From NCBI RefSeq assembly GCF_017313105.1, contig NZ_JAFLND010000001.1, positions 868,001 to 932,000 of the forward strand: a DNA stretch of 64,000 nucleotides, given 5' to 3'. Every line of letters begins with the position of its first letter. Position 1 is the stretch's first letter. The translations under genes were made by a program, and so were the position numbers. Shown piece after piece: positions 1 to 64,000 of the stretch. The stretch is from [Muricauda] lutisoli (nom. illeg.) (GTDB lineage: Bacteria; Bacteroidota; Bacteroidia; Flavobacteriales; Flavobacteriaceae). The notes beneath the pieces were generated by a model. That model ran no database searches, had not been told where the DNA came from, and was given only the letters and a program-made list of their open reading frames with translations.

Positions 1-534
1 GGTTCCATTATTGCCCGTTTGAATCAGCTTGTAGATATGCTTTGTTTGCGTATCAATCCCCAATAAAACTGATTTGATTTCTGTGTTGGAATCAATCGGA
101 ATCAATTTTACATATTGAATTTTTCTGCCACCTACATTTTGAAGAATGTCCCATTGGTAATTGTGTCCTGTTTTGTAAAAGGTCAACATTTTAGATGGGC
201 TCACGTTGTCGTTATCCTCGTTTACGTCCTCAATGGTTACCTCCTCGTTTTCTGGAACCACGGTATATACTTTGTTTCCGTCGTACAATTGCTTGGCCCC
301 GAAATAATTCAACAAATACTTTTCTCCTTGGAGTGTTACATTTCCGTTGGTTTCCTGTTTTAAATTGGCTTCAGTGTTTTCCAAAGTGGATTGGAAGTCA
401 ATATAAATATTGTCGTAGCTCTGCACTTTGTTGTATACCTCGTCCAAAAGCTCTTTGGCCTTATCTGAGTTTTGTCCATAGGAAAATAGCCCTACTGTAA
501 ACAATGTTATTAAAAGAATACTTTTCTTGATCAT
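1..534 (-). CDS. lolA: LolA-family outer-membrane lipoprotein carrier (C-terminal end outside window)
   Basis: I translated this gene from the reverse strand; it runs off the left edge, so only the first 178 codons are present. The ATG at 534 begins a typical signal peptide (MIKKSILLITLFTVGLFSYG, with cleavage likely near the following Gln). The mature part shows LolA-type features: a helix with spaced charged residues (KAKELLDEVYNKV), then alternating beta strands such as NGNVTLQGEKYLLNYFG and a YDGNKVYTVVPE segment. LolA proteins carry lipoproteins through the periplasm to the outer membrane. The ATG follows the ftsK stop by 4 bases on the same strand, so the two are probably co-transcribed, an arrangement I recall as common in Flavobacteria. 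Family call is by translated pattern only. Confidence 0.75.
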   Translation of the reverse strand, partial: MIKKSILLITLFTVGLFSYGQNSDKAKELLDEVYNKVQSYDNIYIDFQSTLENTEANLKQETNGNVTLQGEKYLLNYFGAKQLYDGNKVYTVVPENEEVTIEDVNEDNDNVSPSKMLTFYKTGHNYQWDILQNVGGRKIQYVKLIPIDSNTEIKSVLLGIDTQTKHIYKLIQTGNNGT

Positions 535-538
535 GGTT

Positions 539-2926
539 TTATTTTGCTTCATTTTCTAATAGTTGATCTAAGGAATACATATCGGGAACCAGAACTTGTC
601 GCGCCTTGCTTCCTTCAAAAGGGCCTACGATTCCTGCAGCCTCCAACTGATCTATGATTCGACCAGCTCTATTGTACCCCAATTTTAATTTTCGTTGTAT
701 CAAAGAGGCGGAGCCTTGTTGAGCTGTTACAATTACTTCGGCAGCTTCCCTGAACATGGCATCTCTATCCGCGATATCATTATCAAGACTTGTGCCAGAT
801 TCTTCGCCCACATACTCTGGCAATAGATGAGCTTCTGGGTAGGCGCGTTGTGACCCGATATAGTCTGTGATTTTAGCCACTTCTGGCGTATCCACAAAGG
901 CACATTGTAGCCTTGTTACATCGTTCCCTTGCGTGTAGAGCATATCACCTCGTCCGATAAGCTGGTCCGCTCCCTGTGCGTCCAAAATGGTCCTGGAATC
1001 AATTTTTGAGGTTACCCTGAACGCTATCCGTGCTGGGAAATTGGCCTTTATGATACCTGTAATAACATTCACCGACGGTCTTTGCGTAGCAATGATCAAG
1101 TGAATACCGATCGCACGGGCCAATTGTGCCAATCTGGCAATAGGTGTTTCCACTTCCTTGCCGGCTGTCATGATCAAATCTGCAAATTCGTCGATGACAA
1201 GTACAATGTAGGGCAAGAATTTATGCCCGTCGTTCGGATTTAATTTTCTGGCCTTGAATTTGGTATTATACTCCTTTACGTTCCTTACCATAGCTGATTT
1301 GAGCAACTCGTAACGGTTGTCCATTTCAATACAAAGGGAGTTCAACGTGTTGATCACCTTGGTGTTGTCCGTAATGATGGCTTCCTCGGAATCGGGAAGT
1401 TTTGCCAAAAAGTGACGCTCAATTTTGTTGTACAGGGTCAATTCCACCTTTTTCGGGTCGACCAAGATAAATTTGACCTCTGCTGGATGCTTTTTATAGA
1501 GTAATGAGGTGATGACAGCATTCAACCCTACCGATTTTCCCTGACCGGTAGCACCAGCCATAAGCAAGTGTGGCATTTTGGCCAAGTCCACTACAAAAGT
1601 CTCGTTGCTGATGGTTTTTCCGAAAGCGATGGGCAGCTCCATCTCCGCTTTCTGGAATTTGTTGGAAGCAATCACCGATCGCATGGAAACAATGGTTGCG
1701 TTTTTGTTGGGCACCTCTATACCCACAGTCCCTTTTCCAGGGATAGGGGCAATGATACGGATTCCCAATGCAGCCAAGGACAGGGCGATGTCGTCTTCCA
1801 AATTTTTGATCTTGGAGATACGGATCCCGGCCTCGGGAACAATTTCGTATAGGGTTACCGTTGGGCCAATGGTCGCTTTGATTTGGGCAATCCCTATTTT
1901 GTAATTTTTGAGGGTGCTTACAATCCGGTTCTTGTTTTCCTCAAGTTCTTCTTGGTTAATGGTAATGCCTCCCGAAGCCCCGTGGGCCTCCAACAGATCC
2001 AATGTTGGGAATTTGTAGTTGCCCAATTCCAATTTGGGATCAAACTCCCCAAAATCCTCTACCAACTTGGCAGCTTTGGCATCGGTCTCTTCCTCTATGG
2101 TGGTTTCTTCGACCTTTAGGTCGATATCGGATTCCTCTTCTTCTGGAATGTTTACATCAAGTCCTGCTTCATCCAAAGGAGGAATATCCTTTTTATGGGT
2201 GTAGGTATCTATTTTTTCGGGAACGGTATCCTCTGTGGTCAGCTCAATGCTTCCTTCTTCATTATCCAATGTGGATTCCGTAGTGGTTTCGGTTGATGGA
2301 TCTTCATTAAAGTCCGACTTGATTTTTTGCTTTTGCCTTTTGAAGAAATTGGCGAATCCTTCTGGTGTAAAATTGAACAGTCTTACCAAAATCACCATCA
2401 AAACAAATATCAGAATCAAGAACACACCGATCTTACCTGTATAATCTTGGAGAAAATCGTTCATTTCATAACCAATGAGTCCTCCCAGCAGCGGAAAATC
2501 AGCAGCGAAAAAACCTAGGGCAACGGACACCCAGATGACCCCGACCAAGCCCCAAATCCATTTAGAGATCAAACGTGTTCCGTTTAGGCCAAGAAATAGA
2601 TAAAGCCCGGTAATGGCCAATAAGATCGGAAATATAAAAGAGGCCAGGCCAAAGCCTTTGTACATGAAAAAGTGGCTTACATTGGCCCCGAATTTGTTCA
2701 GTAAGTTGCTGGCTTCGGCATTGCGGTCGGCAAACTGGGACAGCATACTCTGATCCTCCTGCCATGTAAAATAAAATGACATAAAGGAGAAGAAAAGAGC
2801 AATACTTAGAACAATCAAAAGGCTACCAAAAATAATCTTGTTCTGCTTGGAAGGCTTAAAGGAAACCTTCTTCTTGGCAGTTGTGGTAGTTTTTTTTGAT
2901 TTGGATTTTGTTCGTTTTTTGGCCAT
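539..2926 (-). CDS. ftsK: DNA translocase FtsK/SpoIIIE
   Basis: 795 residues, within the family range. A basic Lys/Ser/Thr-rich N-terminus (about 1-30) is followed by about four membrane segments (roughly 30-185), an acidic linker (about 200-290), and the motor domain. Walker A is visible as GATGQGKS near residue 460 and Walker B as LVIDEFADL. The C-terminal winged-helix gamma domain (LIQRKLKLGYNRAGRIIDQLE) would recognise KOPS-like sequences. The protein pumps DNA at the division septum and helps resolve chromosome dimers with XerCD. It lies upstream of lolA in a leftward unit, and the dgkA stop is about 60 bases upstream. Nothing looks broken. Confidence 0.95.
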   Translation of the reverse strand: MAKKRTKSKSKKTTTTAKKKVSFKPSKQNKIIFGSLLIVLSIALFFSFMSFYFTWQEDQSMLSQFADRNAEASNLLNKFGANVSHFFMYKGFGLASFIFPILLAITGLYLFLGLNGTRLISKWIWGLVGVIWVSVALGFFAADFPLLGGLIGYEMNDFLQDYTGKIGVFLILIFVLMVILVRLFNFTPEGFANFFKRQKQKIKSDFNEDPSTETTTESTLDNEEGSIELTTEDTVPEKIDTYTHKKDIPPLDEAGLDVNIPEEEESDIDLKVEETTIEEETDAKAAKLVEDFGEFDPKLELGNYKFPTLDLLEAHGASGGITINQEELEENKNRIVSTLKNYKIGIAQIKATIGPTVTLYEIVPEAGIRISKIKNLEDDIALSLAALGIRIIAPIPGKGTVGIEVPNKNATIVSMRSVIASNKFQKAEMELPIAFGKTISNETFVVDLAKMPHLLMAGATGQGKSVGLNAVITSLLYKKHPAEVKFILVDPKKVELTLYNKIERHFLAKLPDSEEAIITDNTKVINTLNSLCIEMDNRYELLKSAMVRNVKEYNTKFKARKLNPNDGHKFLPYIVLVIDEFADLIMTAGKEVETPIARLAQLARAIGIHLIIATQRPSVNVITGIIKANFPARIAFRVTSKIDSRTILDAQGADQLIGRGDMLYTQGNDVTRLQCAFVDTPEVAKITDYIGSQRAYPEAHLLPEYVGEESGTSLDNDIADRDAMFREAAEVIVTAQQGSASLIQRKLKLGYNRAGRIIDQLEAAGIVGPFEGSKARQVLVPDMYSLDQLLENEAK

Positions 2927-2988
2927 TAATCAATTTTAAGCGGGGCTAAGTTACAAATTTACGTTGCTACTCGGGGTTATGGATTTTA

Positions 2989-3354
2989 CTAAAAGATTTT
3001 GGGCACATAGATGATCAAACCAATAATACTTGCTATAACCGATACTATCATAACGGCTCCTGCGGAAATATCTTTTATCACACCAATTTTAGGGTCCATA
3101 TTGGGCTGAATGTAGTCACAGATTTTTTCAACAGCCGTGTTCAACCCTTCGACGCCCATGACCAAACCAATGGCCAACAGCTGTAATATCCACTCTGTAT
3201 TCGAGATTTGAAAGTAGAAACCGAAAGCTGTAACGACCACAGCAATAACAGCTTGAATTTTGATGCTGGATTCTGTGCGCAATAATAGAAACATGCCTTT
3301 TAGGGCATATCCCACACTTTTTATCCTGTCCCTAAAAAAAGATTCTTTTGGCAT
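2989..3354 (-). CDS. dgkA: Diacylglycerol/undecaprenol kinase family protein
   Basis: 121 residues, typical for the small integral-membrane kinases of the DagK family. Visible are the amphipathic N-terminal surface helix (RDRIKSVGYALKGMFLLLRTE), three hydrophobic segments and the family signature VEGLNTAVEKICDYI, whose Glu and Asn residues bind ATP/Mg. The Gram-positive-type members phosphorylate undecaprenol, and others phosphorylate diacylglycerol; sequence alone does not settle the lipid substrate here. It is the first gene of the leftward dgkA-ftsK-lolA group. The 189 bp upstream, towards nhaC, contain nothing I can identify. Confidence 0.88.
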   Translation of the reverse strand: MPKESFFRDRIKSVGYALKGMFLLLRTESSIKIQAVIAVVVTAFGFYFQISNTEWILQLLAIGLVMGVEGLNTAVEKICDYIQPNMDPKIGVIKDISAGAVMIVSVIASIIGLIIYVPKIF

Positions 3355-3543
3355 TTAAAATGCTTCAAGTATGTTTTGAAAATGGTTGCAATGCTGCAGT
3401 AAAGAGCAAGTTCGGTGCCAAAAATACTAAAAAACTCTCCTAAAAGTGTGTTGTAAAAGTATCTGGTCCACAACTATTTTAAAGGATGGCCCCATCGGCA
3501 TTGAAACCATAAACAACACAATTGAAAAAGTTGGTCAGAATGA

Positions 3544-5040
3544 CTAACTGCTTGGACTATTACTTGTGGCCAATTGCTTGATCTTTATTCTGAATGCAGC
3601 AAAAAGCAAGGTCATAAACGGGCTTAACCAGTTGAAGACAGCATACATGGCGTACTCTCCGACACCAACGCCCAAAACCCCACTATGGTAGGCTCCACAT
3701 GTGTTCCAAGGTACCAAGACCGAGGTTACAGTACCTGAATCTTCCAAAGACCGGCTGAGGTTTTCAGGGGCTAGTCCACGTTCCTTATAGGCCTTGGCAA
3801 ACATTTTACCAGGTACTACGATGGCCAAATATTGGTCGGATGCGGTTACGTTTAAAGCCAAACAACTCCCTACGGTACTGGCGAAGAGCCCAAAGGTGGT
3901 CTTGGCCAATTTCAGAAGGGATTCTGTAATACGCTCCAAAGCTCCGATACCGTCCATAATGCCTCCAAAAACCATGGCACATACAATCAGCCAAATAGTG
4001 CCGAGCATACCGGACATTCCGCCCGAAGAGAATAGGTCGTTCAAGGCTGGATCGTCGGTAGCTATGTTAGTATCAACGGTTATCGCATTTAAAATGCCTT
4101 TGTAGCCTGTTTCAAAGTTCAATGCGGATCCCCCACCAATGTTGGCGACAATATCGGGCTGAAAAATAAGTGCAAAAACACCGCCCAATAAGGTCCCGAT
4201 CAAAAGGGCCATTAACGGAGGTGCTTTTTTTACGATCAATAAGATTACCACTAAGGGCACTAAAAACAACCAACCATTTATGTTAAAAGTGCCACCAATA
4301 TTTTCTAGAAGAGAACTTGTATCTGCCACACCCGACGTATCAATGGTAAAACCAAGTATGATGAACACGATCAAGGTGACCACAATCGTGGGAACAGTAG
4401 TGTAGGTCATGTAACGAATATGGGAGAACAAATCGCCACCAGCCATGGCAGGTGCCAAGTTGGTGGTATCGCTCAATGGCGACATTTTATCACCGAAGTA
4501 AGCACCGGAAAGCACAGCTCCCGCCGTCATCCCTAAGGAAATGCCCAAGGCGTCGCCTATACCAATCAAAGCAATACCTACAGTTGCCGCCGTGGTCCAA
4601 CTACTTCCGGTAGCTATGGATATTATGGCGCAAATAATTACGCTGGCGGCCAAAAATATAGTGGGATTCAGTATTTGAAGTCCATAATAGATCATGGCGG
4701 GAATAATACCGCTGACCAACCAAGTGCCCGATAAAGCGCCGACCATTAAAAGAATGAGTAAAGCTCCCGTGGTAGACCTTACATTTTCGGCCACTTCCGC
4801 AATCATCTGTTTGTAGGATACCTTATTGAAAATACCGACGATGGCGGCTACGGCACCCCCCATCAACAAAATGAATTGGTTGGAACCACTTAGGGCATCG
4901 TCCCCAAAAACATATACATTATAGGCCAACATGGCAACCAAGGCAAAAACAGGGATCAATGCTTCCCCAATGGTTAAATCTTTATTTTCTACAATGCGTT
5001 CATTCTCCCTAAATTTTGGCTTTTCCGTTTTTTTCGGCAT
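3544..5040 (-). CDS. nhaC: Na+/H+ antiporter, NhaC family
   Basis: 498 residues with about 11-12 hydrophobic segments. Family-typical stretches include TGSSWTTAATVGIALIGIG, GAVLSGAYFGDKMSPLSDTTNLAPA and SGTVTSVLVPWNTCGAYHSGVLGV. These conserved polar breaks in membrane helices are characteristic of NhaC/ArsB-type exchangers. The expected role is sodium extrusion coupled to proton uptake at the inner membrane, which suits a marine lifestyle. The ATG start is followed by a charged cytoplasmic N-terminus. It is transcribed leftward and stands alone. A 21-bp inverted repeat lies 72 bp upstream (separate entry). Members of this family may also exchange malate/lactate, which cannot be excluded. Confidence 0.88.
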   Translation of the reverse strand: MPKKTEKPKFRENERIVENKDLTIGEALIPVFALVAMLAYNVYVFGDDALSGSNQFILLMGGAVAAIVGIFNKVSYKQMIAEVAENVRSTTGALLILLMVGALSGTWLVSGIIPAMIYYGLQILNPTIFLAASVIICAIISIATGSSWTTAATVGIALIGIGDALGISLGMTAGAVLSGAYFGDKMSPLSDTTNLAPAMAGGDLFSHIRYMTYTTVPTIVVTLIVFIILGFTIDTSGVADTSSLLENIGGTFNINGWLFLVPLVVILLIVKKAPPLMALLIGTLLGGVFALIFQPDIVANIGGGSALNFETGYKGILNAITVDTNIATDDPALNDLFSSGGMSGMLGTIWLIVCAMVFGGIMDGIGALERITESLLKLAKTTFGLFASTVGSCLALNVTASDQYLAIVVPGKMFAKAYKERGLAPENLSRSLEDSGTVTSVLVPWNTCGAYHSGVLGVGVGEYAMYAVFNWLSPFMTLLFAAFRIKIKQLATSNSPSS

Positions 5041-5111
5041 TTGGTCTGAGTTTGTTAGAAGGTAATATTACGATTTTGCACTATGTTGTGCAAACAGCAT
5101 ATATTCCGTTC

Positions 5112-5132
5112 CGCTTAATCGTAGGTTAAGCG
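5112..5132. promoter_or_regulatory. Perfect inverted repeat upstream of nhaC
   Basis: CGCTTAA, 7-bp spacer, TTAAGCG: two perfect 7-bp arms. It lies between the nhaC start (5040) and the downstream end of the DUF4386 gene (5240). Such a spacing fits a dimeric regulator operator, or a short hairpin in the nhaC leader. Function is inferred only from position and symmetry. Confidence 0.3.
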
Positions 5133-5239
5133 AATAAAGCCAATGTTCCGATATGTGTACTGGTTTTGGCAATTCAGAGTGGATTTAGTGGTAGTAGAAT
5201 CCATTGGGATATTGAAAAATTGTTGTGAACGGTTTTAAA

Positions 5240-5947
5240 TCAATTTTCTTTGGTTACAGGTCTTATTCCAAAAATCAATAAATACCCTATCATCCAGAAC
5301 TCCCCGATCGTAGCAGGTAAAGTGAGTATTCTTGTCCATGAACCTGTTGTGACACCGGAATAGTTTATGATGGTACTTAACAGATAGCCAACTCCACCAA
5401 CAATTAATGTTCTGCCCAACCACACAGGCATTCTTTTTGAACTGGTAATGATGTACCCCAATGGAATGAGCCAAAGGCCAAAGAACAAACCGCCAACGCT
5501 CCAAGAATTTGATATAACGTTGGACAGCACATCAATGGATATTATCTTATCTTCCAACAATTGAGAAGATAGGGCTATTTTAATGGAAGCGCCCATAGCT
5601 ATGGCGCTGACCATGATAACAACTGCATTAACGGTTCCCCAGATCGCTGTTGCGAGTGCAGCCCATTCATTGCAACTTTTAAATAGGCGGTAAAACCAAA
5701 TGGCAGTAAGTGCTTGTGAAACGATAATCACCAACTCCAACAATAACCTAAGCCTCGCAACTGTTTCTGCCTCTAGAATGTTGCTCAATGTTTGTTCGGG
5801 GTTGGCACTGTAGACCTGTGAGTGGAGTATGAGAAACCCTAAAATGCCGGATATAGCCATAAGTAGGTACCATATTCCGGCCGTTCTTGCTGTTGCCAAT
5901 AACTTACTTCGTTTATCGTCAATATTCAGATTCAAACCTTTATCCAT
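5240..5947 (-). CDS. DUF4386 family membrane protein
   Basis: 235 residues with about six membrane segments. The pattern matches the DUF4386 family: an N-terminal RTAGIWYLLMAISG helix, a luminal stretch before LLLELVIIVSQALTAIWFYRLFK, the SVGGLFFGLWLIPLGYII segment and a final PATIGEFWMIGYLLIFG helix. This family is common in Bacteroidota and its biochemical function is unknown to me. The ATG start at 5947 follows a short AT-rich gap. It is transcribed leftward and is not tightly coupled to a neighbour. The family call rests on the segment pattern. Confidence 0.75.
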   Translation of the reverse strand: MDKGLNLNIDDKRSKLLATARTAGIWYLLMAISGILGFLILHSQVYSANPEQTLSNILEAETVARLRLLLELVIIVSQALTAIWFYRLFKSCNEWAALATAIWGTVNAVVIMVSAIAMGASIKIALSSQLLEDKIISIDVLSNVISNSWSVGGLFFGLWLIPLGYIITSSKRMPVWLGRTLIVGGVGYLLSTIINYSGVTTGSWTRILTLPATIGEFWMIGYLLIFGIRPVTKEN

Positions 5948-6043
5948 TCGCTCCTAAAATTTCAATTTAGCTGATTAAACTAATATGGGACGATAAAAAG
6001 TGCATTTTGATACAAGAAAACTTAGATTCTGTACTGCTAGCAC

Positions 6044-7264
6044 CTATGTCAAACTAGTTTCGGGCGATAAAATATCCAGCTTTTCCATACAGCTTCGCAT
6101 GGTAATATATGTTTTATGGATGTCGTTGTCCAGACCAATAGAGAAACGGATAAGTCCTTGGGACAGTCCGAGTTCTTTTTGTTCTTCTTCAGGTATTTCG
6201 GAAGAGGTGGAAGTTCCCGAAGCACTGAACAAGGTTTTGTAAAAACCAAGGCTTACCGCTAAATACCCCAACTTTTCTTTTTGCATCAATTCCATCAGTG
6301 CGTTGGCTCTTTCTACCGAACCGACATCGAGGGTAAGCATACCACCAAAACCGTATTCGTGGTTCATCTGTGATTTCATGAGGTCGTGGCCAGAATGACT
6401 TTCCAATCCAGGATATACCACTTTTAAACCATCCTTCTCAAATTGTTTGGCCAAGTAATGGGCATTTTCACTGTGTTTTTTGATTCGAATGTGCAGCGTT
6501 CGCATATTTTTTAAAATGGAAGCGGCACGTAAACTGTCCAATGTACTTCCCAATAACATTCCAGCTCCATTGTTCACATCTTTTAAACTCAAGCAGAAAT
6601 CCGCCGTACCACAAACAGCGCCTGCCACACAGTCGCTACTGCCATTGATGAATTTGGTTAAACTGTGCACTACAATATCGGCACCTAGTTGTGCTGCATT
6701 AATGGTTAACGGAGAAAAAGTGTTGTCCACTATTAAAGGCATATCATTTTTCTTGGCGATTTTTGATAGTGACGGGATATCGGCAACTTCCAATAATGGG
6801 TTGCTAATGGCTTCACAATAAATCATTTTGGTTTTGGACGTGATGGATTTTTCTACGGTATCCAAATCGGTGATGTCAACAAAGGAAACATCAATGTTGA
6901 ATTTCTTCACAAAATTCTTAAGAAAAGCATAAGTGCCCCCATAAATAGTTCTACTGCAAACAATATGATCGCCCGAATCACATAATTGTAGAATCACAGC
7001 GGTGATGGCGCCCATTCCGCTAGCGTACACATTGGCGGACTCCGTTCCTTCCAATTGTGCCATGGCTTCCCCCAAATATAGGTTGGAAGGGGAGGAGTGA
7101 CGGCTGTACAGGTAGCAGCCTTCGGTGTTTCCTTCGAACGTATCGAACATGGTCTTTGCTGACAGGAAAGTGTAAGTTGATGAATCTGAAATAGAAGGGT
7201 TTACACCTCCGAATTCACCAAAATATTGAAGGTCTTGTATGTGTTCTGATGCTTTATAGTCCAT
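6044..7264 (-). CDS. PLP-dependent Cys/Met-metabolism enzyme, methionine gamma-lyase-like
   Basis: 406 residues, full length for the Cys/Met metabolism PLP family. Family hallmarks are seen in order: YSRHSSPSNLYLGEAMAQLEG, YASGMGAITAVILQL, an SNPLLEVADI stretch with the PLP-ring Asp in IVDNTFSP, and the Schiff-base lysine in VHSLTKFINGSSD near residue 204. Related enzymes break methionine into methanethiol, ammonia and 2-oxobutyrate; cystathionine beta/gamma-lyase or O-acetylhomoserine sulfhydrylase activity remains possible. It is divergent from an Lrp/AsnC regulator 150 bp away, an arrangement typical of regulators of amino-acid catabolism, so this gene is the natural target. 2-Oxobutyrate would feed isoleucine synthesis by the ilv genes elsewhere in the window. 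Confidence 0.8.
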   Translation of the reverse strand: MDYKASEHIQDLQYFGEFGGVNPSISDSSTYTFLSAKTMFDTFEGNTEGCYLYSRHSSPSNLYLGEAMAQLEGTESANVYASGMGAITAVILQLCDSGDHIVCSRTIYGGTYAFLKNFVKKFNIDVSFVDITDLDTVEKSITSKTKMIYCEAISNPLLEVADIPSLSKIAKKNDMPLIVDNTFSPLTINAAQLGADIVVHSLTKFINGSSDCVAGAVCGTADFCLSLKDVNNGAGMLLGSTLDSLRAASILKNMRTLHIRIKKHSENAHYLAKQFEKDGLKVVYPGLESHSGHDLMKSQMNHEYGFGGMLTLDVGSVERANALMELMQKEKLGYLAVSLGFYKTLFSASGTSTSSEIPEEEQKELGLSQGLIRFSIGLDNDIHKTYITMRSCMEKLDILSPETSLT

Positions 7265-7414
7265 AATGTACAGTTTTTAGTAAAATTATGAATTTGTAGA
7301 CCCTAAGTCAAGAGTATTGTATAAATGAAGATTATTTGACATTAAAAATAATATTATTAGGAAAATAATCTATAAAATGTGATTTTAGCCGCATAGACTA
7401 GAAAATTCGTCGGT

Positions 7415-7873
7415 ATGAAATTGGATAGCATAGACATTGAACTGATAAGATTGCTTCAAGCGGACAGTAAAAAAACAACCAAACAATATGCAGATGCGCT
7501 GAATTTGTCCAAAACGGCCGTTTATGAGCGTATCCGCCGGTTGGAGCGGAATGGGGTAATTACACAATACACCGCTTTGGTGGATAAGTTAAAGGTAGGG
7601 CGCGACTTTATGGTACTTTGTCAGATTCGATTGGTGCAACATACCAAAGAAAATGTCCTAAAGTTTGAACGCGAAGTACTGCAATTGGAAGAAGTCTCCG
7701 AATGTTTCCACGTGGGCGGGGATTACGACTACATTTTAAAGATCTATGTAAAGGATATGAAGAGCTATCGAGAGTTCATGGTCACTAAGCTCACAGCCAT
7801 TGCAAATATCGGGAACACCCAAAGCTCTTTTGTGATCAACGAAGTGAAGAACAGCCCATCCGTTCATATCTAA
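7415..7873 (+). CDS. Lrp/AsnC-family transcriptional regulator
   Basis: 152 residues. The N-terminal winged helix-turn-helix is clear (LDSIDIELIRLLQADSKKTT, then LNLSKTAVYERIRRLERNGVI), followed by the ligand-binding RAM domain (FMVLCQIRLVQHTKENVLKF, then a GGDYDYILKIYVKDM stretch). Such proteins form octamers and respond to amino acids. Divergent placement beside the methionine gamma-lyase-like gene suggests that it controls that gene and itself from the shared 150-bp gap, which is very AT-rich. The ATG start and the length agree with the family. No operator was pinned down. Confidence 0.9.
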   Translation: MKLDSIDIELIRLLQADSKKTTKQYADALNLSKTAVYERIRRLERNGVITQYTALVDKLKVGRDFMVLCQIRLVQHTKENVLKFEREVLQLEEVSECFHVGGDYDYILKIYVKDMKSYREFMVTKLTAIANIGNTQSSFVINEVKNSPSVHI

Positions 7874-8080
7874 TATAAAATCAACAATTAACAATGACCA
7901 ATAATCCAAACTATCTGACCATCTAGAAATCGAACCATCCAAAAATCAAATATTCTCCCTTCAGCCTTAACCCAACAATCCAACAGAATTGATTGGGACT
8001 GTCCCGAAAAACATTTGTATTTTTACGCTTGTTTTAACGAAACACAGTTTTTAAGCAATTATCCTTACAAATAATACAAT

Positions 8081-9484
8081 ATGAATCAATATGATGTAGC
8101 CATCATCGGCTCTGGACCAGGGGGCTATGTGGCGGCCATTCGATGTGCCCAATTGGGAATGAAAACGGCAATTATAGAAAAGTATGCCACGCTTGGTGGA
8201 ACCTGCCTCAATGTAGGTTGCATCCCATCCAAGGCGCTTTTGGACTCATCACACCATTACGAAGATGCCGTAAAACACTTTGAGGAGCACGGCATTGATA
8301 TTCCAGGTGAAGTAAAAGTGAACTTGGAGCAAATGATTGCCCGCAAACAAGGTGTAGTGGATCAGACCACCAAAGGCATCGATTTTTTGATGAACAAAAA
8401 CAAGATTGATGTATATCACGGAGTGGGAAGCTTCAAAGATGCTACGCACATCAATATTGTAAAAGAAGATGGAGAGGAGACCATTGAGGCCAAGAAGATT
8501 ATCATAGCTACAGGTTCAAAACCTTCGTCCCTACCGTTTATTGAAATTGATAAAGAACGAGTGATCACGTCTACCGAGGCGTTGAAATTGAAAGAGGTTC
8601 CAAAACACCTGATCGTAATTGGCGGCGGGGTCATTGGACTGGAGCTCGGACAAGTATACAAGCGCTTGGGTGCCGATGTAACCGTAGTGGAGTACATGGA
8701 CCGTATTATTCCGGGGATGGACGGTGCATTGTCCAAGGAACTCACCAAAGTGATGAAAAAACAAAAAGTGAAGTTCAATCTTTCCCATAAAGTAAAATCC
8801 GTGGAGCGCAAAGGTGACGAGGTAATCGTAAAGGCCGATGACAAAAAGGACAAGGAAGTGACCATAAAAGGCGACTATTGTTTGGTCAGCGTTGGCCGTA
8901 AGCCCTATACCGATGGATTGAACGCCGAAGCTGCAGGAGTGAAACTGGATGAACGGGGCAGGGTAGAGGTGAACGAACACTTACAGACCAATGTTTCCAA
9001 TATTTACGCTATTGGCGATGTGGTAAAAGGAGCCATGCTGGCGCACAAAGCTGAAGAAGAGGGAACCATGGTTGCCGAAATCTTGGCGGGTCAAAAACCA
9101 CATATCGATTATAATTTGATTCCCGGAGTGGTTTACACCTGGCCAGAAGTTGCGGCTGTAGGTAAAACAGAAGAGCAATTGAAGGAAGAAGGCGTGGAAT
9201 ACAAATCAGGTCAGTTCCCCATGCGTGCTTTGGGAAGAGCCCGAGCCAGTATGGATATTGATGGTTTTGTGAAAATTCTTGCCGATAAGAACACCGATGA
9301 GGTATTGGGTGTCCACATGATCGGGGCGCGTTGTGCCGATTTAATCACAGAAGGTGTCACGGCCATGGAGTTTAGGGCATCCGCAGAGGATATTTCCCGC
9401 ATGAGCCACGCCCACCCAACTTTTGCGGAAGCTGTTAAGGAAGCTGCTTTGGCTGCAACCGATGATAGGGCGCTGCACGTGTAG
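8081..9484 (+). CDS. lpdA: Dihydrolipoyl dehydrogenase (E3)
   Basis: 467 residues, complete. An N-terminal FAD-binding GSGPGGYVAAIRCAQLG is followed by the redox-active disulfide in GGTCLNVGCIPSK (Cys42 and Cys47). The NAD-binding GGGVIGLELGQVYKRLGADV lies mid-protein, then the second FAD motif (NIYAIGDVVKGAMLAHKAEEEG). The C-terminal interface motif HAHPTFAEAVKEA supplies the catalytic His-Glu pair. The enzyme reoxidises lipoamide in 2-oxoacid dehydrogenase and glycine-cleavage complexes. No E1/E2 genes are adjacent, so it is probably a shared E3. A bidirectional terminator follows the stop codon. Confidence 0.96.
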   Translation: MNQYDVAIIGSGPGGYVAAIRCAQLGMKTAIIEKYATLGGTCLNVGCIPSKALLDSSHHYEDAVKHFEEHGIDIPGEVKVNLEQMIARKQGVVDQTTKGIDFLMNKNKIDVYHGVGSFKDATHINIVKEDGEETIEAKKIIIATGSKPSSLPFIEIDKERVITSTEALKLKEVPKHLIVIGGGVIGLELGQVYKRLGADVTVVEYMDRIIPGMDGALSKELTKVMKKQKVKFNLSHKVKSVERKGDEVIVKADDKKDKEVTIKGDYCLVSVGRKPYTDGLNAEAAGVKLDERGRVEVNEHLQTNVSNIYAIGDVVKGAMLAHKAEEEGTMVAEILAGQKPHIDYNLIPGVVYTWPEVAAVGKTEEQLKEEGVEYKSGQFPMRALGRARASMDIDGFVKILADKNTDEVLGVHMIGARCADLITEGVTAMEFRASAEDISRMSHAHPTFAEAVKEAALAATDDRALHV

Positions 9485-9507
9485 TCAGAGAAAAGTCAAG
9501 AAATATG

Positions 9508-9541
9508 AAAAGCATTCAGTCTTACGATTGGATGCTTTTTT
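9508..9541. terminator. Bidirectional intrinsic terminator between lpdA and the DUF1624 gene
   Basis: An 11-bp stem (AAAAGCATTCA with TGGATGCTTTT, two G-T pairs) with a 10-base loop is flanked by an A-run on the left and a T-run on the right. It lies between convergent genes and would work for both strands. On the reverse strand the distal gene's stop codon overlaps its edge. Confidence 0.8.
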
Positions 9542-10746
9542 TAGCTCCTAACAGTACGTAATAGACGACGTAGAAAAAGTCGGATACGAATAATACTTTC
9601 ACGAAGTACGGGAACAGAAATCTCTTTCAATTCGATGAGCTGGTACTTGGCAAACGAAATGCCCCACGAGATTTGTGATTTGATGTTCGCTTCGTATTTA
9701 TTGTATTGCAATGCCAAAAACGTACAGGCGACCATAAAGGCAAAGGCACCTGGGATCACAATTTCCGGTGACAGTGAACGATTGAAGAATCGATACAAGC
9801 CCAATCCGGTAAAACTTCCGTAAAGGATGACAAAGTGGATTACGTAGATGGAAAGTGTGCTCGCCCCGATTTTCAAAACGGTTTTGTTCGTCATAAGTTG
9901 GCGAAGTATCATAAATACGGCAAATACCACAAAAACATTCCCCAATCTTATGAACAAGTAGTTGTTGGACAAAATCAATTTAAGGAATTCAAAACCCGTC
10001 CAATCATACAAAACCGCAAAAGCCGAAGAGGATCGATAAATCAGCAAATAACCGATAACCAATGCTATGGAAATGGCAGCAGGGTACAAATATTTGTAAT
10101 TTTTGAATCGGGTAAAAAGCACAGAGATAAAAGCACCTATAGTGGTATAGCCAAACCATGGAACAATGGTGAAAACCGAACCGTTGGCCTTGGTAAAGTA
10201 ATTGGCCAAAAAGTCGGGCAAAAAGGCAAAGGACCAATCCTTATAAACTCTTTCGAACAAGAAAAGGACCAAGGTGACAATTACCAACACGGTAGGGAAT
10301 ACATACTTTTTCTTTTTAGCGGTGAGCACATAAATGCCAATAAGCCCTAAAATGGACAGCCCAATGCAATGCAGTACATCGATAAGATAGAAACCATTGT
10401 AGATCTGGCCCTTTAAAAGCCCGCCAAGATTCAACCGAAGCAAATAGCCAATGGCCAAAAGTTGCAATCCTCGCCGAATTCCTTTGGAAACTCTTGGATT
10501 TTTCATTCCGGTCTGGGGCACCCGAATCAACAAATAGGTGAAGATAAACCCAGAAACCGTAAAAAAGACAGGAGCGGTAATTCCCCTAAAATAAAGCCAA
10601 ATATTGTAAATGGTACTGCTGGAATCCCTGAAAATGGGGTCCAACAATCCATCGATAAAGTGGCCTTGGAGCATCATCAAAATGGCCCATGCCCTCATGG
10701 CATCGATAAAAAATAACCTGTTGCTTTTGGCTGTCATCTGGTTCAT
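9541..10746 (-). CDS. DUF1624 / heparan-alpha-glucosaminide acetyltransferase-like membrane protein
   Basis: 401 residues from the ATG at 10746; I prefer this start because the longer reading adds a basic, non-conserved leader. The N-terminal motif RLFFIDAMRAWAILMMLQGH carries the conserved Asp, Arg and His of the DUF1624 family. About ten membrane helices follow, with FTVSGFIFTYLL and WFGYTTIGAF as recognisable segments. Relatives are thought to move acetyl groups across the membrane onto sugars; the substrate here is unknown. It is convergent with lpdA and divergent from the FMN reductase gene. The acyltransferase-3 family is a weaker alternative. Confidence 0.7.
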   Translation of the reverse strand: MNQMTAKSNRLFFIDAMRAWAILMMLQGHFIDGLLDPIFRDSSSTIYNIWLYFRGITAPVFFTVSGFIFTYLLIRVPQTGMKNPRVSKGIRRGLQLLAIGYLLRLNLGGLLKGQIYNGFYLIDVLHCIGLSILGLIGIYVLTAKKKKYVFPTVLVIVTLVLFLFERVYKDWSFAFLPDFLANYFTKANGSVFTIVPWFGYTTIGAFISVLFTRFKNYKYLYPAAISIALVIGYLLIYRSSSAFAVLYDWTGFEFLKLILSNNYLFIRLGNVFVVFAVFMILRQLMTNKTVLKIGASTLSIYVIHFVILYGSFTGLGLYRFFNRSLSPEIVIPGAFAFMVACTFLALQYNKYEANIKSQISWGISFAKYQLIELKEISVPVLRESIIRIRLFLRRLLRTVRS

Positions 10747-10867
10747 GTTCACCCTATATACTTGTTTTGCAGGCCGTTTGGATGTTTGTCGCGCCAAAAA
10801 TATGCAAAATAGTCGCACCTATGTTTTTATTGAGGTATTTTAGCGAAACAATCAATCAATTTAGGGT

Positions 10868-11404
10868 ATGGCTGAAATTTTGGCATTTGCTGGTAGTAAT
10901 TCTTCCACTTCTATCAATTTTAAATTGGTGGAACATACTGTTTCTTTGGTGCAAGATCATGATATTCAGACGCTCAACATGGCTGAGTATGATTTTCCAA
11001 TGTACAGCGAGGACCATGAAGCTGAACATGGGTTTCCCGATGCTTTGGTGAAATTAAAGGAGCGATTGGAGCATTCGGATGCCATGGTACTATCCGTAAA
11101 CGAGCACAATGGAAACCCTTCGGCCTATTTTAAAAATATATTGGATTGGCTTTCGCGTATGGACCGCAATTTCCTTCTTAACACGAAGTTCATGTTGATG
11201 TCCACTTCGCCAGGTCGTTTTGGAGGAGTCAGGTCTTTGGTTGTTGTGGAAGGTATGATTCCCAAATTTGGCGGAGAAGTAGTGTCCACTTTTTCCCTAA
11301 AATCATTCAATGAAAATTTCGGGGAAGCCGGTATTCTGGACGATGATATGAAATCGCAACACCAGAAGGCATTGGACACATTCTTGAATTCCTTAAATAA
11401 ATAG
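10868..11404 (+). CDS. NAD(P)H-dependent FMN reductase family protein
   Basis: 178 residues with a flavodoxin-like fold. The phosphate-binding loop is seen as AFAGSNSSTSINFKLVEH near the N-terminus. The second FMN-contact motif appears as SVNEHNGNPSAYFKNILDWLSR, where related proteins have PEYN(G/H)S-P--LKN--DW, and a late TSPGRFGGVRS loop completes the site. The expected role is flavin or quinone/azo reduction in the cytoplasm. It is first in a rightward run; the pabB TTG start lies 3 bases after its stop, so co-transcription with pabB, tilS and dsbD is likely. Confidence 0.85.
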   Translation: MAEILAFAGSNSSTSINFKLVEHTVSLVQDHDIQTLNMAEYDFPMYSEDHEAEHGFPDALVKLKERLEHSDAMVLSVNEHNGNPSAYFKNILDWLSRMDRNFLLNTKFMLMSTSPGRFGGVRSLVVVEGMIPKFGGEVVSTFSLKSFNENFGEAGILDDDMKSQHQKALDTFLNSLNK

Positions 11405-11407
11405 GTA

Positions 11408-12691
11408 TTGCGAACACAACGTTCCTTTAAGATTGATTCCCTTGCAAAGAGTAAAAAGGCTGTGTTTGAATGGTCACGAAATCATCGTCATGTGGTTTGG
11501 TTGGATAGTAATTCGCACATTGATAACTACTCGAGTTTTGAAGCCTGTCTTGCGGTTGGCGCTCCTAAAATATTCAAGGTAGCTGATGAACTCCACACTT
11601 TTTTAAAAGAAGAAAACGAATGGCTTTTCGGATACTTTTCCTATGATTTTAAAAATGAACTGGAGAATTTGTCTTCCGATAATTTGGATTCTTTGGCCTT
11701 TCCGACGATACAGTTTTTTTGCCCGAACAAACTTATCATTGTAGCGGACGGACAGCTTCATTTTAAGTATTTGGAAACTTTTGCCGATGAAATTGAAGTT
11801 GACCATAATGAAATAATCAAGAGTAAGCCACTTGAACCATCAAACAAAAAGGAGACCTCCATCAACATAAAAATGCGCATTCATAAAGATGCTTATTTTG
11901 AAAAGGCAAACCGTTTTTTGGAACACATTCACAGGGGAGACATTTACGAGGCCAATTTTTGCCAAGAGTTCTATGCAGATGATGTTTCAATTGACCCTTG
12001 GGAAACTTATCGTAAACTGAACGGTATATCCGAACCACCCTTTGCGGCCTTTGCTAGGTTGGGCGACAACTATTTGATATGTGCATCACCCGAAAGGTAC
12101 GTTAAAAAAATCGGTGAGAAAGTGATTTCCCAGCCCATAAAAGGAACTGCAGGAAGGGGGAATAATGAGTTGGAAGATGAAAAAATCAAAAAAGAACTAT
12201 CCCAAGATCAAAAGGAACGTTCTGAAAACATTATGATAACGGATCTGGTCCGTAACGATTTATCCAAAAGTGCATTACGGGGCTCTGTGGAGGTTGAAGA
12301 ACTTTGTAAGCCATACACCTTCAAGCAAGTGCATCAGTTGATCTCTACCGTTGTTTCAAAGGTTTCACCGGATAAAAACCCATTGGAATTGATTAAGGAA
12401 ACCTTTCCAATGGGTAGTATGACGGGCGCTCCAAAAATCTCCGCAATGAAAATCATTGAAGAACAAGAAGAGACTAAACGGGGCCTCTACAGTGGCGCTG
12501 TCGGCTATTTTGCTCCAGATGGGGACTTTGATTTCAATGTGGTCATTAGAAGTATTTTGTACAATGCCCCTGAAAAATATGTGTCCTTTTCCGTGGGGAG
12601 TGCCATTACCTCACAATCTGAACCGGAAAAGGAATATGCGGAATGTTTGCTCAAGGCCAAAGCCATGCGAACCGTTTTGGAAGAAGGCTAA
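11408..12691 (+). CDS. pabB: Aminodeoxychorismate synthase component I
   Basis: 427 residues, starting at TTG because no upstream in-frame ATG exists and the next internal Met is deep in the protein. The chorismate-binding core is complete: GDIYEANFCQEF, SPERYVKK, then PIKGTAGRG near residue 243, whose lysine is diagnostic for PabB rather than TrpE. ITDLVRNDLSKSA and ETFPMGSMTGAPKISAM follow. It aminates chorismate to aminodeoxychorismate for folate synthesis. No glutaminase (pabA) or lyase (pabC) gene lies nearby. It sits between the FMN reductase gene and tilS in a tight rightward cluster. Confidence 0.88.
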   Translation: MRTQRSFKIDSLAKSKKAVFEWSRNHRHVVWLDSNSHIDNYSSFEACLAVGAPKIFKVADELHTFLKEENEWLFGYFSYDFKNELENLSSDNLDSLAFPTIQFFCPNKLIIVADGQLHFKYLETFADEIEVDHNEIIKSKPLEPSNKKETSINIKMRIHKDAYFEKANRFLEHIHRGDIYEANFCQEFYADDVSIDPWETYRKLNGISEPPFAAFARLGDNYLICASPERYVKKIGEKVISQPIKGTAGRGNNELEDEKIKKELSQDQKERSENIMITDLVRNDLSKSALRGSVEVEELCKPYTFKQVHQLISTVVSKVSPDKNPLELIKETFPMGSMTGAPKISAMKIIEEQEETKRGLYSGAVGYFAPDGDFDFNVVIRSILYNAPEKYVSFSVGSAITSQSEPEKEYAECLLKAKAMRTVLEEG

Positions 12692-12713
12692 GGTTTATTC
12701 GTAAATTCGCAAC

Positions 12714-14021
12714 ATGTTCCCAAAGTTCAAACAGCATATCACCAACGCAATGCCCTTCCTTAAAGGACAAAGTCTTCTATTGGCCTGTAGTGGAGGTTTG
12801 GATAGTGTTGTGCTGACTCATTTATGTATTGAAGAGGGAATGGATGTGGCCTTGGCCCATTGCAATTTTAACCTCCGGGGAAAGGAAAGTGATGGGGACG
12901 AGAAATTTGTACGGGAGTTGGCCTCAAAATTAAAGGTTGAAGTCTTTGTGAAGCGATTTGATACCGAGCAATATGCCGAAGAAAAGCGTTTGTCCGTACA
13001 GATGGCAGCCAGAGAGTTGCGCTATCAATGGTTTGATGAGCTTTTACGGACCAAGGGCTTTGATTATGTGCTAACGGCCCACCATGCTGATGATAGCTTG
13101 GAAACGTTCCTGATCAATTTGTCCCGTGGTACTGGCATCGAAGGACTATCTGGAATTCCTGAAGTGAACCAAAAAGTAGTCCGGCCCTTGCTGCCTTTTT
13201 CCCGCGACGAGATTTTGGGGTATGCCCAATCAGGAAACCACCACTGGCGAGAGGATAGTAGTAATGTCAGCACCAAATACCTTCGCAACAAGATTCGTCA
13301 CAATATAGTGCCTAATTTAAAAGAGTTGCACCCAACCTTTTTGCAGAATTTCATCAATACACAGCATCATCTGCAACAAACCAATGGCATGGTCAAGCAG
13401 CATTTACATGAATTGAAGTCCGAATTGTTTTTAGAAGGTGAAGATGTGATCAATATACCTATTGCCGAACTGCAAAAGTTGCACCCCTTGGAATCCTATT
13501 TATACGGATTGTTCAAGGATTATGGTTTTACCGAATGGAATGATTTGAAAAACCTGTTGACGGCCATGAGCGGTAAACAGGTGTTTTCTAAAACGCACCA
13601 ATTGCTCAAGGACAGAGACAATCTTGTACTATCTGAAATTAAAAATAGGGTGAATGGGACCTATACTGTCTATCTAGAAGGAAACACATCCAAGTTGCCC
13701 GTTCATCTATTGTTTGAGCATACAGAAACCGTCGAAAAACAGGGCGAAAATGTCGTATTTTTGGATAAGGAAAAGTTAAACTTTCCTTTAGTATTAAGGA
13801 AATGGGAAAAAGGCGACTATTTTTACCCCTTTGGAATGCAAGGGAAAAAAAAGTTGTCCAAGTTTTTCAAGGATGAAAAAATGAATCTTGTATCCAAAGA
13901 AAAACAATGGCTGCTCTGCTCAGGAGGTGATATCGTCTGGGTGGTGGGCAAAAGAGCCGACGAACGATTTAGGGTTGAGGATTCAACCGAAGAAATTATA
14001 AAGATTACATTAGTTAAATGA
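12714..14021 (+). CDS. tilS: tRNA(Ile) lysidine synthetase
   Basis: 435 residues. The N-terminal PP-loop ATPase motif is LLLACSGGLDSVVLTHL (about residues 20-36), followed by the TilS-specific stretches HCNFNLRGKESDGDE and AHHADDSLETFLINLSRGTG. The C-terminal substrate-binding domain ends in KLSKFFKDEKMN. The enzyme modifies C34 of the CAU-anticodon tRNA-Ile so that it reads AUA codons, which is essential. Its last four bases (ATGA) overlap the dsbD start, so the two are translationally coupled. Confidence 0.95.
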   Translation: MFPKFKQHITNAMPFLKGQSLLLACSGGLDSVVLTHLCIEEGMDVALAHCNFNLRGKESDGDEKFVRELASKLKVEVFVKRFDTEQYAEEKRLSVQMAARELRYQWFDELLRTKGFDYVLTAHHADDSLETFLINLSRGTGIEGLSGIPEVNQKVVRPLLPFSRDEILGYAQSGNHHWREDSSNVSTKYLRNKIRHNIVPNLKELHPTFLQNFINTQHHLQQTNGMVKQHLHELKSELFLEGEDVINIPIAELQKLHPLESYLYGLFKDYGFTEWNDLKNLLTAMSGKQVFSKTHQLLKDRDNLVLSEIKNRVNGTYTVYLEGNTSKLPVHLLFEHTETVEKQGENVVFLDKEKLNFPLVLRKWEKGDYFYPFGMQGKKKLSKFFKDEKMNLVSKEKQWLLCSGGDIVWVVGKRADERFRVEDSTEEIIKITLVK

Positions 14022-15997
14022 GATTTTTAGTACTCTTTTTAGGATTATTTTTTTTCAATACAACCATATTCGCCCAAACGGATGAGAATCCTGCAGTTTG
14101 GAGCCACGAAGTCCATAAATTGTCCGACACCGAATACGAATTGGTATTTAAGGCTAAAATTATGGACGGTTGGCACGTCTATTCACAATACACCGCCGAA
14201 GGTGGTTCGCTCCCAAGTGAGTTTACCTTTGAACAAGCTGGGGAGGATTACGAACTCGTTGGAAAAACAGAGGAAAGCGAGACCATAAAAGAGTATAGCG
14301 AAATTTTTGAGGTCGAAGAAACTTTTTTTAAGGGAGAAGCCACCTTTACCCAGAAAATTAAATTGTTGGACCCTGAGGTCAACCAAATTTCAGTGAATCT
14401 CTTTTATCAAATATGCAAGGAGGTTTGCCTTCCCGTTGATGAGTATTTTCAAATTTCGTTGGATGGAAGCGGGTTTGTTTCCGAGGAAACTTCTTTGGAT
14501 GAAAGAAGCGTAGCACTGGGAGAATCCCTTAAAGTTGATCTAAAGAACAAACAACTGCTCAACCAAGGTGGAGTAACCGATTCCGAAGGAAAATCCAATC
14601 TATGGGTAATCTTCGGATTGGGCTTTATCGGCGGATTGATTGCCTTATTGACCCCTTGTGTTTTTCCAATGATTCCTTTGACCGTTTCATTTTTCACGAA
14701 ACAAACACAAAACAAATCAAAGGGCATTGGTAACGCGTTGCTCTACGGTCTCTTTATTGTCTTGATTTATTTCTTGTTGAGTTTGCCTTTCCATTTATTT
14801 AATTCAGTGGATTCGCAGATATTGAATACCATCGCCACGAATATTTGGCTTAACGTGTTCTTTTTTGTCATTTTCGTATTCTTTGCCTTTTCGTTCTTTG
14901 GATATTACGAACTTACGCTGCCCAGCTCTTGGGCGAACAAGATGGATTCGGCCTCATCCAAAGTAGGCGGAGGACTTGGTATCTTTTTTATGGCTTTGAC
15001 CTTGGCCATAGTATCTTTTTCCTGTACTGGACCTATTTTGGGCGGACTTTTGGGAAGCACCACATTGGCAGAGGGTAATGTGGCCACCAATTTAACCTCG
15101 GGAATGGTTGGTTTTGGTTTGGCTTTGGCCTTGCCATTTGCCTTATTCGCCATGTTCCCTGCTTGGTTGAACTCCTTGCCAAAATCTGGCGGTTGGATGA
15201 CCACCGTAAAAGTAGTGCTCGGCTTTTTGGAGCTTGCGCTTGCGTTTAAATTTCTTTCCAATGCCGATTTAGTTGGGAACTGGGGCATTTTTAAACGTGA
15301 AATCTTTTTAGGGATTTGGGTGGTGCTCTTTATTTTAATGACGCTTTACCTTTTTGGAATCTTTAGATTTCCGCATGATGGACCAAAAAAGAATCTTTCG
15401 CCTGCAAGAAAATTAACGGGATTATTGAGCTTTGCCTTTACCCTGTATTTGATTCTTGGGCTATTCAACATCAGTAACTTAAAGCTGTTGAGCGGTTTTC
15501 CACCACCAAGTTTTTATAGCGTTGTGGAAACAGAAAGTGATTGTCCGTTAGGATTGGATTGTTACAAGGATTTTGAAGAAGGGGTGGCATACGCACAAGA
15601 AGTGAACAAACCCATTTTGCTGGATTTTACGGGTTGGGCCTGTGTGAATTGTAGAAAAATGGAAGAGAATGTGTGGAGCGATTCCAAGGTATACCCGATA
15701 CTCAAGGAGGATTATGTGTTGATATCCCTTTATGTGGATGATAGAAAAGAACTTCCCGAATCCGAACAGTTCGATTTTAAATATGATTCTGGTAGGATAA
15801 AATCCATTGAGACCATTGGTCAGAAATGGGGGACATTCCAAACAATCAATTTCAACGCTGCATCACAGCCTTATTATGTTCTATTGTCCCCACAGTTGGA
15901 AATTCTCAATGAGGCGGTACAATACGTGGACGTTGAAACCTATGAGGAGTGGTTGAAATCCGGATTGGAAAAACACCATCTTTCCATGAACAAATAA
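14018..15997 (+). CDS. dsbD: DsbD-family thiol:disulfide interchange protein
   Basis: 659 residues in three parts. A signal peptide (ending FFFNTTIFAQ) leads to a periplasmic DsbD-alpha-like domain with the cysteine pair in LFYQICKEVCLP. About eight membrane helices follow, with conserved Cys in TPCVFPMIPLTVSFF and VSFSCTGPILGG. The C-terminal thioredoxin-like domain has the CVNC active site (GWACVNCRKM, near residue 540). All three thiol pairs are present, so electrons could pass from cytoplasmic thioredoxin to periplasmic targets. The ATG overlaps the tilS stop (ATGA). Confidence 0.9.
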   Translation: MRFLVLFLGLFFFNTTIFAQTDENPAVWSHEVHKLSDTEYELVFKAKIMDGWHVYSQYTAEGGSLPSEFTFEQAGEDYELVGKTEESETIKEYSEIFEVEETFFKGEATFTQKIKLLDPEVNQISVNLFYQICKEVCLPVDEYFQISLDGSGFVSEETSLDERSVALGESLKVDLKNKQLLNQGGVTDSEGKSNLWVIFGLGFIGGLIALLTPCVFPMIPLTVSFFTKQTQNKSKGIGNALLYGLFIVLIYFLLSLPFHLFNSVDSQILNTIATNIWLNVFFFVIFVFFAFSFFGYYELTLPSSWANKMDSASSKVGGGLGIFFMALTLAIVSFSCTGPILGGLLGSTTLAEGNVATNLTSGMVGFGLALALPFALFAMFPAWLNSLPKSGGWMTTVKVVLGFLELALAFKFLSNADLVGNWGIFKREIFLGIWVVLFILMTLYLFGIFRFPHDGPKKNLSPARKLTGLLSFAFTLYLILGLFNISNLKLLSGFPPPSFYSVVETESDCPLGLDCYKDFEEGVAYAQEVNKPILLDFTGWACVNCRKMEENVWSDSKVYPILKEDYVLISLYVDDRKELPESEQFDFKYDSGRIKSIETIGQKWGTFQTINFNAASQPYYVLLSPQLEILNEAVQYVDVETYEEWLKSGLEKHHLSMNK

Positions 15998-16079
15998 TTG
16001 ACATTTGTCAAGATATTTTTTCAATCATCCAAAAAAATAGTTATACCTTAGGTTGGACTAAATTAACTTGACCCCATCT

Positions 16080-18467
16080 GTGAAAAAGTTCAAAAAGATT
16101 CTTCTTGTTCTAGTAGGATTGCTTTTACTTGTTGCCATTGGCATTGCTATATTTATCAATAGCTTAAAACCTGATTATAGCGGAAAAAAATCCCTACCGG
16201 GCATTTCCGATGAAGTAACCACATATTTTGACCCGTATGGGATTCCCCACATTTATGCTGAAAATGAAATCGATGCTGTAAAGGCATTGGGCTATGTCCA
16301 TGCGCAGGATAGATTGTGGCAAATGGAGTTGTTGCGAAGGGTTGCAAAAGGAAAACTTTCCGAAGTTTTTGGCAAAGACATGGTTAAAACCGACAAGTTT
16401 TTCCTTTCGCTGGGAATAGACGATCATACAAAGGAAACCATTTCCAGTATTGATGACCAAAGTGAAGCTATACTGCTTTCCCATGCCTACCTACAAGGTA
16501 TAAATGAGTTTATAAAGAACGGACCAACACCTGTCGAATTTTATTTGACAGGGATTGAAAAGGAGCCCTTTACTATTGAAGATGTCTACAATGCAGTGGG
16601 TTATATGGCTTTTAGTTTTGCCATGGCCCACAAGACCGACCCTTTGTTAACCAGTCTTCGCAATAAATTGGGTGAAGAATATTTAAGTGGTTTGGCTATA
16701 AGTTCAGATACTTCAACAGTGTGGATCAAAAACTACAAGGGAATGGATACGGATACTTTGGGAGCCAATATTACGGCAAGTGTTACCGCTGCCTTGGACA
16801 AACTCCCCATTCCGCAATTTGAGGGTAGTAACAGTTGGGTGGTTGCACCACAGAAAACCAAAAATGGCAAGGTGATTTTGGCCAACGACCCGCATATTGG
16901 ATTTGCTCAACCATCGGTTTGGTACGAAGCCCATGTGAGCACACCTACCTACGAAAAATATGGTTATCATCTTGCAGGAGTGCCTTTTCCACTATTGGGG
17001 CATGATAGGAATTTGGCCTATGGCCTTACCATGTTCGAGAACGATGATATTGATTTTTATTATGAGGAAACCAATCCATCTGACAGTACACAATACAAAA
17101 CTGTTGATGGTTGGAAGAATTATGAATTTGTAAACAAGACCATCAAAGTAAAAGATGGTGATGATGTTACGTTTACTTATAAGAAAACGCATCATGGCCC
17201 TGTTTTAAACAATATTGCCGATCAAATTTCTGGCGAATGCCCTGTAGCGATGTCTTGGATGTATACCAAACCCACGAATATGGTAATGCACGCATTATAT
17301 GGGTTGAGCCATGCCACCAACATGGAAGAGTTTAAAAGCGCACTGCCCAATATTCATGCGCCCGGTCTCAATGTAATGTATGGTGACGCCGAAGGAAATG
17401 TGGCATGGTGGGCCACTGCCAAACTCTATGAAATGCCCGATAGCCTATCCACTAAATTCATTTTGGATGGGCCATCAGGAGATGAAGAACCACTACGTTT
17501 TCTGGATTTTTCAGAAAACCCTATGGCGGAGAACCCACCATGGAATTATGTGTATTCAGCAAACAACCAACCCGATTCCATAGCGGGAATGTTGTATCCA
17601 GGGTACTATTTGCCCGAAAATAGGGCAAAGCGAATTGTTTCTTTATTGGATGCTAAAAATGATTGGGACAAAGAGGCCATATCTAAAATGATACTGGATA
17701 TAACTTCCCCAGTCAATACAGAGGTGGTTTCTGAGTTGATAAAGCTTTTCGACGTATCCCATTTTACAAGCGAACAATTGGTCTTGTTGGATTCCTTAAA
17801 GAATTGGAACGGTAAATATTCGCTAAATACGACCAGCCCGGTTATTTATCACAGAACATTGTATTATATAGTCAAGAACACCATGGAAGATGAGATGGGT
17901 CCAGAAATGTTCAAGCAATTCTTGTCCACTCACCTGTTTAAAAGACAAATTGCATGGGGAGCGAACGTGGAAAACGGAAAATGGTGGGATAATGTAAATA
18001 CTCCCGATGTAGTGGAAACCAGGGAAGATATTGTGCTGATGTCCTTCAAACAAACATGGGAGTCCTTGGTAAAAGATTTTGGCGAGGATACTAGCCAGTG
18101 GACTTGGGATAAGGTTCATACTTTGGAGCACCAGCATCCTTTTGGACAAGTGGCATCACTCCGTAAATATTTTAATGTTGGACCTTTCCCGGTAGAGGGA
18201 ACCCGTGAGGTAATCAACAATCTTGCTTTTCCTTATGACGGTACCGGTTTTTACAAAGTAAATTCCGGTCCATCAACTCGCAGAATCATCGACTTTTCGG
18301 ATGTAGAAAACAGCATCAGTATATTGCCCACAGGGCAATCGGGCAACCCTTTAAGCAAACATTACGATGATCAAGCGGAAATGTACGTCAACGGTCAGTT
18401 CCGTAAAATGATGATGAACAAACAGGAAATAGAGGAAAAAGCGGAATCCATTTTAATATTCCGTTAA
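16080..18467 (+). CDS. Penicillin acylase family (Ntn-hydrolase) protein
   Basis: About 795 residues from the GTG at 16080; an in-frame TTG at 16068 is an alternative. A single N-terminal membrane anchor (KKILLVLVGLLLLVAIGIAIFI) precedes the alpha-chain region, which contains DPYGIPHIYAENEIDAVKALGYVHAQDRLWQME. The autoprocessing site is FEGSNSWVV, with the nucleophile Ser near residue 250. LANDPHIG and the tail motif LPTGQSGNPLSKHYDDQ follow. Family members hydrolyse amide bonds such as beta-lactam side chains or N-acyl homoserine lactones. The true substrate is unknown; the anchor implies action on the periplasmic face. Confidence 0.88.
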   Translation: MKKFKKILLVLVGLLLLVAIGIAIFINSLKPDYSGKKSLPGISDEVTTYFDPYGIPHIYAENEIDAVKALGYVHAQDRLWQMELLRRVAKGKLSEVFGKDMVKTDKFFLSLGIDDHTKETISSIDDQSEAILLSHAYLQGINEFIKNGPTPVEFYLTGIEKEPFTIEDVYNAVGYMAFSFAMAHKTDPLLTSLRNKLGEEYLSGLAISSDTSTVWIKNYKGMDTDTLGANITASVTAALDKLPIPQFEGSNSWVVAPQKTKNGKVILANDPHIGFAQPSVWYEAHVSTPTYEKYGYHLAGVPFPLLGHDRNLAYGLTMFENDDIDFYYEETNPSDSTQYKTVDGWKNYEFVNKTIKVKDGDDVTFTYKKTHHGPVLNNIADQISGECPVAMSWMYTKPTNMVMHALYGLSHATNMEEFKSALPNIHAPGLNVMYGDAEGNVAWWATAKLYEMPDSLSTKFILDGPSGDEEPLRFLDFSENPMAENPPWNYVYSANNQPDSIAGMLYPGYYLPENRAKRIVSLLDAKNDWDKEAISKMILDITSPVNTEVVSELIKLFDVSHFTSEQLVLLDSLKNWNGKYSLNTTSPVIYHRTLYYIVKNTMEDEMGPEMFKQFLSTHLFKRQIAWGANVENGKWWDNVNTPDVVETREDIVLMSFKQTWESLVKDFGEDTSQWTWDKVHTLEHQHPFGQVASLRKYFNVGPFPVEGTREVINNLAFPYDGTGFYKVNSGPSTRRIIDFSDVENSISILPTGQSGNPLSKHYDDQAEMYVNGQFRKMMMNKQEIEEKAESILIFR

Positions 18468-18573
18468 TCCAGAAGATACTTTCATCAATTCAAATCGGGG
18501 TATCCATCAAAAGGGAATTCTTTTTGAAGCGGGATTGGCTACTTTTCAGTCTTTTTTCAATTAGAAACTCCAT

Positions 18574-19473
18574 ATGCTCATTAAAGTTTACGGAAGTGCT
18601 GTATTTGGCATTGAGGCAACCACCATTGTTGTCGAGGTGAATGTAGACAAAGGTATTGGGTATCATTTGGTAGGATTGCCGGATAATGCGATAAAAGAGA
18701 GCAATTATCGTATTGCGGCCGCTCTCCAAAATAATGGTTATCGAATTCCCGGAAAAAAAATCACCATAAACATGGCGCCTGCCGATTTAAGAAAGGAAGG
18801 TTCAGCTTACGACCTTACCTTGGCCATTGGCATTTTGGCCGCATCCAAGCAAATTCGTTCAGATAACATTGATAAATACTTAATAATGGGAGAACTTTCC
18901 TTGGATGGAAGCCTACAACCCATTAAAGGTGCCCTCCCGATTGCCATAAAGGCAAAAGAAGAAGGTTTTGAAGGATTTGTTCTTCCAAAATTAAATGCCA
19001 GTGAAGCTGCTATTGTCGATGGTTTAAAAGTATACGGGGTAGACAATATTAAAGAGGTGATCGATTTTTTTGATTCAGATGTTCCTTTGGAACAAACCTA
19101 TGTGGATACCCGACAGGAATTTTACGAACACCTACAGTTTCCGGAATTTGATTTTGCCGATGTAAAAGGGCAGGAAAGTATAAAGCGATGTATGGAAATT
19201 GCCGCTGCAGGTGGACATAACATTATTTTGATCGGTCCGCCCGGTGCGGGTAAAACAATGTTGGCAAAGCGTCTGCCATCCATTTTGCCCCCGATGACAC
19301 TTCACGAAGCATTGGAAACCACCAAAATACACAGTGTCGTTGGTAAGGTCAAAAACAATGGGTTTATGAGTCAACGGCCTTTTAGAAACCCCCATCATAC
19401 CATTAGCAGTGCTGCTTTGGTAGGTGGGGGCAGTTATCCGCAACCTGGAGAAATAACAATTGATAATATTTAG
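18574..19473 (+). pseudogene. comM: comM/yifB 5' part, interrupted by the genomic island
   Basis: Codons 1-294 (to 19455) are native ComM/YifB: KVYGSAVFGIEATTIVVEV, the GLPDNAIKES loop, INMAPADLRKEGSAYDLTLA and Walker A as GPPGAGKTML near residue 221. From 19456 the frame continues into island DNA for five codons and then stops. Walker B and the sensor motifs are on the right-hand fragment at 47833-48486. ComM is a hexameric branch-migration helicase helping to integrate DNA during natural transformation. Without Walker B this product should be inactive as an ATPase. The comM locus is a known island insertion site in other bacteria. Confidence 0.93.
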
Positions 19474-19476
19474 GGT
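19431..19476. other. attL: left junction of the island in comM
   Basis: The junction lies at the ATA triplet 19453-19455, the Ile codon 294 of comM. Left of it is comM sequence (CCTGGAGAA). Right of it is island sequence running to AATATTTAGGGT at 19465-19476. The only bases shared with the right junction are ATA. Joining the left half to the right flank (TCCCTTTCC from 47833) restores the comM frame exactly. Confidence 0.85.
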
Positions 19477-19870
19477 ACCTACTGAATATTAAACAAGCCA
19501 AAAGTTTTTAACAAGAAGTCATACCTCAACAACATCCATTCATGTTCAATTTAATTAGGGCGTATGAGTACGTCCCAACTTTTTGATATGGTTGTTCATC
19601 TTGAAGATGATAAATCATTAAAAGGGTTTCCTGAAGTTCTTCCGAAGGGTTGTTCAAACTTTTTGAAGAGTTTGAATCTTCATTTTTCAAACAGATAAAC
19701 GTAAAATCGAGACGCCACATTGAACAGAGGAACTTTTGTGTATTCTTTGGCCATGACCTACGATATACAGCTTTACATACAATAAAACACCGAAGTTGAC
19801 CTTGCCATTGCAGTCCAGATGCATCAAAACATGATTTTTATCCTATTAAATAACCGTTTGGTGTAAGATT
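19477..19870. other. Island left-end region without an intact gene
   Basis: No convincing gene. A stretch near 19610-19697 reads as a C-terminal coding remnant on the + strand (GFPEVLPKGCSNFLKSLN, then a stop). A diverged copy of the same stretch lies at about 22160-22232. One member of the island palindrome family falls inside it. Confidence 0.5.
19653..19676. repeat. Island palindrome family, copy 1
   Basis: TTCAAACT, 8-bp spacer, AGTTTGAA: perfect 8-bp arms. It sits between attL and the lipoprotein gene. Other copies are at 22193, 36304, 36340, 38303, 38329, 39848 and 45920. Confidence 0.6.
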
Positions 19871-19901
19871 TTTGTTTTCAAGTATTTAGCATTTATATTT
19901 G
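19871..19901 (+). promoter_or_regulatory. Bacteroidota-type promoter of the lipoprotein gene
   Basis: TTTG at 19871-19874, a 19-bp spacer and TATATTTG at 19894-19901 match the Bacteroidota -33/-7 consensus (TTTG, TAnnTTTG) exactly. The start site would be near 19908, which argues against the TTG at 19899 as the start codon and for the ATG at 19917. Confidence 0.65.
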
Positions 19902-19916
19902 AGAAAACCATTGACT

Positions 19917-21794
19917 ATGTTGCCTTTTCAACCTCTGACCAACAGCCCCAAAATCTGGTGGCAAACAATTAGAAATACATTTTATGCCGTTATAGCAATC
20001 ATTATATTAAATGGATGTGGAGGTGATAGCGGAGAAGAACCACCAAAACCAGAACCAACACCTACGCCAACTTCTTTAGTAGTAAATATTAATGCGCAGC
20101 AACCAGGCGTGAGATATGATGCGTGGAAAAATGGAGAGAGCTTAGATAGTGATACGAGTGGTTCAGATGGAGATGCACAATTAGTTATTAGTCCTGACTT
20201 GTTAAGCGTTACAGGAAAAGGTTCAAGCAACCCTACAGGAAAGACAGTTGGAACTCTAGATAGTATTACCGGAACAAAAAGTGGAAAACAAACATATATT
20301 CAAACAAATGTTTCCTTAAGTGATTCACAAGAAGTATCTGTAGATGTAAACGATTATGGTCACACTATTAATGTAGATTGCAATAGTGGAAATACAACCT
20401 ATCACGGATATAAAAATGGAGAAAATATTGTTAATGGAACTGTTGATTATGATGGTTTTGGAGAAGCAACATTCTTCAATTTCGAACAACAAACAACTCT
20501 AGACAGTTTAGTTTTCAAACCTAACTATTTAGATTTCTTAAATCAAACATTTTTCAATCAAACTATAGGAGAATCAAAAGACTATTTAGTCACCTTCGTA
20601 AGAGAAAGCGCAACGCAAGCAGCAGTTGAATTTACTCCAACTCATGATGATGCTGTTGAAACTGGTTTTGAAGTAACTATCAATGGACAATCATACCAAA
20701 CAGAAGGTTTACAATTAATAATTGAAGGTTTAGAACCAGGAACAAAAAATGTTACTATCGAAGACTTAGGCGCTGATGGAAATGCAAGTACTCAAGGCGA
20801 CTCAGAGTTTTTACCTTACGAAACTACTTTAGAATTTGTTGCAGGAAATAATTCATTCTCACCAGATTTAGAAGATGTTCCAAATGTCGATACTATTGAA
20901 TTTACTATCAGAAATAACGATACACAATCAATCGATACTAATGCAACTGTTGAAGTATATGATTCTAATAATAATTTATTAGGTTCTGGTTCTCCAGATG
21001 CAAATGGTGTTTTCAAAGTTGACAATGTTCCTTCAGGAACTGAATTTTATGTGAAAACAAGTGGCTCAGGAAAATATACTACCACGTTTCACGATAGAAA
21101 TACACCTTCATCAAACGAAACTATTGATGACATGACTGAACAGTATGGCGCTATGACATTCTCACCAGGACAGTTAAAAGATGGTTCTCAAATGCAAGCT
21201 AGTCAAATCGATGCAATAATGCCAAAAATTAATTGGCCAATTACTTTGTTAACAACAGGACATCAAAGAGTGTATCTTCCAGATGATGGAAACATAAATA
21301 GAGGCGACATCATTGTTTTTTATGCAGAGATGTATGCTGCTCTTGGTAGAACTGTTGAAATTTTAACTACACCATTAGCTAATCCTAATGCAAATGGAGT
21401 TCAACCATATCAAGACCTTCCAAATTATTCATTTAACACAAACGAATATGGAGTAAATGTAGAAAGTTACACTGGTGGAGGAACAAATTATATTTTAGCA
21501 CCCTTACCAAATAACGTATATGGTATTGCAGGTGTAGAATCTAATTTAGACAATGCTAATTTTGCAGGTACTGGACATGAAGCTTTATTACAAGTTGGTG
21601 TTCGACCATCTTCAGCAGCAGAAGTAGGTGGTGCAACAGCAACCCATACAAACAAAGCTCTCAATATTGATCCTCGAGAGTCTAATGTTGATTTTCCCAT
21701 CACCAAGTATTTCTTAGATGCAGGAGAATATAGAATCAAACCAGATGCTAATGGTGATATGTGGTTATATTCATTTCCAAGAAGTTTTGAATAG
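19917..21794 (+). CDS. Predicted lipoprotein with repeated beta-sandwich-like segments, function unknown
   Basis: 625 residues from the ATG at 19917, chosen because the promoter -7 box covers the earlier TTG. A hydrophobic segment (FYAVIAIIILNGCGG) ends in a lipobox-like LNGC, followed by a Pro/Glu/Thr-rich linker, so it is probably a surface or periplasmic lipoprotein. The body has at least two segments resembling carboxypeptidase-regulatory or Ig-like beta folds (VEVYDSNNNLLGSGSPDANG; YKNGENIVNGTVDYDGFGEA). A C-terminal domain with YRIKPDANGDMWLYSFPRSFE has no relative I recognise. Codon use is very AT-rich and diverged direct repeats flank it, which suggests separate acquisition. Confidence 0.65.
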   Translation: MLPFQPLTNSPKIWWQTIRNTFYAVIAIIILNGCGGDSGEEPPKPEPTPTPTSLVVNINAQQPGVRYDAWKNGESLDSDTSGSDGDAQLVISPDLLSVTGKGSSNPTGKTVGTLDSITGTKSGKQTYIQTNVSLSDSQEVSVDVNDYGHTINVDCNSGNTTYHGYKNGENIVNGTVDYDGFGEATFFNFEQQTTLDSLVFKPNYLDFLNQTFFNQTIGESKDYLVTFVRESATQAAVEFTPTHDDAVETGFEVTINGQSYQTEGLQLIIEGLEPGTKNVTIEDLGADGNASTQGDSEFLPYETTLEFVAGNNSFSPDLEDVPNVDTIEFTIRNNDTQSIDTNATVEVYDSNNNLLGSGSPDANGVFKVDNVPSGTEFYVKTSGSGKYTTTFHDRNTPSSNETIDDMTEQYGAMTFSPGQLKDGSQMQASQIDAIMPKINWPITLLTTGHQRVYLPDDGNINRGDIIVFYAEMYAALGRTVEILTTPLANPNANGVQPYQDLPNYSFNTNEYGVNVESYTGGGTNYILAPLPNNVYGIAGVESNLDNANFAGTGHEALLQVGVRPSSAAEVGGATATHTNKALNIDPRESNVDFPITKYFLDAGEYRIKPDANGDMWLYSFPRSFE

Positions 21795-22316
21795 AGGTAT
21801 AGGCTTTGTATAATAACTTGGCCCGCCTGTACTGAATAATTCACAAGTATGCCTCCTACTTGGATGCTTTGGCATAGTTCCATTTTTCAATCGATTAATG
21901 GGATGGTCACACCTCAACCCTTGCCCGATTCCTATCAACCAAGTAAGGTGTTCACAATTAGAACAAACCGTTTCCGAATCTTTCAAAACTCTAACATTTA
22001 TATCTCCTGTAAAATTATGGATAATGCTAAATACCAATGAGTTGAAATGATGTTGAGGTATAGAATGGAATTTACCTTCTCAAAATCATTTTAAGGGGAT
22101 TTCCAGAGGCATCTCTATTTTGATGTATAAGTTGTTGGTTCAGATGAATGCTGTTCGTTAGAAGGATTTCCTGAAGTGATTTAGAATGAATGTTCAAGCT
22201 TTTTGAGGAGTTTGAATTTGAAGATTAAGGGATAATGAAACATCTTCTTTGGCAAATGTTAGGAATCTATAAGGCTTAATGAAATTCCTTAACTTGAATA
22301 TTTTTCTGGCTGCTTT
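21795..22316. other. Gene-free stretch with decayed repeat of the island left end
   Basis: I see no intact gene. Between about 22160 and 22232 lies a diverged copy of the sequence at 19610-19697, with the same C-terminal-like reading but an in-frame stop. The pair brackets the lipoprotein gene. The section 21800-22040 is less AT-rich and may be decayed coding DNA. Confidence 0.4.
22193..22216. repeat. Island palindrome family, copy 2
   Basis: TTCAAGCT, 8-bp spacer, AGTTTGAA: one mismatch to the perfect copies. It lies in the diverged repeat to the right of the lipoprotein gene. Confidence 0.5.
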
Positions 22317-22556
22317 TTGAGTATCAAATACATTAAAATCTTCGAAGATGAATTAGTTGCCATTGAAAAGGTGGATGGTACTGTATATAACTGCGTGATA
22401 GATTCTACTAAAAATGATTTGAACTCACTTGAAAACCTTTCCTCTGATTTACAGGATTTTTATGGTATTACGGTTACGTTGGAGGGAAAAGAATCCTTGG
22501 ATGTGGAGATTAGAATAAAGGATATTCATTCAATTGAAAGGCTGAATCAATTATAA
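22317..22556 (+). CDS. Small hypothetical protein (79 aa)
   Basis: A possible TTG-start reading frame of 79 residues, acidic (IKIFEDELVAIEKVDGTVYN), with no recognised family. Support for its being coding comes from a second, truncated copy of its last codons at 23058-23105: IRIKDIHSIERL here, IDIKDMHSIERIG there. Conservation at protein level suggests a real small family. It is convergent with the 164-aa gene on the opposite strand. The start codon is uncertain. Confidence 0.45.
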   Translation: MSIKYIKIFEDELVAIEKVDGTVYNCVIDSTKNDLNSLENLSSDLQDFYGITVTLEGKESLDVEIRIKDIHSIERLNQL

Positions 22557-22557
22557 T

Positions 22558-23052
22558 TCATTCTTCATCCAATGTTTTACGGTTTAATTTATTTTCACGT
22601 TTCAATCTTTCATAATGGCTTGTTTTTTTAAATTCATTTTGTAAGTCGTGATTTAAATCGTCAAATTTTATTTGCTTTCTCCAAATCCATTTTGATATTT
22701 TGACGATATTTTCCCATTCAAGAGGAGTGGTTATTGTTTTTAAGATTTCACGAACGACAGGTATTGCTTCTTTATCAGCAATTTCAGTCTCCTTTTCATT
22801 TAGCTTAATTTCCTCTTTCCATTCTTCTTTACTTAACTTTTTTTGTAGTAGAACATGAATTTTGCCTTTTATTGTGTTTTCTCTTTGAAAATCATTAATG
22901 AAGTCAAACATTAAAGTTTCAATAAAAATATCGTCCAATTTTTCAATAAACTCTTCTTCCGATTCCACACAAATTCTCCATAATTCCCCTGTTGCCTCTA
23001 ATTCCTTTTTTTGTTCCCTATATTTTTCTATGTAATGATTCCGTAATTTCAT
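22558..23052 (-). CDS. Hypothetical charged protein (164 aa)
   Basis: 164 residues, largely alpha-helical in character and very rich in Lys and Glu (KYREQKKELEATGELWRICVESEEEF). It has no signal peptide, no membrane segment and no motif I can assign. ATG start. The gene lies between the 79-aa gene and the truncated copy of that gene's 3' end, as if inserted with a duplicated family member. Function unknown. Confidence 0.5.
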   Translation of the reverse strand: MKLRNHYIEKYREQKKELEATGELWRICVESEEEFIEKLDDIFIETLMFDFINDFQRENTIKGKIHVLLQKKLSKEEWKEEIKLNEKETEIADKEAIPVVREILKTITTPLEWENIVKISKWIWRKQIKFDDLNHDLQNEFKKTSHYERLKRENKLNRKTLDEE

Positions 23053-23057
23053 GAGAA

Positions 23058-23105
23058 GTGCAGATTGACATCAAGGATATGCATTCTATTGAAAGAATTG
23101 GTTAA
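23058..23105 (+). pseudogene. Remnant 3' end of a second copy of the 79-aa gene
   Basis: These 48 bases read VQIDIKDMHSIERIG followed by a stop, closely matching the C-terminus of the 79-aa gene at 22317-22556. There is no upstream coding part; the 164-aa gene's start region takes its place. It is a decayed duplicate. Confidence 0.55.
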
Positions 23106-23258
23106 GCTTAATTCCTTGTTATTTAGTGGTACTTAAACTATCAGGCATTAAACATTAGCTTTTCAAAAAACCCCTATTAATCAATTAAAATTAAATAAAA
23201 GACAATTACTTAATATTGATTCTTTACTACCGTTTTTAATGATTTATATCTCTTTCTA

Positions 23259-23666
23259 TCAATGTGATATTTGAACACTACTAGATATCTTAAAATGCCA
23301 ATTTTCCAAAGCTCCTTGAAATAAAATATAATTTCTATATACAATACATTTAATAACGATTATGTCAGAGGAGTCGATTTCTGATAAATAAATTTCTGTT
23401 ACATCCGGAAGATTGTCAATTCGTACTATTTGAAAACGAGTATCATTAAAAACCTCTTCAAACTGGTCGCCTTGAATTAAAAATATGTTGGTTTCAAAGT
23501 TGAATATGATTTTTGTTAAACTGTTCTTTTTCTTTATTTGACTTTGTTTAATTGAAATTTCCATTTCATCTATTGAAGAAATGATCAGTCTTAATTGCAA
23601 GCTAATGGACTTTTGAAATTCTTCCTGTAATTTACTTGGTCCAAAAAGTTTACGTATCATACTCAT
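23259..23666 (-). CDS. Hypothetical protein (135 aa)
   Basis: 135 residues, ATG start, no recognised domain. The N-terminal half is helical and basic (LQEEFQKSISLQLRLIISS); the C-terminal half alternates hydrophobic strands (ETNIFLIQGDQFEEVF, IIVIKCIVYRNYILFQGAL). Its start follows the stop of the 70-aa gene by only 3 bases, so the 123-, 70- and 135-aa genes form one leftward unit. Small cytoplasmic protein of unknown role. Confidence 0.5.
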   Translation of the reverse strand: MSMIRKLFGPSKLQEEFQKSISLQLRLIISSIDEMEISIKQSQIKKKNSLTKIIFNFETNIFLIQGDQFEEVFNDTRFQIVRIDNLPDVTEIYLSEIDSSDIIVIKCIVYRNYILFQGALENWHFKISSSVQISH

Positions 23667-23669
23667 ATT

Positions 23670-23882
23670 TCAATAAATCTTATTACGAACGAACCTTTCT
23701 ATTTCCATATCAAACTCTTCTTCAGATGCCCACTGATTTTTAAGCTCGTATTCCTGTCCGTTTTTTAACGTTATTGTTGCCTTTAGCTTCATAGTAAAAG
23801 GATGCACCTTTACCATAACATAAGCAATTGGCTCACCAAAATGGTTTATATTGTAACTTTTAACTTTTGCGTATAGATTCAT
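23670..23882 (-). CDS. Hypothetical protein (70 aa)
   Basis: 70 residues, ATG start. The predicted fold is mainly beta strands (AYVMVKVHPFTMKLKATITLKNGQEYEL) with a C-terminal helix (SEEEFDMEIERFVRNK). No family recognised. It lies 12 bases after the 123-aa gene and 3 bases before the 135-aa gene, in the same direction. Confidence 0.5.
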   Translation of the reverse strand: MNLYAKVKSYNINHFGEPIAYVMVKVHPFTMKLKATITLKNGQEYELKNQWASEEEFDMEIERFVRNKIY

Positions 23883-23894
23883 AGTAAAAATTAT

Positions 23895-24266
23895 TTAAAA
23901 GTTTAAATAGAAGAAAACGCTTGATGGAATTAATAAAAATAATAATGCAGCCAAACACCCAGTGCTTTTATTTTTTAATGAGCTTTCGTCACTATTGAAT
24001 ATAATACGATTAATTTCTTCATGCATGCTATCAATATCCTCATCTCCTCTAACTTGAGTGGATAGATTTGCTCGAAAACCATTTTTTCCAATTTTCTTGA
24101 TTTCAGTTCTGCCTGGCAGAATGGTCAACATATAAAGTTCAGGAGCTTGAGGACAAAAATACATGTCCTTTGCATGGTATGGTTCACCATTGATTACCTT
24201 TACATCTCTGTATCCTAAATCTGTCAGCTTAGGATATATTACATTTACAAATTCTTCCCTTGTCAA
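23895..24266 (-). CDS. Hypothetical protein with C-terminal membrane anchor (123 aa)
   Basis: 123 residues, apparently starting at TTG (24266), since no in-frame ATG lies near. The soluble part (PKLTDLGYRDVKVINGEPYHAKDMYFCPQAPELYM) is followed by a single hydrophobic C-terminal segment (CLAALLFLLIPSSVFFYL), so it may be tail-anchored in the inner membrane. It is first in a three-gene unit downstream of the DISARM-like operon, separated from drmB by 214 bp that include a coding remnant. Whether it takes part in defence is unknown. Confidence 0.5.
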   Translation of the reverse strand: MTREEFVNVIYPKLTDLGYRDVKVINGEPYHAKDMYFCPQAPELYMLTILPGRTEIKKIGKNGFRANLSTQVRGDEDIDSMHEEINRIIFNSDESSLKNKSTGCLAALLFLLIPSSVFFYLNF

Positions 24267-24277
24267 ATTATTAATTA

Positions 24278-24451
24278 TTATGGTTTATAATTGATTGTAG
24301 GAAATTCGCTTGTTGTATTTCCTGCCGTAAATAAATATTCGTTCTTTTCCTCCAATAAATAATCTCTTTTTAATTTCAGTATTTGAGATTCAATTGAGTC
24401 GTTGGAAAACTTCAGATGGTTATTTTCATTTTTTTCGATTTTTAAACTGTC
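24278..24451 (-). pseudogene. 57-codon reading-frame remnant without start codon
   Basis: On the reverse strand an open frame of 57 codons, beginning right after an in-frame TAG and lacking any start codon, encodes a hydrophilic helical peptide (e.g. SQILKLKRDYLLEEKNEYL). It fills most of the gap between drmB and the 123-aa gene. It may be the tail of a decayed gene; chance remains possible. Confidence 0.3.
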
Positions 24452-24480
24452 CTATTTTTAGGGAAGGCTACAAGAAAATA

Positions 24481-26313
24481 TTAATTAAAGAAACCTTGTT
24501 CTGGAGCACCATATGTTCCTATCAGACTTGACCTGTCCAAAAGCCTATTGAATTCCTCACAACTGGTTTCAGGTACAATTGCACAGTTATGACAAGCTGC
24601 TCCGTTCAATGAATCGGGACCTTGACCGTTCGAAATTCCAACATCCATACAAACAGGATCGGCTGAACACCACCTAGCATCTTCTATAATTTCCTTCAGT
24701 AAGTCATAGAAATTGGACTCTCTTCCTTGTCTAACCAATCCTCCCATAGAACCTTCCGAATCACCTGATGATGTATATATTAATACTCCGTTCATTCGGG
24801 TCTGATCATTACTTGAAAAATAGATTCTCTCTCTTAACGATGAAGAACCATAACCACAATTGAAACAAAGTCTATTAATTAACAAATGAGCAAAAGTATG
24901 AATCATTACAAATGCCGGAGATAAATCACGTTCCTCATATCCATCCCAACGACGTAGTCTTTCCCGATGATATCTCGTGATAAGTTCATTGATTCCATTA
25001 GGTGCTCTTTTTAACCATTCATCAATTTTGTCATCTCTGAATTTGATAAATATTCCTTCTCCATAAACAACATGGGCAGGTAACCAATTGACATCATTTC
25101 TACTTAAATCTGTCATCTTATCAAAGATACTTCGCCCGTCTTCTGCGTTTATCCTTGAAAATCCAGCAAAAACTCGTGTCTCTCTGAGCTTTTCAATCAA
25201 AACTATGTGCTCGAAAAATTGTGACAGGAATTCACCCATTTTTGTATCTGAAAACTGACTAACTACAGCTTTGAAATCAGAGTTTTCCGAATCTCGTCCA
25301 GAATTTAAATAATCATATTCTTGAGTTCTTATGTCAAGCTCTGAAGTGACTTCTAATACATCCTCATCCGCACTAGCCAAATATTCTGTTACATGGCGTA
25401 CTAAGTCTTCCAAAGCAATTATTCCTGAATTGACTTCTGGTTGGTTTTGAAGAAATATCCTCAATGACCTCAAATCGTTATCCACTTCCGATAACTGCTT
25501 AATTAAAGCTTCACTTCTTTCAATGATTCTAACTATTACCTCTGGTGTTGTTACTCCTGTATTTGGCAGATATAGGGCGGACCTAATGGCTGCATAATGT
25601 ACATTGGAACCGCCTCTAATCAACACTCTTAAAGGATTCTCGCAATTCTGAGGTTGGGAAATACCCACGGGCCCAAGCCAAGGTCTATGACCTTCGCAAG
25701 TCGTTATGCTATCTAAAGCTCCTACATTCATTATTCCTCCAAGAGTCCTGCGCTCTCCACAAGAACATTCAATTGCTATACTTGATAAATCTCCTGAACC
25801 TTTTCCTGCTTTAAAACTGAGTATGTGATTTCCTTCCGGACGCTCTCCTTGGTGCACCCACTCCATGAAAGGAACATCTTGAATATGTCCTTGAGGACAA
25901 ACCGCCACGAACCTTACAGGTATTAATCTACCTTTACATTTATCTTCCGAACACCTTGGATTCTCTTGTCTAGTTAATTCAATTTTTCTCATGACATCAC
26001 ATCGTATACAATAATGCCACTGGGGAAATCTAACAGCTGGAATGGTCAATTTGGAATTAACTCTATTGCTATCCCTAAATGGAAAAGGTTTCTTGAAATG
26101 ATCCACATTCAATAGCCTTTCTAACCTAGGTTCATGAATTTCAAATTCAGTAATGTCAACATACTCCGGTCCAACATTTTGGATTCTTTGATCTAAAACA
26201 CCCTCCCATGAATCTAACCCACAAATCATGAGGGTCTCATCATGAGGGAAATTCACTAATTGACCTATACCAAAAGGAGATAGTAATTGACCTAACCTAA
26301 TATTTCTATTCAT
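24481..26313 (-). CDS. drmB: DISARM protein DrmB (DUF1998 domain)
   Basis: 610 residues. The N-terminus (LGQLLSPFGIGQLVNFP) matches the start seen in DrmB-like proteins. Cysteine/His clusters suggest zinc binding: CIRCDVMRK and CSEDKCKG (about 103-125), CPQGHIQ, CSCGERR and CEGHRP. The C-terminal DUF1998 region has CFNCGYGSSSLRERIYF, YTSSGDSEGSMGGLVRQG and ACHNCAIVPETSCEEFN, as in the MrfB-type partners of helicases. DrmB forms a complex with the DrmA helicase in DISARM anti-phage defence. It is the last of five genes; its ATG is 1 base after the drmA stop. Confidence 0.85.
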   Translation of the reverse strand: MNRNIRLGQLLSPFGIGQLVNFPHDETLMICGLDSWEGVLDQRIQNVGPEYVDITEFEIHEPRLERLLNVDHFKKPFPFRDSNRVNSKLTIPAVRFPQWHYCIRCDVMRKIELTRQENPRCSEDKCKGRLIPVRFVAVCPQGHIQDVPFMEWVHQGERPEGNHILSFKAGKGSGDLSSIAIECSCGERRTLGGIMNVGALDSITTCEGHRPWLGPVGISQPQNCENPLRVLIRGGSNVHYAAIRSALYLPNTGVTTPEVIVRIIERSEALIKQLSEVDNDLRSLRIFLQNQPEVNSGIIALEDLVRHVTEYLASADEDVLEVTSELDIRTQEYDYLNSGRDSENSDFKAVVSQFSDTKMGEFLSQFFEHIVLIEKLRETRVFAGFSRINAEDGRSIFDKMTDLSRNDVNWLPAHVVYGEGIFIKFRDDKIDEWLKRAPNGINELITRYHRERLRRWDGYEERDLSPAFVMIHTFAHLLINRLCFNCGYGSSSLRERIYFSSNDQTRMNGVLIYTSSGDSEGSMGGLVRQGRESNFYDLLKEIIEDARWCSADPVCMDVGISNGQGPDSLNGAACHNCAIVPETSCEEFNRLLDRSSLIGTYGAPEQGFFN

Positions 26314-26314
26314 C

Positions 26315-29300
26315 CTAATTATTATTTAGTATTCCAACCTTACCTTCCTCATCAACTCCTCTCATAGAAGTCTGAGTCGGTAATGATAATCCACCCGATC
26401 TTATTTCTTCCGTCACTTCACTTCCTTGCGTATACATCAAAGGAATTCTACCTTGATTAAGCATGCCAGTGTTTCTAGCATCTCCATAATATTGGAACCC
26501 ACTCTTCCAGAATTCTACTCTTCTTTCAAAGAGATTCATAGTATTCTGAAGTTCGGACGGATCAATAAGTGAACACCTATCATGAATCAAATCACGAATC
26601 CATGAGACCAATTCTTCAAATTCATTTTCATTGTTGCTAATATCTGGATTCTCTGTTAAACTAGAATCTGAAAAATTTCTAACAAGTCCAATTAGCACAG
26701 CATGCAGAGCCCTTTCTCTTGCACTTATTGAAAACGGAGTGACCGATGTTGGTTCTACATATGAGTAAATCTTATTATGAAAAGACTGAAAATGTTCATA
26801 TTGAGATTTATCTCTAGGTTTAGACGGACTGTATAACATAACTACCAATCCAGGTCCTTTCTTTGTGTCTCGTCCGACCCTCGAACTTGCCTGAATATAT
26901 TCTGCAGTAGTTTTTGGTTGACCATGAATAATCATCAAACCTAACCTAGAAACATCAACACCTGTCGCAATCATATTAGTTGCAATACAAACGTCTAATG
27001 CTGAATTACGAGTACCGTTATATTTTTTTTCAAGTTCCTTTAAAGAGTTTGGGATTTGAGAACTTGGGATACGGCTTGTTAACTCTTTCAATAAGTTGAG
27101 CCTTCTCCTTTCATCAAAAGGGATTAATTTTCTATTCTGAAGCGTAGATAAATACTCTCTGATATCGGCATATACTAAAGAAGCTGCCATACCCAATTCT
27201 CTTATGGAATTAAAAAACCCTAAAAGCGTCCAATAATAATCTTTGACTTCTGGAGTATACTCTGCTTCTTGAACTGATTGTAAAATCGAAGAGTACAATC
27301 TTACGACAGAGGTTTGTCCTGATCTATACCCAGGAGCCAAAATACCAATGTACTTTCTTCCTGGCACCCCCTTCGAAGGCTCCATTTCTTTAGAAAACCA
27401 AGTATTTCCAAAAGATATTCCTTGAGGTGGAAAAATATTAATATTTTCACTCGAATAAAGTGCTTTCACTTGTTCTGCTGCTCTACTTATAGTTGCAGAA
27501 GAAGCAACTATTTTGGCAGTGACGTAATTGTCTCTTGAGTAAAATGGTGAAGACGATCTATAGTAGTTATTACAAAGAGTTTGAATTAGCGTTTCATACA
27601 AACCAACCATAGTACCAAGAGGTCCTGAAATTAGATGCAGCTCATCTTGTATAATAAGTTCAGGTGGGGTAATTCTAACCTTATCGTTCTTCTCTCTAAA
27701 ACCAAATATCGATGCGGATTCCGGCTTCCACGGAACCATGGCAAATTTATCTACAGTTCCTAGAACCAAAGTTGGACATATTTGAAATATATCTTCATCT
27801 ACCACATATAAAGGAAGTTCTTCATTATGAAACTCACATCTGTCATTTTCACAGGAGAAGTATACTCTTGAATTGTTAGATTTACCATCAGATTTTCTAA
27901 TTCCAACCAGTTTTTTCTGCCGAGAAGGTTTTTCCAACTGTCCGATACCAGATCCACAACAAGGACATTTCATAACGATGAAATTGTACTCGGCTGTTCT
28001 AAAATTATCTCCTGTTAAATCTTCATATAATTTAGAGGCATCTTTTCTTGTATTTGGGGTTGAGGCACTTCCTACCCATAATCCAATTGATATTGGTTCA
28101 ATTCCTAATTCAGGATTCTTTCTTCGAATCAATTCACTTGCGCATATCAGTGATGATGCTCTTTCGTATTGTTGAGTCGTCAAAAGTCTAAGAGTATACC
28201 TCATGAGTATAGAAGTTCCTCCGTGATTTTTTATGTCTATAAAGTCTCTCCCTCTAATTCTTCTTGCGAAAATTGTAAACCCAGCTAGGCCCAGATAAGC
28301 TTCTGTTTTACCTCCTCCAGTGGGAAACCAAATTAAATCAACGATATTTCTAGCATCGGATTCAGGTTCCCAAATTGATTTAATATTCATCAATACAAAA
28401 GCAATTTGAAAAGGCCTCCAATTACCGCTATAAGGTTGATCATGAAACTCACTCAATGTCACAAAATCTTGAGAACCATCTGGCAGTGCTTCTAACGAAT
28501 ACTCAGAGTCTCTCCAAGTCCCACTTTGAATCCATTCTCTCCTTGGTGTTTTAGATCTTTGTTGTTGCCATATCATGGCTCTATTCATCCATCGAAAACA
28601 CTTGACTATTTCACTTCCCTCACCAGCTTCCACCAACATATTCACCCCTTCTTCAATTCTTGATAGGTTGTCTCTACATTTTTCAATATTTCTCATAGCT
28701 GCATCAACAAATCTACCATCAAGTTCTTGCGCGGAGTCTTGAAGATTGCTTATCCATGTTCCATAGCTAGACACCAAATTTTGAAGACTCCTTATGGCGG
28801 ATTCCCAATCTCCCATATCAGAAAGTTCAAACATGCTCAAATTCACAAAGTGGGTAGGAGAGACTTGTGGCAATTCGTAAACTGGGATTACAGTTGAATA
28901 AAGGTTGTTCACCGAAGAATCTTGTTCATCCCATTGAACTGAGCATCCATGACCAATTCCATAAGTCTTTTTGTCTCGATATAATAATCTTAACTCCTCT
29001 TCCTCAGGCGTATCATTCGCTGATTGTCTTTCAACATATGGCAATATTGATTTACCAGAATCATCTTTTAACATTAATTCATTCTGAAATAAAATTGCTC
29101 TATCATCTTCTTGAAAATCCCCTGTAGCTCTAATATTATTTATAATCGTAAAAGTGAATATCCGCTCACCTTTATCGATATCTTCTTGTCTTGACCTATC
29201 AAACACTTCTAATCTCAACCATCCTTGGCACTGATCCCATGGAGTATTTACCAAGGTCTGTTCAAATACTCTTCCTCGTCTGTTCCCAATTTCTGAAATG

Positions 29301-29833
29301 TTCAACCGAACTGGTTTTATTTCTAACACCCTTCGTCTCCAATTCCTTCTTAATACAACTTCCTGAGTTGCCATATTGAGTTTATCATCATATCCCGGTG
29401 GATCAGGGACAACTCTTTTTTCAGGCACCTCGTCATCCGACCTTTCATACCAAGCAGAATTGATATTTACAACAACTTCGTTTTCGCTGTATTTTAATTT
29501 ACATGTGAAACCAAGTGCCGATGGAAGAAATTCATTTGCAAGTCCAATGGATTGATCGGAGTCCGGCTCATCAGAAAGTCTAGCCTTAGTATTGTGTATA
29601 TCAGCTTCTACCTCATCATCGTTTTCTTCCTCTTCAGCTTCATTATTTTCATCAACTTCTGCTAATTCAGTTGATTGTGGGTATAACATTCCTGCACCAT
29701 ACCTCAACTTTGGAGAGCCGTGAACTCTTTCCAAAAGAACTTCTTCTCCAGTATCTGGATCTATATATGCAGGGTGAGGGTCTGGTCCACACACCTCTTT
29801 TTTAATATCCTCAATTATTTGATCTCTTATCAT
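26315..29833 (-). CDS. drmA: DISARM helicase DrmA
   Basis: 1172 residues, usual for DrmA. An N-terminal region (1-490) with an acidic patch (about 60-80) precedes a superfamily 2 helicase core. Walker A is FPTGGGKTEAYLGL (near 505), the DExH box is IIQDELHLISGPLG (near 728), and motif VI is YIQASSRVGRD (near 985), preceded by CIATNMIATGVDVSRLG. A zinc-like insertion (CPCCGSG...CENDRCEF) lies between the first two. DrmA with DrmB binds DNA ends and is required in both DISARM classes. Its start overlaps the NERD-helicase stop (ATGA). Confidence 0.87.
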   Translation of the reverse strand: MIRDQIIEDIKKEVCGPDPHPAYIDPDTGEEVLLERVHGSPKLRYGAGMLYPQSTELAEVDENNEAEEEENDDEVEADIHNTKARLSDEPDSDQSIGLANEFLPSALGFTCKLKYSENEVVVNINSAWYERSDDEVPEKRVVPDPPGYDDKLNMATQEVVLRRNWRRRVLEIKPVRLNISEIGNRRGRVFEQTLVNTPWDQCQGWLRLEVFDRSRQEDIDKGERIFTFTIINNIRATGDFQEDDRAILFQNELMLKDDSGKSILPYVERQSANDTPEEEELRLLYRDKKTYGIGHGCSVQWDEQDSSVNNLYSTVIPVYELPQVSPTHFVNLSMFELSDMGDWESAIRSLQNLVSSYGTWISNLQDSAQELDGRFVDAAMRNIEKCRDNLSRIEEGVNMLVEAGEGSEIVKCFRWMNRAMIWQQQRSKTPRREWIQSGTWRDSEYSLEALPDGSQDFVTLSEFHDQPYSGNWRPFQIAFVLMNIKSIWEPESDARNIVDLIWFPTGGGKTEAYLGLAGFTIFARRIRGRDFIDIKNHGGTSILMRYTLRLLTTQQYERASSLICASELIRRKNPELGIEPISIGLWVGSASTPNTRKDASKLYEDLTGDNFRTAEYNFIVMKCPCCGSGIGQLEKPSRQKKLVGIRKSDGKSNNSRVYFSCENDRCEFHNEELPLYVVDEDIFQICPTLVLGTVDKFAMVPWKPESASIFGFREKNDKVRITPPELIIQDELHLISGPLGTMVGLYETLIQTLCNNYYRSSSPFYSRDNYVTAKIVASSATISRAAEQVKALYSSENINIFPPQGISFGNTWFSKEMEPSKGVPGRKYIGILAPGYRSGQTSVVRLYSSILQSVQEAEYTPEVKDYYWTLLGFFNSIRELGMAASLVYADIREYLSTLQNRKLIPFDERRRLNLLKELTSRIPSSQIPNSLKELEKKYNGTRNSALDVCIATNMIATGVDVSRLGLMIIHGQPKTTAEYIQASSRVGRDTKKGPGLVVMLYSPSKPRDKSQYEHFQSFHNKIYSYVEPTSVTPFSISARERALHAVLIGLVRNFSDSSLTENPDISNNENEFEELVSWIRDLIHDRCSLIDPSELQNTMNLFERRVEFWKSGFQYYGDARNTGMLNQGRIPLMYTQGSEVTEEIRSGGLSLPTQTSMRGVDEEGKVGILNNN

Positions 29834-31560
29834 GACATCATTTCTTTAAATCTCTTATCCAATAATTTGTTGTAGGACTCCTCCACATCTTTATCAAAAA
29901 CAACATATAGCTTTAATCTCGCACGACTAATTCCAATGTAAAGTAGGCTAGTCGAATAATCAGTATCCAATTCATCAAACTCAGCTAGAACAATAAATGA
30001 ATTTTCGAGTCCTTTATAGGAATGTACGGTTGTATGCAATAAACCTTGTTCTTTCCATTTTAATGCTTTGTCTGAAACAAGTACTTGAGAGTTATCTATC
30101 CTCTTTTTGGAAAGAACGGTGATTTTGTAGAGGGGTATCCCTTTAGAAATAAGGGAGGATATTATTTCGTCCACCTTTTCTTCAACTTTGTTTTTTCTTG
30201 GAAAGAAATGTTCAACTCGCTCACCAGTCATCATCCCTTCTGGACTAATCTGCAATTCACAACCAGTAGAATTATGATTGAAGAGAACTATATTCTTAGT
30301 GTTTCTGCAATTGACTTTAAGTGGTGGTATCTTCGTAAATGCTGATTTACTTGCTACCTGATCAATTATTTCAGCTGGATTAGACCGATATATCAGTTGA
30401 TTGCAAAAGTCCCCGAACATAACCCAATTACCATTAGAGATACCTCCTTTTATCATTGCGTCAAAAACTTCAACATAAAGTTCACTCATTAAGTCTTGTG
30501 ACTCATCTATAATGATTAAATCAAACTTATCATTCTCATCTACTTCCTCAAGTTCTATAAGGCACTGAAAAGGTAAATCAACTTCAAAAAACTGGCTAAC
30601 ATCTATACTAGGTGGGGTCATTTTACATATGGACATCATGTAACCGTGAAAACTTCCTATTTCCGATTTCGATTGTGTTATATCAAGGGTTGAAGTGATA
30701 TCCTTATAAAGCTTATTTCCAAGATTTTTATTGTAGCAGAAAAAACCAACCTTCTTGCCATCTTTATGATTTCGCATGAAGATTTCTGTTGCCATCAAGG
30801 TCTTACCTGTTCCAGCTCCTCCTTGAATTAGACAACGATTATTAAATTCCAAAATTGAAAGAATACTAAATTGCTCTTCTGTAAAATGATTAATTACTTT
30901 CTCCTCATCTAATATGGAGTTTATATTTGAGTAATCATAAGAAAAGTCACCTCGGAGTAATTTGTATATCAATTCACAGTCCTTTTTGGAAGGCCTAGAC
31001 ATTGTTGGATCATACCATGATTTTCTTTCAACTTTTTTATGGAATCCTTTAGATAAAGCATGGATAAAATGACTTGATGGAGCTCGAAAACCTGTTCTTG
31101 TAAATATTTGCCAAGTTTCAGCTTCAGGGCCATAATCATTAAATTCATTTAAGCTTGTAAACATAACTCCACAGCCAAATAGAAAATCGCCTATTCTTTC
31201 CTTTAGCCTTGGAACATCCTTTGCAAGTTCCTTTAGATAATTTCTTAATGAATGCATGGTGTCATTGACCTGTCTGAAAGGCCCAATCGTCGAAGTTGTT
31301 ATTTTTCCATGCCGGTTCTCAAATTTCCAAGTACCGGCATTTCTACTCACCTTTCCATGTTTTACCTCAAGTGCAAATATTCCTAGCCCTGGCGCAAGAA
31401 CCAAAAAATCTAATTCTCCAGAAATTCTTGTCAGGTGCTTACTAACGAAAAGGGAATGAAGAATTATGAAATCTTTAGCATTAATATCATTTTTGAAATG
31501 ATTGAAAACTAGCTTCTCTCCTCGAGAGTTATCATTGGTTATTTTATTTGGAACTAACAT
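29830..31560 (-). CDS. NERD nuclease domain-UvrD-like helicase fusion in the DISARM-like operon
   Basis: 576 residues. Residues about 10-130 form a NERD domain; GELDFLVLAPGLGIFALEVKHG supplies the Asp and E-V-K signature of the PD-(D/E)XK nuclease superfamily (E-V-K near residue 65). A superfamily 1 ATPase follows: Walker A GGAGTGKTLMA (near 248), Walker B IIIDESQDL (near 352), HSYKGLEN, and LLYIGISRARLKLYV at the end. It is coupled to both neighbours: its ATG overlaps the DrmE-like stop (TAATG) and its stop overlaps drmA's start (ATGA). It occupies a place where canonical class 2 DISARM has no such gene, and may stand in for the missing DrmC nuclease. Confidence 0.85.
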   Translation of the reverse strand: MLVPNKITNDNSRGEKLVFNHFKNDINAKDFIILHSLFVSKHLTRISGELDFLVLAPGLGIFALEVKHGKVSRNAGTWKFENRHGKITTSTIGPFRQVNDTMHSLRNYLKELAKDVPRLKERIGDFLFGCGVMFTSLNEFNDYGPEAETWQIFTRTGFRAPSSHFIHALSKGFHKKVERKSWYDPTMSRPSKKDCELIYKLLRGDFSYDYSNINSILDEEKVINHFTEEQFSILSILEFNNRCLIQGGAGTGKTLMATEIFMRNHKDGKKVGFFCYNKNLGNKLYKDITSTLDITQSKSEIGSFHGYMMSICKMTPPSIDVSQFFEVDLPFQCLIELEEVDENDKFDLIIIDESQDLMSELYVEVFDAMIKGGISNGNWVMFGDFCNQLIYRSNPAEIIDQVASKSAFTKIPPLKVNCRNTKNIVLFNHNSTGCELQISPEGMMTGERVEHFFPRKNKVEEKVDEIISSLISKGIPLYKITVLSKKRIDNSQVLVSDKALKWKEQGLLHTTVHSYKGLENSFIVLAEFDELDTDYSTSLLYIGISRARLKLYVVFDKDVEESYNKLLDKRFKEMMS

Positions 31561-34328
31561 TAGTCGTATATAAATTTCATTGTGGAATGATATTCAACTG
31601 ATAAATCATTCCTTTTCTCAATTCCTACTATTTCGGCTTTCCTACCTGCTACATTAATTCCATTAATCGCCACTGTAAATTCATTCTCTAACTCAGAATA
31701 TGAGTCAGTCATTAGCTTTGATAGTCTTTCCTTTACTGTTCGGTTAAGTTTGTTCTTCGCCTTTATTATTATTCTTCTTGATCTTACTATCTCATCAACC
31801 AATTGAGGAATATCTTCTTGGTTATAATGGATTGAAAGAATCATTCTCAGGTTCTCTTCATTTGGAGACAACAGGCTGTCATCATGTAACCATCTAGCAA
31901 CATTGTAAATTTCAGGACTTCCACCTATGTCGAAATCATCATTTGCCTGAGATAATGAATCCATCAAACGATGAATATCTTGGTATTTTTCAAATTCAGA
32001 GATTAGAACATTTCTCCATACATCCAATTTATCTAAGTCATTTCTTATTGCTCCAGAATCTTCCAAATAATCACTTATAGAACGTCTAGAAACATTTAAA
32101 TCTACTGCAATATCACCTATTGAAATATTATCTACGAGTGCATATTCAGACTTCATTTCATGTGTCTGAGACTCCCTGAGCAATAGGATTCTTCTTTTAT
32201 GTGGCATAAATAAGTAACCACCATCATTAAAATGAAGAACATCACATTTCAAGATGTAAGCTCCATCTGATTCCCCGTTTGAATTTGAAGTTTTAAATTC
32301 TGAATACCTAATATCGTTCAATAACTTTTCAAAATTGTCAAATTCAATCATTTCTTCATCATTCCCTTGAATGATTTCTTTATCTGAAGAGAAAATATCA
32401 GCGATTAAGTCATCTACTTCTTCTTGGGAGGTAATCAAATAAGACTCTAACCCCTCTACTGTGTTTGGAAGTGATTCCACGAAATAACCAGCTTTAAACT
32501 TGCTTATCAGGAAATTCTTGGTTACTGAGGACTCGCATTCATTTAAATAGAGTTTCAATTTTGGAATTATGAAATTAAAACAACTTCTAGCTAAGAACTT
32601 GAAATAATAATCTCTATACGGGTACCCAAAGAAAGTAATTGACTCTTCTGATTCATCAATGTCATTATAATGCCTAACTAATGATTCATCTCGCTCTTCG
32701 GGTATGGTACATTTATGATCATTAATTAAAATGTTCTGAAAGAAATAAGAATCATCAACTTCTTTATGTGGTTTAGGCTCTTTACCCGTTAGAACATATT
32801 TTTTGAAGCCTGAAAGTCCCTCGAAAATCCTTTCTTTTATAGCCTCATTTAAACCTGCAGAAGATTCCTTAAAAATCTTTTCAAATGCATTAAGAGATTC
32901 AATGATTTCTGTAGTATCAATTCTTTGACTGGAGTTTTTAACAACATAAAGTATTGGACGAAGAATTTGATAGTATGCCTTTTGAAGTAGCTCAAAATCA
33001 TTAAGCTGTCCAAGTAGATCTTTTGATTCGAATATTTGATAAATCGAGTCAAACTCTCCACTCTCAAACTCAATAATTTTAACCTCTTGATTTATTGAAT
33101 TCACACACAAATTGTTTAAATGGAAGTCAATAAACCTTTCCCTGTTATCCCTTTGAAGGTTTAATAAATCTAATTTTATCTTGTCCCAATTAAATCTAAA
33201 ACATTCTCGATAAGTCTCTGAATTGAATAGGTTCTTGTATAAATCGAATTCTTTAAATTCTGTTATTACACGATCTGAGATAATTATAACTGGAATTTTA
33301 TTTGTTAAAATCGTTCCAATGGTTTCAGGGTATTCATTGAGTTGTTGTATCTCGTTTATGATGACTGCATCAACGCTTTCTAAAATGTTTTCTTCGATAC
33401 CAGGATAATGGCTAAACAACCCTTTCAGCTTATTTCCAAACACAAGCAAGTCGTCTTCTTCAGATAAATCATTAATCAATTTAGTTAAGGCTTCTACGAA
33501 TACTCTAGTCCTTAATTCAGTCTCTGCAATAGTGAGCAAATATTCAATATCTTTTCTGAGGTCACTATCATCTGATTGAATACTATTCAATATTGAAGTC
33601 ATCGCAGAGGTAAAAAAGCTCTCGTTTGTACTTACTGATTTATCCTGTATTCCATCAAAGTAGGATAGATCAGGTGAAATTATAAGATTCTTGTCTAACA
33701 GGACTGTATCCGCTAAACTTTCATCATATAGCTCAGTGTCTTTAAGAGTTCTTCTAAATGAACCTACCTTTCCACGTCCCGAAATCAAAATAATCTTGGA
33801 TTCTAAAGCATCCAAATTAGGGTTCAAATGCAGATTCAAAATCTGAGTTATTGCTTTTCTTTGCCTTAAAAAGCTTCTTTTTTTCTTAACGAAATGGGCG
33901 AACTTGTTAACCATGTTTTTTCGAGCACTATTGACGAATTGAGCATTCTGAATATCAATATATGCACTAGCACCATCTGAAAATGAAATAACCAATTCAT
34001 CATTAGGATTAATCCCTTTAAAGATTGCCGTGGAAGAAAAAATATCAATTTTATCTCCCGCCTTTAAGCCTAGTTTTTTTATTCTATTATCACTTTTAGA
34101 AACACAATCATAGAAGAACTTATTAATCAATAATAGGCTTGACAACCACAGTGCAGCGTTATGTTTAGAAGGAAAGGTAAGAATCAAAGGACTAGAAGTA
34201 TCTGAATTCTTTACTGCCTCAAAGTAGTCTAATGAAATTGAAGTTGAAAGTTGAACAACTGGACTGAACTCGTATTTACCTAATTTAAGGTGATACCTTC
34301 GTATCGAGTTATTTAGAAAATCTTTCAT
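31560..34328 (-). CDS. drmE: DrmE-like large protein of class 2 DISARM
   Basis: 922 residues. The call rests on size, operon position between a cytosine methylase and drmA/drmB, and general character; I see no catalytic motif. Features are a first third with mixed alpha/beta segments (LILTFPSKHNAALWLSSLLL, KIILISGRGKVGSFRRT), a central helical region, and a helix-turn-helix-like stretch IGDIAVDLNVSRRSISDYL near residue 740. DrmE is found only in class 2 DISARM and its function is unknown. ATGA overlap with the methylase upstream and TAATG overlap with the NERD-helicase downstream show tight coupling. It could be an unrelated large accessory protein. Confidence 0.6.
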   Translation of the reverse strand: MKDFLNNSIRRYHLKLGKYEFSPVVQLSTSISLDYFEAVKNSDTSSPLILTFPSKHNAALWLSSLLLINKFFYDCVSKSDNRIKKLGLKAGDKIDIFSSTAIFKGINPNDELVISFSDGASAYIDIQNAQFVNSARKNMVNKFAHFVKKKRSFLRQRKAITQILNLHLNPNLDALESKIILISGRGKVGSFRRTLKDTELYDESLADTVLLDKNLIISPDLSYFDGIQDKSVSTNESFFTSAMTSILNSIQSDDSDLRKDIEYLLTIAETELRTRVFVEALTKLINDLSEEDDLLVFGNKLKGLFSHYPGIEENILESVDAVIINEIQQLNEYPETIGTILTNKIPVIIISDRVITEFKEFDLYKNLFNSETYRECFRFNWDKIKLDLLNLQRDNRERFIDFHLNNLCVNSINQEVKIIEFESGEFDSIYQIFESKDLLGQLNDFELLQKAYYQILRPILYVVKNSSQRIDTTEIIESLNAFEKIFKESSAGLNEAIKERIFEGLSGFKKYVLTGKEPKPHKEVDDSYFFQNILINDHKCTIPEERDESLVRHYNDIDESEESITFFGYPYRDYYFKFLARSCFNFIIPKLKLYLNECESSVTKNFLISKFKAGYFVESLPNTVEGLESYLITSQEEVDDLIADIFSSDKEIIQGNDEEMIEFDNFEKLLNDIRYSEFKTSNSNGESDGAYILKCDVLHFNDGGYLFMPHKRRILLLRESQTHEMKSEYALVDNISIGDIAVDLNVSRRSISDYLEDSGAIRNDLDKLDVWRNVLISEFEKYQDIHRLMDSLSQANDDFDIGGSPEIYNVARWLHDDSLLSPNEENLRMILSIHYNQEDIPQLVDEIVRSRRIIIKAKNKLNRTVKERLSKLMTDSYSELENEFTVAINGINVAGRKAEIVGIEKRNDLSVEYHSTMKFIYD

Positions 34329-35902
34329 TCAACGATACCTTTTACGATGTTAGCTATTTGGAAGGCAAGGTATGGTGGTACGGCATTTCCGACTTGATGA
34401 TATTGCGCAGTTCTTGAACCACAAAAAAGATAGTTATCTGGAAATGTTTGTATACGAGCAGCTTCACGAACAGTCAGACTTCTACATTGATCTGAATCAT
34501 AATGAATAAAGTAATGCCCATCTTTTGATATGTGAGATGTTATTGTTGTAGCTGGCTCATGGGGCAATTGGACTCTGAATCGATCCGCAAACTTACCGGT
34601 AATGGCGCTCTTGTGATCGGGCACTAATTCTTCGTTATGCTTTTTGTATTCATGCAATCTCGGAAATCGTTTGTATTTAGCCGCATACAGACTAGAAAAC
34701 ATATACCTCATAAGATCTTGAGTTAAATGTGATCTCGAGATATGATTACAAACTCCTTTAAGACGAGGGTCAAAATACCAATTGTGAAGAGGGTTTTTCT
34801 TTGAAGGGGTCTTATATTCAATATACTCAGAACCAATATTTAAGAACCTTAAATCCTTATTTTTCGATTCTTTCTTAAACCCATTCCAAGAAAGAATCAT
34901 TTCTTTGTATCTTGTTGTAAGGTCTTTCCAAGTATCAAAATCGTCATCAACTTTTTTGTAAACTCTTTTCTTTTTTCCAGAGCTTAAATAAGATTCAATA
35001 AAAGTTCTATTCAATCCACTTCGAACTTTAGGAAGATCTCCTATAATAGATTTCAAATCAATAGTAGATTTATTTTTGTTCAATACCTCTGGTTTTACTT
35101 TTATGTCTTCCCTTATGCCTAGCAAAATTACCCGATGCCTTTTTTGAGGAACACCAAACTCCTCCGATTTAATCAGGTAGTCAGAGTCTTTCTTATAACA
35201 TGGATTGCCTTTATCGTCAAAGTATTCGGGTACGGTGGATAAAGAATACACGTTATACTTTGGAGATTCAAATTCAGGAAACAGCTTAGAGGGATTGCTC
35301 AAATCTCTTTTAATCCAATTAAAGACACTTTGTCCCCCAACTTTAGCGGATAATAAACCCTTGACGTTTTCCATTACGAAAACCTTTGGATGAAACTTTG
35401 CAATTATCCTGAGATATTGGCGATATAAATAAACTCTGTAATCTTCTTTATCTATTCCTCCTACACGGCTTCTGCCGGCAAGAGAATATGCCTGACACGG
35501 AGGTCCTCCAATCAAAAGCCAGTCCTTGCTTGCTCCAATGCTATTACGGATTCTCTCATCAATAAGTGATTCCGGATATTTTTCCGACCCCAATTCTGCA
35601 TTCCAAGCTTCACTAGAAGCTGTTTCAAATTCTTTGGGGTATGTCTCATATAAGTGTTCTAATTTTTTGTCTCTTGAAGCTAAATCCTTCTCTTTTAGCA
35701 CATCATAGTATTCTTCTGGCAATTCGTTTATTGGAAACTGTCGATAGAAACTCCTTAATTGAAGCGTCTTGTGAGCATTAATGTCTTTTTCAATTGATAG
35801 CTTAATATCAAACAATCTAGATTCATTTTGAATCACAGATGAAAATCCTTCCCCTAAACCTCCTGGACCAGCGAACAAATCAATAACTGGGATTGGTTTC
35901 AT
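34325..35902 (-). CDS. drmMII: C5-cytosine DNA methyltransferase (DrmMII-type)
   Basis: 525 residues with complete catalytic machinery. SAM motif I is DLFAGPGGLGEGF near the start; the catalytic cysteine is in GGPPCQAYSLAGRSR (about residue 135); motif VI is VFVMENVKG (about 177); VPQKRHRVILLG and the C-terminal motifs IX-X (SLTVREAARIQTFPD, QVGNAVPPYLAF) follow. It methylates cytosine at C5, marking host DNA as self. It is the first gene of the five-gene leftward operon. The recognition sequence cannot be read from the target-recognition region (about 270-420). An 876-bp gene-free region lies upstream. Confidence 0.92.
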   Translation of the reverse strand: MKPIPVIDLFAGPGGLGEGFSSVIQNESRLFDIKLSIEKDINAHKTLQLRSFYRQFPINELPEEYYDVLKEKDLASRDKKLEHLYETYPKEFETASSEAWNAELGSEKYPESLIDERIRNSIGASKDWLLIGGPPCQAYSLAGRSRVGGIDKEDYRVYLYRQYLRIIAKFHPKVFVMENVKGLLSAKVGGQSVFNWIKRDLSNPSKLFPEFESPKYNVYSLSTVPEYFDDKGNPCYKKDSDYLIKSEEFGVPQKRHRVILLGIREDIKVKPEVLNKNKSTIDLKSIIGDLPKVRSGLNRTFIESYLSSGKKKRVYKKVDDDFDTWKDLTTRYKEMILSWNGFKKESKNKDLRFLNIGSEYIEYKTPSKKNPLHNWYFDPRLKGVCNHISRSHLTQDLMRYMFSSLYAAKYKRFPRLHEYKKHNEELVPDHKSAITGKFADRFRVQLPHEPATTITSHISKDGHYFIHYDSDQCRSLTVREAARIQTFPDNYLFCGSRTAQYHQVGNAVPPYLAFQIANIVKGIVE

Positions 35903-36519
35903 ATAGTGATCTTTTTGTCTATCTCTTTTGTCATTTAAACTTATACCTTTCTATTATTTTATGTCGTTTTCATTTCTCAAATTCAATGGCATACAAACTT
36001 TTTAATTTACAATTACATCCATATACCCCAAAAATGGAATAAAATTGATGTATTTAATCGTCTTATTTTGAAATCGTTTATTTGAAGTTTTCTAAATGTA
36101 GGAAATTTCGATTAACCAAGATTCCGGTTTTCTGTAAAATGTAAATTATAATGGTCCTAAGGGCTTCTCAGTAGGGCTAATTAAATGTATACATTGCAAA
36201 CCAATTAAGTGTACGGGAAAAGTAAACTCTTTAGAATCAGTGGAATCGTTTCACACTAAAAGTTCAATAAAACGGTGGATTGATTTCAGAGCGTAATTCT
36301 TTGTTCAATCCCAATAATAAGTTTGAACCTTCCCTATCATTCAAACTAAATTAAAAGTTTGAATCTCAATTCTTGATCAAGGCTGCCTGAGATATCCAAT
36401 AAAAAACTCCCAACATTCCCACCATTTCAACATTCAATCATCACATTAAATTTTTATCCCATTATTCTGTTCGATTATTTCATTTCCCAATATTTATATA
36501 TGGTACTGGCATCCAATCA
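35903..36519. other. Long AT-rich non-coding region upstream of the DISARM-like operon
   Basis: No convincing gene on either strand. It holds two tandem members of the island palindrome family at 36304-36363. It should contain the leftward promoter of the methylase operon, but I found no perfect TAnnTTTG box. A structured segment follows at 36520. Confidence 0.5.
36304..36363. repeat. Island palindrome family, tandem copies 3a and 3b
   Basis: Copy 3a (36304-36327) is TTCAATCC-N8-AGTTTGAA; copy 3b (36340-36363) is TTCAAACT-N8-AGTTTGAA with perfect arms. They start 36 bp apart. A similar weak-then-strong pair occurs at 38303-38352. Confidence 0.6.
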
Positions 36520-36754
36520 TAGGGTAAAATGCCAAATACGGCCACGAGGGCTTGAATGAGTAGTTAGTGGGTTAGACATCGGGTAGTATTCTGTGGGATT
36601 GAAATAACATCCAGACATAACGGAAGAGGTTTCTCCGGTAGTACCGAAACTGAGAATACTATAAATCAGATATGGGTGAATAACGGACTGGTCTGGTGAA
36701 ATGTATGATCGATCACTGAGGAAGGGAACATTAATCTCCGAAAGGGGCTTTTTG
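36504..36754 (+). ncRNA. Candidate structured RNA upstream of an HTH gene
   Basis: This gene-free stretch is richer in G than its surroundings and packed with complementary segments. TGGCAT pairs with ATGCCA (about 36508-36535). TAGTATTCT at 36584-36592 pairs perfectly with AGAATACTA at 36653-36661 and encloses small hairpins (GGAT/ATCC and CGGT-AGT-ACCG), suggesting a multi-branched fold. TGATCGATCA is a perfect palindrome near 36697. CTCC-GAAA-GGGG followed by a T-run at 36736-36753 looks like a weak terminator. It could be an ncRNA, a structured leader of the HTH gene, or an origin/transfer-like DNA site. Confidence 0.4.
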
Positions 36755-36778
36755 TGCTTAGTTGAGAACTAATTAATA

Positions 36779-36979
36779 ATGAGGAATAAAATGGAAAAGC
36801 TAGAAGAGATAATCACCAAGAAAGAACTGATGGACTACTATGGTATTCACAGGGATACAATAGAAGTATGGGTAAAGAAATATAATCTACCACTGATAGA
36901 AATATCAACTCATATAAAGTATGTAAAGAAAGATGAATTTTTAAAGTGGGAAGAAAATTTGAAAAAGAATTCAAAGTGA
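36779..36979 (+). CDS. Small MerR/HTH_17-type DNA-binding protein, excisionase-like
   Basis: 66 residues, or 62 from the second ATG at 36791. The pattern IITKKELMDYYGIHRDTIEVWVKKYNLPLIEI..YVKKDEFLKWEE is a winged helix of the excisionase/HTH_17 type. Such proteins in islands act as recombination directionality factors or regulators. It stands alone in the rightward direction after the structured region. It is one of two candidate directionality factors for the large serine recombinase; the other is at 39568. Confidence 0.65.
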   Translation: MRNKMEKLEEIITKKELMDYYGIHRDTIEVWVKKYNLPLIEISTHIKYVKKDEFLKWEENLKKNSK

Positions 36980-37091
36980 GAAGTTTGAAAAAAGCAATGG
37001 CAAGGACCACTTCAGCACTGTCCTTGCTACTGTTTTTAAAATACTCTGGTCAGGGATAATTTAAGTGGTTCCTGTGAAGTTTATTTCAAAT

Positions 37092-37577
37092 TTAGATATT
37101 CCAGAGCTGTTTCAGTTCTTTTAAGTAATCATTCTCTGATTTGTTTTCAGGTTTGAAATGGATCTGGACTATGTCCTCTTCAGATTTGAACCGTATCATG
37201 TTCCGAGTATCTTTCAGTATATATTTATATAAGAATGGTTTTGAGTTTTCAAAGTCAGTAATATTGAACTTCAGCAGCGTTATATCCTTCAGTCCATAAT
37301 TTACAGATGCCAGTTCAATTGAATCCTTATCTATTCTCAGTTTATTCTTTATATGGTGCCAATAATAATTACCTGATGCAGTACTGGCAATTCTACCAAT
37401 AATTCCAGCCAATATTATTAACAATCCCAGAATAATTATCACTGTTTGATTTACATCTTCAGTTAACCAATTATAAAACAGAAGTGAAATGAGTGCCAGT
37501 ACAGCAACTCCGTAGGAGTAAATACTCAATCTATAAACAGTGGTGTTGGTTATATATGAATCAGCTTTGATTTCCAA
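37092..37577 (-). CDS. Hypothetical membrane protein (161 aa)
   Basis: 161 residues, ATG start. Two hydrophobic helices form an N-terminal hairpin (YSYGVAVLALISLLFYNWL and VIIILGLLIILAGIIGRIA), followed by a soluble C-terminal domain of alternating strands and a helix (IDKDSIELASVNYGLKDITLLKF). No recognised family; the layout resembles small membrane proteins with a PH-like cytoplasmic domain. It lies 16 bases after the 198-aa gene in the same direction. Confidence 0.55.
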   Translation of the reverse strand: MEIKADSYITNTTVYRLSIYSYGVAVLALISLLFYNWLTEDVNQTVIIILGLLIILAGIIGRIASTASGNYYWHHIKNKLRIDKDSIELASVNYGLKDITLLKFNITDFENSKPFLYKYILKDTRNMIRFKSEEDIVQIHFKPENKSENDYLKELKQLWNI

Positions 37578-37593
37578 GTCAATTTTGGTTACA

Positions 37594-38190
37594 TTAAATA
37601 ATAGTCAACCTTTTTTCCTTAAGCAGGCCATATGCTATTTCCATAGCTTCAATACCTTCGTTCCAAGTTGGAAACTGATTTTTAAAATGCTTTATCATAT
37701 TTATAAATCTTCGCCCTTGATGTAAAACCGAAGTTTCATTTTCGCTTAAACTCTTGAATTCTGAAAGCTTATTTATTACATCAACTAAATTTTCCCTAGG
37801 TTCAATTAAGTTATTATTATTAGCATGCATTCTAATGCTTATTTCAAATAATGCTGCAATACCGTAAATAGAATTTGGTATATCAGGATCTATTATTTGA
37901 CCATACTTGTCATAACATTTTTTATGAAATTTAAGCAAAGATGGATTTGCATTGAATAGCCCTAAAAAATCAGAATCATCCTTTCTAGCAATATTGTCTG
38001 ATTTAATCACGCCTTCTGAATAAACCACTGTATGCGGCACACCACCTTTTACAGAATTGATAAATTCAAAATAATCTCCATGCCTGATCATTTTGAATTC
38101 TTTGTTGAACTCATCAATAATCAGGTTCATTTTCAATACTTTCAACATGTATCCGACAGTAGTGGCAAATGGAATAATTAATTCTTTCAT
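37594..38190 (-). CDS. Hypothetical protein (198 aa)
   Basis: 198 residues, ATG start. No signal peptide is clear, although the first 20 residues are mildly hydrophobic (LIIPFATTVGYMLKVLKMN). The C-terminal half is helical (VDVINKLSEFKSLSENETSVLHQGRRFINMIKHF). No family recognised. It is probably co-transcribed with the 161-aa membrane protein gene downstream. A tandem pair of island palindromes lies about 110-160 bp upstream of its start, where an operator would be expected. Confidence 0.55.
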   Translation of the reverse strand: MKELIIPFATTVGYMLKVLKMNLIIDEFNKEFKMIRHGDYFEFINSVKGGVPHTVVYSEGVIKSDNIARKDDSDFLGLFNANPSLLKFHKKCYDKYGQIIDPDIPNSIYGIAALFEISIRMHANNNNLIEPRENLVDVINKLSEFKSLSENETSVLHQGRRFINMIKHFKNQFPTWNEGIEAMEIAYGLLKEKRLTII

Positions 38191-38302
38191 TTTTGTATAA
38201 AGGATAGGCCTAAATAGATTTTAATCATAATAGAACATATATAATTCATATAAGGGATTTTATAAATGTAGGGATTTGCTATTGATTGGAATTATGATTG
38301 GG

Positions 38303-38352
38303 TTCAATCCCCCTGGAAAGATTAAACATTCAAACTTTTTAAAATGTTTGAA
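38303..38352. repeat. Island palindrome family, tandem copies 4a and 4b
   Basis: Copy 4a (38303-38326) is TTCAATCC-N8-AGATTAAA, with imperfect arms; copy 4b (38329-38352) is TTCAAACT-N8-TGTTTGAA. The arrangement repeats that at 36304-36363, including the TTCAATCC variant arm. Confidence 0.5.
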
Positions 38353-38502
38353 TTTCAGTCAAGATAGTAGAAAATGTATGAAGTAATTAATGAAGCTTAT
38401 TGAATCAAAAGGAATCGAGAAGTAAAAATGACATACTAACTTAAAGGATAGATTACTTCCATTGTATAAAAGGCACAGGTTTATATTACTCTCTTTGTTG
38501 GC

Positions 38503-38652
38503 CTAATCATCATTTTCATCTGAACCCATTGTCATATAGGTAACCCATTCGAATGGAGAATATTCTTGCTGATCCAACTTTTCGAAGAACTCTTTAGCTT
38601 TCTTCTCTTCGTAGATTTTTCTGAGTTCTTTTTTTCTCTTTTTACTTATCAT
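38503..38652 (-). CDS. Small charged protein coupled to the resolvase gene (49 aa)
   Basis: A 49-codon frame starts at an ATG that overlaps the resolvase stop as ATGA, the arrangement of translationally coupled genes. The peptide has a very basic N-terminus (MISKKRKKELRKIYEEKKAKE) and an acidic end (GSDENDD), with a hydrophobic middle (YSPFEWVTYMTM). No family recognised. The overlap with the resolvase is the main support. Confidence 0.45.
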   Translation of the reverse strand: MISKKRKKELRKIYEEKKAKEFFEKLDQQEYSPFEWVTYMTMGSDENDD

Positions 38653-39275
38653 ACTGTTTGATTTAATTGTTCGTTCATTTTTATCACCTTATAAATGGTG
38701 GAATTGGAACAGTTCCTCATTCTTGAAATCTCCCTAACCCCATAACCATTATTAAGATCCTTCAAGATCTCCTTTGATTTTGTTTTGTTCAGGAATGATT
38801 CATGGGTTTCTTTGGTTCCGATCTTCCTGCCTGAATATTTCCATGGCTCCAACTGTTTGGTTCTCTCAATCCCTTCTTTTCTCCTCATATCGATCATATC
38901 TTTTTCGAATTTGGACATCATGGAAAGAATGGAGACCATCATCTCGGAGAACCGATCTACTTCACCTTTTTCATCAAGATTCTGAATATTGGGATTACGG
39001 CAAACAACTCTAATACCCATATCAGTGAGTTCTTTCCATCTAGATAGAACATCAATGGTATTTCTGCCAAGACGGTCAATCGAGTGGATGTGCAACTCCT
39101 TCAGTTTTGATTCATCAATCAGTTCCTTAATCTGTTTGCCGCGGGGACGATCCCATAAAGGCATCGAACCTGAACACTTATCGGAGAGAATGTAATCAAA
39201 TCCAACTTCGGTATCCTTTAGCTGCCTAGCATCTGATTGTTCTTTGGTACTTACCCTACTATAAAACACCTTCAT
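38649..39275 (-). CDS. Small serine recombinase (resolvase/invertase family)
   Basis: 208 residues. The catalytic N-terminal domain starts FYSRVSTKEQ, with the nucleophile Ser9; the arginine motif is seen in IHSIDRLGRNTIDVL, and the long E helix in FSEMMVSILSMMSKFEKDMIDMRRKEG. The C-terminal Hin-type helix-turn-helix (NNGYGVREISRMRNCSNSTIYKVIK) binds DNA. It should cut and rejoin short inverted half-sites; one candidate site lies at 39287-39313 just upstream. It is unlikely to be the island integrase because it lacks the large C-terminal domains; resolution or local inversion is more likely. Confidence 0.88.
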   Translation of the reverse strand: MKVFYSRVSTKEQSDARQLKDTEVGFDYILSDKCSGSMPLWDRPRGKQIKELIDESKLKELHIHSIDRLGRNTIDVLSRWKELTDMGIRVVCRNPNIQNLDEKGEVDRFSEMMVSILSMMSKFEKDMIDMRRKEGIERTKQLEPWKYSGRKIGTKETHESFLNKTKSKEILKDLNNGYGVREISRMRNCSNSTIYKVIKMNEQLNQTV

Positions 39276-39286
39276 ATCGTTACTGT

Positions 39287-39313
39287 TTAAGGTTGTTAAC
39301 TATCATACCTTAA
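39287..39313. promoter_or_regulatory. Inverted repeat upstream of the resolvase gene
   Basis: TTAAGGT, 13-bp spacer, ACCTTAA: perfect 7-bp arms in a 27-bp site. It starts 12 bp upstream of the resolvase ATG. The size is near the 26-28 bp of dimeric serine recombinase crossover sites, and the position also fits autoregulation. Confidence 0.45.
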
Positions 39314-39567
39314 TTTACGATTTTTACCTGATGCCTGAAAGATTTTTGAACGCATTATCAGTTACTTACAAGGCTATTCCCTAAAATGATAACAGCTTTG
39401 TAGTTAAACCAGAGTGGAGACTGAATTTCTTGAAACCAGCAAAATTTGATTAGCCATCCATATGGTAATACTCGTTTTCATATCGAGGTTTATTTTTTTA
39501 CCACGGTTTGAACTTTTTTGAGTGAAAAACCAATCTCAGTGATATTTATTGGAAACCACACGAACCA

Positions 39568-39828
39568 ATGAGAACGGATATGATGAAAACTGAAAGGGAA
39601 GATATCTTTATGGATTATAAAACAAGATTGGAAGAATACAAATGGATAACTGTGGACGATCTATCAGAACTTATGGATATTTCCAAAAGGTCGGTATTTA
39701 AATTGTTGGAGAAAGGCTCTATCGAAGGAATAAAATGGAAAAATAGAAGATTGATCGATACCACTTCAGTAATAAAGTATCTTCACGATAAAGGATGCCT
39801 CAATTTGGTTTATGGAGTAAATATTTAG
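39568..39828 (+). CDS. HTH_17/excisionase-like DNA-binding protein
   Basis: Up to 86 residues, with several ATG choices (39568, 39580, 39583, 39610). The recognisable part is WITVDDLSELMDISKRSVFKLLEKGSIEGIKWKNRRLIDTTSVIKYLHDKG, a winged helix of the excisionase/HTH_17 family with the basic KWKNRR wing. It is a candidate recombination directionality factor or island regulator. A palindrome-family copy and a weak terminator follow it. It is divergent from the resolvase gene across a 292-bp gap. Confidence 0.65.
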   Translation: MRTDMMKTEREDIFMDYKTRLEEYKWITVDDLSELMDISKRSVFKLLEKGSIEGIKWKNRRLIDTTSVIKYLHDKGCLNLVYGVNI

Positions 39829-39847
39829 GAAATCATTTTATTGTCAG

Positions 39848-39871
39848 TTCAAAATCTTTAAATAGTTTGAA
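39848..39871. repeat. Island palindrome family, copy 5
   Basis: TTCAAAAT, 8-bp spacer, AGTTTGAA, with one arm mismatch but an outer G-C pair extending the symmetry. It lies just after the HTH gene stop codon. Confidence 0.5.
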
Positions 39872-39882
39872 CTTTATTATTT

Positions 39883-39911
39883 GGGGATATCGGAAACGGT
39901 TTCCCTTTTTT
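39883..39911 (+). terminator. Weak intrinsic terminator after the HTH gene
   Basis: GGGA...TCCC or an inner GGAA/TTCC hairpin is followed by a run of six T. It lies between convergent genes. The stem is short, so this is a modest call. Confidence 0.4.
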
Positions 39912-39915
39912 ATGC

Positions 39916-40389
39916 TCAATAATTTATCCCATTACTGATCAAGATGATTCCGATGATTATTATGATTATACCTGAAACTATTCCAGAAACCACACCAACT
40001 GACAAACCATCGAAGTTCCTTTTGAACCAACTATCATTCTTCAAAGGATCATTCTTCTTTGTTCCAAAACTCAACGCATCCTGCATCCTCTTCATATTCC
40101 ATTTTACTACATCACGAAGAATCAAGTTCCTGTCATAGTGTTGGAAACCAAGAGGATTCAACTTGAACCTTCTTGGTTCTTTCCTTACAAGATTCTTCCC
40201 TGAATTCGAATCGATCAACATATTGAATTTAAGTTCACCAGTCCTTTCATCCACCTTCCAAAGTTCATATATCCCATGGTAATCGGTTATGGTGTAATTA
40301 CGGTACTTTCCCGAACTCAGGTATCCAGTCTGCCATGACCTAAGTGGGATAGGGTAAGATTCATCCATATCATTGTGTTTTATCTTCAT
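39916..40389 (-). CDS. Hypothetical tail-anchored membrane protein (157 aa)
   Basis: 157 residues, ATG start. The soluble part is basic and aromatic (SWQTGYLSSGKYRNYTITDYHGIYELWKVDE), followed by a single C-terminal Gly/Ile-rich membrane helix (VVSGIVSGIIIIIIGIILIS). No family recognised. It is transcribed leftward, convergent with the HTH gene. Confidence 0.55.
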   Translation of the reverse strand: MKIKHNDMDESYPIPLRSWQTGYLSSGKYRNYTITDYHGIYELWKVDERTGELKFNMLIDSNSGKNLVRKEPRRFKLNPLGFQHYDRNLILRDVVKWNMKRMQDALSFGTKKNDPLKNDSWFKRNFDGLSVGVVSGIVSGIIIIIIGIILISNGINY

Positions 40390-40597
40390 AACTCACTGTA
40401 TTTGAGGGTAAAATTACAACGATTAAAAGTTCTGCAGAATTCAAAATGCCAAATCACTATTTTAAGTTTAGTCTTTATAGTGATTTCCCCCGTTTTCAAT
40501 AGGGAAACTGATCATTTCACGATTTTAAATTTGTTTTACTGAAGAAACCAATATTCAGATATATCATATGTCTGGTATTTTTTGCTAAATTGGTTCT

Positions 40598-41320
40598 ATG
40601 TGCTTCAGTACCACATTACGGAAATCAGAAAGGGATGTCACCAAACGGTTTCAGGCTAAATTGTCCGTTCAACTCGAATTCACTCCCTACTACCACCTGA
40701 ACGGGTTCACACATGGAAACCTTTATATAGTTCCTATGGAAGAACCTGATTCGATCTACCCATCCATGTGGGGTTATATTCCCCCGTTTGGTATGGATGA
40801 TCCCAATGGATTCATGAAACGCTATAACACTTTGAACGCACGTAGTGAATCCGTTTTCAGTTCCAATACCTACAAACATTCCATCCATGATAAAAGATGC
40901 TTAGTAATCGCTGATGGATTCCATGAACCACACCATCATAAGAACATATCATATCCTTACTTCTGCCACTACAAGGATGATTCCCTTTTCGCATTTGCTG
41001 GATTGTATTCCGAACTGGACAATGAACTCTTTTCGTGTACCATATTGACAGTTGAAGCCAATGAGCGGTTTGAATTTATCCACAACAAGAAGAAAAGAAT
41101 GCCATTGATACTTGATGAACATTGGGAAGAGGATTGGTTGTCACCAGACCTTCACGAACTTGGTATCAAGGAACTGATTAAAGCAGGGTTCACAACATCT
41201 GAAATCGAAGCCTATCCAATATCACGTAATCTGTACAAAAGAGGAATCGATACCAATAATGAAATCGCCATAACCAAAGTGGATTACCCAGAACTAAACG
41301 AACAAGGGAGTTTGTTTTAA
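40598..41320 (+). CDS. SRAP (YedK/HMCES) family abasic-site shield protein
   Basis: 240 residues, ATG start. The invariant Cys2 (MCFST) would form the thiazolidine crosslink with an abasic site in single-stranded DNA. Other active-site residues are present: Asn80 (TLNARSES), Glu110 (ADGFHEPHHH, usually DGFYEW) and His162 (FIHNKKKRMPLIL). The known role is protection of ssDNA abasic sites. On this island it may protect ssDNA intermediates of transfer or counteract base-excision attack. The Glu loop (HEPHHHKN) differs from chromosomal YedK, as in phage and island versions. It stands alone in the rightward direction. Confidence 0.87.
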   Translation: MCFSTTLRKSERDVTKRFQAKLSVQLEFTPYYHLNGFTHGNLYIVPMEEPDSIYPSMWGYIPPFGMDDPNGFMKRYNTLNARSESVFSSNTYKHSIHDKRCLVIADGFHEPHHHKNISYPYFCHYKDDSLFAFAGLYSELDNELFSCTILTVEANERFEFIHNKKKRMPLILDEHWEEDWLSPDLHELGIKELIKAGFTTSEIEAYPISRNLYKRGIDTNNEIAITKVDYPELNEQGSLF

Positions 41321-41686
41321 CAGGTGTGGGTTTTTGGATATTTTGGGGGTGATTGATATTGCTTTGGCAATGTCAACGGGTTATATAACCAATTCAGTAC
41401 TGAAATTACAGTACCCCCTATCTTCGAGAACGCTTTCCTTCCTTACATCCATTAACCATATCGATGATTTTAAAATCAGTATGTTTTATCTCACGAACGT
41501 TCTTTCTTTCTTATATCACACCATCTAATGTGAAAGAAATAATCTTCGGTCATTGACAAATTGTAGGTGTAGACTTACATATCACTTATTAATCAAAATT
41601 AAATGTTAAATATTTTGGTAGTTTGACGAAATATGCTTAATAAATTTTTTTATACTTGAATATGGGCGTATATTCACACCGTAATA
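41321..41686. other. AT-rich non-coding stretch
   Basis: I see no gene. A near-consensus -7 box (TATACTTG, 41651-41658) lies 28 bp before the small membrane ORF at 41687, without a well-spaced -33 box. Confidence 0.4.
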
Positions 41687-41800
41687 ATGATTGATCCTCT
41701 GAACTGGAGAGTTCTTGGATTGGTTTTTTTTGTTTGGTATTTGGTGAACGTCCTGTTCATTTCATACCAAAGAAGTACACTTTACTTCACATATAGTTAG
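41687..41800 (+). CDS. Possible single-pass membrane micro-protein (37 aa)
   Basis: An ATG-initiated frame of 37 codons encodes one clear membrane helix (WRVLGLVFFVWYLVNVLFI) with a polar tail (SYQRSTLYFTYS). It lies upstream of the acidic paralog operon. A perfect 6-bp stem (AGAGGT/ACCTCT) follows directly after the stop at about 41800. No family recognised; the coding call rests on the membrane pattern and placement. Confidence 0.3.
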   Translation: MIDPLNWRVLGLVFFVWYLVNVLFISYQRSTLYFTYS

Positions 41801-42043
41801 AGAGGTAAGAGACCTCTAACCGAATTCCAAGAGAGAGTTAAATAAGAGAATTCGATGTATGCGATCGATGCATCGAACAAGGGATTTCTGTTTCCATTCC
41901 AGATGGTTTCAGAACTCCCAACAGGAGAACTATATCCGATTTCTATCGGTATGGGAAATCCTTCAACTGGTTCATTCACTTGAATCGGTACGGGTATCAT
42001 TATACCCAAAAATTAATTTAATAATCCATTAAAAATATAAGAA

Positions 42044-42718
42044 ATGGAAAATTTTAAATCTCTTGGGATGAACCAAGGAAACAATGAAAAATACATCGGA
42101 TTAAATGATCATACAAAAACAACATTCGGTGAATTATTGGAAGTAAAGGGTATGCCTGTTGCTCATATCCTATTACAGACTATGATAAAAACATTCGAAC
42201 AAAAATCCAAGGTAGATGAATCCTACCGATCACTATTGGAAAACATAGATGTGTTTTGTGGGATTGCATGTAATAATGCATGGTTTAATCCAAATGATTT
42301 ATTGGATTTAGCCAGAAAGAAGATGATCGGTGATAATGATACCATATACGGTTTCACCATGGATGAATTTGATTTATTGGATGAAGATTTTGTTAGGTAT
42401 CTATGGATGATTACAGGAGTAAGATATTCAGAAAATGATATGGAACACCCATGGGAAATGATGAAGGAATTTCCATGTGGTTATCGTCTAATCGATATCA
42501 TTAACAATGTGGATAACATCTTCATGTCATCACTATATATTTCACCTGATGAAGTCATTGAACAGTTCATTGAGCGGATGGGTTTGGAATGTGATTCAGA
42601 TTGGGCTTCGGTTTATACTACCATGAATGAAAAATACGGTATGGATTCGAGTGAAATAGGAAGTATTGAACTGATGAACCTTGCGAATGAATTTTTTAAC
42701 CAAAATGAAGTAGCATAA
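42044..42718 (+). CDS. Acidic hypothetical protein, first gene of paralog operon (224 aa)
   Basis: 224 residues, ATG start, visibly rich in Asp and Glu. No recognised domain. Stretches such as FTMDEFDLLDEDFVRYLWMI echo the later genes' FT-DELW element, so it may be a distant member of the same family. It begins a rightward four-gene operon; the next ATG is 2 bases after its stop. Cytoplasmic, with no membrane segment. The coding call is firm from length and operon context, but the function is unknown. Confidence 0.6.
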   Translation: MENFKSLGMNQGNNEKYIGLNDHTKTTFGELLEVKGMPVAHILLQTMIKTFEQKSKVDESYRSLLENIDVFCGIACNNAWFNPNDLLDLARKKMIGDNDTIYGFTMDEFDLLDEDFVRYLWMITGVRYSENDMEHPWEMMKEFPCGYRLIDIINNVDNIFMSSLYISPDEVIEQFIERMGLECDSDWASVYTTMNEKYGMDSSEIGSIELMNLANEFFNQNEVA

Positions 42719-42720
42719 TA

Positions 42721-43878
42721 ATGGAAAATGAAGTAGAAATCAGAATTCAGGGATTTACCAAACATCAATTCATGCGTGGTTTGATCTTGGAAGAACAGAT
42801 CGATATTCTCGAATCCTATGGTATTGAATTACCAATTGATGAAGATACCACCGATGAACAAATAGATTTTTTTGTAAAAGGTGGATGGGAACAAATGGTA
42901 AGAGAGAATAAAATCATTACACGTACCGAAACCGAAAAGGATTCGGAAGAAACATTGGATGTTAGTGTGATAGATAAGAAGTTTCCAAGATGTGGGAAGA
43001 TGTATTCTGAACTCGAATCCATGGAAGATGAAGAAAGATGGAAGTTCGGATTGTCCTATTACCATAGCATGACCAATTGGTTCACACCACATTTGAAATC
43101 AGGGAAATTCACCTTGGATGAACTATGGAAGTTCCTTGGTGAAAGGGATGGTTCTGAAATGAAACTGAAAAGTGAATTCTGTAATTGTGATTTGAATTGG
43201 TTGTTTCAGTGGGATTTAAATGATATGGATATGGATTTGGAAGATTGTAGATTGTCCCATGTTGACTTTGCTAACACAACTTATGGTGAGATATGGGTTT
43301 CAATGGTTGAAATGGATAGATTGTACCATTCAGGTAATTTCTATTTTCAAAGTGGTGATAATATACCAAGTGAATACAAACATCTGATGATTGAGATTGA
43401 TGAAAATGAAGAAAGATGTGGTATCACTTATTTAGATCTAGAATCTATGAGCCACATGGAAAAAAGGATGTTAGCAATATCCTTTGATGATAATACCATT
43501 TTAACTCCAAAACTCAGAAGTGGTGAGTTCACCATAGATCAAGTTTGGGATTTTCTCAAGGATTTCGATGAAAGTGAAAGGTTTAAATACAGTATTGAAT
43601 ATAGAGTTGGAATTCAAGATTTCAAGGAATGTGTTACCAAGGATGATTTCATTGAAGTAATAGATTCCATTGAGAGATTTACCGAATATACATTCTCATT
43701 GAAGGATTTCATCAAATCGTATGATATCAGTTCAGTGTGGATGATGATAAAGGAAGTTAGAATAGCTACAAGAATGGCTGAAAATCGTTGTGAAATGGAT
43801 TGTTGTGAAGATGGATATTACGAATACATTTTCGAAAATGTAAGTGAACAAATGGCCTACTGGTATTCAAAAAATTAA
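42721..43878 (+). CDS. Acidic protein with two copies of a novel repeat module (385 aa)
   Basis: 385 residues, ATG start. Two copies of a module of about 65 residues are visible. Copy A has PRCGKMYSELESMEDEERW, then TPHLKSGKFTLDELWKFL. Copy B has ERCGITYLDLESMSHMEKR, then TPKLRSGEFTIDQVWDFL. The core pattern is Y-(S/x)-(E/D)-L-E-x-M ... T-P-x-L-(K/R)-S-G-(K/E)-F-T-(L/I)-D-x-(L/V)-W-x-F-L. The same module occurs once in each of the next two genes. No known family recognised; the strong acidity and aromatic residues would suit a protein- or DNA-mimicking role, which is speculation. Confidence 0.62.
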   Translation: MENEVEIRIQGFTKHQFMRGLILEEQIDILESYGIELPIDEDTTDEQIDFFVKGGWEQMVRENKIITRTETEKDSEETLDVSVIDKKFPRCGKMYSELESMEDEERWKFGLSYYHSMTNWFTPHLKSGKFTLDELWKFLGERDGSEMKLKSEFCNCDLNWLFQWDLNDMDMDLEDCRLSHVDFANTTYGEIWVSMVEMDRLYHSGNFYFQSGDNIPSEYKHLMIEIDENEERCGITYLDLESMSHMEKRMLAISFDDNTILTPKLRSGEFTIDQVWDFLKDFDESERFKYSIEYRVGIQDFKECVTKDDFIEVIDSIERFTEYTFSLKDFIKSYDISSVWMMIKEVRIATRMAENRCEMDCCEDGYYEYIFENVSEQMAYWYSKN

Positions 43879-43885
43879 AATTAAT

Positions 43886-44524
43886 ATGAAAAAGTTAGAT
43901 AGTAAAATAAGTACCCATACCGAAAAGGGTTTGGAAGAAAGTATCAATGTTGAATCATTGAATCAGAAGTTGGAAGAAAAGATTCCAGAAGTAGAAAAAA
44001 GAGGTGGTAAAACCTATTCGGAACTCGAACAGATGAATGAGTTCGATAGGTGGGTTCACGCACTCGAAAACTATCCACCTCAAAGAGCCGATAAATATAT
44101 ATCTCAATTGAAATCAGGGAAGTTCACTATGGATGAACTATGGGATTATCTTGAATTGGTTGATGGACATGATTCATTTTTATATTCAGAATACTTCAAT
44201 GGATTTTGGTTTAGAGGTCTTACAGAAGCATTCGTATATGGTGGATTGGAATCAATGAGAAAAACTATGGACGATCATAGTTTACCACTATCTGGGGAAT
44301 CAGGTTTGACTTTGGGGTTGGCTTGGATATATGCAATGGAAGTTACTGAATGTTATCAAGAAGCACTTGAGGATATTGGAGAAGATGATGGTGAGGATAG
44401 GTTCGATGAAAATGGTGATTGGGTTGATTACTATGAGTTACTGGATGAAACGGTTGATGATTATATCATCCGTTATCAGTTATTCGAAAGAATTTTAAAA
44501 GAACGTGTTAAATACTACGATTAA
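43886..44524 (+). CDS. Acidic paralog with one repeat module (212 aa)
   Basis: 212 residues from the ATG at 43886; a longer frame to 43844 overlaps the previous gene and lacks the shared start. The N-terminus MKKLDSKIS is nearly identical to that of the next gene (MKKIDSKIS), and both share LNQKLEEKIPEVEKRGGKT followed by the SELE-x-M module. LKSGKFTMDELWDYLELVDG completes the module. The tail is very acidic (EDIGEDDGEDRFDENGDW). Tandem duplication with the following gene is evident. Function unknown. Confidence 0.62.
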   Translation: MKKLDSKISTHTEKGLEESINVESLNQKLEEKIPEVEKRGGKTYSELEQMNEFDRWVHALENYPPQRADKYISQLKSGKFTMDELWDYLELVDGHDSFLYSEYFNGFWFRGLTEAFVYGGLESMRKTMDDHSLPLSGESGLTLGLAWIYAMEVTECYQEALEDIGEDDGEDRFDENGDWVDYYELLDETVDDYIIRYQLFERILKERVKYYD

Positions 44525-44527
44525 ATT

Positions 44528-45256
44528 ATGAAAAAGATAGATAGTAAAATAAGTAACAAATCCACCAAAAGGTTGGTGAAGGATATCAACTTGGATGGAT
44601 TGAATCAGAAGTTGGAAGAAAAGATTCCAGAAGTTGAAAAACGTGGTGGTAAAACATTATCTGAATTGGAAGAAATGACACACCAAGAACTTTGGGCATA
44701 TGCACTGATGTTCTACAAACCTTTTCAAGTACACCCATTTGTACCAAGATTAAAATCAGGGTATTTCTACGCTAGTCATGTTTGGGAATATCTTCCAAAA
44801 GGGAATGAAATACCATCAAGAATGGTATTTGATGAAAGTAAATATTTTGGAGAAGAAACACTGACCATTGATGATATTTTAAAAGAAGTTAGGCAATATG
44901 GAAATATGGGTTTGAAAGATTTGATAGAATATTCACGTGTATCACCTTTCACCGAAAATTTCACAATGGGTACTGTATGGACCACCTTGATCGAATATGA
45001 ATATTGTGATGAAGATTTATGTGGTAGAGTACAATGGTATGATGATGAAGGAGAAGATGAATATCATGTTGATTCGTGGGAAGATGAAGGAGAAACCCAT
45101 ATTTTTTCAGCTTCGTGTTGGTATGAAGAAGTAAGTTCATTACAAGGGTTCTATATCGAACAACAGGAGAATGAAATCAAAGAAAACGGTTATGGAGGAT
45201 CCGTCCTAAAATCCCCCTATTATGTGCATACTGATTCGATGGTATCAGTTCTCTAA
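44528..45256 (+). CDS. Acidic paralog with one repeat module (242 aa)
   Basis: 242 residues, ATG 3 bases after the previous stop. Its first 55 residues parallel the previous gene (MKKIDSKIS, LNQKLEEKIPEVEKRGGKT, LSELEEM), and the module continues as VPRLKSGYFYASHVWEYL. The later part has Asp/Glu-rich segments (YDDEGEDEYHVDSWEDEGE). It is the last of the operon; a possible terminator lies 180 bp downstream. Function unknown. Confidence 0.62.
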   Translation: MKKIDSKISNKSTKRLVKDINLDGLNQKLEEKIPEVEKRGGKTLSELEEMTHQELWAYALMFYKPFQVHPFVPRLKSGYFYASHVWEYLPKGNEIPSRMVFDESKYFGEETLTIDDILKEVRQYGNMGLKDLIEYSRVSPFTENFTMGTVWTTLIEYEYCDEDLCGRVQWYDDEGEDEYHVDSWEDEGETHIFSASCWYEEVSSLQGFYIEQQENEIKENGYGGSVLKSPYYVHTDSMVSVL

Positions 45257-45433
45257 AAACCATCAAGGTAGATGTACGGTTCTACTTCTCAAAGAAACCG
45301 TTCAGATTGGGTTGCAGGATCCCTCGATAAAATCTGACAATTGAATTATTAATTTAATAGAATAAGGTTATCACACGTGGTTGGGGTATCCACTCAAAAA
45401 CCCCGAATTTTATAGCTGATTGATTTTTAAGAA

Positions 45434-45459
45434 AAGGTGGGTGTCAACTCACCTTTTTC
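45434..45459 (+). terminator. Strong hairpin with T-run, 24 bp before the 143-aa gene
   Basis: AAGGTGGGT pairs with ACTCACCTT across a GTCA loop (9 bp, one G-T pair), followed by further Ts. It could end the acidic operon, or act as an attenuator in the leader of the gene starting at 45483. Confidence 0.65.
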
Positions 45460-45482
45460 TTTAACTCTAAAATATTGATTAA

Positions 45483-45914
45483 ATGAACAAAAAAGGAATT
45501 ATAAGAAACGATGGTTCCCCATCTCGATTGAAGTTCCATGGGTTTGGTTTCTATATCAGGTCACGTGGCAATCTATTGAAAAAGGATAGGGAAAAGCTTT
45601 TAAATGAATCAAGAAACTGTTTGGCAGAAGTAAACGATTTAACAGGAGAATCTTTTGAACTTGATCCTTCTTGGAGCGATCAAGAACTTTTGGAACAATG
45701 GAATGAATGGTATAGGGATTATGGGCATTTGATGAGTAGGTTTAAAGACAAATGGGAAGATGACATCTTAAAGGAGAAACTTAATGAAGTTCCCAAATCC
45801 GTAATGGGTTACATAAGAGACCTTGAAGAAAAAGTGGAGGGATTGGAATCTAGATTGAATAGACTAGAAATAGAAAGGAATATGAAAGGTATAAGACAGT
45901 TTGGGCTTGGATAA
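45483..45914 (+). CDS. Hypothetical protein with C-terminal coiled coil (143 aa)
   Basis: 143 residues, ATG start. The N-terminus is basic (MNKKGIIRNDGSPSRLKFHG). The middle is acidic and rich in Trp (DPSWSDQELLEQWNEWYRDYG). The C-terminus is a clear heptad coiled coil (IRDLEEKVEGLESRLNRLEIE). No family recognised. It is convergent with the integrase gene, with palindrome copy 6 between them. Confidence 0.55.
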   Translation: MNKKGIIRNDGSPSRLKFHGFGFYIRSRGNLLKKDREKLLNESRNCLAEVNDLTGESFELDPSWSDQELLEQWNEWYRDYGHLMSRFKDKWEDDILKEKLNEVPKSVMGYIRDLEEKVEGLESRLNRLEIERNMKGIRQFGLG

Positions 45915-45919
45915 TGGTG

Positions 45920-45943
45920 TTCAAACTCTGAAATAAGTTTGAA
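45920..45943. repeat. Island palindrome family, copy 6
   Basis: TTCAAACT, 8-bp spacer, AGTTTGAA, extended to 9-bp arms by an outer G-C pair. This is the most perfect copy. It lies between the convergent 143-aa gene and the integrase gene. Confidence 0.65.
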
Positions 45944-45961
45944 CGCTACTAATCTTTTTAA

Positions 45962-47767
45962 TTATTTCTTTCTTTTGAATCTCTTTTGGTTCAAATCCTT
46001 GAAGTAAGTAATCTTTTGATATTCGTGTTCAGTGATACTATCATCTTCTAAATTAATAATGCCTTCAAAATCGTAAACATCAGAATTCAATTCGTTTGGA
46101 AGCTCCCAATTATTGCAATCTAATTTCTTCTTGGCAAATTCAACCAATGAACTCTTCGATATTCTGAATTTAGGTTTCAATAAATAGAAATCTTTGAATT
46201 CAGGATGGTACATCAAGTATTCCGATTTGATTTTTTTAAACACCGTTTTCTTCTTTTGTACTGAATTGAAGATGATTGTTTCATTATTACCATCTTGATA
46301 CTTCACGAATACCACCGTTTTGAACATATCGAGTTTGAAAAAAGTTACTTCCATTACCAAACTTGATATGAAGGATTTCATCTCTTTTCTATCGGTTACC
46401 GAATTAATTTCATTCTGCCTAGATGAAAGTTTATCAGCATTCCTCATTCTACGTTCAACCGATCTGATATTCCCTTTCAGTTCATTGATACGACGGGTGC
46501 AATCCTCTTTTTCCTTGTTGATTTTACCAATCTCAATATCATATTCATCATCAATATACCCATCATTTTGATAGATACGGTTTATCTTTCTTCTGCGATT
46601 ATCAATATCACCAAGTAGTTTTTCAAATCCTTCGACATCCCTTTTTAAATCCTCGATTTCTTGTTTTGAGGTTTCAAAGATTGAATCAAACCCATGGAGT
46701 TTTTTGTGAACCCAAACATCCTTTACACGTTCCCAAATGATTCCATCTAGATTACTGATTGAAATGTTGCTCCCTTTACATTTAGTTCCTTTGATATGTT
46801 TGTTGGTGGGATGGTTGTGGGAACATTGGTATGCATCATCAGTTTGTTTACCCAAATAATAGTTTTCACAATAGGAACACTTCAAAACACCTCTCAGAAG
46901 ATAGGTATGTTTCCTTCCCTTGTCTGCTTTGGTTTTGTTCTTATCAAGAAGCTCTCCAACTTTGAGGAACTGTGATTCCTCGATTATAGGTGGAACTGGC
47001 CTCCTTCCCAATTTCACATCTTTGTAACCGATGTAGCTAGTATTTCTTAAGAGCCTGGCAAGTGTATGTGGTGAACAAACGTGTTTCGGGTATCCCTTGG
47101 CTTTACAGTGCAATGAAATCTTGGAACAAGTATCACCATTCTCATACAAATCAAAAACCTCTCGGACAATATCTGCCTCAGATACATTCAATCCTTCAAT
47201 GGGTTCTTCATTGATGATGAACTTCTTATCCGATTCATTATCTGTGGCTCCGAATTTCCCAATAGTATATCCAAAGGTTATATGGCCGCCATTATACTTT
47301 CCTTCCCTAACATACCTTTTCTTGGCTGAGATAAAACGTTCTTTGGTTAACCGAGCTTCATACTCAGCATTCCAACCAAAGAAGGAAATCAGAAGTTCAG
47401 CGTTGGGATTTATTTTATTGGTATGTTTATCAAACAACCAAAAACTCTGCTGGAAGAAATATATGTTAACCTTATTTTGAACAAGAGTATCCTTTATTTG
47501 CAAAAGTTTGGATTGTGATCTTGATAAACGAGAGAGTTCCCATACCAATATCACTTCAATGTTCTTGGTTGAAATATCGTTCAAAAGTTGACTCAAACCT
47601 TTTCTTTCATCTTCACTTTTGAATCCACTTATCTTATCTTCATACACATCATCATCACCAAATATGAGACTATTCGATTTGGCAAATGCAGATAAATCAT
47701 CCTTCTGTCTTTGATAATCCTGAAGATCAGAGGAAACCCTCAAATACAATACACATTTATTACTCAT
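45962..47767 (-). CDS. Large serine recombinase, probable island integrase
   Basis: 601 residues from the ATG at 47767; an in-frame TTG six codons upstream lies in the promoter. The catalytic domain begins CVLYLRVSSDLQDYQRQ with Ser12 and continues VWELSRLSRSQSKLLQI. The recombinase domain follows (GYTIGKFG..., TLARLLRNTSYIGYKD). A zinc ribbon (CSYCENYYLGKQ...CSHN...CKGS) and a long coiled coil (about 370-460) are the parts that control integration versus excision. The gene starts 63 bp from the attR core, and a 3-bp shared core fits a serine rather than a tyrosine enzyme. It should integrate attP into comM. Confidence 0.92.
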   Translation of the reverse strand: MSNKCVLYLRVSSDLQDYQRQKDDLSAFAKSNSLIFGDDDVYEDKISGFKSEDERKGLSQLLNDISTKNIEVILVWELSRLSRSQSKLLQIKDTLVQNKVNIYFFQQSFWLFDKHTNKINPNAELLISFFGWNAEYEARLTKERFISAKKRYVREGKYNGGHITFGYTIGKFGATDNESDKKFIINEEPIEGLNVSEADIVREVFDLYENGDTCSKISLHCKAKGYPKHVCSPHTLARLLRNTSYIGYKDVKLGRRPVPPIIEESQFLKVGELLDKNKTKADKGRKHTYLLRGVLKCSYCENYYLGKQTDDAYQCSHNHPTNKHIKGTKCKGSNISISNLDGIIWERVKDVWVHKKLHGFDSIFETSKQEIEDLKRDVEGFEKLLGDIDNRRRKINRIYQNDGYIDDEYDIEIGKINKEKEDCTRRINELKGNIRSVERRMRNADKLSSRQNEINSVTDRKEMKSFISSLVMEVTFFKLDMFKTVVFVKYQDGNNETIIFNSVQKKKTVFKKIKSEYLMYHPEFKDFYLLKPKFRISKSSLVEFAKKKLDCNNWELPNELNSDVYDFEGIINLEDDSITEHEYQKITYFKDLNQKRFKRKK

Positions 47768-47782
47768 AGTCAATGGATTAAT

Positions 47783-47815
47783 CAAATATAGTTTAATATT
47801 TATACTTACCCTAAA
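47783..47815 (-). promoter_or_regulatory. Integrase promoter overlapping the attR phage-type arm
   Basis: On the reverse strand TATATTTG (47783-47790) is a perfect -7 box, with TTTA 21 bp upstream (47812-47815) as a near -33 box. The -33 element falls within the 12-bp inverted arm of the attachment site (47808-47819), so recombinase binding would cover the promoter. Confidence 0.5.
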
Positions 47816-47853
47816 TATTTAATTGTGTCATATCCCTTTCCCATAACGGAGTG
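47808..47853. other. attR: right junction of the island in comM
   Basis: The island arm starts ACCCTAAATATT at 47808, the shared core ATA is 47830-47832, and comM resumes with TCCCTTTCC at 47833 in the correct frame. The 12-bp arm is the inverse complement of the left-end arm at 19465-19476. Both arms are 22 bp from the AT of the core. Confidence 0.85.
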
Positions 47854-48486
47854 CTTTTTCTCGATGAACTTCCGGAATTCGAGCGTCGGGTATTGGAAGT
47901 TATGAGGCAACCAATGGAAGACAGGGAAGTGACCATAGCCAGGGCTCAATTTACGGTAACCTATCCCAGCAGTTTTATGTTGGTAGCCAGCATGAATCCG
48001 AGTCCCGGAGGCTATTTTAACGACCCCGACGCCCCTGTAACCTCTTCACCCGCTGAAATGCAACGTTATTTAAGCAAAATATCGGGACCGTTACTGGATA
48101 GGATAGACATCCATATTGAGGTTACGCCCGTTCCTTTTGATAAACTATCGGATGAACGGAAAGGAGAGAGCAGCATTGTTATTAGGAAAAGGGTAGAGGT
48201 GGCAAGAGAAATCCAAACTCGAAGATTTAAAGGATTGGAAGGCATACATTACAACGCCCAAATGGGAATAAAACAAATACGTGAGTTTTGCAAGCTGAAC
48301 GCTTCTTCCAAAAATCTATTAAAAGATGCAATGCAACGTTTGAACCTTTCAGCCAGGGCCTACGATAGAATTTTAAAAGTAGCCAGAACCATTGCCGATT
48401 TGGAACAATCCGAACAAGTCGAACAAAATCACATTTCCGAAGCGATACAATACCGAAGTTTGGATCGGGAAGGTTGGTTGGGTTAA
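47833..48486 (+). pseudogene. comM: comM/yifB 3' part, interrupted by the genomic island
   Basis: 217 codons in frame with the 5' fragment. The first codons read SLSHNGVLFLDELPEFERR, the YifB Walker B region; in the intact family this follows PQPGEI directly. VTIARAQFTVTYPSSFMLVASMNPSPGG (sensor region), a GPLLDRIDIHIEV motif and the C-terminal Mg-chelatase lid (LNLSARAYDRILKVARTIADLE) follow. A GTG at 47851 could start a fragment, which would lack Walker A. Joined to codons 1-294 it makes 511 residues, the normal length. It converges with the M20 peptidase gene, 2 bases away. Confidence 0.93.
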
Positions 48487-48488
48487 CT

Positions 48489-49916
48489 TTAATTAAATCT
48501 TTTGATCAAATTATAGGTGAAAACTATCATTTCCTTGTAGTTGTCCTTACCGATTTTTTCATCTATCCCATGGAACCGTGTCATGCTATCGGGACCTAAT
48601 CGAATAGGATAGAACCGGTAAACGTCGTCAGAAACACCATAAAAATACCGTGCATCTGTTCCTCCTCCAATCAAACCCGGAACCACAACAGCTTCGGGAA
48701 AAACGGAACGAATGGTTTTTTCAAGATTTTTAAAGGCTTCCGAATCTATCCCGGATACAGGGGACGGATTCGTCGCAAAACCGGCCAATTCCACTTTGAC
48801 CTTATCCCCGACAACTTCAATAATATGTTCCTTGACCGATGCAATGGTCTCACCGGGCAAGATTCTAAAATTGATGGTCGCTTTTCCAACAGTGGGAATA
48901 ACATTGTCCTTTACGCCACCTTCAATTATTGTGGGGGCCGTGGTGGTGTGGGCATTTAACGCTTTGAGTACAGGTCCTTTGAACAACCACGGATTGGCAA
49001 ATGCCATTTTTTTGAAAAAAGGCATTTCCGCTCCCATATACTCAAATTGATAATCAAGGGGCTTTACCAACTTATAAGGAAGTTGATTGTCTTCCAAATC
49101 CACGATTGCCTGTGCCAACATGCCCAGTGTATTATCTTCAGGTGGAGCAGAACTATGTCCTCCAGTGGTTTCAACAATAAGATGAAAAGATGCATAGCCC
49201 TTTTCCGCCAAGTTCACCATCGCTACGGTTTTGTCAAAATCCGGAACCATATGCTGCGCAAGGAATCCACCTTCATCCAAAGTCATGGCAGCATGCACAC
49301 CTTTTTTTTCCAAATGGGCAGCTATTGCTTTGGCTCCATGTTCACCACCCAGTTCTTCATCATGGCCAAATGCAAGATAAATGGTTTGTTTTGGAGTAAA
49401 TGATTCTTCCAGCAACACTTCCACAGCTTCCATTAGTGCCATTAAGGAACTTTTATCGTCCAATGTTCCCCGCCCAATAATATAACTGTCGGTTATTGCT
49501 CCCTCAAATGGTCCCGCCTCCCAATCATCGATGGTGGGCTGATCCACTGGCACTACATCTTGGTGAGAAAGCAGAATAATTGGTTTTTTGGATGCATCGC
49601 TACCTTTCCAAGTATAGAGAAGACTATAATCATTGATCTTTTCCAATGCCAGGTTTTGATGAATTAAAGGAAAAGATTCTTCCAGAAATTGATGAAACCC
49701 ATTAAAGGCAGTGGAATCTGGTATGGCGTCCTCACTAAAGGAAATAGTTTTGTACTGCACTGCTTTTGAGAGGTTTTCGAACGCATTATTGGGAAAACTC
49801 ATAGCTTCCAAATCCTCGGGCTCAACCTGTTTTGAGTTAAGGGACACGGTGTTAAAAATCAATACTGCAGCGAGAATTACGATCAGGCCTAGAACGGCAA
49901 GGAGAATTTTTTTCAT
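48489..49916 (-). CDS. M20 family metallopeptidase (carboxypeptidase PM20D1/CPS-like)
   Basis: 475 residues from the ATG at 49916, which gives a proper membrane anchor (KKILLAVLGLIVILAAVLIF); a longer start at 49967 only adds a basic leader. Metal-site motifs are visible: LLSHQDVVPVD, GRGTLDDKSSLMALMEA (bridging Asp), FGHDEELGGEHGAKA (catalytic Glu), TLDEGGFLAQ, and a C-terminal RFHGIDEKIG with the last His ligand. GGTDARYF lies before it. The family hydrolyses peptides or N-acyl amino acids using two zinc ions. The anchor suggests periplasmic action. Confidence 0.88.
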   Translation of the reverse strand: MKKILLAVLGLIVILAAVLIFNTVSLNSKQVEPEDLEAMSFPNNAFENLSKAVQYKTISFSEDAIPDSTAFNGFHQFLEESFPLIHQNLALEKINDYSLLYTWKGSDASKKPIILLSHQDVVPVDQPTIDDWEAGPFEGAITDSYIIGRGTLDDKSSLMALMEAVEVLLEESFTPKQTIYLAFGHDEELGGEHGAKAIAAHLEKKGVHAAMTLDEGGFLAQHMVPDFDKTVAMVNLAEKGYASFHLIVETTGGHSSAPPEDNTLGMLAQAIVDLEDNQLPYKLVKPLDYQFEYMGAEMPFFKKMAFANPWLFKGPVLKALNAHTTTAPTIIEGGVKDNVIPTVGKATINFRILPGETIASVKEHIIEVVGDKVKVELAGFATNPSPVSGIDSEAFKNLEKTIRSVFPEAVVVPGLIGGGTDARYFYGVSDDVYRFYPIRLGPDSMTRFHGIDEKIGKDNYKEMIVFTYNLIKRFN

Positions 49917-50098
49917 GGTTGGTTTGGTTGATTGCCCCAAATTAGATAAAAATCGGTTGGTAATCAATCAAAAAAAAAATAATTTAATCGACTGTTCTTG
50001 AACAATTTCTCAATACAACCAGCTTTAAAGGCAATAAGTTCATCGCTAACATTAATTGTTGTTTAATGGGCTGTAATCATGAGGTTTAAGGTCTATTT

Positions 50099-50536
50099 TT
50101 GTCCGGTTTCAGAAAATTTGGAGAACATGCAATTTGTGGAGTTGAACCAGTGGGCAATTTTGACCCATGTGAAAAGGAGAAGATTGATGAGTTGCTACAT
50201 CAAGATATTAAAGAGTCGTTGAGCAACCGATCGGTTTTTGAAAATGAGACCATGAAGATCTGGGACCTTCGTCTTTTCCCGGGAGAACGACTTTCCTTTA
50301 GAAGGCATAATGCCAATTATGGGTGGATATGCACCACGGGTGGACTAGTGATCACCCGGTATGGAAATGGGAAAATCGATATGGTAAAGCTCAATCTGGG
50401 CGATACCGAATATTTTGAAAACAGGGGTGAAAACTATATCAACGATCTGGAAAACGTGGGAGAAGAAATAGTTGTTATCCATATTTTGGAATACAAACAG
50501 ACCAAAAAAGAAAAAACTGCACTGTTCTGGAACTAA
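50099..50536 (+). CDS. Cupin-like small protein (145 aa)
   Basis: 145 residues if started at the TTG at 50099; the next in-frame ATG is at codon 51, within the fold. The central LRLFPGERLSFRRHNANYGWICTTGGLVITRYGNGKIDMVKLNLGDTEYFENR reads like a cupin barrel: the GERL-x-x-R-x-H turn, then a GD-x-x-Y/F step before a second strand set. Metal residues are not fully canonical. The role may be binding a small ligand. It overlaps the convergent DUF559-like gene by 4 bases at the 3' ends. Confidence 0.55.
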   Translation: MSGFRKFGEHAICGVEPVGNFDPCEKEKIDELLHQDIKESLSNRSVFENETMKIWDLRLFPGERLSFRRHNANYGWICTTGGLVITRYGNGKIDMVKLNLGDTEYFENRGENYINDLENVGEEIVVIHILEYKQTKKEKTALFWN

Positions 50537-50976
50537 ATGGCCTTGATATTTGCTTTTAGCCCAGAGATGATTCCCAAAATATTTTCCACGGTCTCATCCA
50601 AGTAATATTTAATGGCCAAATGTGGTATTCTAATCGTCGTAAATCCGTTTTTGAAGGAGTGCATGGCATCTTCAAGATCGTTTATGGCCTGCTCATGGGT
50701 AATCATATTGCAATTTTCGTCAATCTCGATATTGAGTTTAACTCTTGAAATTGCAATATCCACGGATTTTTTACCATCCCACCATTCCAGCATCGGGTAG
50801 ACTCCAGCATCTTTTAGTGCATAAAATAAGTGAATGGCATCAATTGGGGTATTGTTGTCCAGGATTACCTTTTTAATCAGGCGTGTGTGTCGTTCGCAAA
50901 GCGCTACACCTAAAGACTCTTTTGAGTCCTTAAACTGTTGGGGGTCAATGTCTTTGCCGCAATCCTTACATGTCAT
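50533..50976 (-). CDS. Zinc-ribbon plus DUF559/Vsr-like nuclease-fold protein
   Basis: 147 residues, ATG start. N-terminal CKDCGKDI ... LCERH gives a Cys/His zinc-ribbon-like pattern. The C-terminal half (KSVDIAISRVKLNIEIDENCNMITHEQAINDLEDAMHSF, then GFTTIRIPH) follows the DUF559 pattern of the PD-(D/E)XK fold: an Asp strand, an IEID strand, a His, and Asp before a helix. The expected catalytic Lys is not obvious, so activity is uncertain. This type is common in Bacteroidota. It is convergent with the cupin-like gene. Confidence 0.55.
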   Translation of the reverse strand: MTCKDCGKDIDPQQFKDSKESLGVALCERHTRLIKKVILDNNTPIDAIHLFYALKDAGVYPMLEWWDGKKSVDIAISRVKLNIEIDENCNMITHEQAINDLEDAMHSFKNGFTTIRIPHLAIKYYLDETVENILGIISGLKANIKAI

Positions 50977-51060
50977 AAGTTTTGTCAGGTTTAAGTCTAA
51001 GTATGATTTGGGACTATTATAACTTTGAGATTTTTGAAATCGTATAAAAATTCGACGTAC

Positions 51061-51105
51061 TGCATTTCACTTTTAGACGAAATACACTTTTTCGGATGAA
51101 ATGCA
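51061..51105. promoter_or_regulatory. Long inverted repeat upstream of the Nramp-pxp operon
   Basis: TGCATTTCA at 51061-51069 and TGAAATGCA at 51097-51105 are perfect 9-bp inverted arms with 27 bp between. The region inside also contains GACGAAAT and a related GATGAAAT 19 bp apart. It ends 52 bp before the Nramp start and is a probable operator. Confidence 0.45.
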
Positions 51106-51156
51106 TGATTTGTCCATTTATCCTTTTATTTTCATCACACCAAAACCAAAGATTCC

Positions 51157-52353
51157 ATGTTAAAAAAAATAGGACCTGGTGTTCTGGTCGCAGCAGCTTT
51201 CGTAGGCCCCGGAACCATTACCATGTGTACCTTGGCGGGTGTGCGTTTCGACTACTCCTTAATTTGGGCCTTGTTGGTTTCCATTATCGCGACTATTGTA
51301 TTGCAGGGCATGGCCGGGAGAATTGGGCTAATCACCCAAAGTGGGCTTGTGGATGTGGTGCGGACCGAACTTAAGACTCCATGGGTCAGGAACGTTGTAA
51401 TTGCTATTGTTTTAGGCGCTATTTTGGTCGGTAATGCGGCTTACGAAGCTGGTAACATTGGAGGTGCGACCCTTGGACTTGAACAATTGTTGCCCCAACC
51501 TCGGTTAAGACCTTTTTTGCCCGCTATTATCGGAGGTATAATATTTATGTTATTATGGTTCAGTAGCTACAAGATATTGGAAAAAATATTCGTTGGTCTG
51601 GTCGGCATCATGGGTGTAAGTTTTGTTCTTTGTGCCATCATCACAAAACCATCTATTACAGAAATTTTGAAAGGAATGTTTATTCCCAGATTGCCCGAAA
51701 ACGGATTGCTTACGGTAATTGCTCTGGTGGGAACCACTGTAGTGCCCTATAACCTCTTTTTACACGCTTCTTTAGTGAAGGAAAAATGGAACCTCAAAAG
51801 TGATTTAAAAGCGGTGAATTGGGACACCCTTATTTCCATTGGATTGGGAGGGTTGGTTTCCATGGCCATATTGATCACTGCTTCTGCCGCCCCTATTTCG
51901 GAAATAAACAATGCTTTGGATATGGCCAAGGCATTGGAGCCCTTGTTTGGCAACATAGCGTTCCTGTTTATGGCCATAGGGCTTTTGGCAGCGGGCATTA
52001 CATCGGCCATTACCGCTCCTTTGGCCGCAGCTTATGTGGCTAGTAGCTGTTTTGGCTGGGAAGGTGGAATGCAGAATAGAAAATTTAAAATGGTATGGAC
52101 CATTGTACTTTTATGCGGTGTGGTGTTTCTTTCTTTTGATATAAAACCAATCGAGGTGATTCAATTTGCACAAGTGGCCAATGGTATATTGCTTCCGGTG
52201 ATGGCTTTGTTGTTATTGTGGGTGGTGAACAAGAAATCGGTAATGGGCGAAAATAAGAACACTTTGGTTCAGAATGCATTTGGGGTGGCTATTGTGGCTT
52301 TTGCGATATTTCTCGGTGCAAAAAGTATATTTAAGGTAATTGGATTGTTTTGA
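51157..52353 (+). CDS. Nramp-fold transporter lacking canonical metal-binding motifs
   Basis: 398 residues, about 11 membrane helices, ATG start. Alignment by eye to Nramp is clear (KKIGPGVLVAAAFVGPGTITMCTLAG; VQ-type helix 2; RIGLITQSGLVDVVR). Helix 1 reads GPGT where metal transporters have DPGN, and helix 6 reads VVPYNLFLH where they have MPHNLYLH. The Asp, Asn and Met metal ligands are therefore missing. It is the first gene of an operon with pxpABC and overlaps pxpA by one base (TGATG). I infer a substrate other than Mn/Fe, possibly 5-oxoproline or a related compound. Confidence 0.8.
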   Translation: MLKKIGPGVLVAAAFVGPGTITMCTLAGVRFDYSLIWALLVSIIATIVLQGMAGRIGLITQSGLVDVVRTELKTPWVRNVVIAIVLGAILVGNAAYEAGNIGGATLGLEQLLPQPRLRPFLPAIIGGIIFMLLWFSSYKILEKIFVGLVGIMGVSFVLCAIITKPSITEILKGMFIPRLPENGLLTVIALVGTTVVPYNLFLHASLVKEKWNLKSDLKAVNWDTLISIGLGGLVSMAILITASAAPISEINNALDMAKALEPLFGNIAFLFMAIGLLAAGITSAITAPLAAAYVASSCFGWEGGMQNRKFKMVWTIVLLCGVVFLSFDIKPIEVIQFAQVANGILLPVMALLLLWVVNKKSVMGENKNTLVQNAFGVAIVAFAIFLGAKSIFKVIGLF

Positions 52354-53096
52354 TGCATAAGTTCAAGATAGATATTAATTGTGATGTTGGCGAAGGGGTT
52401 GGTAATGAGGCCGACATTTTCCCTTTTATAAGCTCATGCAATATAGCCTGTGGCGGTCATGCAGGTGATAAGAAAACCATGTTGAAGGTAGCTTCACTCG
52501 CTAAGCAGCATAACATCAAAGTAGGTTCGCACCCTTCATACCCCGATAAAGCCAATTTTGGTAGGGAAGTGATGGATATTTCCGACCAAGATTTAATACA
52601 AAGTATTAAGCGGCAATTATTGGATTTTGACGAGGTCTTGGAGCAGGAAGGGATTCCATTGCACCACATTAAGGCTCATGGAGCCCTGTACAATCAAACC
52701 GCAAAGGACGAAAATTTGGCAAAAGTTTATCTGGACGCCATCAAAGATTATAAAGAAAGGGTCTTGCTCTATGTGCCTTTTAATTCAGTGATCACAAGAA
52801 TAGCAGAAGAGCGCGGATTTAAAATTTGGTTCGAGGCCTTTGCGGACAGAAATTACAATTCCGACCTGTCCCTTGTTTCCAGAAAAGAAGAAAACGCGCT
52901 CATCGAAGCTCCCGAAGCAGTATTAAAGCACATTCTTCCGATCATAAAAAAGAATGAAGTTTTTACTTTGAATAGTGAATCGCGCAAAATTCAAGCAGAT
53001 ACGCTTTGTATACATGGCGATACGGTTTCTGCCTTAAAAATATTAATGTATCTTTCTAAAGAATTACCCAAGAACCAGGTAGAAATACAAAAGTGA
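52353..53096 (+). CDS. pxpA: 5-oxoprolinase subunit A (LamB/YcsF family)
   Basis: 247 residues from the ATG at 52353. The family signature INCDVGEGVGNEADIFPFISSCNIACGGHAGD is at the N-terminus, followed by VGSHPSYPDKANFGR and KAHGALYNQTAKD. PxpA with PxpB and PxpC cleaves 5-oxoproline to glutamate using ATP, recycling a spontaneous glutamine/glutathione breakdown product. The start overlaps the transporter stop by one base and its stop overlaps pxpB (GTGA), so the operon is translationally coupled. Confidence 0.92.
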   Translation: MHKFKIDINCDVGEGVGNEADIFPFISSCNIACGGHAGDKKTMLKVASLAKQHNIKVGSHPSYPDKANFGREVMDISDQDLIQSIKRQLLDFDEVLEQEGIPLHHIKAHGALYNQTAKDENLAKVYLDAIKDYKERVLLYVPFNSVITRIAEERGFKIWFEAFADRNYNSDLSLVSRKEENALIEAPEAVLKHILPIIKKNEVFTLNSESRKIQADTLCIHGDTVSALKILMYLSKELPKNQVEIQK

Positions 53097-53827
53097 AAAG
53101 TTACCCCATCAGTATCAAACCATTTGGAGAACGAGCTGTTTTAGTAGAATGGCCCGAAAAGGTGAGTGAATCCATTTTGGCAGACATCCTCGATTTTATG
53201 GACGCTTTCAAGGAGCTGGAAATTCCGGGTTGGGAAATGTCCGTGGCCTATAATTCCTTGACGATGGTCTACAATAAAGACCATATTGATTTTGAGGAGA
53301 CCAAAAACATGATTTTGGAATGCCAAGAAAAGCAGGCCAAATCCAAAACGGAGCGCGTACAACATTTATGGACATTGCCTGTGTGCTACGATCTTGAATT
53401 TGGAGTGGATATCGAAGAGACTTCCAAAACATTGGGTTTATCGGTCGAAGAACTTATTAAACAGCACACATCGCATCAATATGTGGTGTACGGCATCGGT
53501 TTTTTACCTGGATTTATGTATTTGGGCGGACTCCCATCTTCTTTGGAGATTCCTCGAAGAGCCGAACCAAGATTGAAAGTCCAGAAAGGTTCAGTGGGCT
53601 TGGCCAGTAAGCAAACGGGCATATATCCACAGGATTCACCAGGTGGTTGGAACATTATCGGCAATTGCCCAGTTGATTTGTTCGATCCCGGTAAACAGGA
53701 TCCTTGTTTTGTGAAAGTAGGGGATAAGATACAGTTTGAAAGCATTTCCAAAGCAGAGTATGAACTTCATAAAATTGAAGGCGAAGTAGGTATTTACGAA
53801 CCCGAAAAAGTTGTACTGAATGCTTAA
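53093..53827 (+). CDS. pxpB: 5-oxoprolinase subunit B (KipI-like, carboxyltransferase domain 1)
   Basis: 244 residues, GTG start overlapping the pxpA stop. KipI-type motifs are present: KPFGERAVLVEWP near the start, IGFLPGFMYLGGLPSSLEIPRRAEPR (the G-F-x-P-G-F-x-Y-L motif), VGLASKQTGIYPQDSPGGWNIIG and the F(D)PGKQDP element. In B. subtilis the homologue KipI also inhibits the KinA kinase; here the metabolic role is implied by pxpA and pxpC. Its final bases overlap pxpC by 8. Confidence 0.92.
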   Translation: MKSYPISIKPFGERAVLVEWPEKVSESILADILDFMDAFKELEIPGWEMSVAYNSLTMVYNKDHIDFEETKNMILECQEKQAKSKTERVQHLWTLPVCYDLEFGVDIEETSKTLGLSVEELIKQHTSHQYVVYGIGFLPGFMYLGGLPSSLEIPRRAEPRLKVQKGSVGLASKQTGIYPQDSPGGWNIIGNCPVDLFDPGKQDPCFVKVGDKIQFESISKAEYELHKIEGEVGIYEPEKVVLNA

Positions 53828-54659
53828 AGTGTTGAAAGCTGGCCTTTATTTGAGTATCCAGGACCTTGGAAGGTTCGGCCATCGAGATATTGGCGTGCCC
53901 ATTGCCGGTGCCATGGATGTGGAATCGGTAAAAAAAGCCAATCTTTTGTTGGAAAATGATGAGAACGATGCGGTGCTGGAAATTACCATGACAGGTCCTA
54001 CACTTCAATTTGATACGGATACATACATTAGTTTGTCAGGAGCACATATCGTTGCTACACTGAACAATGAACCTGTGGATAATTACACCGTAATCAAGAT
54101 TGGTAAGGGGGATATTCTCTCCTATGGCCGTCTTGAGAAAGGTTTTAGGGGGTATTTGGCCGTTAAGGGTGGTTTCCAATCTAAAAAGGTACTCGATAGC
54201 CGTTCACAGTTTTATCCCGTAACCCAAACGGCCCGTCTTAAAGATGGGGATGAAGTGCCTTATGAAGAGACAACGGATTACACACCTAAAATTACCGAAG
54301 TAAAGATCGAGGAGCATTTTGAAAATACAACTTTAAAAGTATATAAAGGGCCTGAGTTTTCATTGTTATCCGACGCTCAGCTCACGGAAATATTCGCAAG
54401 GCCCTACACCGTTTCCAAGGAAAATAACCGAATGGCCTACCAACTTTCCGAATTGATAACGGGGCATTCACATTCCATGTTGACGTCCGGAACGTTGCCG
54501 GGCACCATCCAACTCACCCCAGCAGGCCGTATGATCATTTTAATGAAAGATGGCCAAACCACGGGTGGTTATCCCCGGATACTTCAACTTAGCGAGGAAT
54601 CCATTTCGGTACTTGCGCAGAAAAAGTATGGGGATGAGCTTAAATTCAAGCTTTCCTAG
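53820..54659 (+). CDS. pxpC: 5-oxoprolinase subunit C (KipA-like, carboxyltransferase domain 2)
   Basis: 279 residues, ATG inside the pxpB end (ATGCTTAA). Family motifs: GLYLSIQDLGRFGHRDIGVPIAGAMD at the N-terminus, LSGAHIVATLN, GFRGYLAVKGGFQ, and TSGTLPGTIQLTPAGRMIILMKDGQTTGGYPRI near the end. It forms the carboxyltransferase-like core with PxpB and completes ATP-dependent 5-oxoprolinase. It is the last gene of the transporter-pxpABC operon. Confidence 0.92.
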   Translation: MLKVLKAGLYLSIQDLGRFGHRDIGVPIAGAMDVESVKKANLLLENDENDAVLEITMTGPTLQFDTDTYISLSGAHIVATLNNEPVDNYTVIKIGKGDILSYGRLEKGFRGYLAVKGGFQSKKVLDSRSQFYPVTQTARLKDGDEVPYEETTDYTPKITEVKIEEHFENTTLKVYKGPEFSLLSDAQLTEIFARPYTVSKENNRMAYQLSELITGHSHSMLTSGTLPGTIQLTPAGRMIILMKDGQTTGGYPRILQLSEESISVLAQKKYGDELKFKLS

Positions 54660-54702
54660 TTAGAATTCCAGAACACATTACAGCTTATTTACCCATTTTA
54701 GG

Positions 54703-54752
54703 GTATTCGTTAATTGGGTTACGGTATTCGTCAACCCAAATGATGTATTCGT
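54703..54752 (+). promoter_or_regulatory. Three direct repeats with 21-bp period, LytTR-like binding sites
   Basis: GTATTCGT occurs at 54703, 54724 and 54745, each followed by (T/C)AA. The period is exactly 21 bp, two helical turns. LytTR-domain regulators bind 9-bp direct repeats with about 12 bp between, and TTCGTTAAT fits that consensus at most positions. They lie 65 bp upstream of the small secreted protein gene. Confidence 0.5.
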
Positions 54753-54816
54753 CAATCACACTTCTAAATATTCTCACAAGTTCATTAAGCTTGAGGGAAT
54801 ATTTAAATCAAACGAT

Positions 54817-55011
54817 ATGAGAAAATTATTGTTAATTGGGGTTCTTGGACTTCTATCTTTGAATAGTTTCGCATCCTATGAGAGGCCAAAAGAATCCTCT
54901 TATTACCCAAAAATCCATGTCTATTGCGATGGCGAATACGCTGGTTTTTTTTACAACCACCCTTCTTATTCTAGTTGGGATATTATAGATATGGCAACAT
55001 CCATGTGCTAA
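54817..55011 (+). CDS. Small secreted protein (64 aa)
   Basis: 64 residues, ATG start. A signal peptide is clear (MRKLLLIGVLGLLSLNSFAS), leaving a mature peptide of about 44 residues, aromatic and with two Cys (YCDGEYAGFFYNHPSY ... SMC), which could form a disulfide. It lies downstream of the three direct repeats and 70 bp before the GLPGLI gene. No family recognised. Confidence 0.6.
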   Translation: MRKLLLIGVLGLLSLNSFASYERPKESSYYPKIHVYCDGEYAGFFYNHPSYSSWDIIDMATSMC

Positions 55012-55081
55012 TAGACGTAAAGCATTAATGCAATGCGCTTATTTTTCAGCGTGTTGCTTTTTCATTACTATCATTTATATT

Positions 55082-55873
55082 ATGAAGTATATTATTTTTT
55101 GTGTCATATTATTTTTTTTGACATCAGCTTGGTCACAAAGTAAAGGCTTGGTTTACTATGGTCATATTGAAAGTCCGGGAATGAGGAGTGCTGCAGGTCC
55201 TGATTTAAACGCATATTTAGTTTTTGATGAAAATGAATCTTATTATGTTACAGCAAAGGACTCTTTGGAATCGTCAGTAAATGAAACTACTGTGGTAACT
55301 GGTTCTGACGGGCAAACTACTGTTTATTCGGGTGGGTCAAATTCCTTCCAATACGGGAAACAGGTTTATTTTAACAGGGGATCCGATTCTTTGTGGTGGA
55401 ACCAAAGGTTTAAAGGGAATATATACGTTGCTGAATCCCGCCCCAAAATAGAATGGAAGTTAATAAATCAGACAAAGAAATTTGGTGATTTGACCGCATT
55501 TAAGGCTACAGGTGAATTTAGGGGAAGAAATTATACAGCATGGTATATTCGTGAAATCCCCGTGCCTTATGGCCCATGGAAATTACAAGGTCTTCCGGGT
55601 TTAATCGTAGAAGCTTATGATGATAGAAAAGAAATGTTTATTTATTTCAAAAGCTTCGAATTTCCTACAAACAACCAAACACCTATTTCGAAAGTACAAA
55701 GAGCTTCCAATGATTCGCAATGTTGGATGACGATACATGAATTTAAAGATATGCTGGTTGAGAGTTTGGAAAGGGCATATAATAAAACGGTAATAATGTC
55801 CGAACGGTATGGAGGAGGTGCTCCGGAAAGACCTGTCTTTAGCGATGTTTATATAGAATCCTTCGAAAATTAA
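55082..55873 (+). CDS. GLPGLI family protein
   Basis: 263 residues from the ATG at 55082, which gives a normal signal peptide (MKYIIFCVILFFLTSAWSQ). The defining motif is present as GPWKLQGLPGLIVEAYD, and the body is a series of beta strands. This Bacteroidota family is typically paired with a TonB-dependent-receptor-like barrel, as here (next gene 7 bases away). The role is unknown, perhaps a periplasmic partner or a substrate of that barrel. Confidence 0.88.
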   Translation: MKYIIFCVILFFLTSAWSQSKGLVYYGHIESPGMRSAAGPDLNAYLVFDENESYYVTAKDSLESSVNETTVVTGSDGQTTVYSGGSNSFQYGKQVYFNRGSDSLWWNQRFKGNIYVAESRPKIEWKLINQTKKFGDLTAFKATGEFRGRNYTAWYIREIPVPYGPWKLQGLPGLIVEAYDDRKEMFIYFKSFEFPTNNQTPISKVQRASNDSQCWMTIHEFKDMLVESLERAYNKTVIMSERYGGGAPERPVFSDVYIESFEN

Positions 55874-55880
55874 GCTTTAT

Positions 55881-58526
55881 TTGTTACGAACCTTAATATT
55901 TGCAGTTTCTCTTATTTTACATTCTTTACATTTTTACTCGCAAGAACGAGTTTCCGGACATGTTCTCGATTTTAATAAAAACCCTGTAGTAGGAGCGAAC
56001 ATTGTTGTTGCCAATGAACAAGAAAAGATTTTGGTGTATGGTTTTGCAAATAATCGTGGTTTTTTTAGTGTAGACTTCCCAAAAGATATTCCTTCCAAAG
56101 TACTTGTCATCGTTTCAGGCTTGGGGTTTGAAACAAGCCAACACATCATTAATATTGAACCCAATAAATCCGAATACCAAATCACTTTTATTTTGAACGA
56201 AAAAGTGGAGCATTTGGATGAGGTAACATTGAAACCCAATGAAAAAATATACAGAACCGGTAATGTTACGAAGATCAATGTGGATGCATTCAAAGACGGC
56301 ACAGAACAGACAATTGAGGATATCCTACGCGAATTACCTGGAATAGAAATACTACAAGATGGCTCAATAAAGGCACATGGTAGGTTTATTAGCAAATTAC
56401 TCGTGGAAGGTGATGATTTATTTGATGACAAGTATAAGGTGCTTTCAAAGAACTTAGATGCAAAGATCTTGGATGAGGTCGAAATTATTGATCAATTTGA
56501 ATCCAATCCAGTCTTATCAAAAGTCACAGAATCAGAAAATGTAGCTTTAAATTTAATTTTAAAGGATGAGTACAAAAATGTTTGGTTTGGCAATGTGGGC
56601 CTTGGTTTGGGAAATAACGACAGAATCAAATCTTCAGCAAATATTGGATTGATTAAGAAGAAGGTGAAATTCTTCTATTTAGGGGGCTACAACAATCTTG
56701 GACAGACTGGTACTGGGCAAACGGGGAATGCTTCCAAAACAATAAACATAAACACCTTGGTTCAAGAAAAAAGGGTTGAATCTTCTTTGTCGCCAATCTA
56801 TGAAGTTGCACCAATTCGAATAAATCAAATGGATGAAAAAGACATTGTTTTGAATAATGCATCCCTAAACTCGATAAGTTTGGTGTGCAATCTCAATTCT
56901 GAATTAAAAATTAGGGGAACAGGCATTTTTGCCAATGACATAGAGGACCAAATGATTTTCAAAGAGACGTTATTTACTACAGGACAAGAACTTTTTCGAT
57001 ATACTGAAAACCAACATACATCCTTTGAAAAATCCAATGCAACCGGTGAATTAGAACTACAATATTATCCAAGAGAAGAAGCTTATTACAAAAATCTAGT
57101 CAAGTTTAATTCCAGCCCGCAATATACTGAAATGCTGAATGGGTTTAATGGTAACGATGTTCAACAGGACTTAACGAACTATGATACTTCTTTTTACAAT
57201 CATTTTGATTCGAGCCATCTTTTATGGAATAAACACTTAATGCACAACTATGCATATTTTGGTATGCAATCCATTGGGCATAATGGACGGTTGATTTCAC
57301 CCACTTTATATAACCTTCTAGCGGATGGCGAAGTTGGGGAAGTACATCACATATCCGATGGTTTTTCTAAAATTTATGGGGTCATATCCAAATTGATTTT
57401 CAACCAAAAAAAATATAAACAATCATTGGAATTAGAGAATCAGAAAAAAAAAGTAACTAGAGAGAATCAATTTATTGTCAACAAAAATCATCAGGGTGCA
57501 CATATTGATTCATTGGAAAATCATATCACATTTGATTCCAATAAATTTCAGGCTTCATTCAATTCCTCCTTCGACATATCAGAACATCTTAGAGTAAAAA
57601 CAGAATTCTCAATTGAACATTTGAACATAAATTTTGATCAATCTTTTTTCTCTAAATGGATGTTAATCCCGAAAATCATATTACGTATCAGAAATACGTC
57701 AATTGGAAGTTTTGGTCTAGACTATCAAAGAGATTTTACTGAACCATTGCTAGACTATTTTCTGATGAATTTTCAACTCACAGGTTACCAATCTTTCAAA
57801 AAGGGCGTTGATTTTATCAATGTGCCCAGAAAAAATCAATTTAGTTTCCATTATCAAATAGCAAATAAAATCAAGACACAACAATTGACACTAAAGTCAA
57901 AATTCAAAAGAAATGAAGCTGAGTATGCTCAAAATATTCAAATTGATGAATCAATTATTCTTAAAGGATATGATTTTGTGAAAGGCGGAACTAATTTTAC
58001 TACTACATTGGATTACACCTCCTTTTTTAAAAAATTGAATTTTTCATCCAATTTAGGAGCGAATATCAATTGGTCCAAACTTCCATATAAACTGAATACA
58101 AGTAATTTTTCAAACCTTGGGTTGTTTTCTAAAGGAATCAATATTTCTGGGACAACATATTTTGAATTTCCAGTAAATCTTGATTTTGATTTCAGTAGCA
58201 ACTGGACTAGGTCCAATTACAATGGTATAGTGTCGTACTCTAATTGGATTAATCTGTCAGCCAATCTATTATTGAAAATAAACAAGGAAATATCAGGGTC
58301 TTTTTCCAATAAATATCTCAAAATGCCAAATGCTACATATTTTAGTGAAGACTTCGATGTGCATTACACACCTCAAAATTCGAAATTTTCATATCAAATA
58401 ATGGGCAATAATATTGCCAATCAAAGGATTTTTACAATTTTAAATATTGATGAATATTCAACCACGAGCACACAAATTAAACTCATACCCAGATATATAT
58501 TGGCGTCGATTAAATACCGTTTTTAA
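55881..58526 (+). CDS. Outer-membrane TonB-dependent-receptor-like protein
   Basis: 881 residues with a TTG start. A signal peptide (ending HSLHFYSQ) precedes a carboxypeptidase-regulatory-like domain (VSGHVLDFNKNPVVGANIVVANEQEK, about 22-100), a plug-like segment (NVTKINVDAFKDGTEQTIEDILRELPGIEI) and a long run of amphipathic strands. The C-terminus is aromatic (ILASIKYRF), as in outer-membrane barrels. No TonB box is obvious, so active import is uncertain. It forms a unit with the preceding GLPGLI gene; both may be induced through the LytTR-like repeats upstream. Confidence 0.85.
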   Translation: MLRTLIFAVSLILHSLHFYSQERVSGHVLDFNKNPVVGANIVVANEQEKILVYGFANNRGFFSVDFPKDIPSKVLVIVSGLGFETSQHIINIEPNKSEYQITFILNEKVEHLDEVTLKPNEKIYRTGNVTKINVDAFKDGTEQTIEDILRELPGIEILQDGSIKAHGRFISKLLVEGDDLFDDKYKVLSKNLDAKILDEVEIIDQFESNPVLSKVTESENVALNLILKDEYKNVWFGNVGLGLGNNDRIKSSANIGLIKKKVKFFYLGGYNNLGQTGTGQTGNASKTININTLVQEKRVESSLSPIYEVAPIRINQMDEKDIVLNNASLNSISLVCNLNSELKIRGTGIFANDIEDQMIFKETLFTTGQELFRYTENQHTSFEKSNATGELELQYYPREEAYYKNLVKFNSSPQYTEMLNGFNGNDVQQDLTNYDTSFYNHFDSSHLLWNKHLMHNYAYFGMQSIGHNGRLISPTLYNLLADGEVGEVHHISDGFSKIYGVISKLIFNQKKYKQSLELENQKKKVTRENQFIVNKNHQGAHIDSLENHITFDSNKFQASFNSSFDISEHLRVKTEFSIEHLNINFDQSFFSKWMLIPKIILRIRNTSIGSFGLDYQRDFTEPLLDYFLMNFQLTGYQSFKKGVDFINVPRKNQFSFHYQIANKIKTQQLTLKSKFKRNEAEYAQNIQIDESIILKGYDFVKGGTNFTTTLDYTSFFKKLNFSSNLGANINWSKLPYKLNTSNFSNLGLFSKGINISGTTYFEFPVNLDFDFSSNWTRSNYNGIVSYSNWINLSANLLLKINKEISGSFSNKYLKMPNATYFSEDFDVHYTPQNSKFSYQIMGNNIANQRIFTILNIDEYSTTSTQIKLIPRYILASIKYRF

Positions 58527-58590
58527 ATTCTCCAAGTTTACACGTGTATCAAACCCCCAAATTCATAATATTTTTTTGTACCATTGATGT

Positions 58591-58647
58591 ATGAAAGTAA
58601 ATCAACAAGTCATTATCGAAGTAACTATTATCCCAAAAATGGGGTGA
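58591..58647 (+). CDS. ilv operon leader peptide (18 aa)
   Basis: An 18-codon ATG frame, MKVNQQVIIEVTIIPKMG, holds three Val and four Ile, including two Ile-Ile pairs. It ends within the first hairpin of an attenuator located upstream of ilvD. Position, composition and overlap with the hairpin are those of a regulatory leader peptide that senses charged tRNA-Val and tRNA-Ile. An out-of-frame ATG at 58586 is also open but lacks the Val/Ile bias. Confidence 0.7.
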   Translation: MKVNQQVIIEVTIIPKMG

Positions 58648-58706
58648 TACGGACTTTCAATTGACTGAAAAAGGCCTGTATCCCATACGATACGGGCCTT
58701 TTTCAT
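58627..58706 (+). promoter_or_regulatory. Ribosome-mediated attenuator of ilvDBNC
   Basis: Three mutually exclusive pairings are visible. 1:2 is ATTATCCC (58627-58634) with GGGGTGAT (58641-58648). 2:3, the antiterminator, is GATACGG (58646-58652) with CCTGTATC (58675-58682, one bulge). 3:4, the terminator, is at 58668-58703. The last Ile codons of the leader lie in strand 1. Stalling at Val/Ile codons would free strand 2 for 2:3 and allow read-through into ilvD. Confidence 0.65.
58668..58706 (+). terminator. Attenuator terminator upstream of ilvD
   Basis: A 15-bp stem (AAAAAGGCCTGTATC with GATACGGGCCTTTTT, one T-G pair) with a 6-base loop is followed by further Ts. It is the strongest terminator in the window and lies about 190 bp before ilvD, after the leader peptide. 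Confidence 0.85.
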
Positions 58707-58838
58707 TACAATAAAATTAATTGAATGTTGGAATTTTAATCAATCTAAAAACCTGAAATACAGTAATTTATGTTTATTATGTTTCCAGTGGATTTAAACA
58801 GCCAACAACTGTTAAAAATCTAGGGCTTTTTAAACATT

Positions 58839-58846
58839 TATCTTTG
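58839..58846 (+). promoter_or_regulatory. Possible second ilvD promoter (-7 box)
   Basis: TATCTTTG matches the Bacteroidota -7 consensus exactly and lies 49 bp before the ilvD ATG, downstream of the attenuator. No TTTG at -33 is seen at the right distance, so activity is doubtful. Confidence 0.3.
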
Positions 58847-58895
58847 AATTGCGGTATATATTCAGAAGAATACTGTATTTGAATGAAATTTGACA

Positions 58896-60572
58896 ATGGA
58901 ATTGAACAAGTTTAGTAAGAAAGTAACTCAAGACCCAACGCTGCCAGCCGCTCAGGCCATGTTGCATGCGATTGGACTAACAGACGAAGATCTACAAAAA
59001 CCTTTAATTGGAATAGCGAGCACAGGGTACGAGGGCAACCCCTGCAACATGCACCTAAATGATTTGGCCCTCGACGTAAAAAAGGGAGTGGAGTCCTCCA
59101 ATTTGGTGGGGCTTATCTTCAATACCATTGGGGTGAGTGATGGAATTTCCAATGGAACCCCGGGGATGAGGTATTCGTTACCGTCAAGGGATATTATTGC
59201 AGATTCCATTGAAACCGTGATCCATGCCATGAGTTATGATGGTTTGGTGACGGTGGTAGGGTGCGATAAAAATATGCCAGGTGCCCTAATGGCTCAGTTG
59301 CGATTGAACAGGCCATCCATTTTGGTCTATGGTGGAACCATTGCACCAGGATGCCACAACAACAAAAAACTCGATATTATCTCGGCTTTTGAGGCCTACG
59401 GACAAAAAGTGGCCGGAGCTATTGATGAGAAAGAATATAAAGAAGTCATCCACAAGGCCTGTCCAGGAGCAGGAGCCTGTGGAGGGATGTACACCGCCAA
59501 CACTATGGCATCTGCCATTGAAGCTATGGGCATGTCCATGCCGTTCAACTCTTCAATCCCAGCAGTGAACGATAAAAAACAAGCGGATTGTGAAGCGTCG
59601 GGCGCTGCCTTGTACCATTTGCTGAAAGAAGATATCAAACCAAGGGACATCGTGACCAAAAGGTCCTTGGAAAACGCATTTAGGTTAGTGACCGTGCTAG
59701 GAGGGTCAACCAATGCCGTACTTCACTTTATGGCCATAGCACACGCCGCCGAGGTGGACTTTACGTTGGAGGACATCACAAGAATTAGTGAATCCACCCC
59801 TTTGTTGGCCGATTTAAAGCCAAGTGGAAAGTATTTGATGGAGGACCTTCATAAAGTTGGAGGAGTTCCTGCCGTATTGAAATATATGCTGAAGGAAGGT
59901 ATGCTTCATGGTGATTGTATGACCGTTACAGGAAAAACCTTGGCAGAAAACTTGTTGGATGCCCCGGATTTGGCGGAAGGTCAGGACATTATCAGAAAGA
60001 AGGAGCAACCCATTAAAGATACAGGTCATATTCGTATATTATATGGAAACCTTGCTTCAGAAGGTGCCGTTGCAAAAATCACAGGTAAGGAAGGTCTCGA
60101 ATTTACAGGGACTGCTCGTGTTTTTGATAGTGAAGTAGCTGTTAATGAAGGCATCCACACAGGCAAGGTCCAAAAGGGCGATGTGGTGGTCATCCGTTAC
60201 GAAGGCCCAAAAGGAGCGCCTGGAATGCCCGAAATGTTGAAGCCCACTTCCGCTATTATGGGAGCAGGTCTTGGAAAAGATGTAGCCTTGATCACTGATG
60301 GTAGGTTCTCCGGAGGTTCCCACGGATTCGTGGTGGGCCACGTGTCCCCCGAAGCACAGGTGGGTGGTGGAATAGCCCTTGTGAAAGATGGTGATGAGAT
60401 TACCATTGACGCTGTCAAGAACACCATTAACATTAACATATCGGACGAGGAGTTCGAGCAACGAAGAAAAGAATGGAAGCAACCCGAACTTAAAGTTAAA
60501 TCGGGAAGCTTGTACAAATATGCCAAAACGGTATCATCCGCAGCAAAAGGCTGTGTAACCGATTTGTTTTAA
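58896..60572 (+). CDS. ilvD: Dihydroxy-acid dehydratase
   Basis: 558 residues from the ATG at 58896. Iron-sulfur ligand motifs are present: [18 protein letters not shown] and [17 protein letters not shown]. The C-terminal active-site region reads [22 protein letters not shown]. The enzyme makes the 2-oxo acids of valine and isoleucine synthesis. It is the first structural gene of ilvD-ilvB-ilvN-ilvC, preceded by a leader-peptide attenuator. The ilvB start is 36 bases downstream. Confidence 0.96.
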
Positions 60573-60608
60573 TTATTATGATAGGGGTATCTCCCTAAAT
60601 ACAGGCTT

Positions 60609-62342
60609 ATGGAGACATTAAAAGCAGAAAAAAAAGATAGTAAAAGTCAAAAAGCGATCAGAATTACTGGCGCCGAGGCGATTATACATTGTTTGCTCGC
60701 CGAAGGAGTGGATTTGATATATGGCTACCCTGGTGGTGCCATTATGCCCGTTTATGACGAATTATATAAGTTTCAAGACAAACTGACCCATATCCTGACG
60801 CGTCACGAGCAAGGTGCCACTCATGCCGCACAAGGCTACGCCAGGGTTACAGGTAGAGTAGGGGTTGCCATGGCGACATCTGGGCCTGGCGCCACCAATT
60901 TGGTGACCGGAATTGCCGATGCTCAGATAGACTCCACGCCAATGGTTTGTATTACGGGTCAGGTAACGAGAAGTCTTTTGGGTTCGGATGCCTTTCAAGA
61001 AACGGATATCGTAGGGATTTCCACACCTGTGACCAAGTGGAACTACCAGATTACCAAAGTAGAAGAGATCCCAGAAATCATGGCAAAGGCATTTTACATT
61101 GCCCGGTCAGGAAGGCCAGGGCCCGTATTGGTGGATATTACCAAAAATGCGCAGTTTGATGAACTTGACTTTGTATATGAAAAGTGTACGGCTGTACGAA
61201 GCTACAAACCCGTGCCTAAGCCGCAACCAAGTAGTCTTGAAAAGGCAGCAGAGCTCATCAATAGCGCTAAAAAGCCTTTTATCGTATTTGGTCAGGGTGT
61301 TATTTTGGGAGAAGCCGAGGCTGAACTCAAAGCTTTGGTGGAAAAAGCTGGAATCCCTGCAGCATGGACCATTCTTGGTCTTTCTGCCATGGAGACCGAC
61401 CATCCGCTAAATGTGGGTATGGTGGGCATGCATGGAAATTATGGCCCAAATATGCTTACCAATGAATGCGATGTGCTCATTGCCATAGGAATGCGTTTTG
61501 ATGATCGTGTAACAGGTGACTTGAACACCTATGCAAAACAGGCCAAGATTATTCATTTTGAAATAGACCCTGCAGAAGTCAATAAAAACGTAAAAGTCGA
61601 TGTTGCTGTTTTGGGCAATGCCAAGGAAACATTGGAACAGATTCTACCAATGCTCGATGAAAAAGAGCACAAGGAATGGAAGGCCGAGTTTGATAAAATG
61701 TATCAAATTGAATACGATGCTCTGATCAACAAAGATATCTATCCCACTAAGGAGGGCTTGACCATGGGGGAGGTGATCGAACAGATCAATGTGGCCTCTG
61801 GACAAAAAGCAGTTATTGTTTCTGATGTGGGGCAACACCAAATGATCGCATGTCGATATGCCAAGTTCAAGCAATCCAAGAGTAACATTACTTCTGGAGG
61901 TTTGGGAACTATGGGATTTGGGCTTCCCGCTGCCATCGGTGCGAAAATGGGGGCCATGGATCGCGAAGTGGTCGCTATTATTGGAGACGGTGGTTATCAA
62001 ATGACCATTCAGGAGCTTGGTGTTATTTTCCAACACAATGTACCTGTGAAGATCGTGGTATTGAACAACGACCACTTGGGGATGGTACGCCAATGGCAAG
62101 AACTATTCTTTGACAGGCGCTATGCATCCACGGTAATGACCAACCCGGATTTTGTAAAAATCGCGGAAGGATATCATATCAAATCAAGAAGGGTTACCGA
62201 AAGAGGAGACCTTCAAGATGCAGTAGAAGAAATGATGGCGTCCAAAGACCCTTACTTTTTGGAAGTGAAAGTGGAAAAAGAGGACAACGTATTCCCTATG
62301 ATACCATCAGGAGCATCCGTTTCAGACATCAGATTAAAATAA
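60609..62342 (+). CDS. ilvB: Acetolactate synthase large subunit
   Basis: 577 residues, ATG start. ThDP enzyme motifs: GYPGGAIMPVYDEL at the N-terminus, catalytic Glu in TRHEQGATHAAQGYAR, the GQVTRSLLGSDAFQE loop, and the ThDP/Mg site GDGGYQMTIQELGVIFQHNVPVKIVVLNND. The enzyme condenses pyruvate with pyruvate or 2-oxobutyrate as the first common step of branched-chain amino-acid synthesis. It is paired with ilvN 67 bases downstream, and a hairpin lies in that gap. Confidence 0.96.
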   Translation: METLKAEKKDSKSQKAIRITGAEAIIHCLLAEGVDLIYGYPGGAIMPVYDELYKFQDKLTHILTRHEQGATHAAQGYARVTGRVGVAMATSGPGATNLVTGIADAQIDSTPMVCITGQVTRSLLGSDAFQETDIVGISTPVTKWNYQITKVEEIPEIMAKAFYIARSGRPGPVLVDITKNAQFDELDFVYEKCTAVRSYKPVPKPQPSSLEKAAELINSAKKPFIVFGQGVILGEAEAELKALVEKAGIPAAWTILGLSAMETDHPLNVGMVGMHGNYGPNMLTNECDVLIAIGMRFDDRVTGDLNTYAKQAKIIHFEIDPAEVNKNVKVDVAVLGNAKETLEQILPMLDEKEHKEWKAEFDKMYQIEYDALINKDIYPTKEGLTMGEVIEQINVASGQKAVIVSDVGQHQMIACRYAKFKQSKSNITSGGLGTMGFGLPAAIGAKMGAMDREVVAIIGDGGYQMTIQELGVIFQHNVPVKIVVLNNDHLGMVRQWQELFFDRRYASTVMTNPDFVKIAEGYHIKSRRVTERGDLQDAVEEMMASKDPYFLEVKVEKEDNVFPMIPSGASVSDIRLK

Positions 62343-62409
62343 AAACAGATTAACCTCGATGAAGGAAAAGCTTATTTTGCTTTATCGGGGCACAAGCGTA
62401 TAAAGCACT

Positions 62410-62937
62410 ATGGAAAAACAATGGTATACCATCTCGGTGTATTCCGAAAATCATGTGGGGTTGCTCAATAGAATATCTGGAATATTTTTAAAGCGACACA
62501 TCAATATTGAAAGTTTAAATGTTTCAAAATCAGAGATAGAGGGTGTTTCTAAATTCACGATTGTGGTTTTTACCACCGAGGATTGGACACGAAAAATCGT
62601 AGGTCAGATAGAAAAACAAATAGAGGTCATCAAGGCATATTATCATACCGATGATGAAACCATTTATCAAGAATCTGCCTTGTTTAAAATTGCTTCACAT
62701 TTGTTGTTCGATGAACGTCAGATACAAAACATCATCAAAGAAAGCAATGCGCAGATCGTTACCGTGAACCGTGAGTTTTTTGCATTGGCCAAAACGGGTC
62801 GTAGGCACGAAATCGACGAAATGCACGATGCATTGGAACCTTACGGTATTATGCAGTTCGTGCGCTCGGGCAGGATAACGGTGACCAAGGCAGCAATGCC
62901 CATTAGCGAAATATTACAGGAATTTCAAGAAAACTAA
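62410..62937 (+). CDS. ilvN: Acetolactate synthase small (regulatory) subunit
   Basis: 175 residues, ATG start. The N-terminal ACT domain is evident (YTISVYSENHVGLLNRISGIFLKRHINIESLNVSKSE), which binds valine for feedback inhibition, and is followed by the C-terminal small-subunit domain (REFFALAKTGRRHEIDEMHDALEPYGIMQFVRSGRITV). It regulates and activates the IlvB subunit. ilvC begins 24 bases downstream. Confidence 0.93.
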   Translation: MEKQWYTISVYSENHVGLLNRISGIFLKRHINIESLNVSKSEIEGVSKFTIVVFTTEDWTRKIVGQIEKQIEVIKAYYHTDDETIYQESALFKIASHLLFDERQIQNIIKESNAQIVTVNREFFALAKTGRRHEIDEMHDALEPYGIMQFVRSGRITVTKAAMPISEILQEFQEN

Positions 62938-62961
62938 ATAGCATAAAATCAAATATTAAAA

Positions 62962-64000
62962 ATGGCAAATTACTTTAACACACTATCACTTCGCGAACAA
63001 CTGACACAGTTGGGAAAATGTAGATTTATGGATTCCAGCGAGTTCGCTGATGGTGTTACCGCACTAAAAGGAAAGAAAATTGTAATTGTTGGGTGTGGTG
63101 CCCAAGGGTTGAACCAGGGGTTGAACATGCGTGACTCCGGATTGGATATTTCGTATGCCCTTCGTCCAGCGGCTATAAAGGAAGAAAGACAATCCTTTAA
63201 AAACGCAAAAGAGAACAACTTTGTAGTGGGTACTTATGAGGAATTGATTCCGGATGCTGACCTGGTCATCAACCTAACACCGGATAAACAGCACACCAAT
63301 GTGGTAAGCACAGTAATGCCTTTGATGAAAAAAGGGGCCACCTTATCATACTCCCATGGTTTCAATATTGTGGAAGAAGGAATGCAGGTGCGTGAGGACC
63401 TTACCGTGATCATGGTAGCACCAAAAAGTCCAGGTTCCGAGGTGCGTGAAGAGTACAAAAGAGGATTTGGTGTGCCAACCTTGATTGCCGTTCACCCAGA
63501 AAATGATCCAGAAGGGAAAGGTTTGGAGCAGGCCAAAGCATATGCTGCAGGAACAGGAGGGGACAAGGCCGGAGTTCTTGAATCATCATTTGTGGCGGAA
63601 GTAAAGTCAGATTTGATGGGAGAGCAGACCATTCTTTGCGGTTTGTTACAAACAGGATCTATTCTTTCCTTCAACAAAATGATCGAAAAAGGAATCGATG
63701 AAGCATACGCCTCCAAATTGATTCAGTATGGTTGGGAAACTATTACGGAAGGTTTGAAACAAGGAGGTATCACCAATATGATGGACCGTTTGTCCAATCC
63801 AGCCAAGATCAAGGCTTTTGATTTGGCAGAAGAGTTGAAGCAAATCATGCGTCCATTGTTCCAAAAGCATATGGACGATATTATGAGCGGACATTTCTCC
63901 AAAACCATGATGGAGGACTGGGCCAATGGCGATAAAAACCTATTGGATTGGAGAGCTGCCACAGGGGAAACTGCTTTTGAAAAAACACCAGCCGGAGATA
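62962..64000 (+). CDS. ilvC: Ketol-acid reductoisomerase, class II (3' end outside window)
   Basis: 346 codons from the ATG at 62962 run to the window edge. NANTLS-type N-terminus ([23 protein letters not shown]), NADPH-binding [28 protein letters not shown], and the catalytic region [18 protein letters not shown] are the long (class II, E. coli-like) form. The enzyme converts acetolactate to dihydroxyisovalerate. It is the fourth gene of the operon controlled from the attenuator. Confidence 0.95.

What the first reader, a model, noticed from the sequence alone, without database searches (positions are those of the whole stretch)
24481..35902. DISARM class 2-like operon that lacks drmC and contains a coupled NERD nuclease-helicase
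Five leftward genes are joined by overlaps or a 1-base gap (ATGA, TAATG, ATGA, 1 nt): C5 cytosine methylase, DrmE-like, NERD-helicase, DrmA, DrmB. Published class 2 DISARM comprises drmMII, drmE, drmA, drmB and drmC (phospholipase D). No HKD/PLD protein is present anywhere on the island. The NERD-helicase is stitched between drmE and drmA, so translation coupling makes it part of the system. I infer that its E-V-K nuclease site may replace DrmC, giving a distinct DISARM subtype.
Basis: partly seen in the sequence, partly recalled or inferred. Interest (0 to 1): 0.85.

Follow-up and report, generated by a model that had tools for sequence, protein, structure and literature searches.

The report
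DISARM lineage with built-in helicase-nuclease
This bacterial operon is a divergent form of the DISARM anti-phage system in which a predicted DNA-cutting helicase travels and evolves with the core DISARM motor, which gives a concrete candidate for the system's unidentified DNA-destroying enzyme.

Summary
In detail: five coupled leftward genes (24481-35902) encode a C5 methylase, a 922-aa protein, a NERD-helicase, DrmA and DrmB. The 922-aa protein matches no DrmE profile, but relatives in the same operon slot do (367-395 bits, cut-off 80), and profile comparison links it to them: a divergent DrmE-family protein. The order [DrmE or split DrmE]-NERD-helicase-DrmA-DrmB recurs in 31 loci from about ten named phyla. 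Of 30 in the DrmA tree, 29 fall, with three other rows, on one side of a branch (SH-aLRT 100), apart from class 1. The NERD-helicase tracks DrmA as closely as DrmB does (Mantel 0.86 and 0.88; methylase 0.20). Its predicted nuclease and ATPase residues are identical in 30 of 30 examined. It is very probably a core component and the best candidate effector. 'Replaces DrmC' is not shown: no DrmC was seen (0 of 31), but DrmC is dispensable, and all ten DrmC-bearing rows lie on the class 1 side of the tree. Canonical Bacillus class 2 could not be fetched for comparison. New variant of a known kind.

The parts
34325..35902 (-). drmMII-like C5-cytosine DNA methyltransferase, 525 aa (GGPPCQ and MENV motifs present)
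   Evidence: PF00145 164 bits, PADLOC DrmMII 6.6e-95, TIGR00675; motifs read; the gene evolves loosely relative to DrmA (Mantel 0.20)
31560..34328 (-). divergent DrmE-family protein, 922 aa; predicted two-lobed helicase-like fold (weak) without a Walker A motif
   Evidence: Own sequence matches no DrmE model; relatives in the same slot match NF038316 DrmE_fam (L086 395.5, L087 383.8, L187 367 bits; L004 79.6 against cut-off 80) and PF24957; hhalign to those relatives 99.7%; model pLDDT 78.5; weak UvrD/PcrA fold matches; no Walker A
31689..32255 (-). DrmE_C-like C-terminal region (about residues 692-880), beta-rich at its start
   Evidence: Extent inferred from the hhalign range 666-879 against split DrmE proteins and beta strands 692-745 in the model
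29830..31560 (-). NERD-helicase, 576 aa: N-terminal NERD (PD-(D/E)xK) nuclease plus SF1 helicase
   Evidence: PF08378, PF09848, PF13538; PADLOC RTasNERD-Hel 5e-39; fold matches Schlafen, Upf1, RecD2, Dna2, UvrD
31213..31527 (-). NERD nuclease domain (residues 12-116) with E15, D51, E65-V66-K67, Q97
   Evidence: Pfam range; E15/D51/E65/K67/Q97 identical in 30 of 30 NERD-helicases examined of the 31 loci, 88-93 of 94 NERD/UvrD-labelled helicases of 500-800 aa overall
29881..30918 (-). SF1 helicase core (about residues 215-560), Walker A GGAGTGKT, Walker B IIDESQD
   Evidence: K253 and E353 identical in 30 of 30 and in 94 of 94
26315..29833 (-). drmA, YprA-type SF2 helicase, 1172 aa (GGGKTEAY, IIQDELH motifs)
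   Evidence: PADLOC DrmA 3.1e-218, NF038325 931 bits; solved DrmA 7s9v 2e-135
24481..26313 (-). drmB, DUF1998/MrfA zinc-binding protein, 610 aa
   Evidence: NF038324 448.5 bits over cut-off 240, PF09369

Best explanation
The operon is a DISARM system of a distinct lineage, here called E-N-A-B, in which a NERD helicase-nuclease is a core subunit beside a DrmE-family protein and DrmAB. Most likely mechanism: the C5 methylase marks host DNA; DrmAB loads on unmodified phage DNA with a single-stranded end and translocates; the NERD-helicase, held by DrmE (a predicted ATPase-dead helicase-like scaffold), moves on the same DNA and cuts it. Shown by calculation: gene content, conserved order, co-evolution of N with A, B and E, intact predicted nuclease and helicase residues, no DrmC seen. 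Inferred: anti-phage activity, physical complex, strand polarity, that N is the effector, that DrmE is a scaffold.
For: Family matches. Same order in 31 loci; methylase profile in 27 of 31, Vsr mismatch nuclease in 15 of 31, DrmC in 0 of 31. DrmA tree: 29 of 30 E-N-A-B rows, two rows without N and one row cut at DrmA form one side of a branch, SH-aLRT 100. Mantel: A-B 0.88, A-N 0.86, A-E 0.67 (0 of 999 permutations as high), against A-methylase 0.20 (39 of 999) as an internal control (25 loci). N-to-A spacing 15 nt or less in 28 of 28 measured, E-to-N 35 nt or less in 27 of 28. Catalytic residues identical in 30 of 30. The N model resembles Schlafen, Upf1, RecD2 and the Dna2 nuclease-helicase. 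Bravo et al. propose that unmodified 5'-overhang DNA activates DISARM and call it a mystery how degradation is achieved (PMC9142583 passages).
Against: Two rows of the clade lack N beside DrmA (L164 Priestia, L169 Nostoc), so N can be lost or act from elsewhere. L189 has a strong DrmE_fam protein (444 bits) with DrmA and DrmB but no N, and lies outside the clade; L111 has the full order but also lies outside. Most clade members were found with N as the query, so N frequency is biased; among 12 readable loci reached through DrmA or DrmE searches N is present in 10. The window DrmA scores 931 against the equivalog cut-off 950. The 922-aa protein itself matches no DrmE model. Some relatives carry further DNA-acting genes (Vsr, NOV_C, HhH-GPD), so N need not be the only nuclease. 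Bravo et al. instead suggest a host PLD nuclease recruited in trans; the two cardiolipin synthases of this genome match DISARM_DrmC_I weakly (53.4 and 48.8 bits, cut-off 133). The methylase too correlates weakly with DrmA. No experiment. Fold matches for DrmE are weak (best PDB E 6.7e-3, TM 0.12/0.16).
Confidence: 0.68

Rival explanations
1. Ordinary class 2 DISARM that has lost drmC, with a common defence-island NERD-helicase inserted as a passenger or independent accessory system.
For: DrmC is dispensable and often missing (PMC9142583 passages). NERD-helicases occur without DrmA: 35 of the 80 loci hold no DrmA-labelled ORF, though some of those contigs are cut, e.g. L094. PADLOC's closest model belongs to DRT (reverse-transcriptase) systems. 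Two clade rows lack N.
Against: N lies between E and A with minimal spacing in 28 of 28 loci measured and tracks DrmA as closely as DrmB does, while the methylase of the same loci does so only weakly. No protein tested reaches the class 2 DISARM_DrmE cut-off.
Confidence: 0.12
2. The NERD-helicase is a sensor or DNA-remodelling motor, not the killer: it resects or exposes ends so that DrmAB can load, and DrmAB blocks phage replication without degradation, as Bravo et al. also propose.
For: Bravo et al. describe blocking by DrmAB as one of two options. Helicase residues K253 and E353 are conserved in 94 of 94 N proteins, nuclease residues in 88-93 of 94.
Against: The predicted nuclease residues are identical in 30 of 30 within this operon type, which points to cutting being used.
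Confidence: 0.2
3. Strict functional replacement: the NERD nuclease took over the task of DrmC, giving the DrmC-less subtype.
For: DrmC in 0 of 31 E-N-A-B loci. In 84 DrmA rows N (NERD or UvrD type) and DrmC co-occur in 1; in that locus, L194, helicase models begin at residues 7-20 of N, which leaves no room for an N-terminal NERD domain (Pfam was not run on it).
Against: The association follows clades: only 3 independent pairs. DrmC is non-essential where tested, so there may be no task to replace. Downstream DNA is unseen in L079 and L102 and short in L100.
Confidence: 0.3

Closest known systems
DISARM class 2 (drmMII, drmE, drmA, drmB, drmC)
   Same: C5 methylase, DrmE-family protein, DrmA and DrmB as separate genes
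   Different: DrmE outside the class 2 equivalog (NF038323 never over cut-off), often split into two genes; NERD-helicase between drmE and drmA; no drmC.
DISARM class 1 (drmD, drmMI, drmA, drmB, drmC)
   Same: DrmA and DrmB
   Different: No DrmD, DrmMI or DrmC in the operon; DrmA on another side of the tree
DISARM-like operons with an RmuC-domain accessory (PMC10270631 passages)
   Same: A further DNA-acting gene within a DISARM-like operon
   Different: RmuC (ShdA) instead of a NERD-helicase
TALON (PMC12458937)
   Same: YprA-family helicase with a NERD nuclease gene
   Different: TALON has an ARMADA-like YprA helicase fused to an inactive RNase H domain, with TPR-CSD and TBP genes (sections 5 and 8 read); here DrmA and DrmB are separate and DISARM-type
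NERD-helicases of other defence systems (PADLOC RTasNERD-Hel, C3a187; Mokosh type I and Nhi-like carry NERD)
   Same: NERD plus SF1 helicase in one chain; NERD in Mokosh/Nhi-like from PMC10952713 passages
   Different: Here fixed between drmE and drmA and co-evolving with DrmA
Dna2, AddAB/RecBCD helicase-nucleases
   Same: Nuclease and SF1 helicase working on DNA ends; the N model matches Dna2, RecD2 and RecBCD chains
   Different: Analogy only; the nuclease is a NERD domain at the N-terminus, and DrmAB has no counterpart there

Membership tests
DISARM (any class) | DrmA helicase | tested here: met
   PADLOC 3.1e-218; NF038325 931 bits against cut-off 950, so marginally below that equivalog; relative G143 over it; solved DrmA 7s9v 2e-135
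DISARM (any class) | DrmB (DUF1998) as a separate gene | tested here: met
   NF038324 448.5 over 240
DISARM (any class) | DNA methylase in the operon | tested here: met
   PF00145, PADLOC DrmMII
DISARM (any class) | DrmC PLD protein (typical, not essential) | tested here: not met
   No PF13091 match in the window; the three PLD proteins of the genome are outside it, two of them cardiolipin synthases that match DISARM_DrmC_I far below its cut-off
DISARM (any class) | Protection against phages | not testable with these tools
   Needs plating assays
DISARM class 2 | DISARM_DrmE equivalog (NF038323) | tested here: not met
   No match for the 922-aa protein; 0 of 20 DrmA-bearing genomes over cut-off
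DISARM class 2 | DrmE-family protein in the wider sense (NF038316, PF24957) | tested here: inconclusive
   Window protein itself none. G143 protein (27% identical) 79.6 bits against cut-off 80. The clear matches (L086, L087) are only 15-17% identical to it in the alignment but join its group at hhalign 99.7%
DISARM class 1 | DrmD and DrmMI | tested here: not met
   No such match among the five operon genes and five flanking ORFs (for the methylase the best 25 of 58 families were shown)
TALON | ARMADA-like YprA helicase with DUF1998 in one chain, TPR-CSD and TBP neighbours | tested here: not met
   DrmB is a separate gene; the five flanking ORFs given to Pfam matched no family
NERD nuclease (PD-(D/E)xK) | NERD domain with E/D, E-x-K and Q residues | tested here: met
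   PF08378 43.2 bits over 22.1; residues identical in 30 of 30; that these are the catalytic residues is from general knowledge of the fold; cutting activity not tested

The most novel reading that the evidence does not exclude
E-N-A-B is a separate, old class of DISARM that works like a RecBCD/AddAB-type end-resection machine: DrmAB senses unmodified DNA with a 5' single-stranded end, DrmE is an ATPase-dead helicase that serves as scaffold in the manner of RecC or AddB, and the NERD-helicase is a Dna2-like motor nuclease that degrades the phage genome. It would supply the nuclease that DISARM has lacked.
Probability: 0.33. Interest if true: 0.85.

Novelty: new variant of a known kind. Interest (0 to 1): 0.66.

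Why it matters
How DISARM destroys or stops phage DNA is open: its presumed nuclease DrmC is dispensable and often absent (PMC9142583 passages). A lineage in which an intact-looking helicase-nuclease evolves in step with DrmA gives a candidate effector that can be tested with single point mutants. It also suggests that current profile sets may miss the DrmE of such loci: the window's own DrmE matches none of the three libraries tried at E<=0.001.

Tried and rejected
Rejected: chance adjacency (31 loci). Rejected: plain class 2 (no DISARM_DrmE match). Rejected: TALON (see membership test). Thought unlikely: DrmC supplied from elsewhere in this genome. Only two cardiolipin synthases and one 691-aa protein match PLD; I recognise the third as polyphosphate kinase from recall. 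Rejected as a counter-example: the 238-aa gene downstream in L070, first flagged by an HKD-like motif, is an HNH protein, not DrmC; the L194 'N' beside DrmC is a UvrD/PcrA-type helicase.

Led nowhere: viral, plasmid and phage searches with the 922-aa protein and plasmids with L087 DrmE found nothing; phages with DrmA found nothing. Plasmid DISARM of Lactiplantibacillus (L165), first taken for class 2, matches no DrmE model. The N-terminal split protein e1 could not be tied to the N-terminal half of DrmE by hhalign (an earlier run gave at best 17.5%). PDB sequence search with a DrmE profile gave nothing meaningful. A phylogeny-corrected N versus DrmC test had no power. Papers: NERD together with DISARM was searched, UvrD with DISARM; PMC12458937, where NERD belongs to TALON, and a NERD entry for other systems in PMC10952713 were the relevant finds. 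PMC9142583, PMC10952713 and PMC10270631 were seen as passages; PMC12458937 as abstract, outline, passages and sections 5 and 8; other papers as listings only.

Rows dropped: from the first DrmA tree L127, L154, L160 (weak DrmA matches), L091 (same genome as L033), L035 (near copy) and chains under 900 aa; of 17 viral-contig loci 12 were added, leaving out L191, L195, L196, L199, L203. The Mantel test used 25 of the 30 loci then known.
Full report
What is there. DrmA, DrmB, the methylase and the NERD-helicase are recognised by curated or PADLOC models. DrmA falls 19 bits short of the NCBIfam DrmAS equivalog cut-off, while its relative in genome G143 passes it.

Is the 922-aa protein DrmE? By its own sequence it matches nothing in PADLOC, Pfam or NCBIfam at E<=0.001 (only PADLOC mad1 at 0.026), and the DrmE models do not find it in its own genome. 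Its relatives settle it. The G143 protein (27-29% identical) scores 79.6 bits against a cut-off of 80 for DrmE_fam. Proteins in the same operon slot from Chloroflexota, Ignavibacteria and a viral contig score 395.5, 383.8 and 367 bits. These are far from the window protein (15-17% identity for the first two), but profile comparison ties the window group to the L086/L087/L089/L095/L106 group at 99.7% over 738 columns, and that group to the split C-terminal proteins at 99.4%. Sixteen of 50 candidate proteins match Pfam DrmE_C at E<=0.01 (the 50 included N-terminal split proteins and some later found to be other things, such as DrmMI). So it is a divergent DrmE-family protein. In 20 of the 31 loci the slot holds a smaller N-terminal protein followed by a C-terminal one; the second is DrmE-related, while homology of the first to the N-terminal half of DrmE could not be shown. 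In L085 the gene is in two pieces, and in G386 (L082) only a 112-aa remnant was recognised.

How general is the order? Three routes were used. (a) 395 genomes of the phylum: DrmA in 20; of these 8 have E-N-A-B (G000, G143, G179, G205, G241, G319, G374, G386), but five of the eight are one genus (g60), and in G319 the contig ends after DrmA. (c) DrmA searches in plasmids (85 records, of which I read 14) and viral contigs (17 loci). In all, 31 distinct loci show [DrmE or split DrmE]-NERD-helicase-DrmA(-DrmB). Named hosts belong to Bacteroidota, Spirochaetota, Chloroflexota, Ignavibacteriota, Candidatus Shapirobacteria, Pseudomonadota, Acidobacteriota, Actinomycetota, Nitrospirota and Verrucomicrobiota (titles, ranks); many are metagenome bins, so single hosts may be wrong.

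Is it a lineage? In the DrmA tree of 84 rows, 29 of 30 E-N-A-B rows, two rows with DrmE but no NERD-helicase beside DrmA (L164, L169) and L188, whose contig begins at DrmA, form one side of a branch with SH-aLRT 100. L111 (Robiginitalea) has the same order but lies elsewhere. L189, a viral contig with a strong DrmE_fam protein (444 bits) and no NERD-helicase, also lies outside, so DrmE_fam is not confined to this lineage. Class 1 and a 25-row group with other NERD/UvrD arrangements (A-B-N-X-N, N-A-B-N) lie apart. The tree was a quick search, unrooted, without bootstrap. Canonical class 2 systems of Bacillus are missing from it because none could be fetched, so 'not class 2' rests on the failed DISARM_DrmE equivalog test, not on the tree.

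Does the NERD-helicase belong to the system? Distances among NERD-helicases follow those among DrmA proteins (Mantel Spearman 0.86) as closely as DrmB does (0.88); DrmE follows at 0.67; the methylase of the same loci at 0.20 (39 of 999 permutations as high; N-methylase 0.23, 27 of 999) (25 loci). The methylase is the control for shared host descent: genes of the same genomes need not correlate strongly. N-to-A spacing is 15 nt or less in 28 of 28 loci measured and E-to-N 35 nt or less in 27 of 28 (large overlaps there come from taking the longest ORF). Sampling caution: most loci were found with N itself. Among 12 readable loci also reached by DrmA or DrmE searches, N is present in 10 (G000, G143, G179, G205, G241, G319, G374, G386, L167, L187 with N; L164 and L169 without). 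G205 was counted in although its near-copy DrmA was left out of the tree. In L169 a 733-aa downstream ORF took the N label (1.8e-7), but its record calls it a pentapeptide repeat protein.

Is it an active nuclease and motor? E15, D51, E65, K67 and Q97 of the NERD domain and K253 and E353 of the motor are identical in 30 of 30 E-N-A-B helicases examined (L187 was not in that alignment). Over 94 N-labelled helicases of 500-800 aa in any context the motor residues are 94 of 94 and the nuclease residues 88-93 of 94. The predicted structure (pLDDT 74.9, pTM 0.46, 7 sequences) matches Schlafen, Upf1-type, RecD2, Dna2 and UvrD helicases. SF1B helicases of the RecD2/Upf1/Dna2 type move 5' to 3' (general knowledge); whether this one does is untested.

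What does DrmE do? The model (pLDDT 78.5, pTM 0.60, 21 sequences) has only weak fold matches. UvrD and PcrA lead the PDB list (E 6.7e-3 and 1e-2, TM 0.11-0.17), followed by other helicases but also by unrelated ATPases and G proteins; viral 3'-5' helicases lead the other list (best E 8.4e-4). A small piece matches the UvrD Tudor domain (6yhz, 59 columns, E 0.43); the output does not say where on the model. None of 11 full-length DrmE-like proteins and none of 24 N-terminal split proteins contains the pattern [AG]x4GK[ST]. A helicase-like protein without ATPase suggests a scaffold; this is inference from weak matches.

DrmC. A profile from three annotated class 1 DrmC proteins finds nothing in any of the 31 loci; downstream DNA is unseen in L079 and L102 and short in L100. 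It does find DrmC in class 1 loci and some viral-contig loci. In this genome the only PLD proteins are two cardiolipin synthases, which match DISARM_DrmC_I weakly (53.4 and 48.8 bits, cut-off 133), and one 691-aa protein. That fits replacement, but Bravo et al. state that DrmC is dispensable and often missing and suggest recruitment of a host PLD nuclease. Across the 84 rows DrmC needs only 3 changes and N and DrmC co-occur in 1 (Fisher p 7e-6, which ignores descent); a descent-aware test has 3 pairs and no power. 'Replaces DrmC' stays a hypothesis.

Known or new? The parts are known: DISARM, NERD nucleases, and NCBIfam already has a DrmE family model wider than the class 2 equivalog. Accessory genes in DISARM-like operons are known too (RmuC, PMC10270631 passages). 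In the literature that could be searched, I saw NERD together with a YprA helicase only in TALON (PMC12458937), a different system. The founding DISARM paper is not held, so its figures could not be checked for such operons. I judge it a new variant of a known kind.

Noticed in passing
window 36779-36979, + strand: A 66-aa helix-turn-helix ORF, excisionase-like by eye, lies divergently upstream of the operon in a 1.2-kb stretch where no longer ORF was listed.
   Followed up: no
window 38649-39275, - strand: A serine-recombinase-like protein (NF041201 6.5e-14, below its cut-off) near the operon, which may belong to a mobile island.
   Followed up: no
L114, L118, L123, L124, L125, L141, L142 and others; N-A-B-N in L039/L119, L121, L140, L162, L163, L166: A second DISARM-like lineage (25 DrmA rows, SH-aLRT 100) with A-B-N(about 395 aa)-X-N or N-A-B-N orders; the X protein (about 530-590 aa) has no Pfam match in the two examples tested, and its two sets are homologous (hhalign 97%).
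   Followed up: partly
L192, L197, L201 (viral contigs): C5 methylase, DrmD-like, DrmA, DrmB, DrmC and Vsr in one operon; in the two tested, L192 and L197, the gene before DrmA is a type III restriction-like protein. Their DrmA forms its own branch.
   Followed up: partly
L004:6861-7280 and 14 further E-N-A-B loci: A Vsr mismatch nuclease lies in 15 of 31 E-N-A-B loci, as expected where C5 methylation causes T:G mismatches; the window has none recognised.
   Followed up: partly
L033:5097-5873, L070:5052-5768, L092:6104-7360: Extra DNA-acting genes beside related operons: a NOV_C protein, an HNH_2 nuclease (L070 is not E-N-A-B) and a HhH-GPD glycosylase.
   Followed up: no
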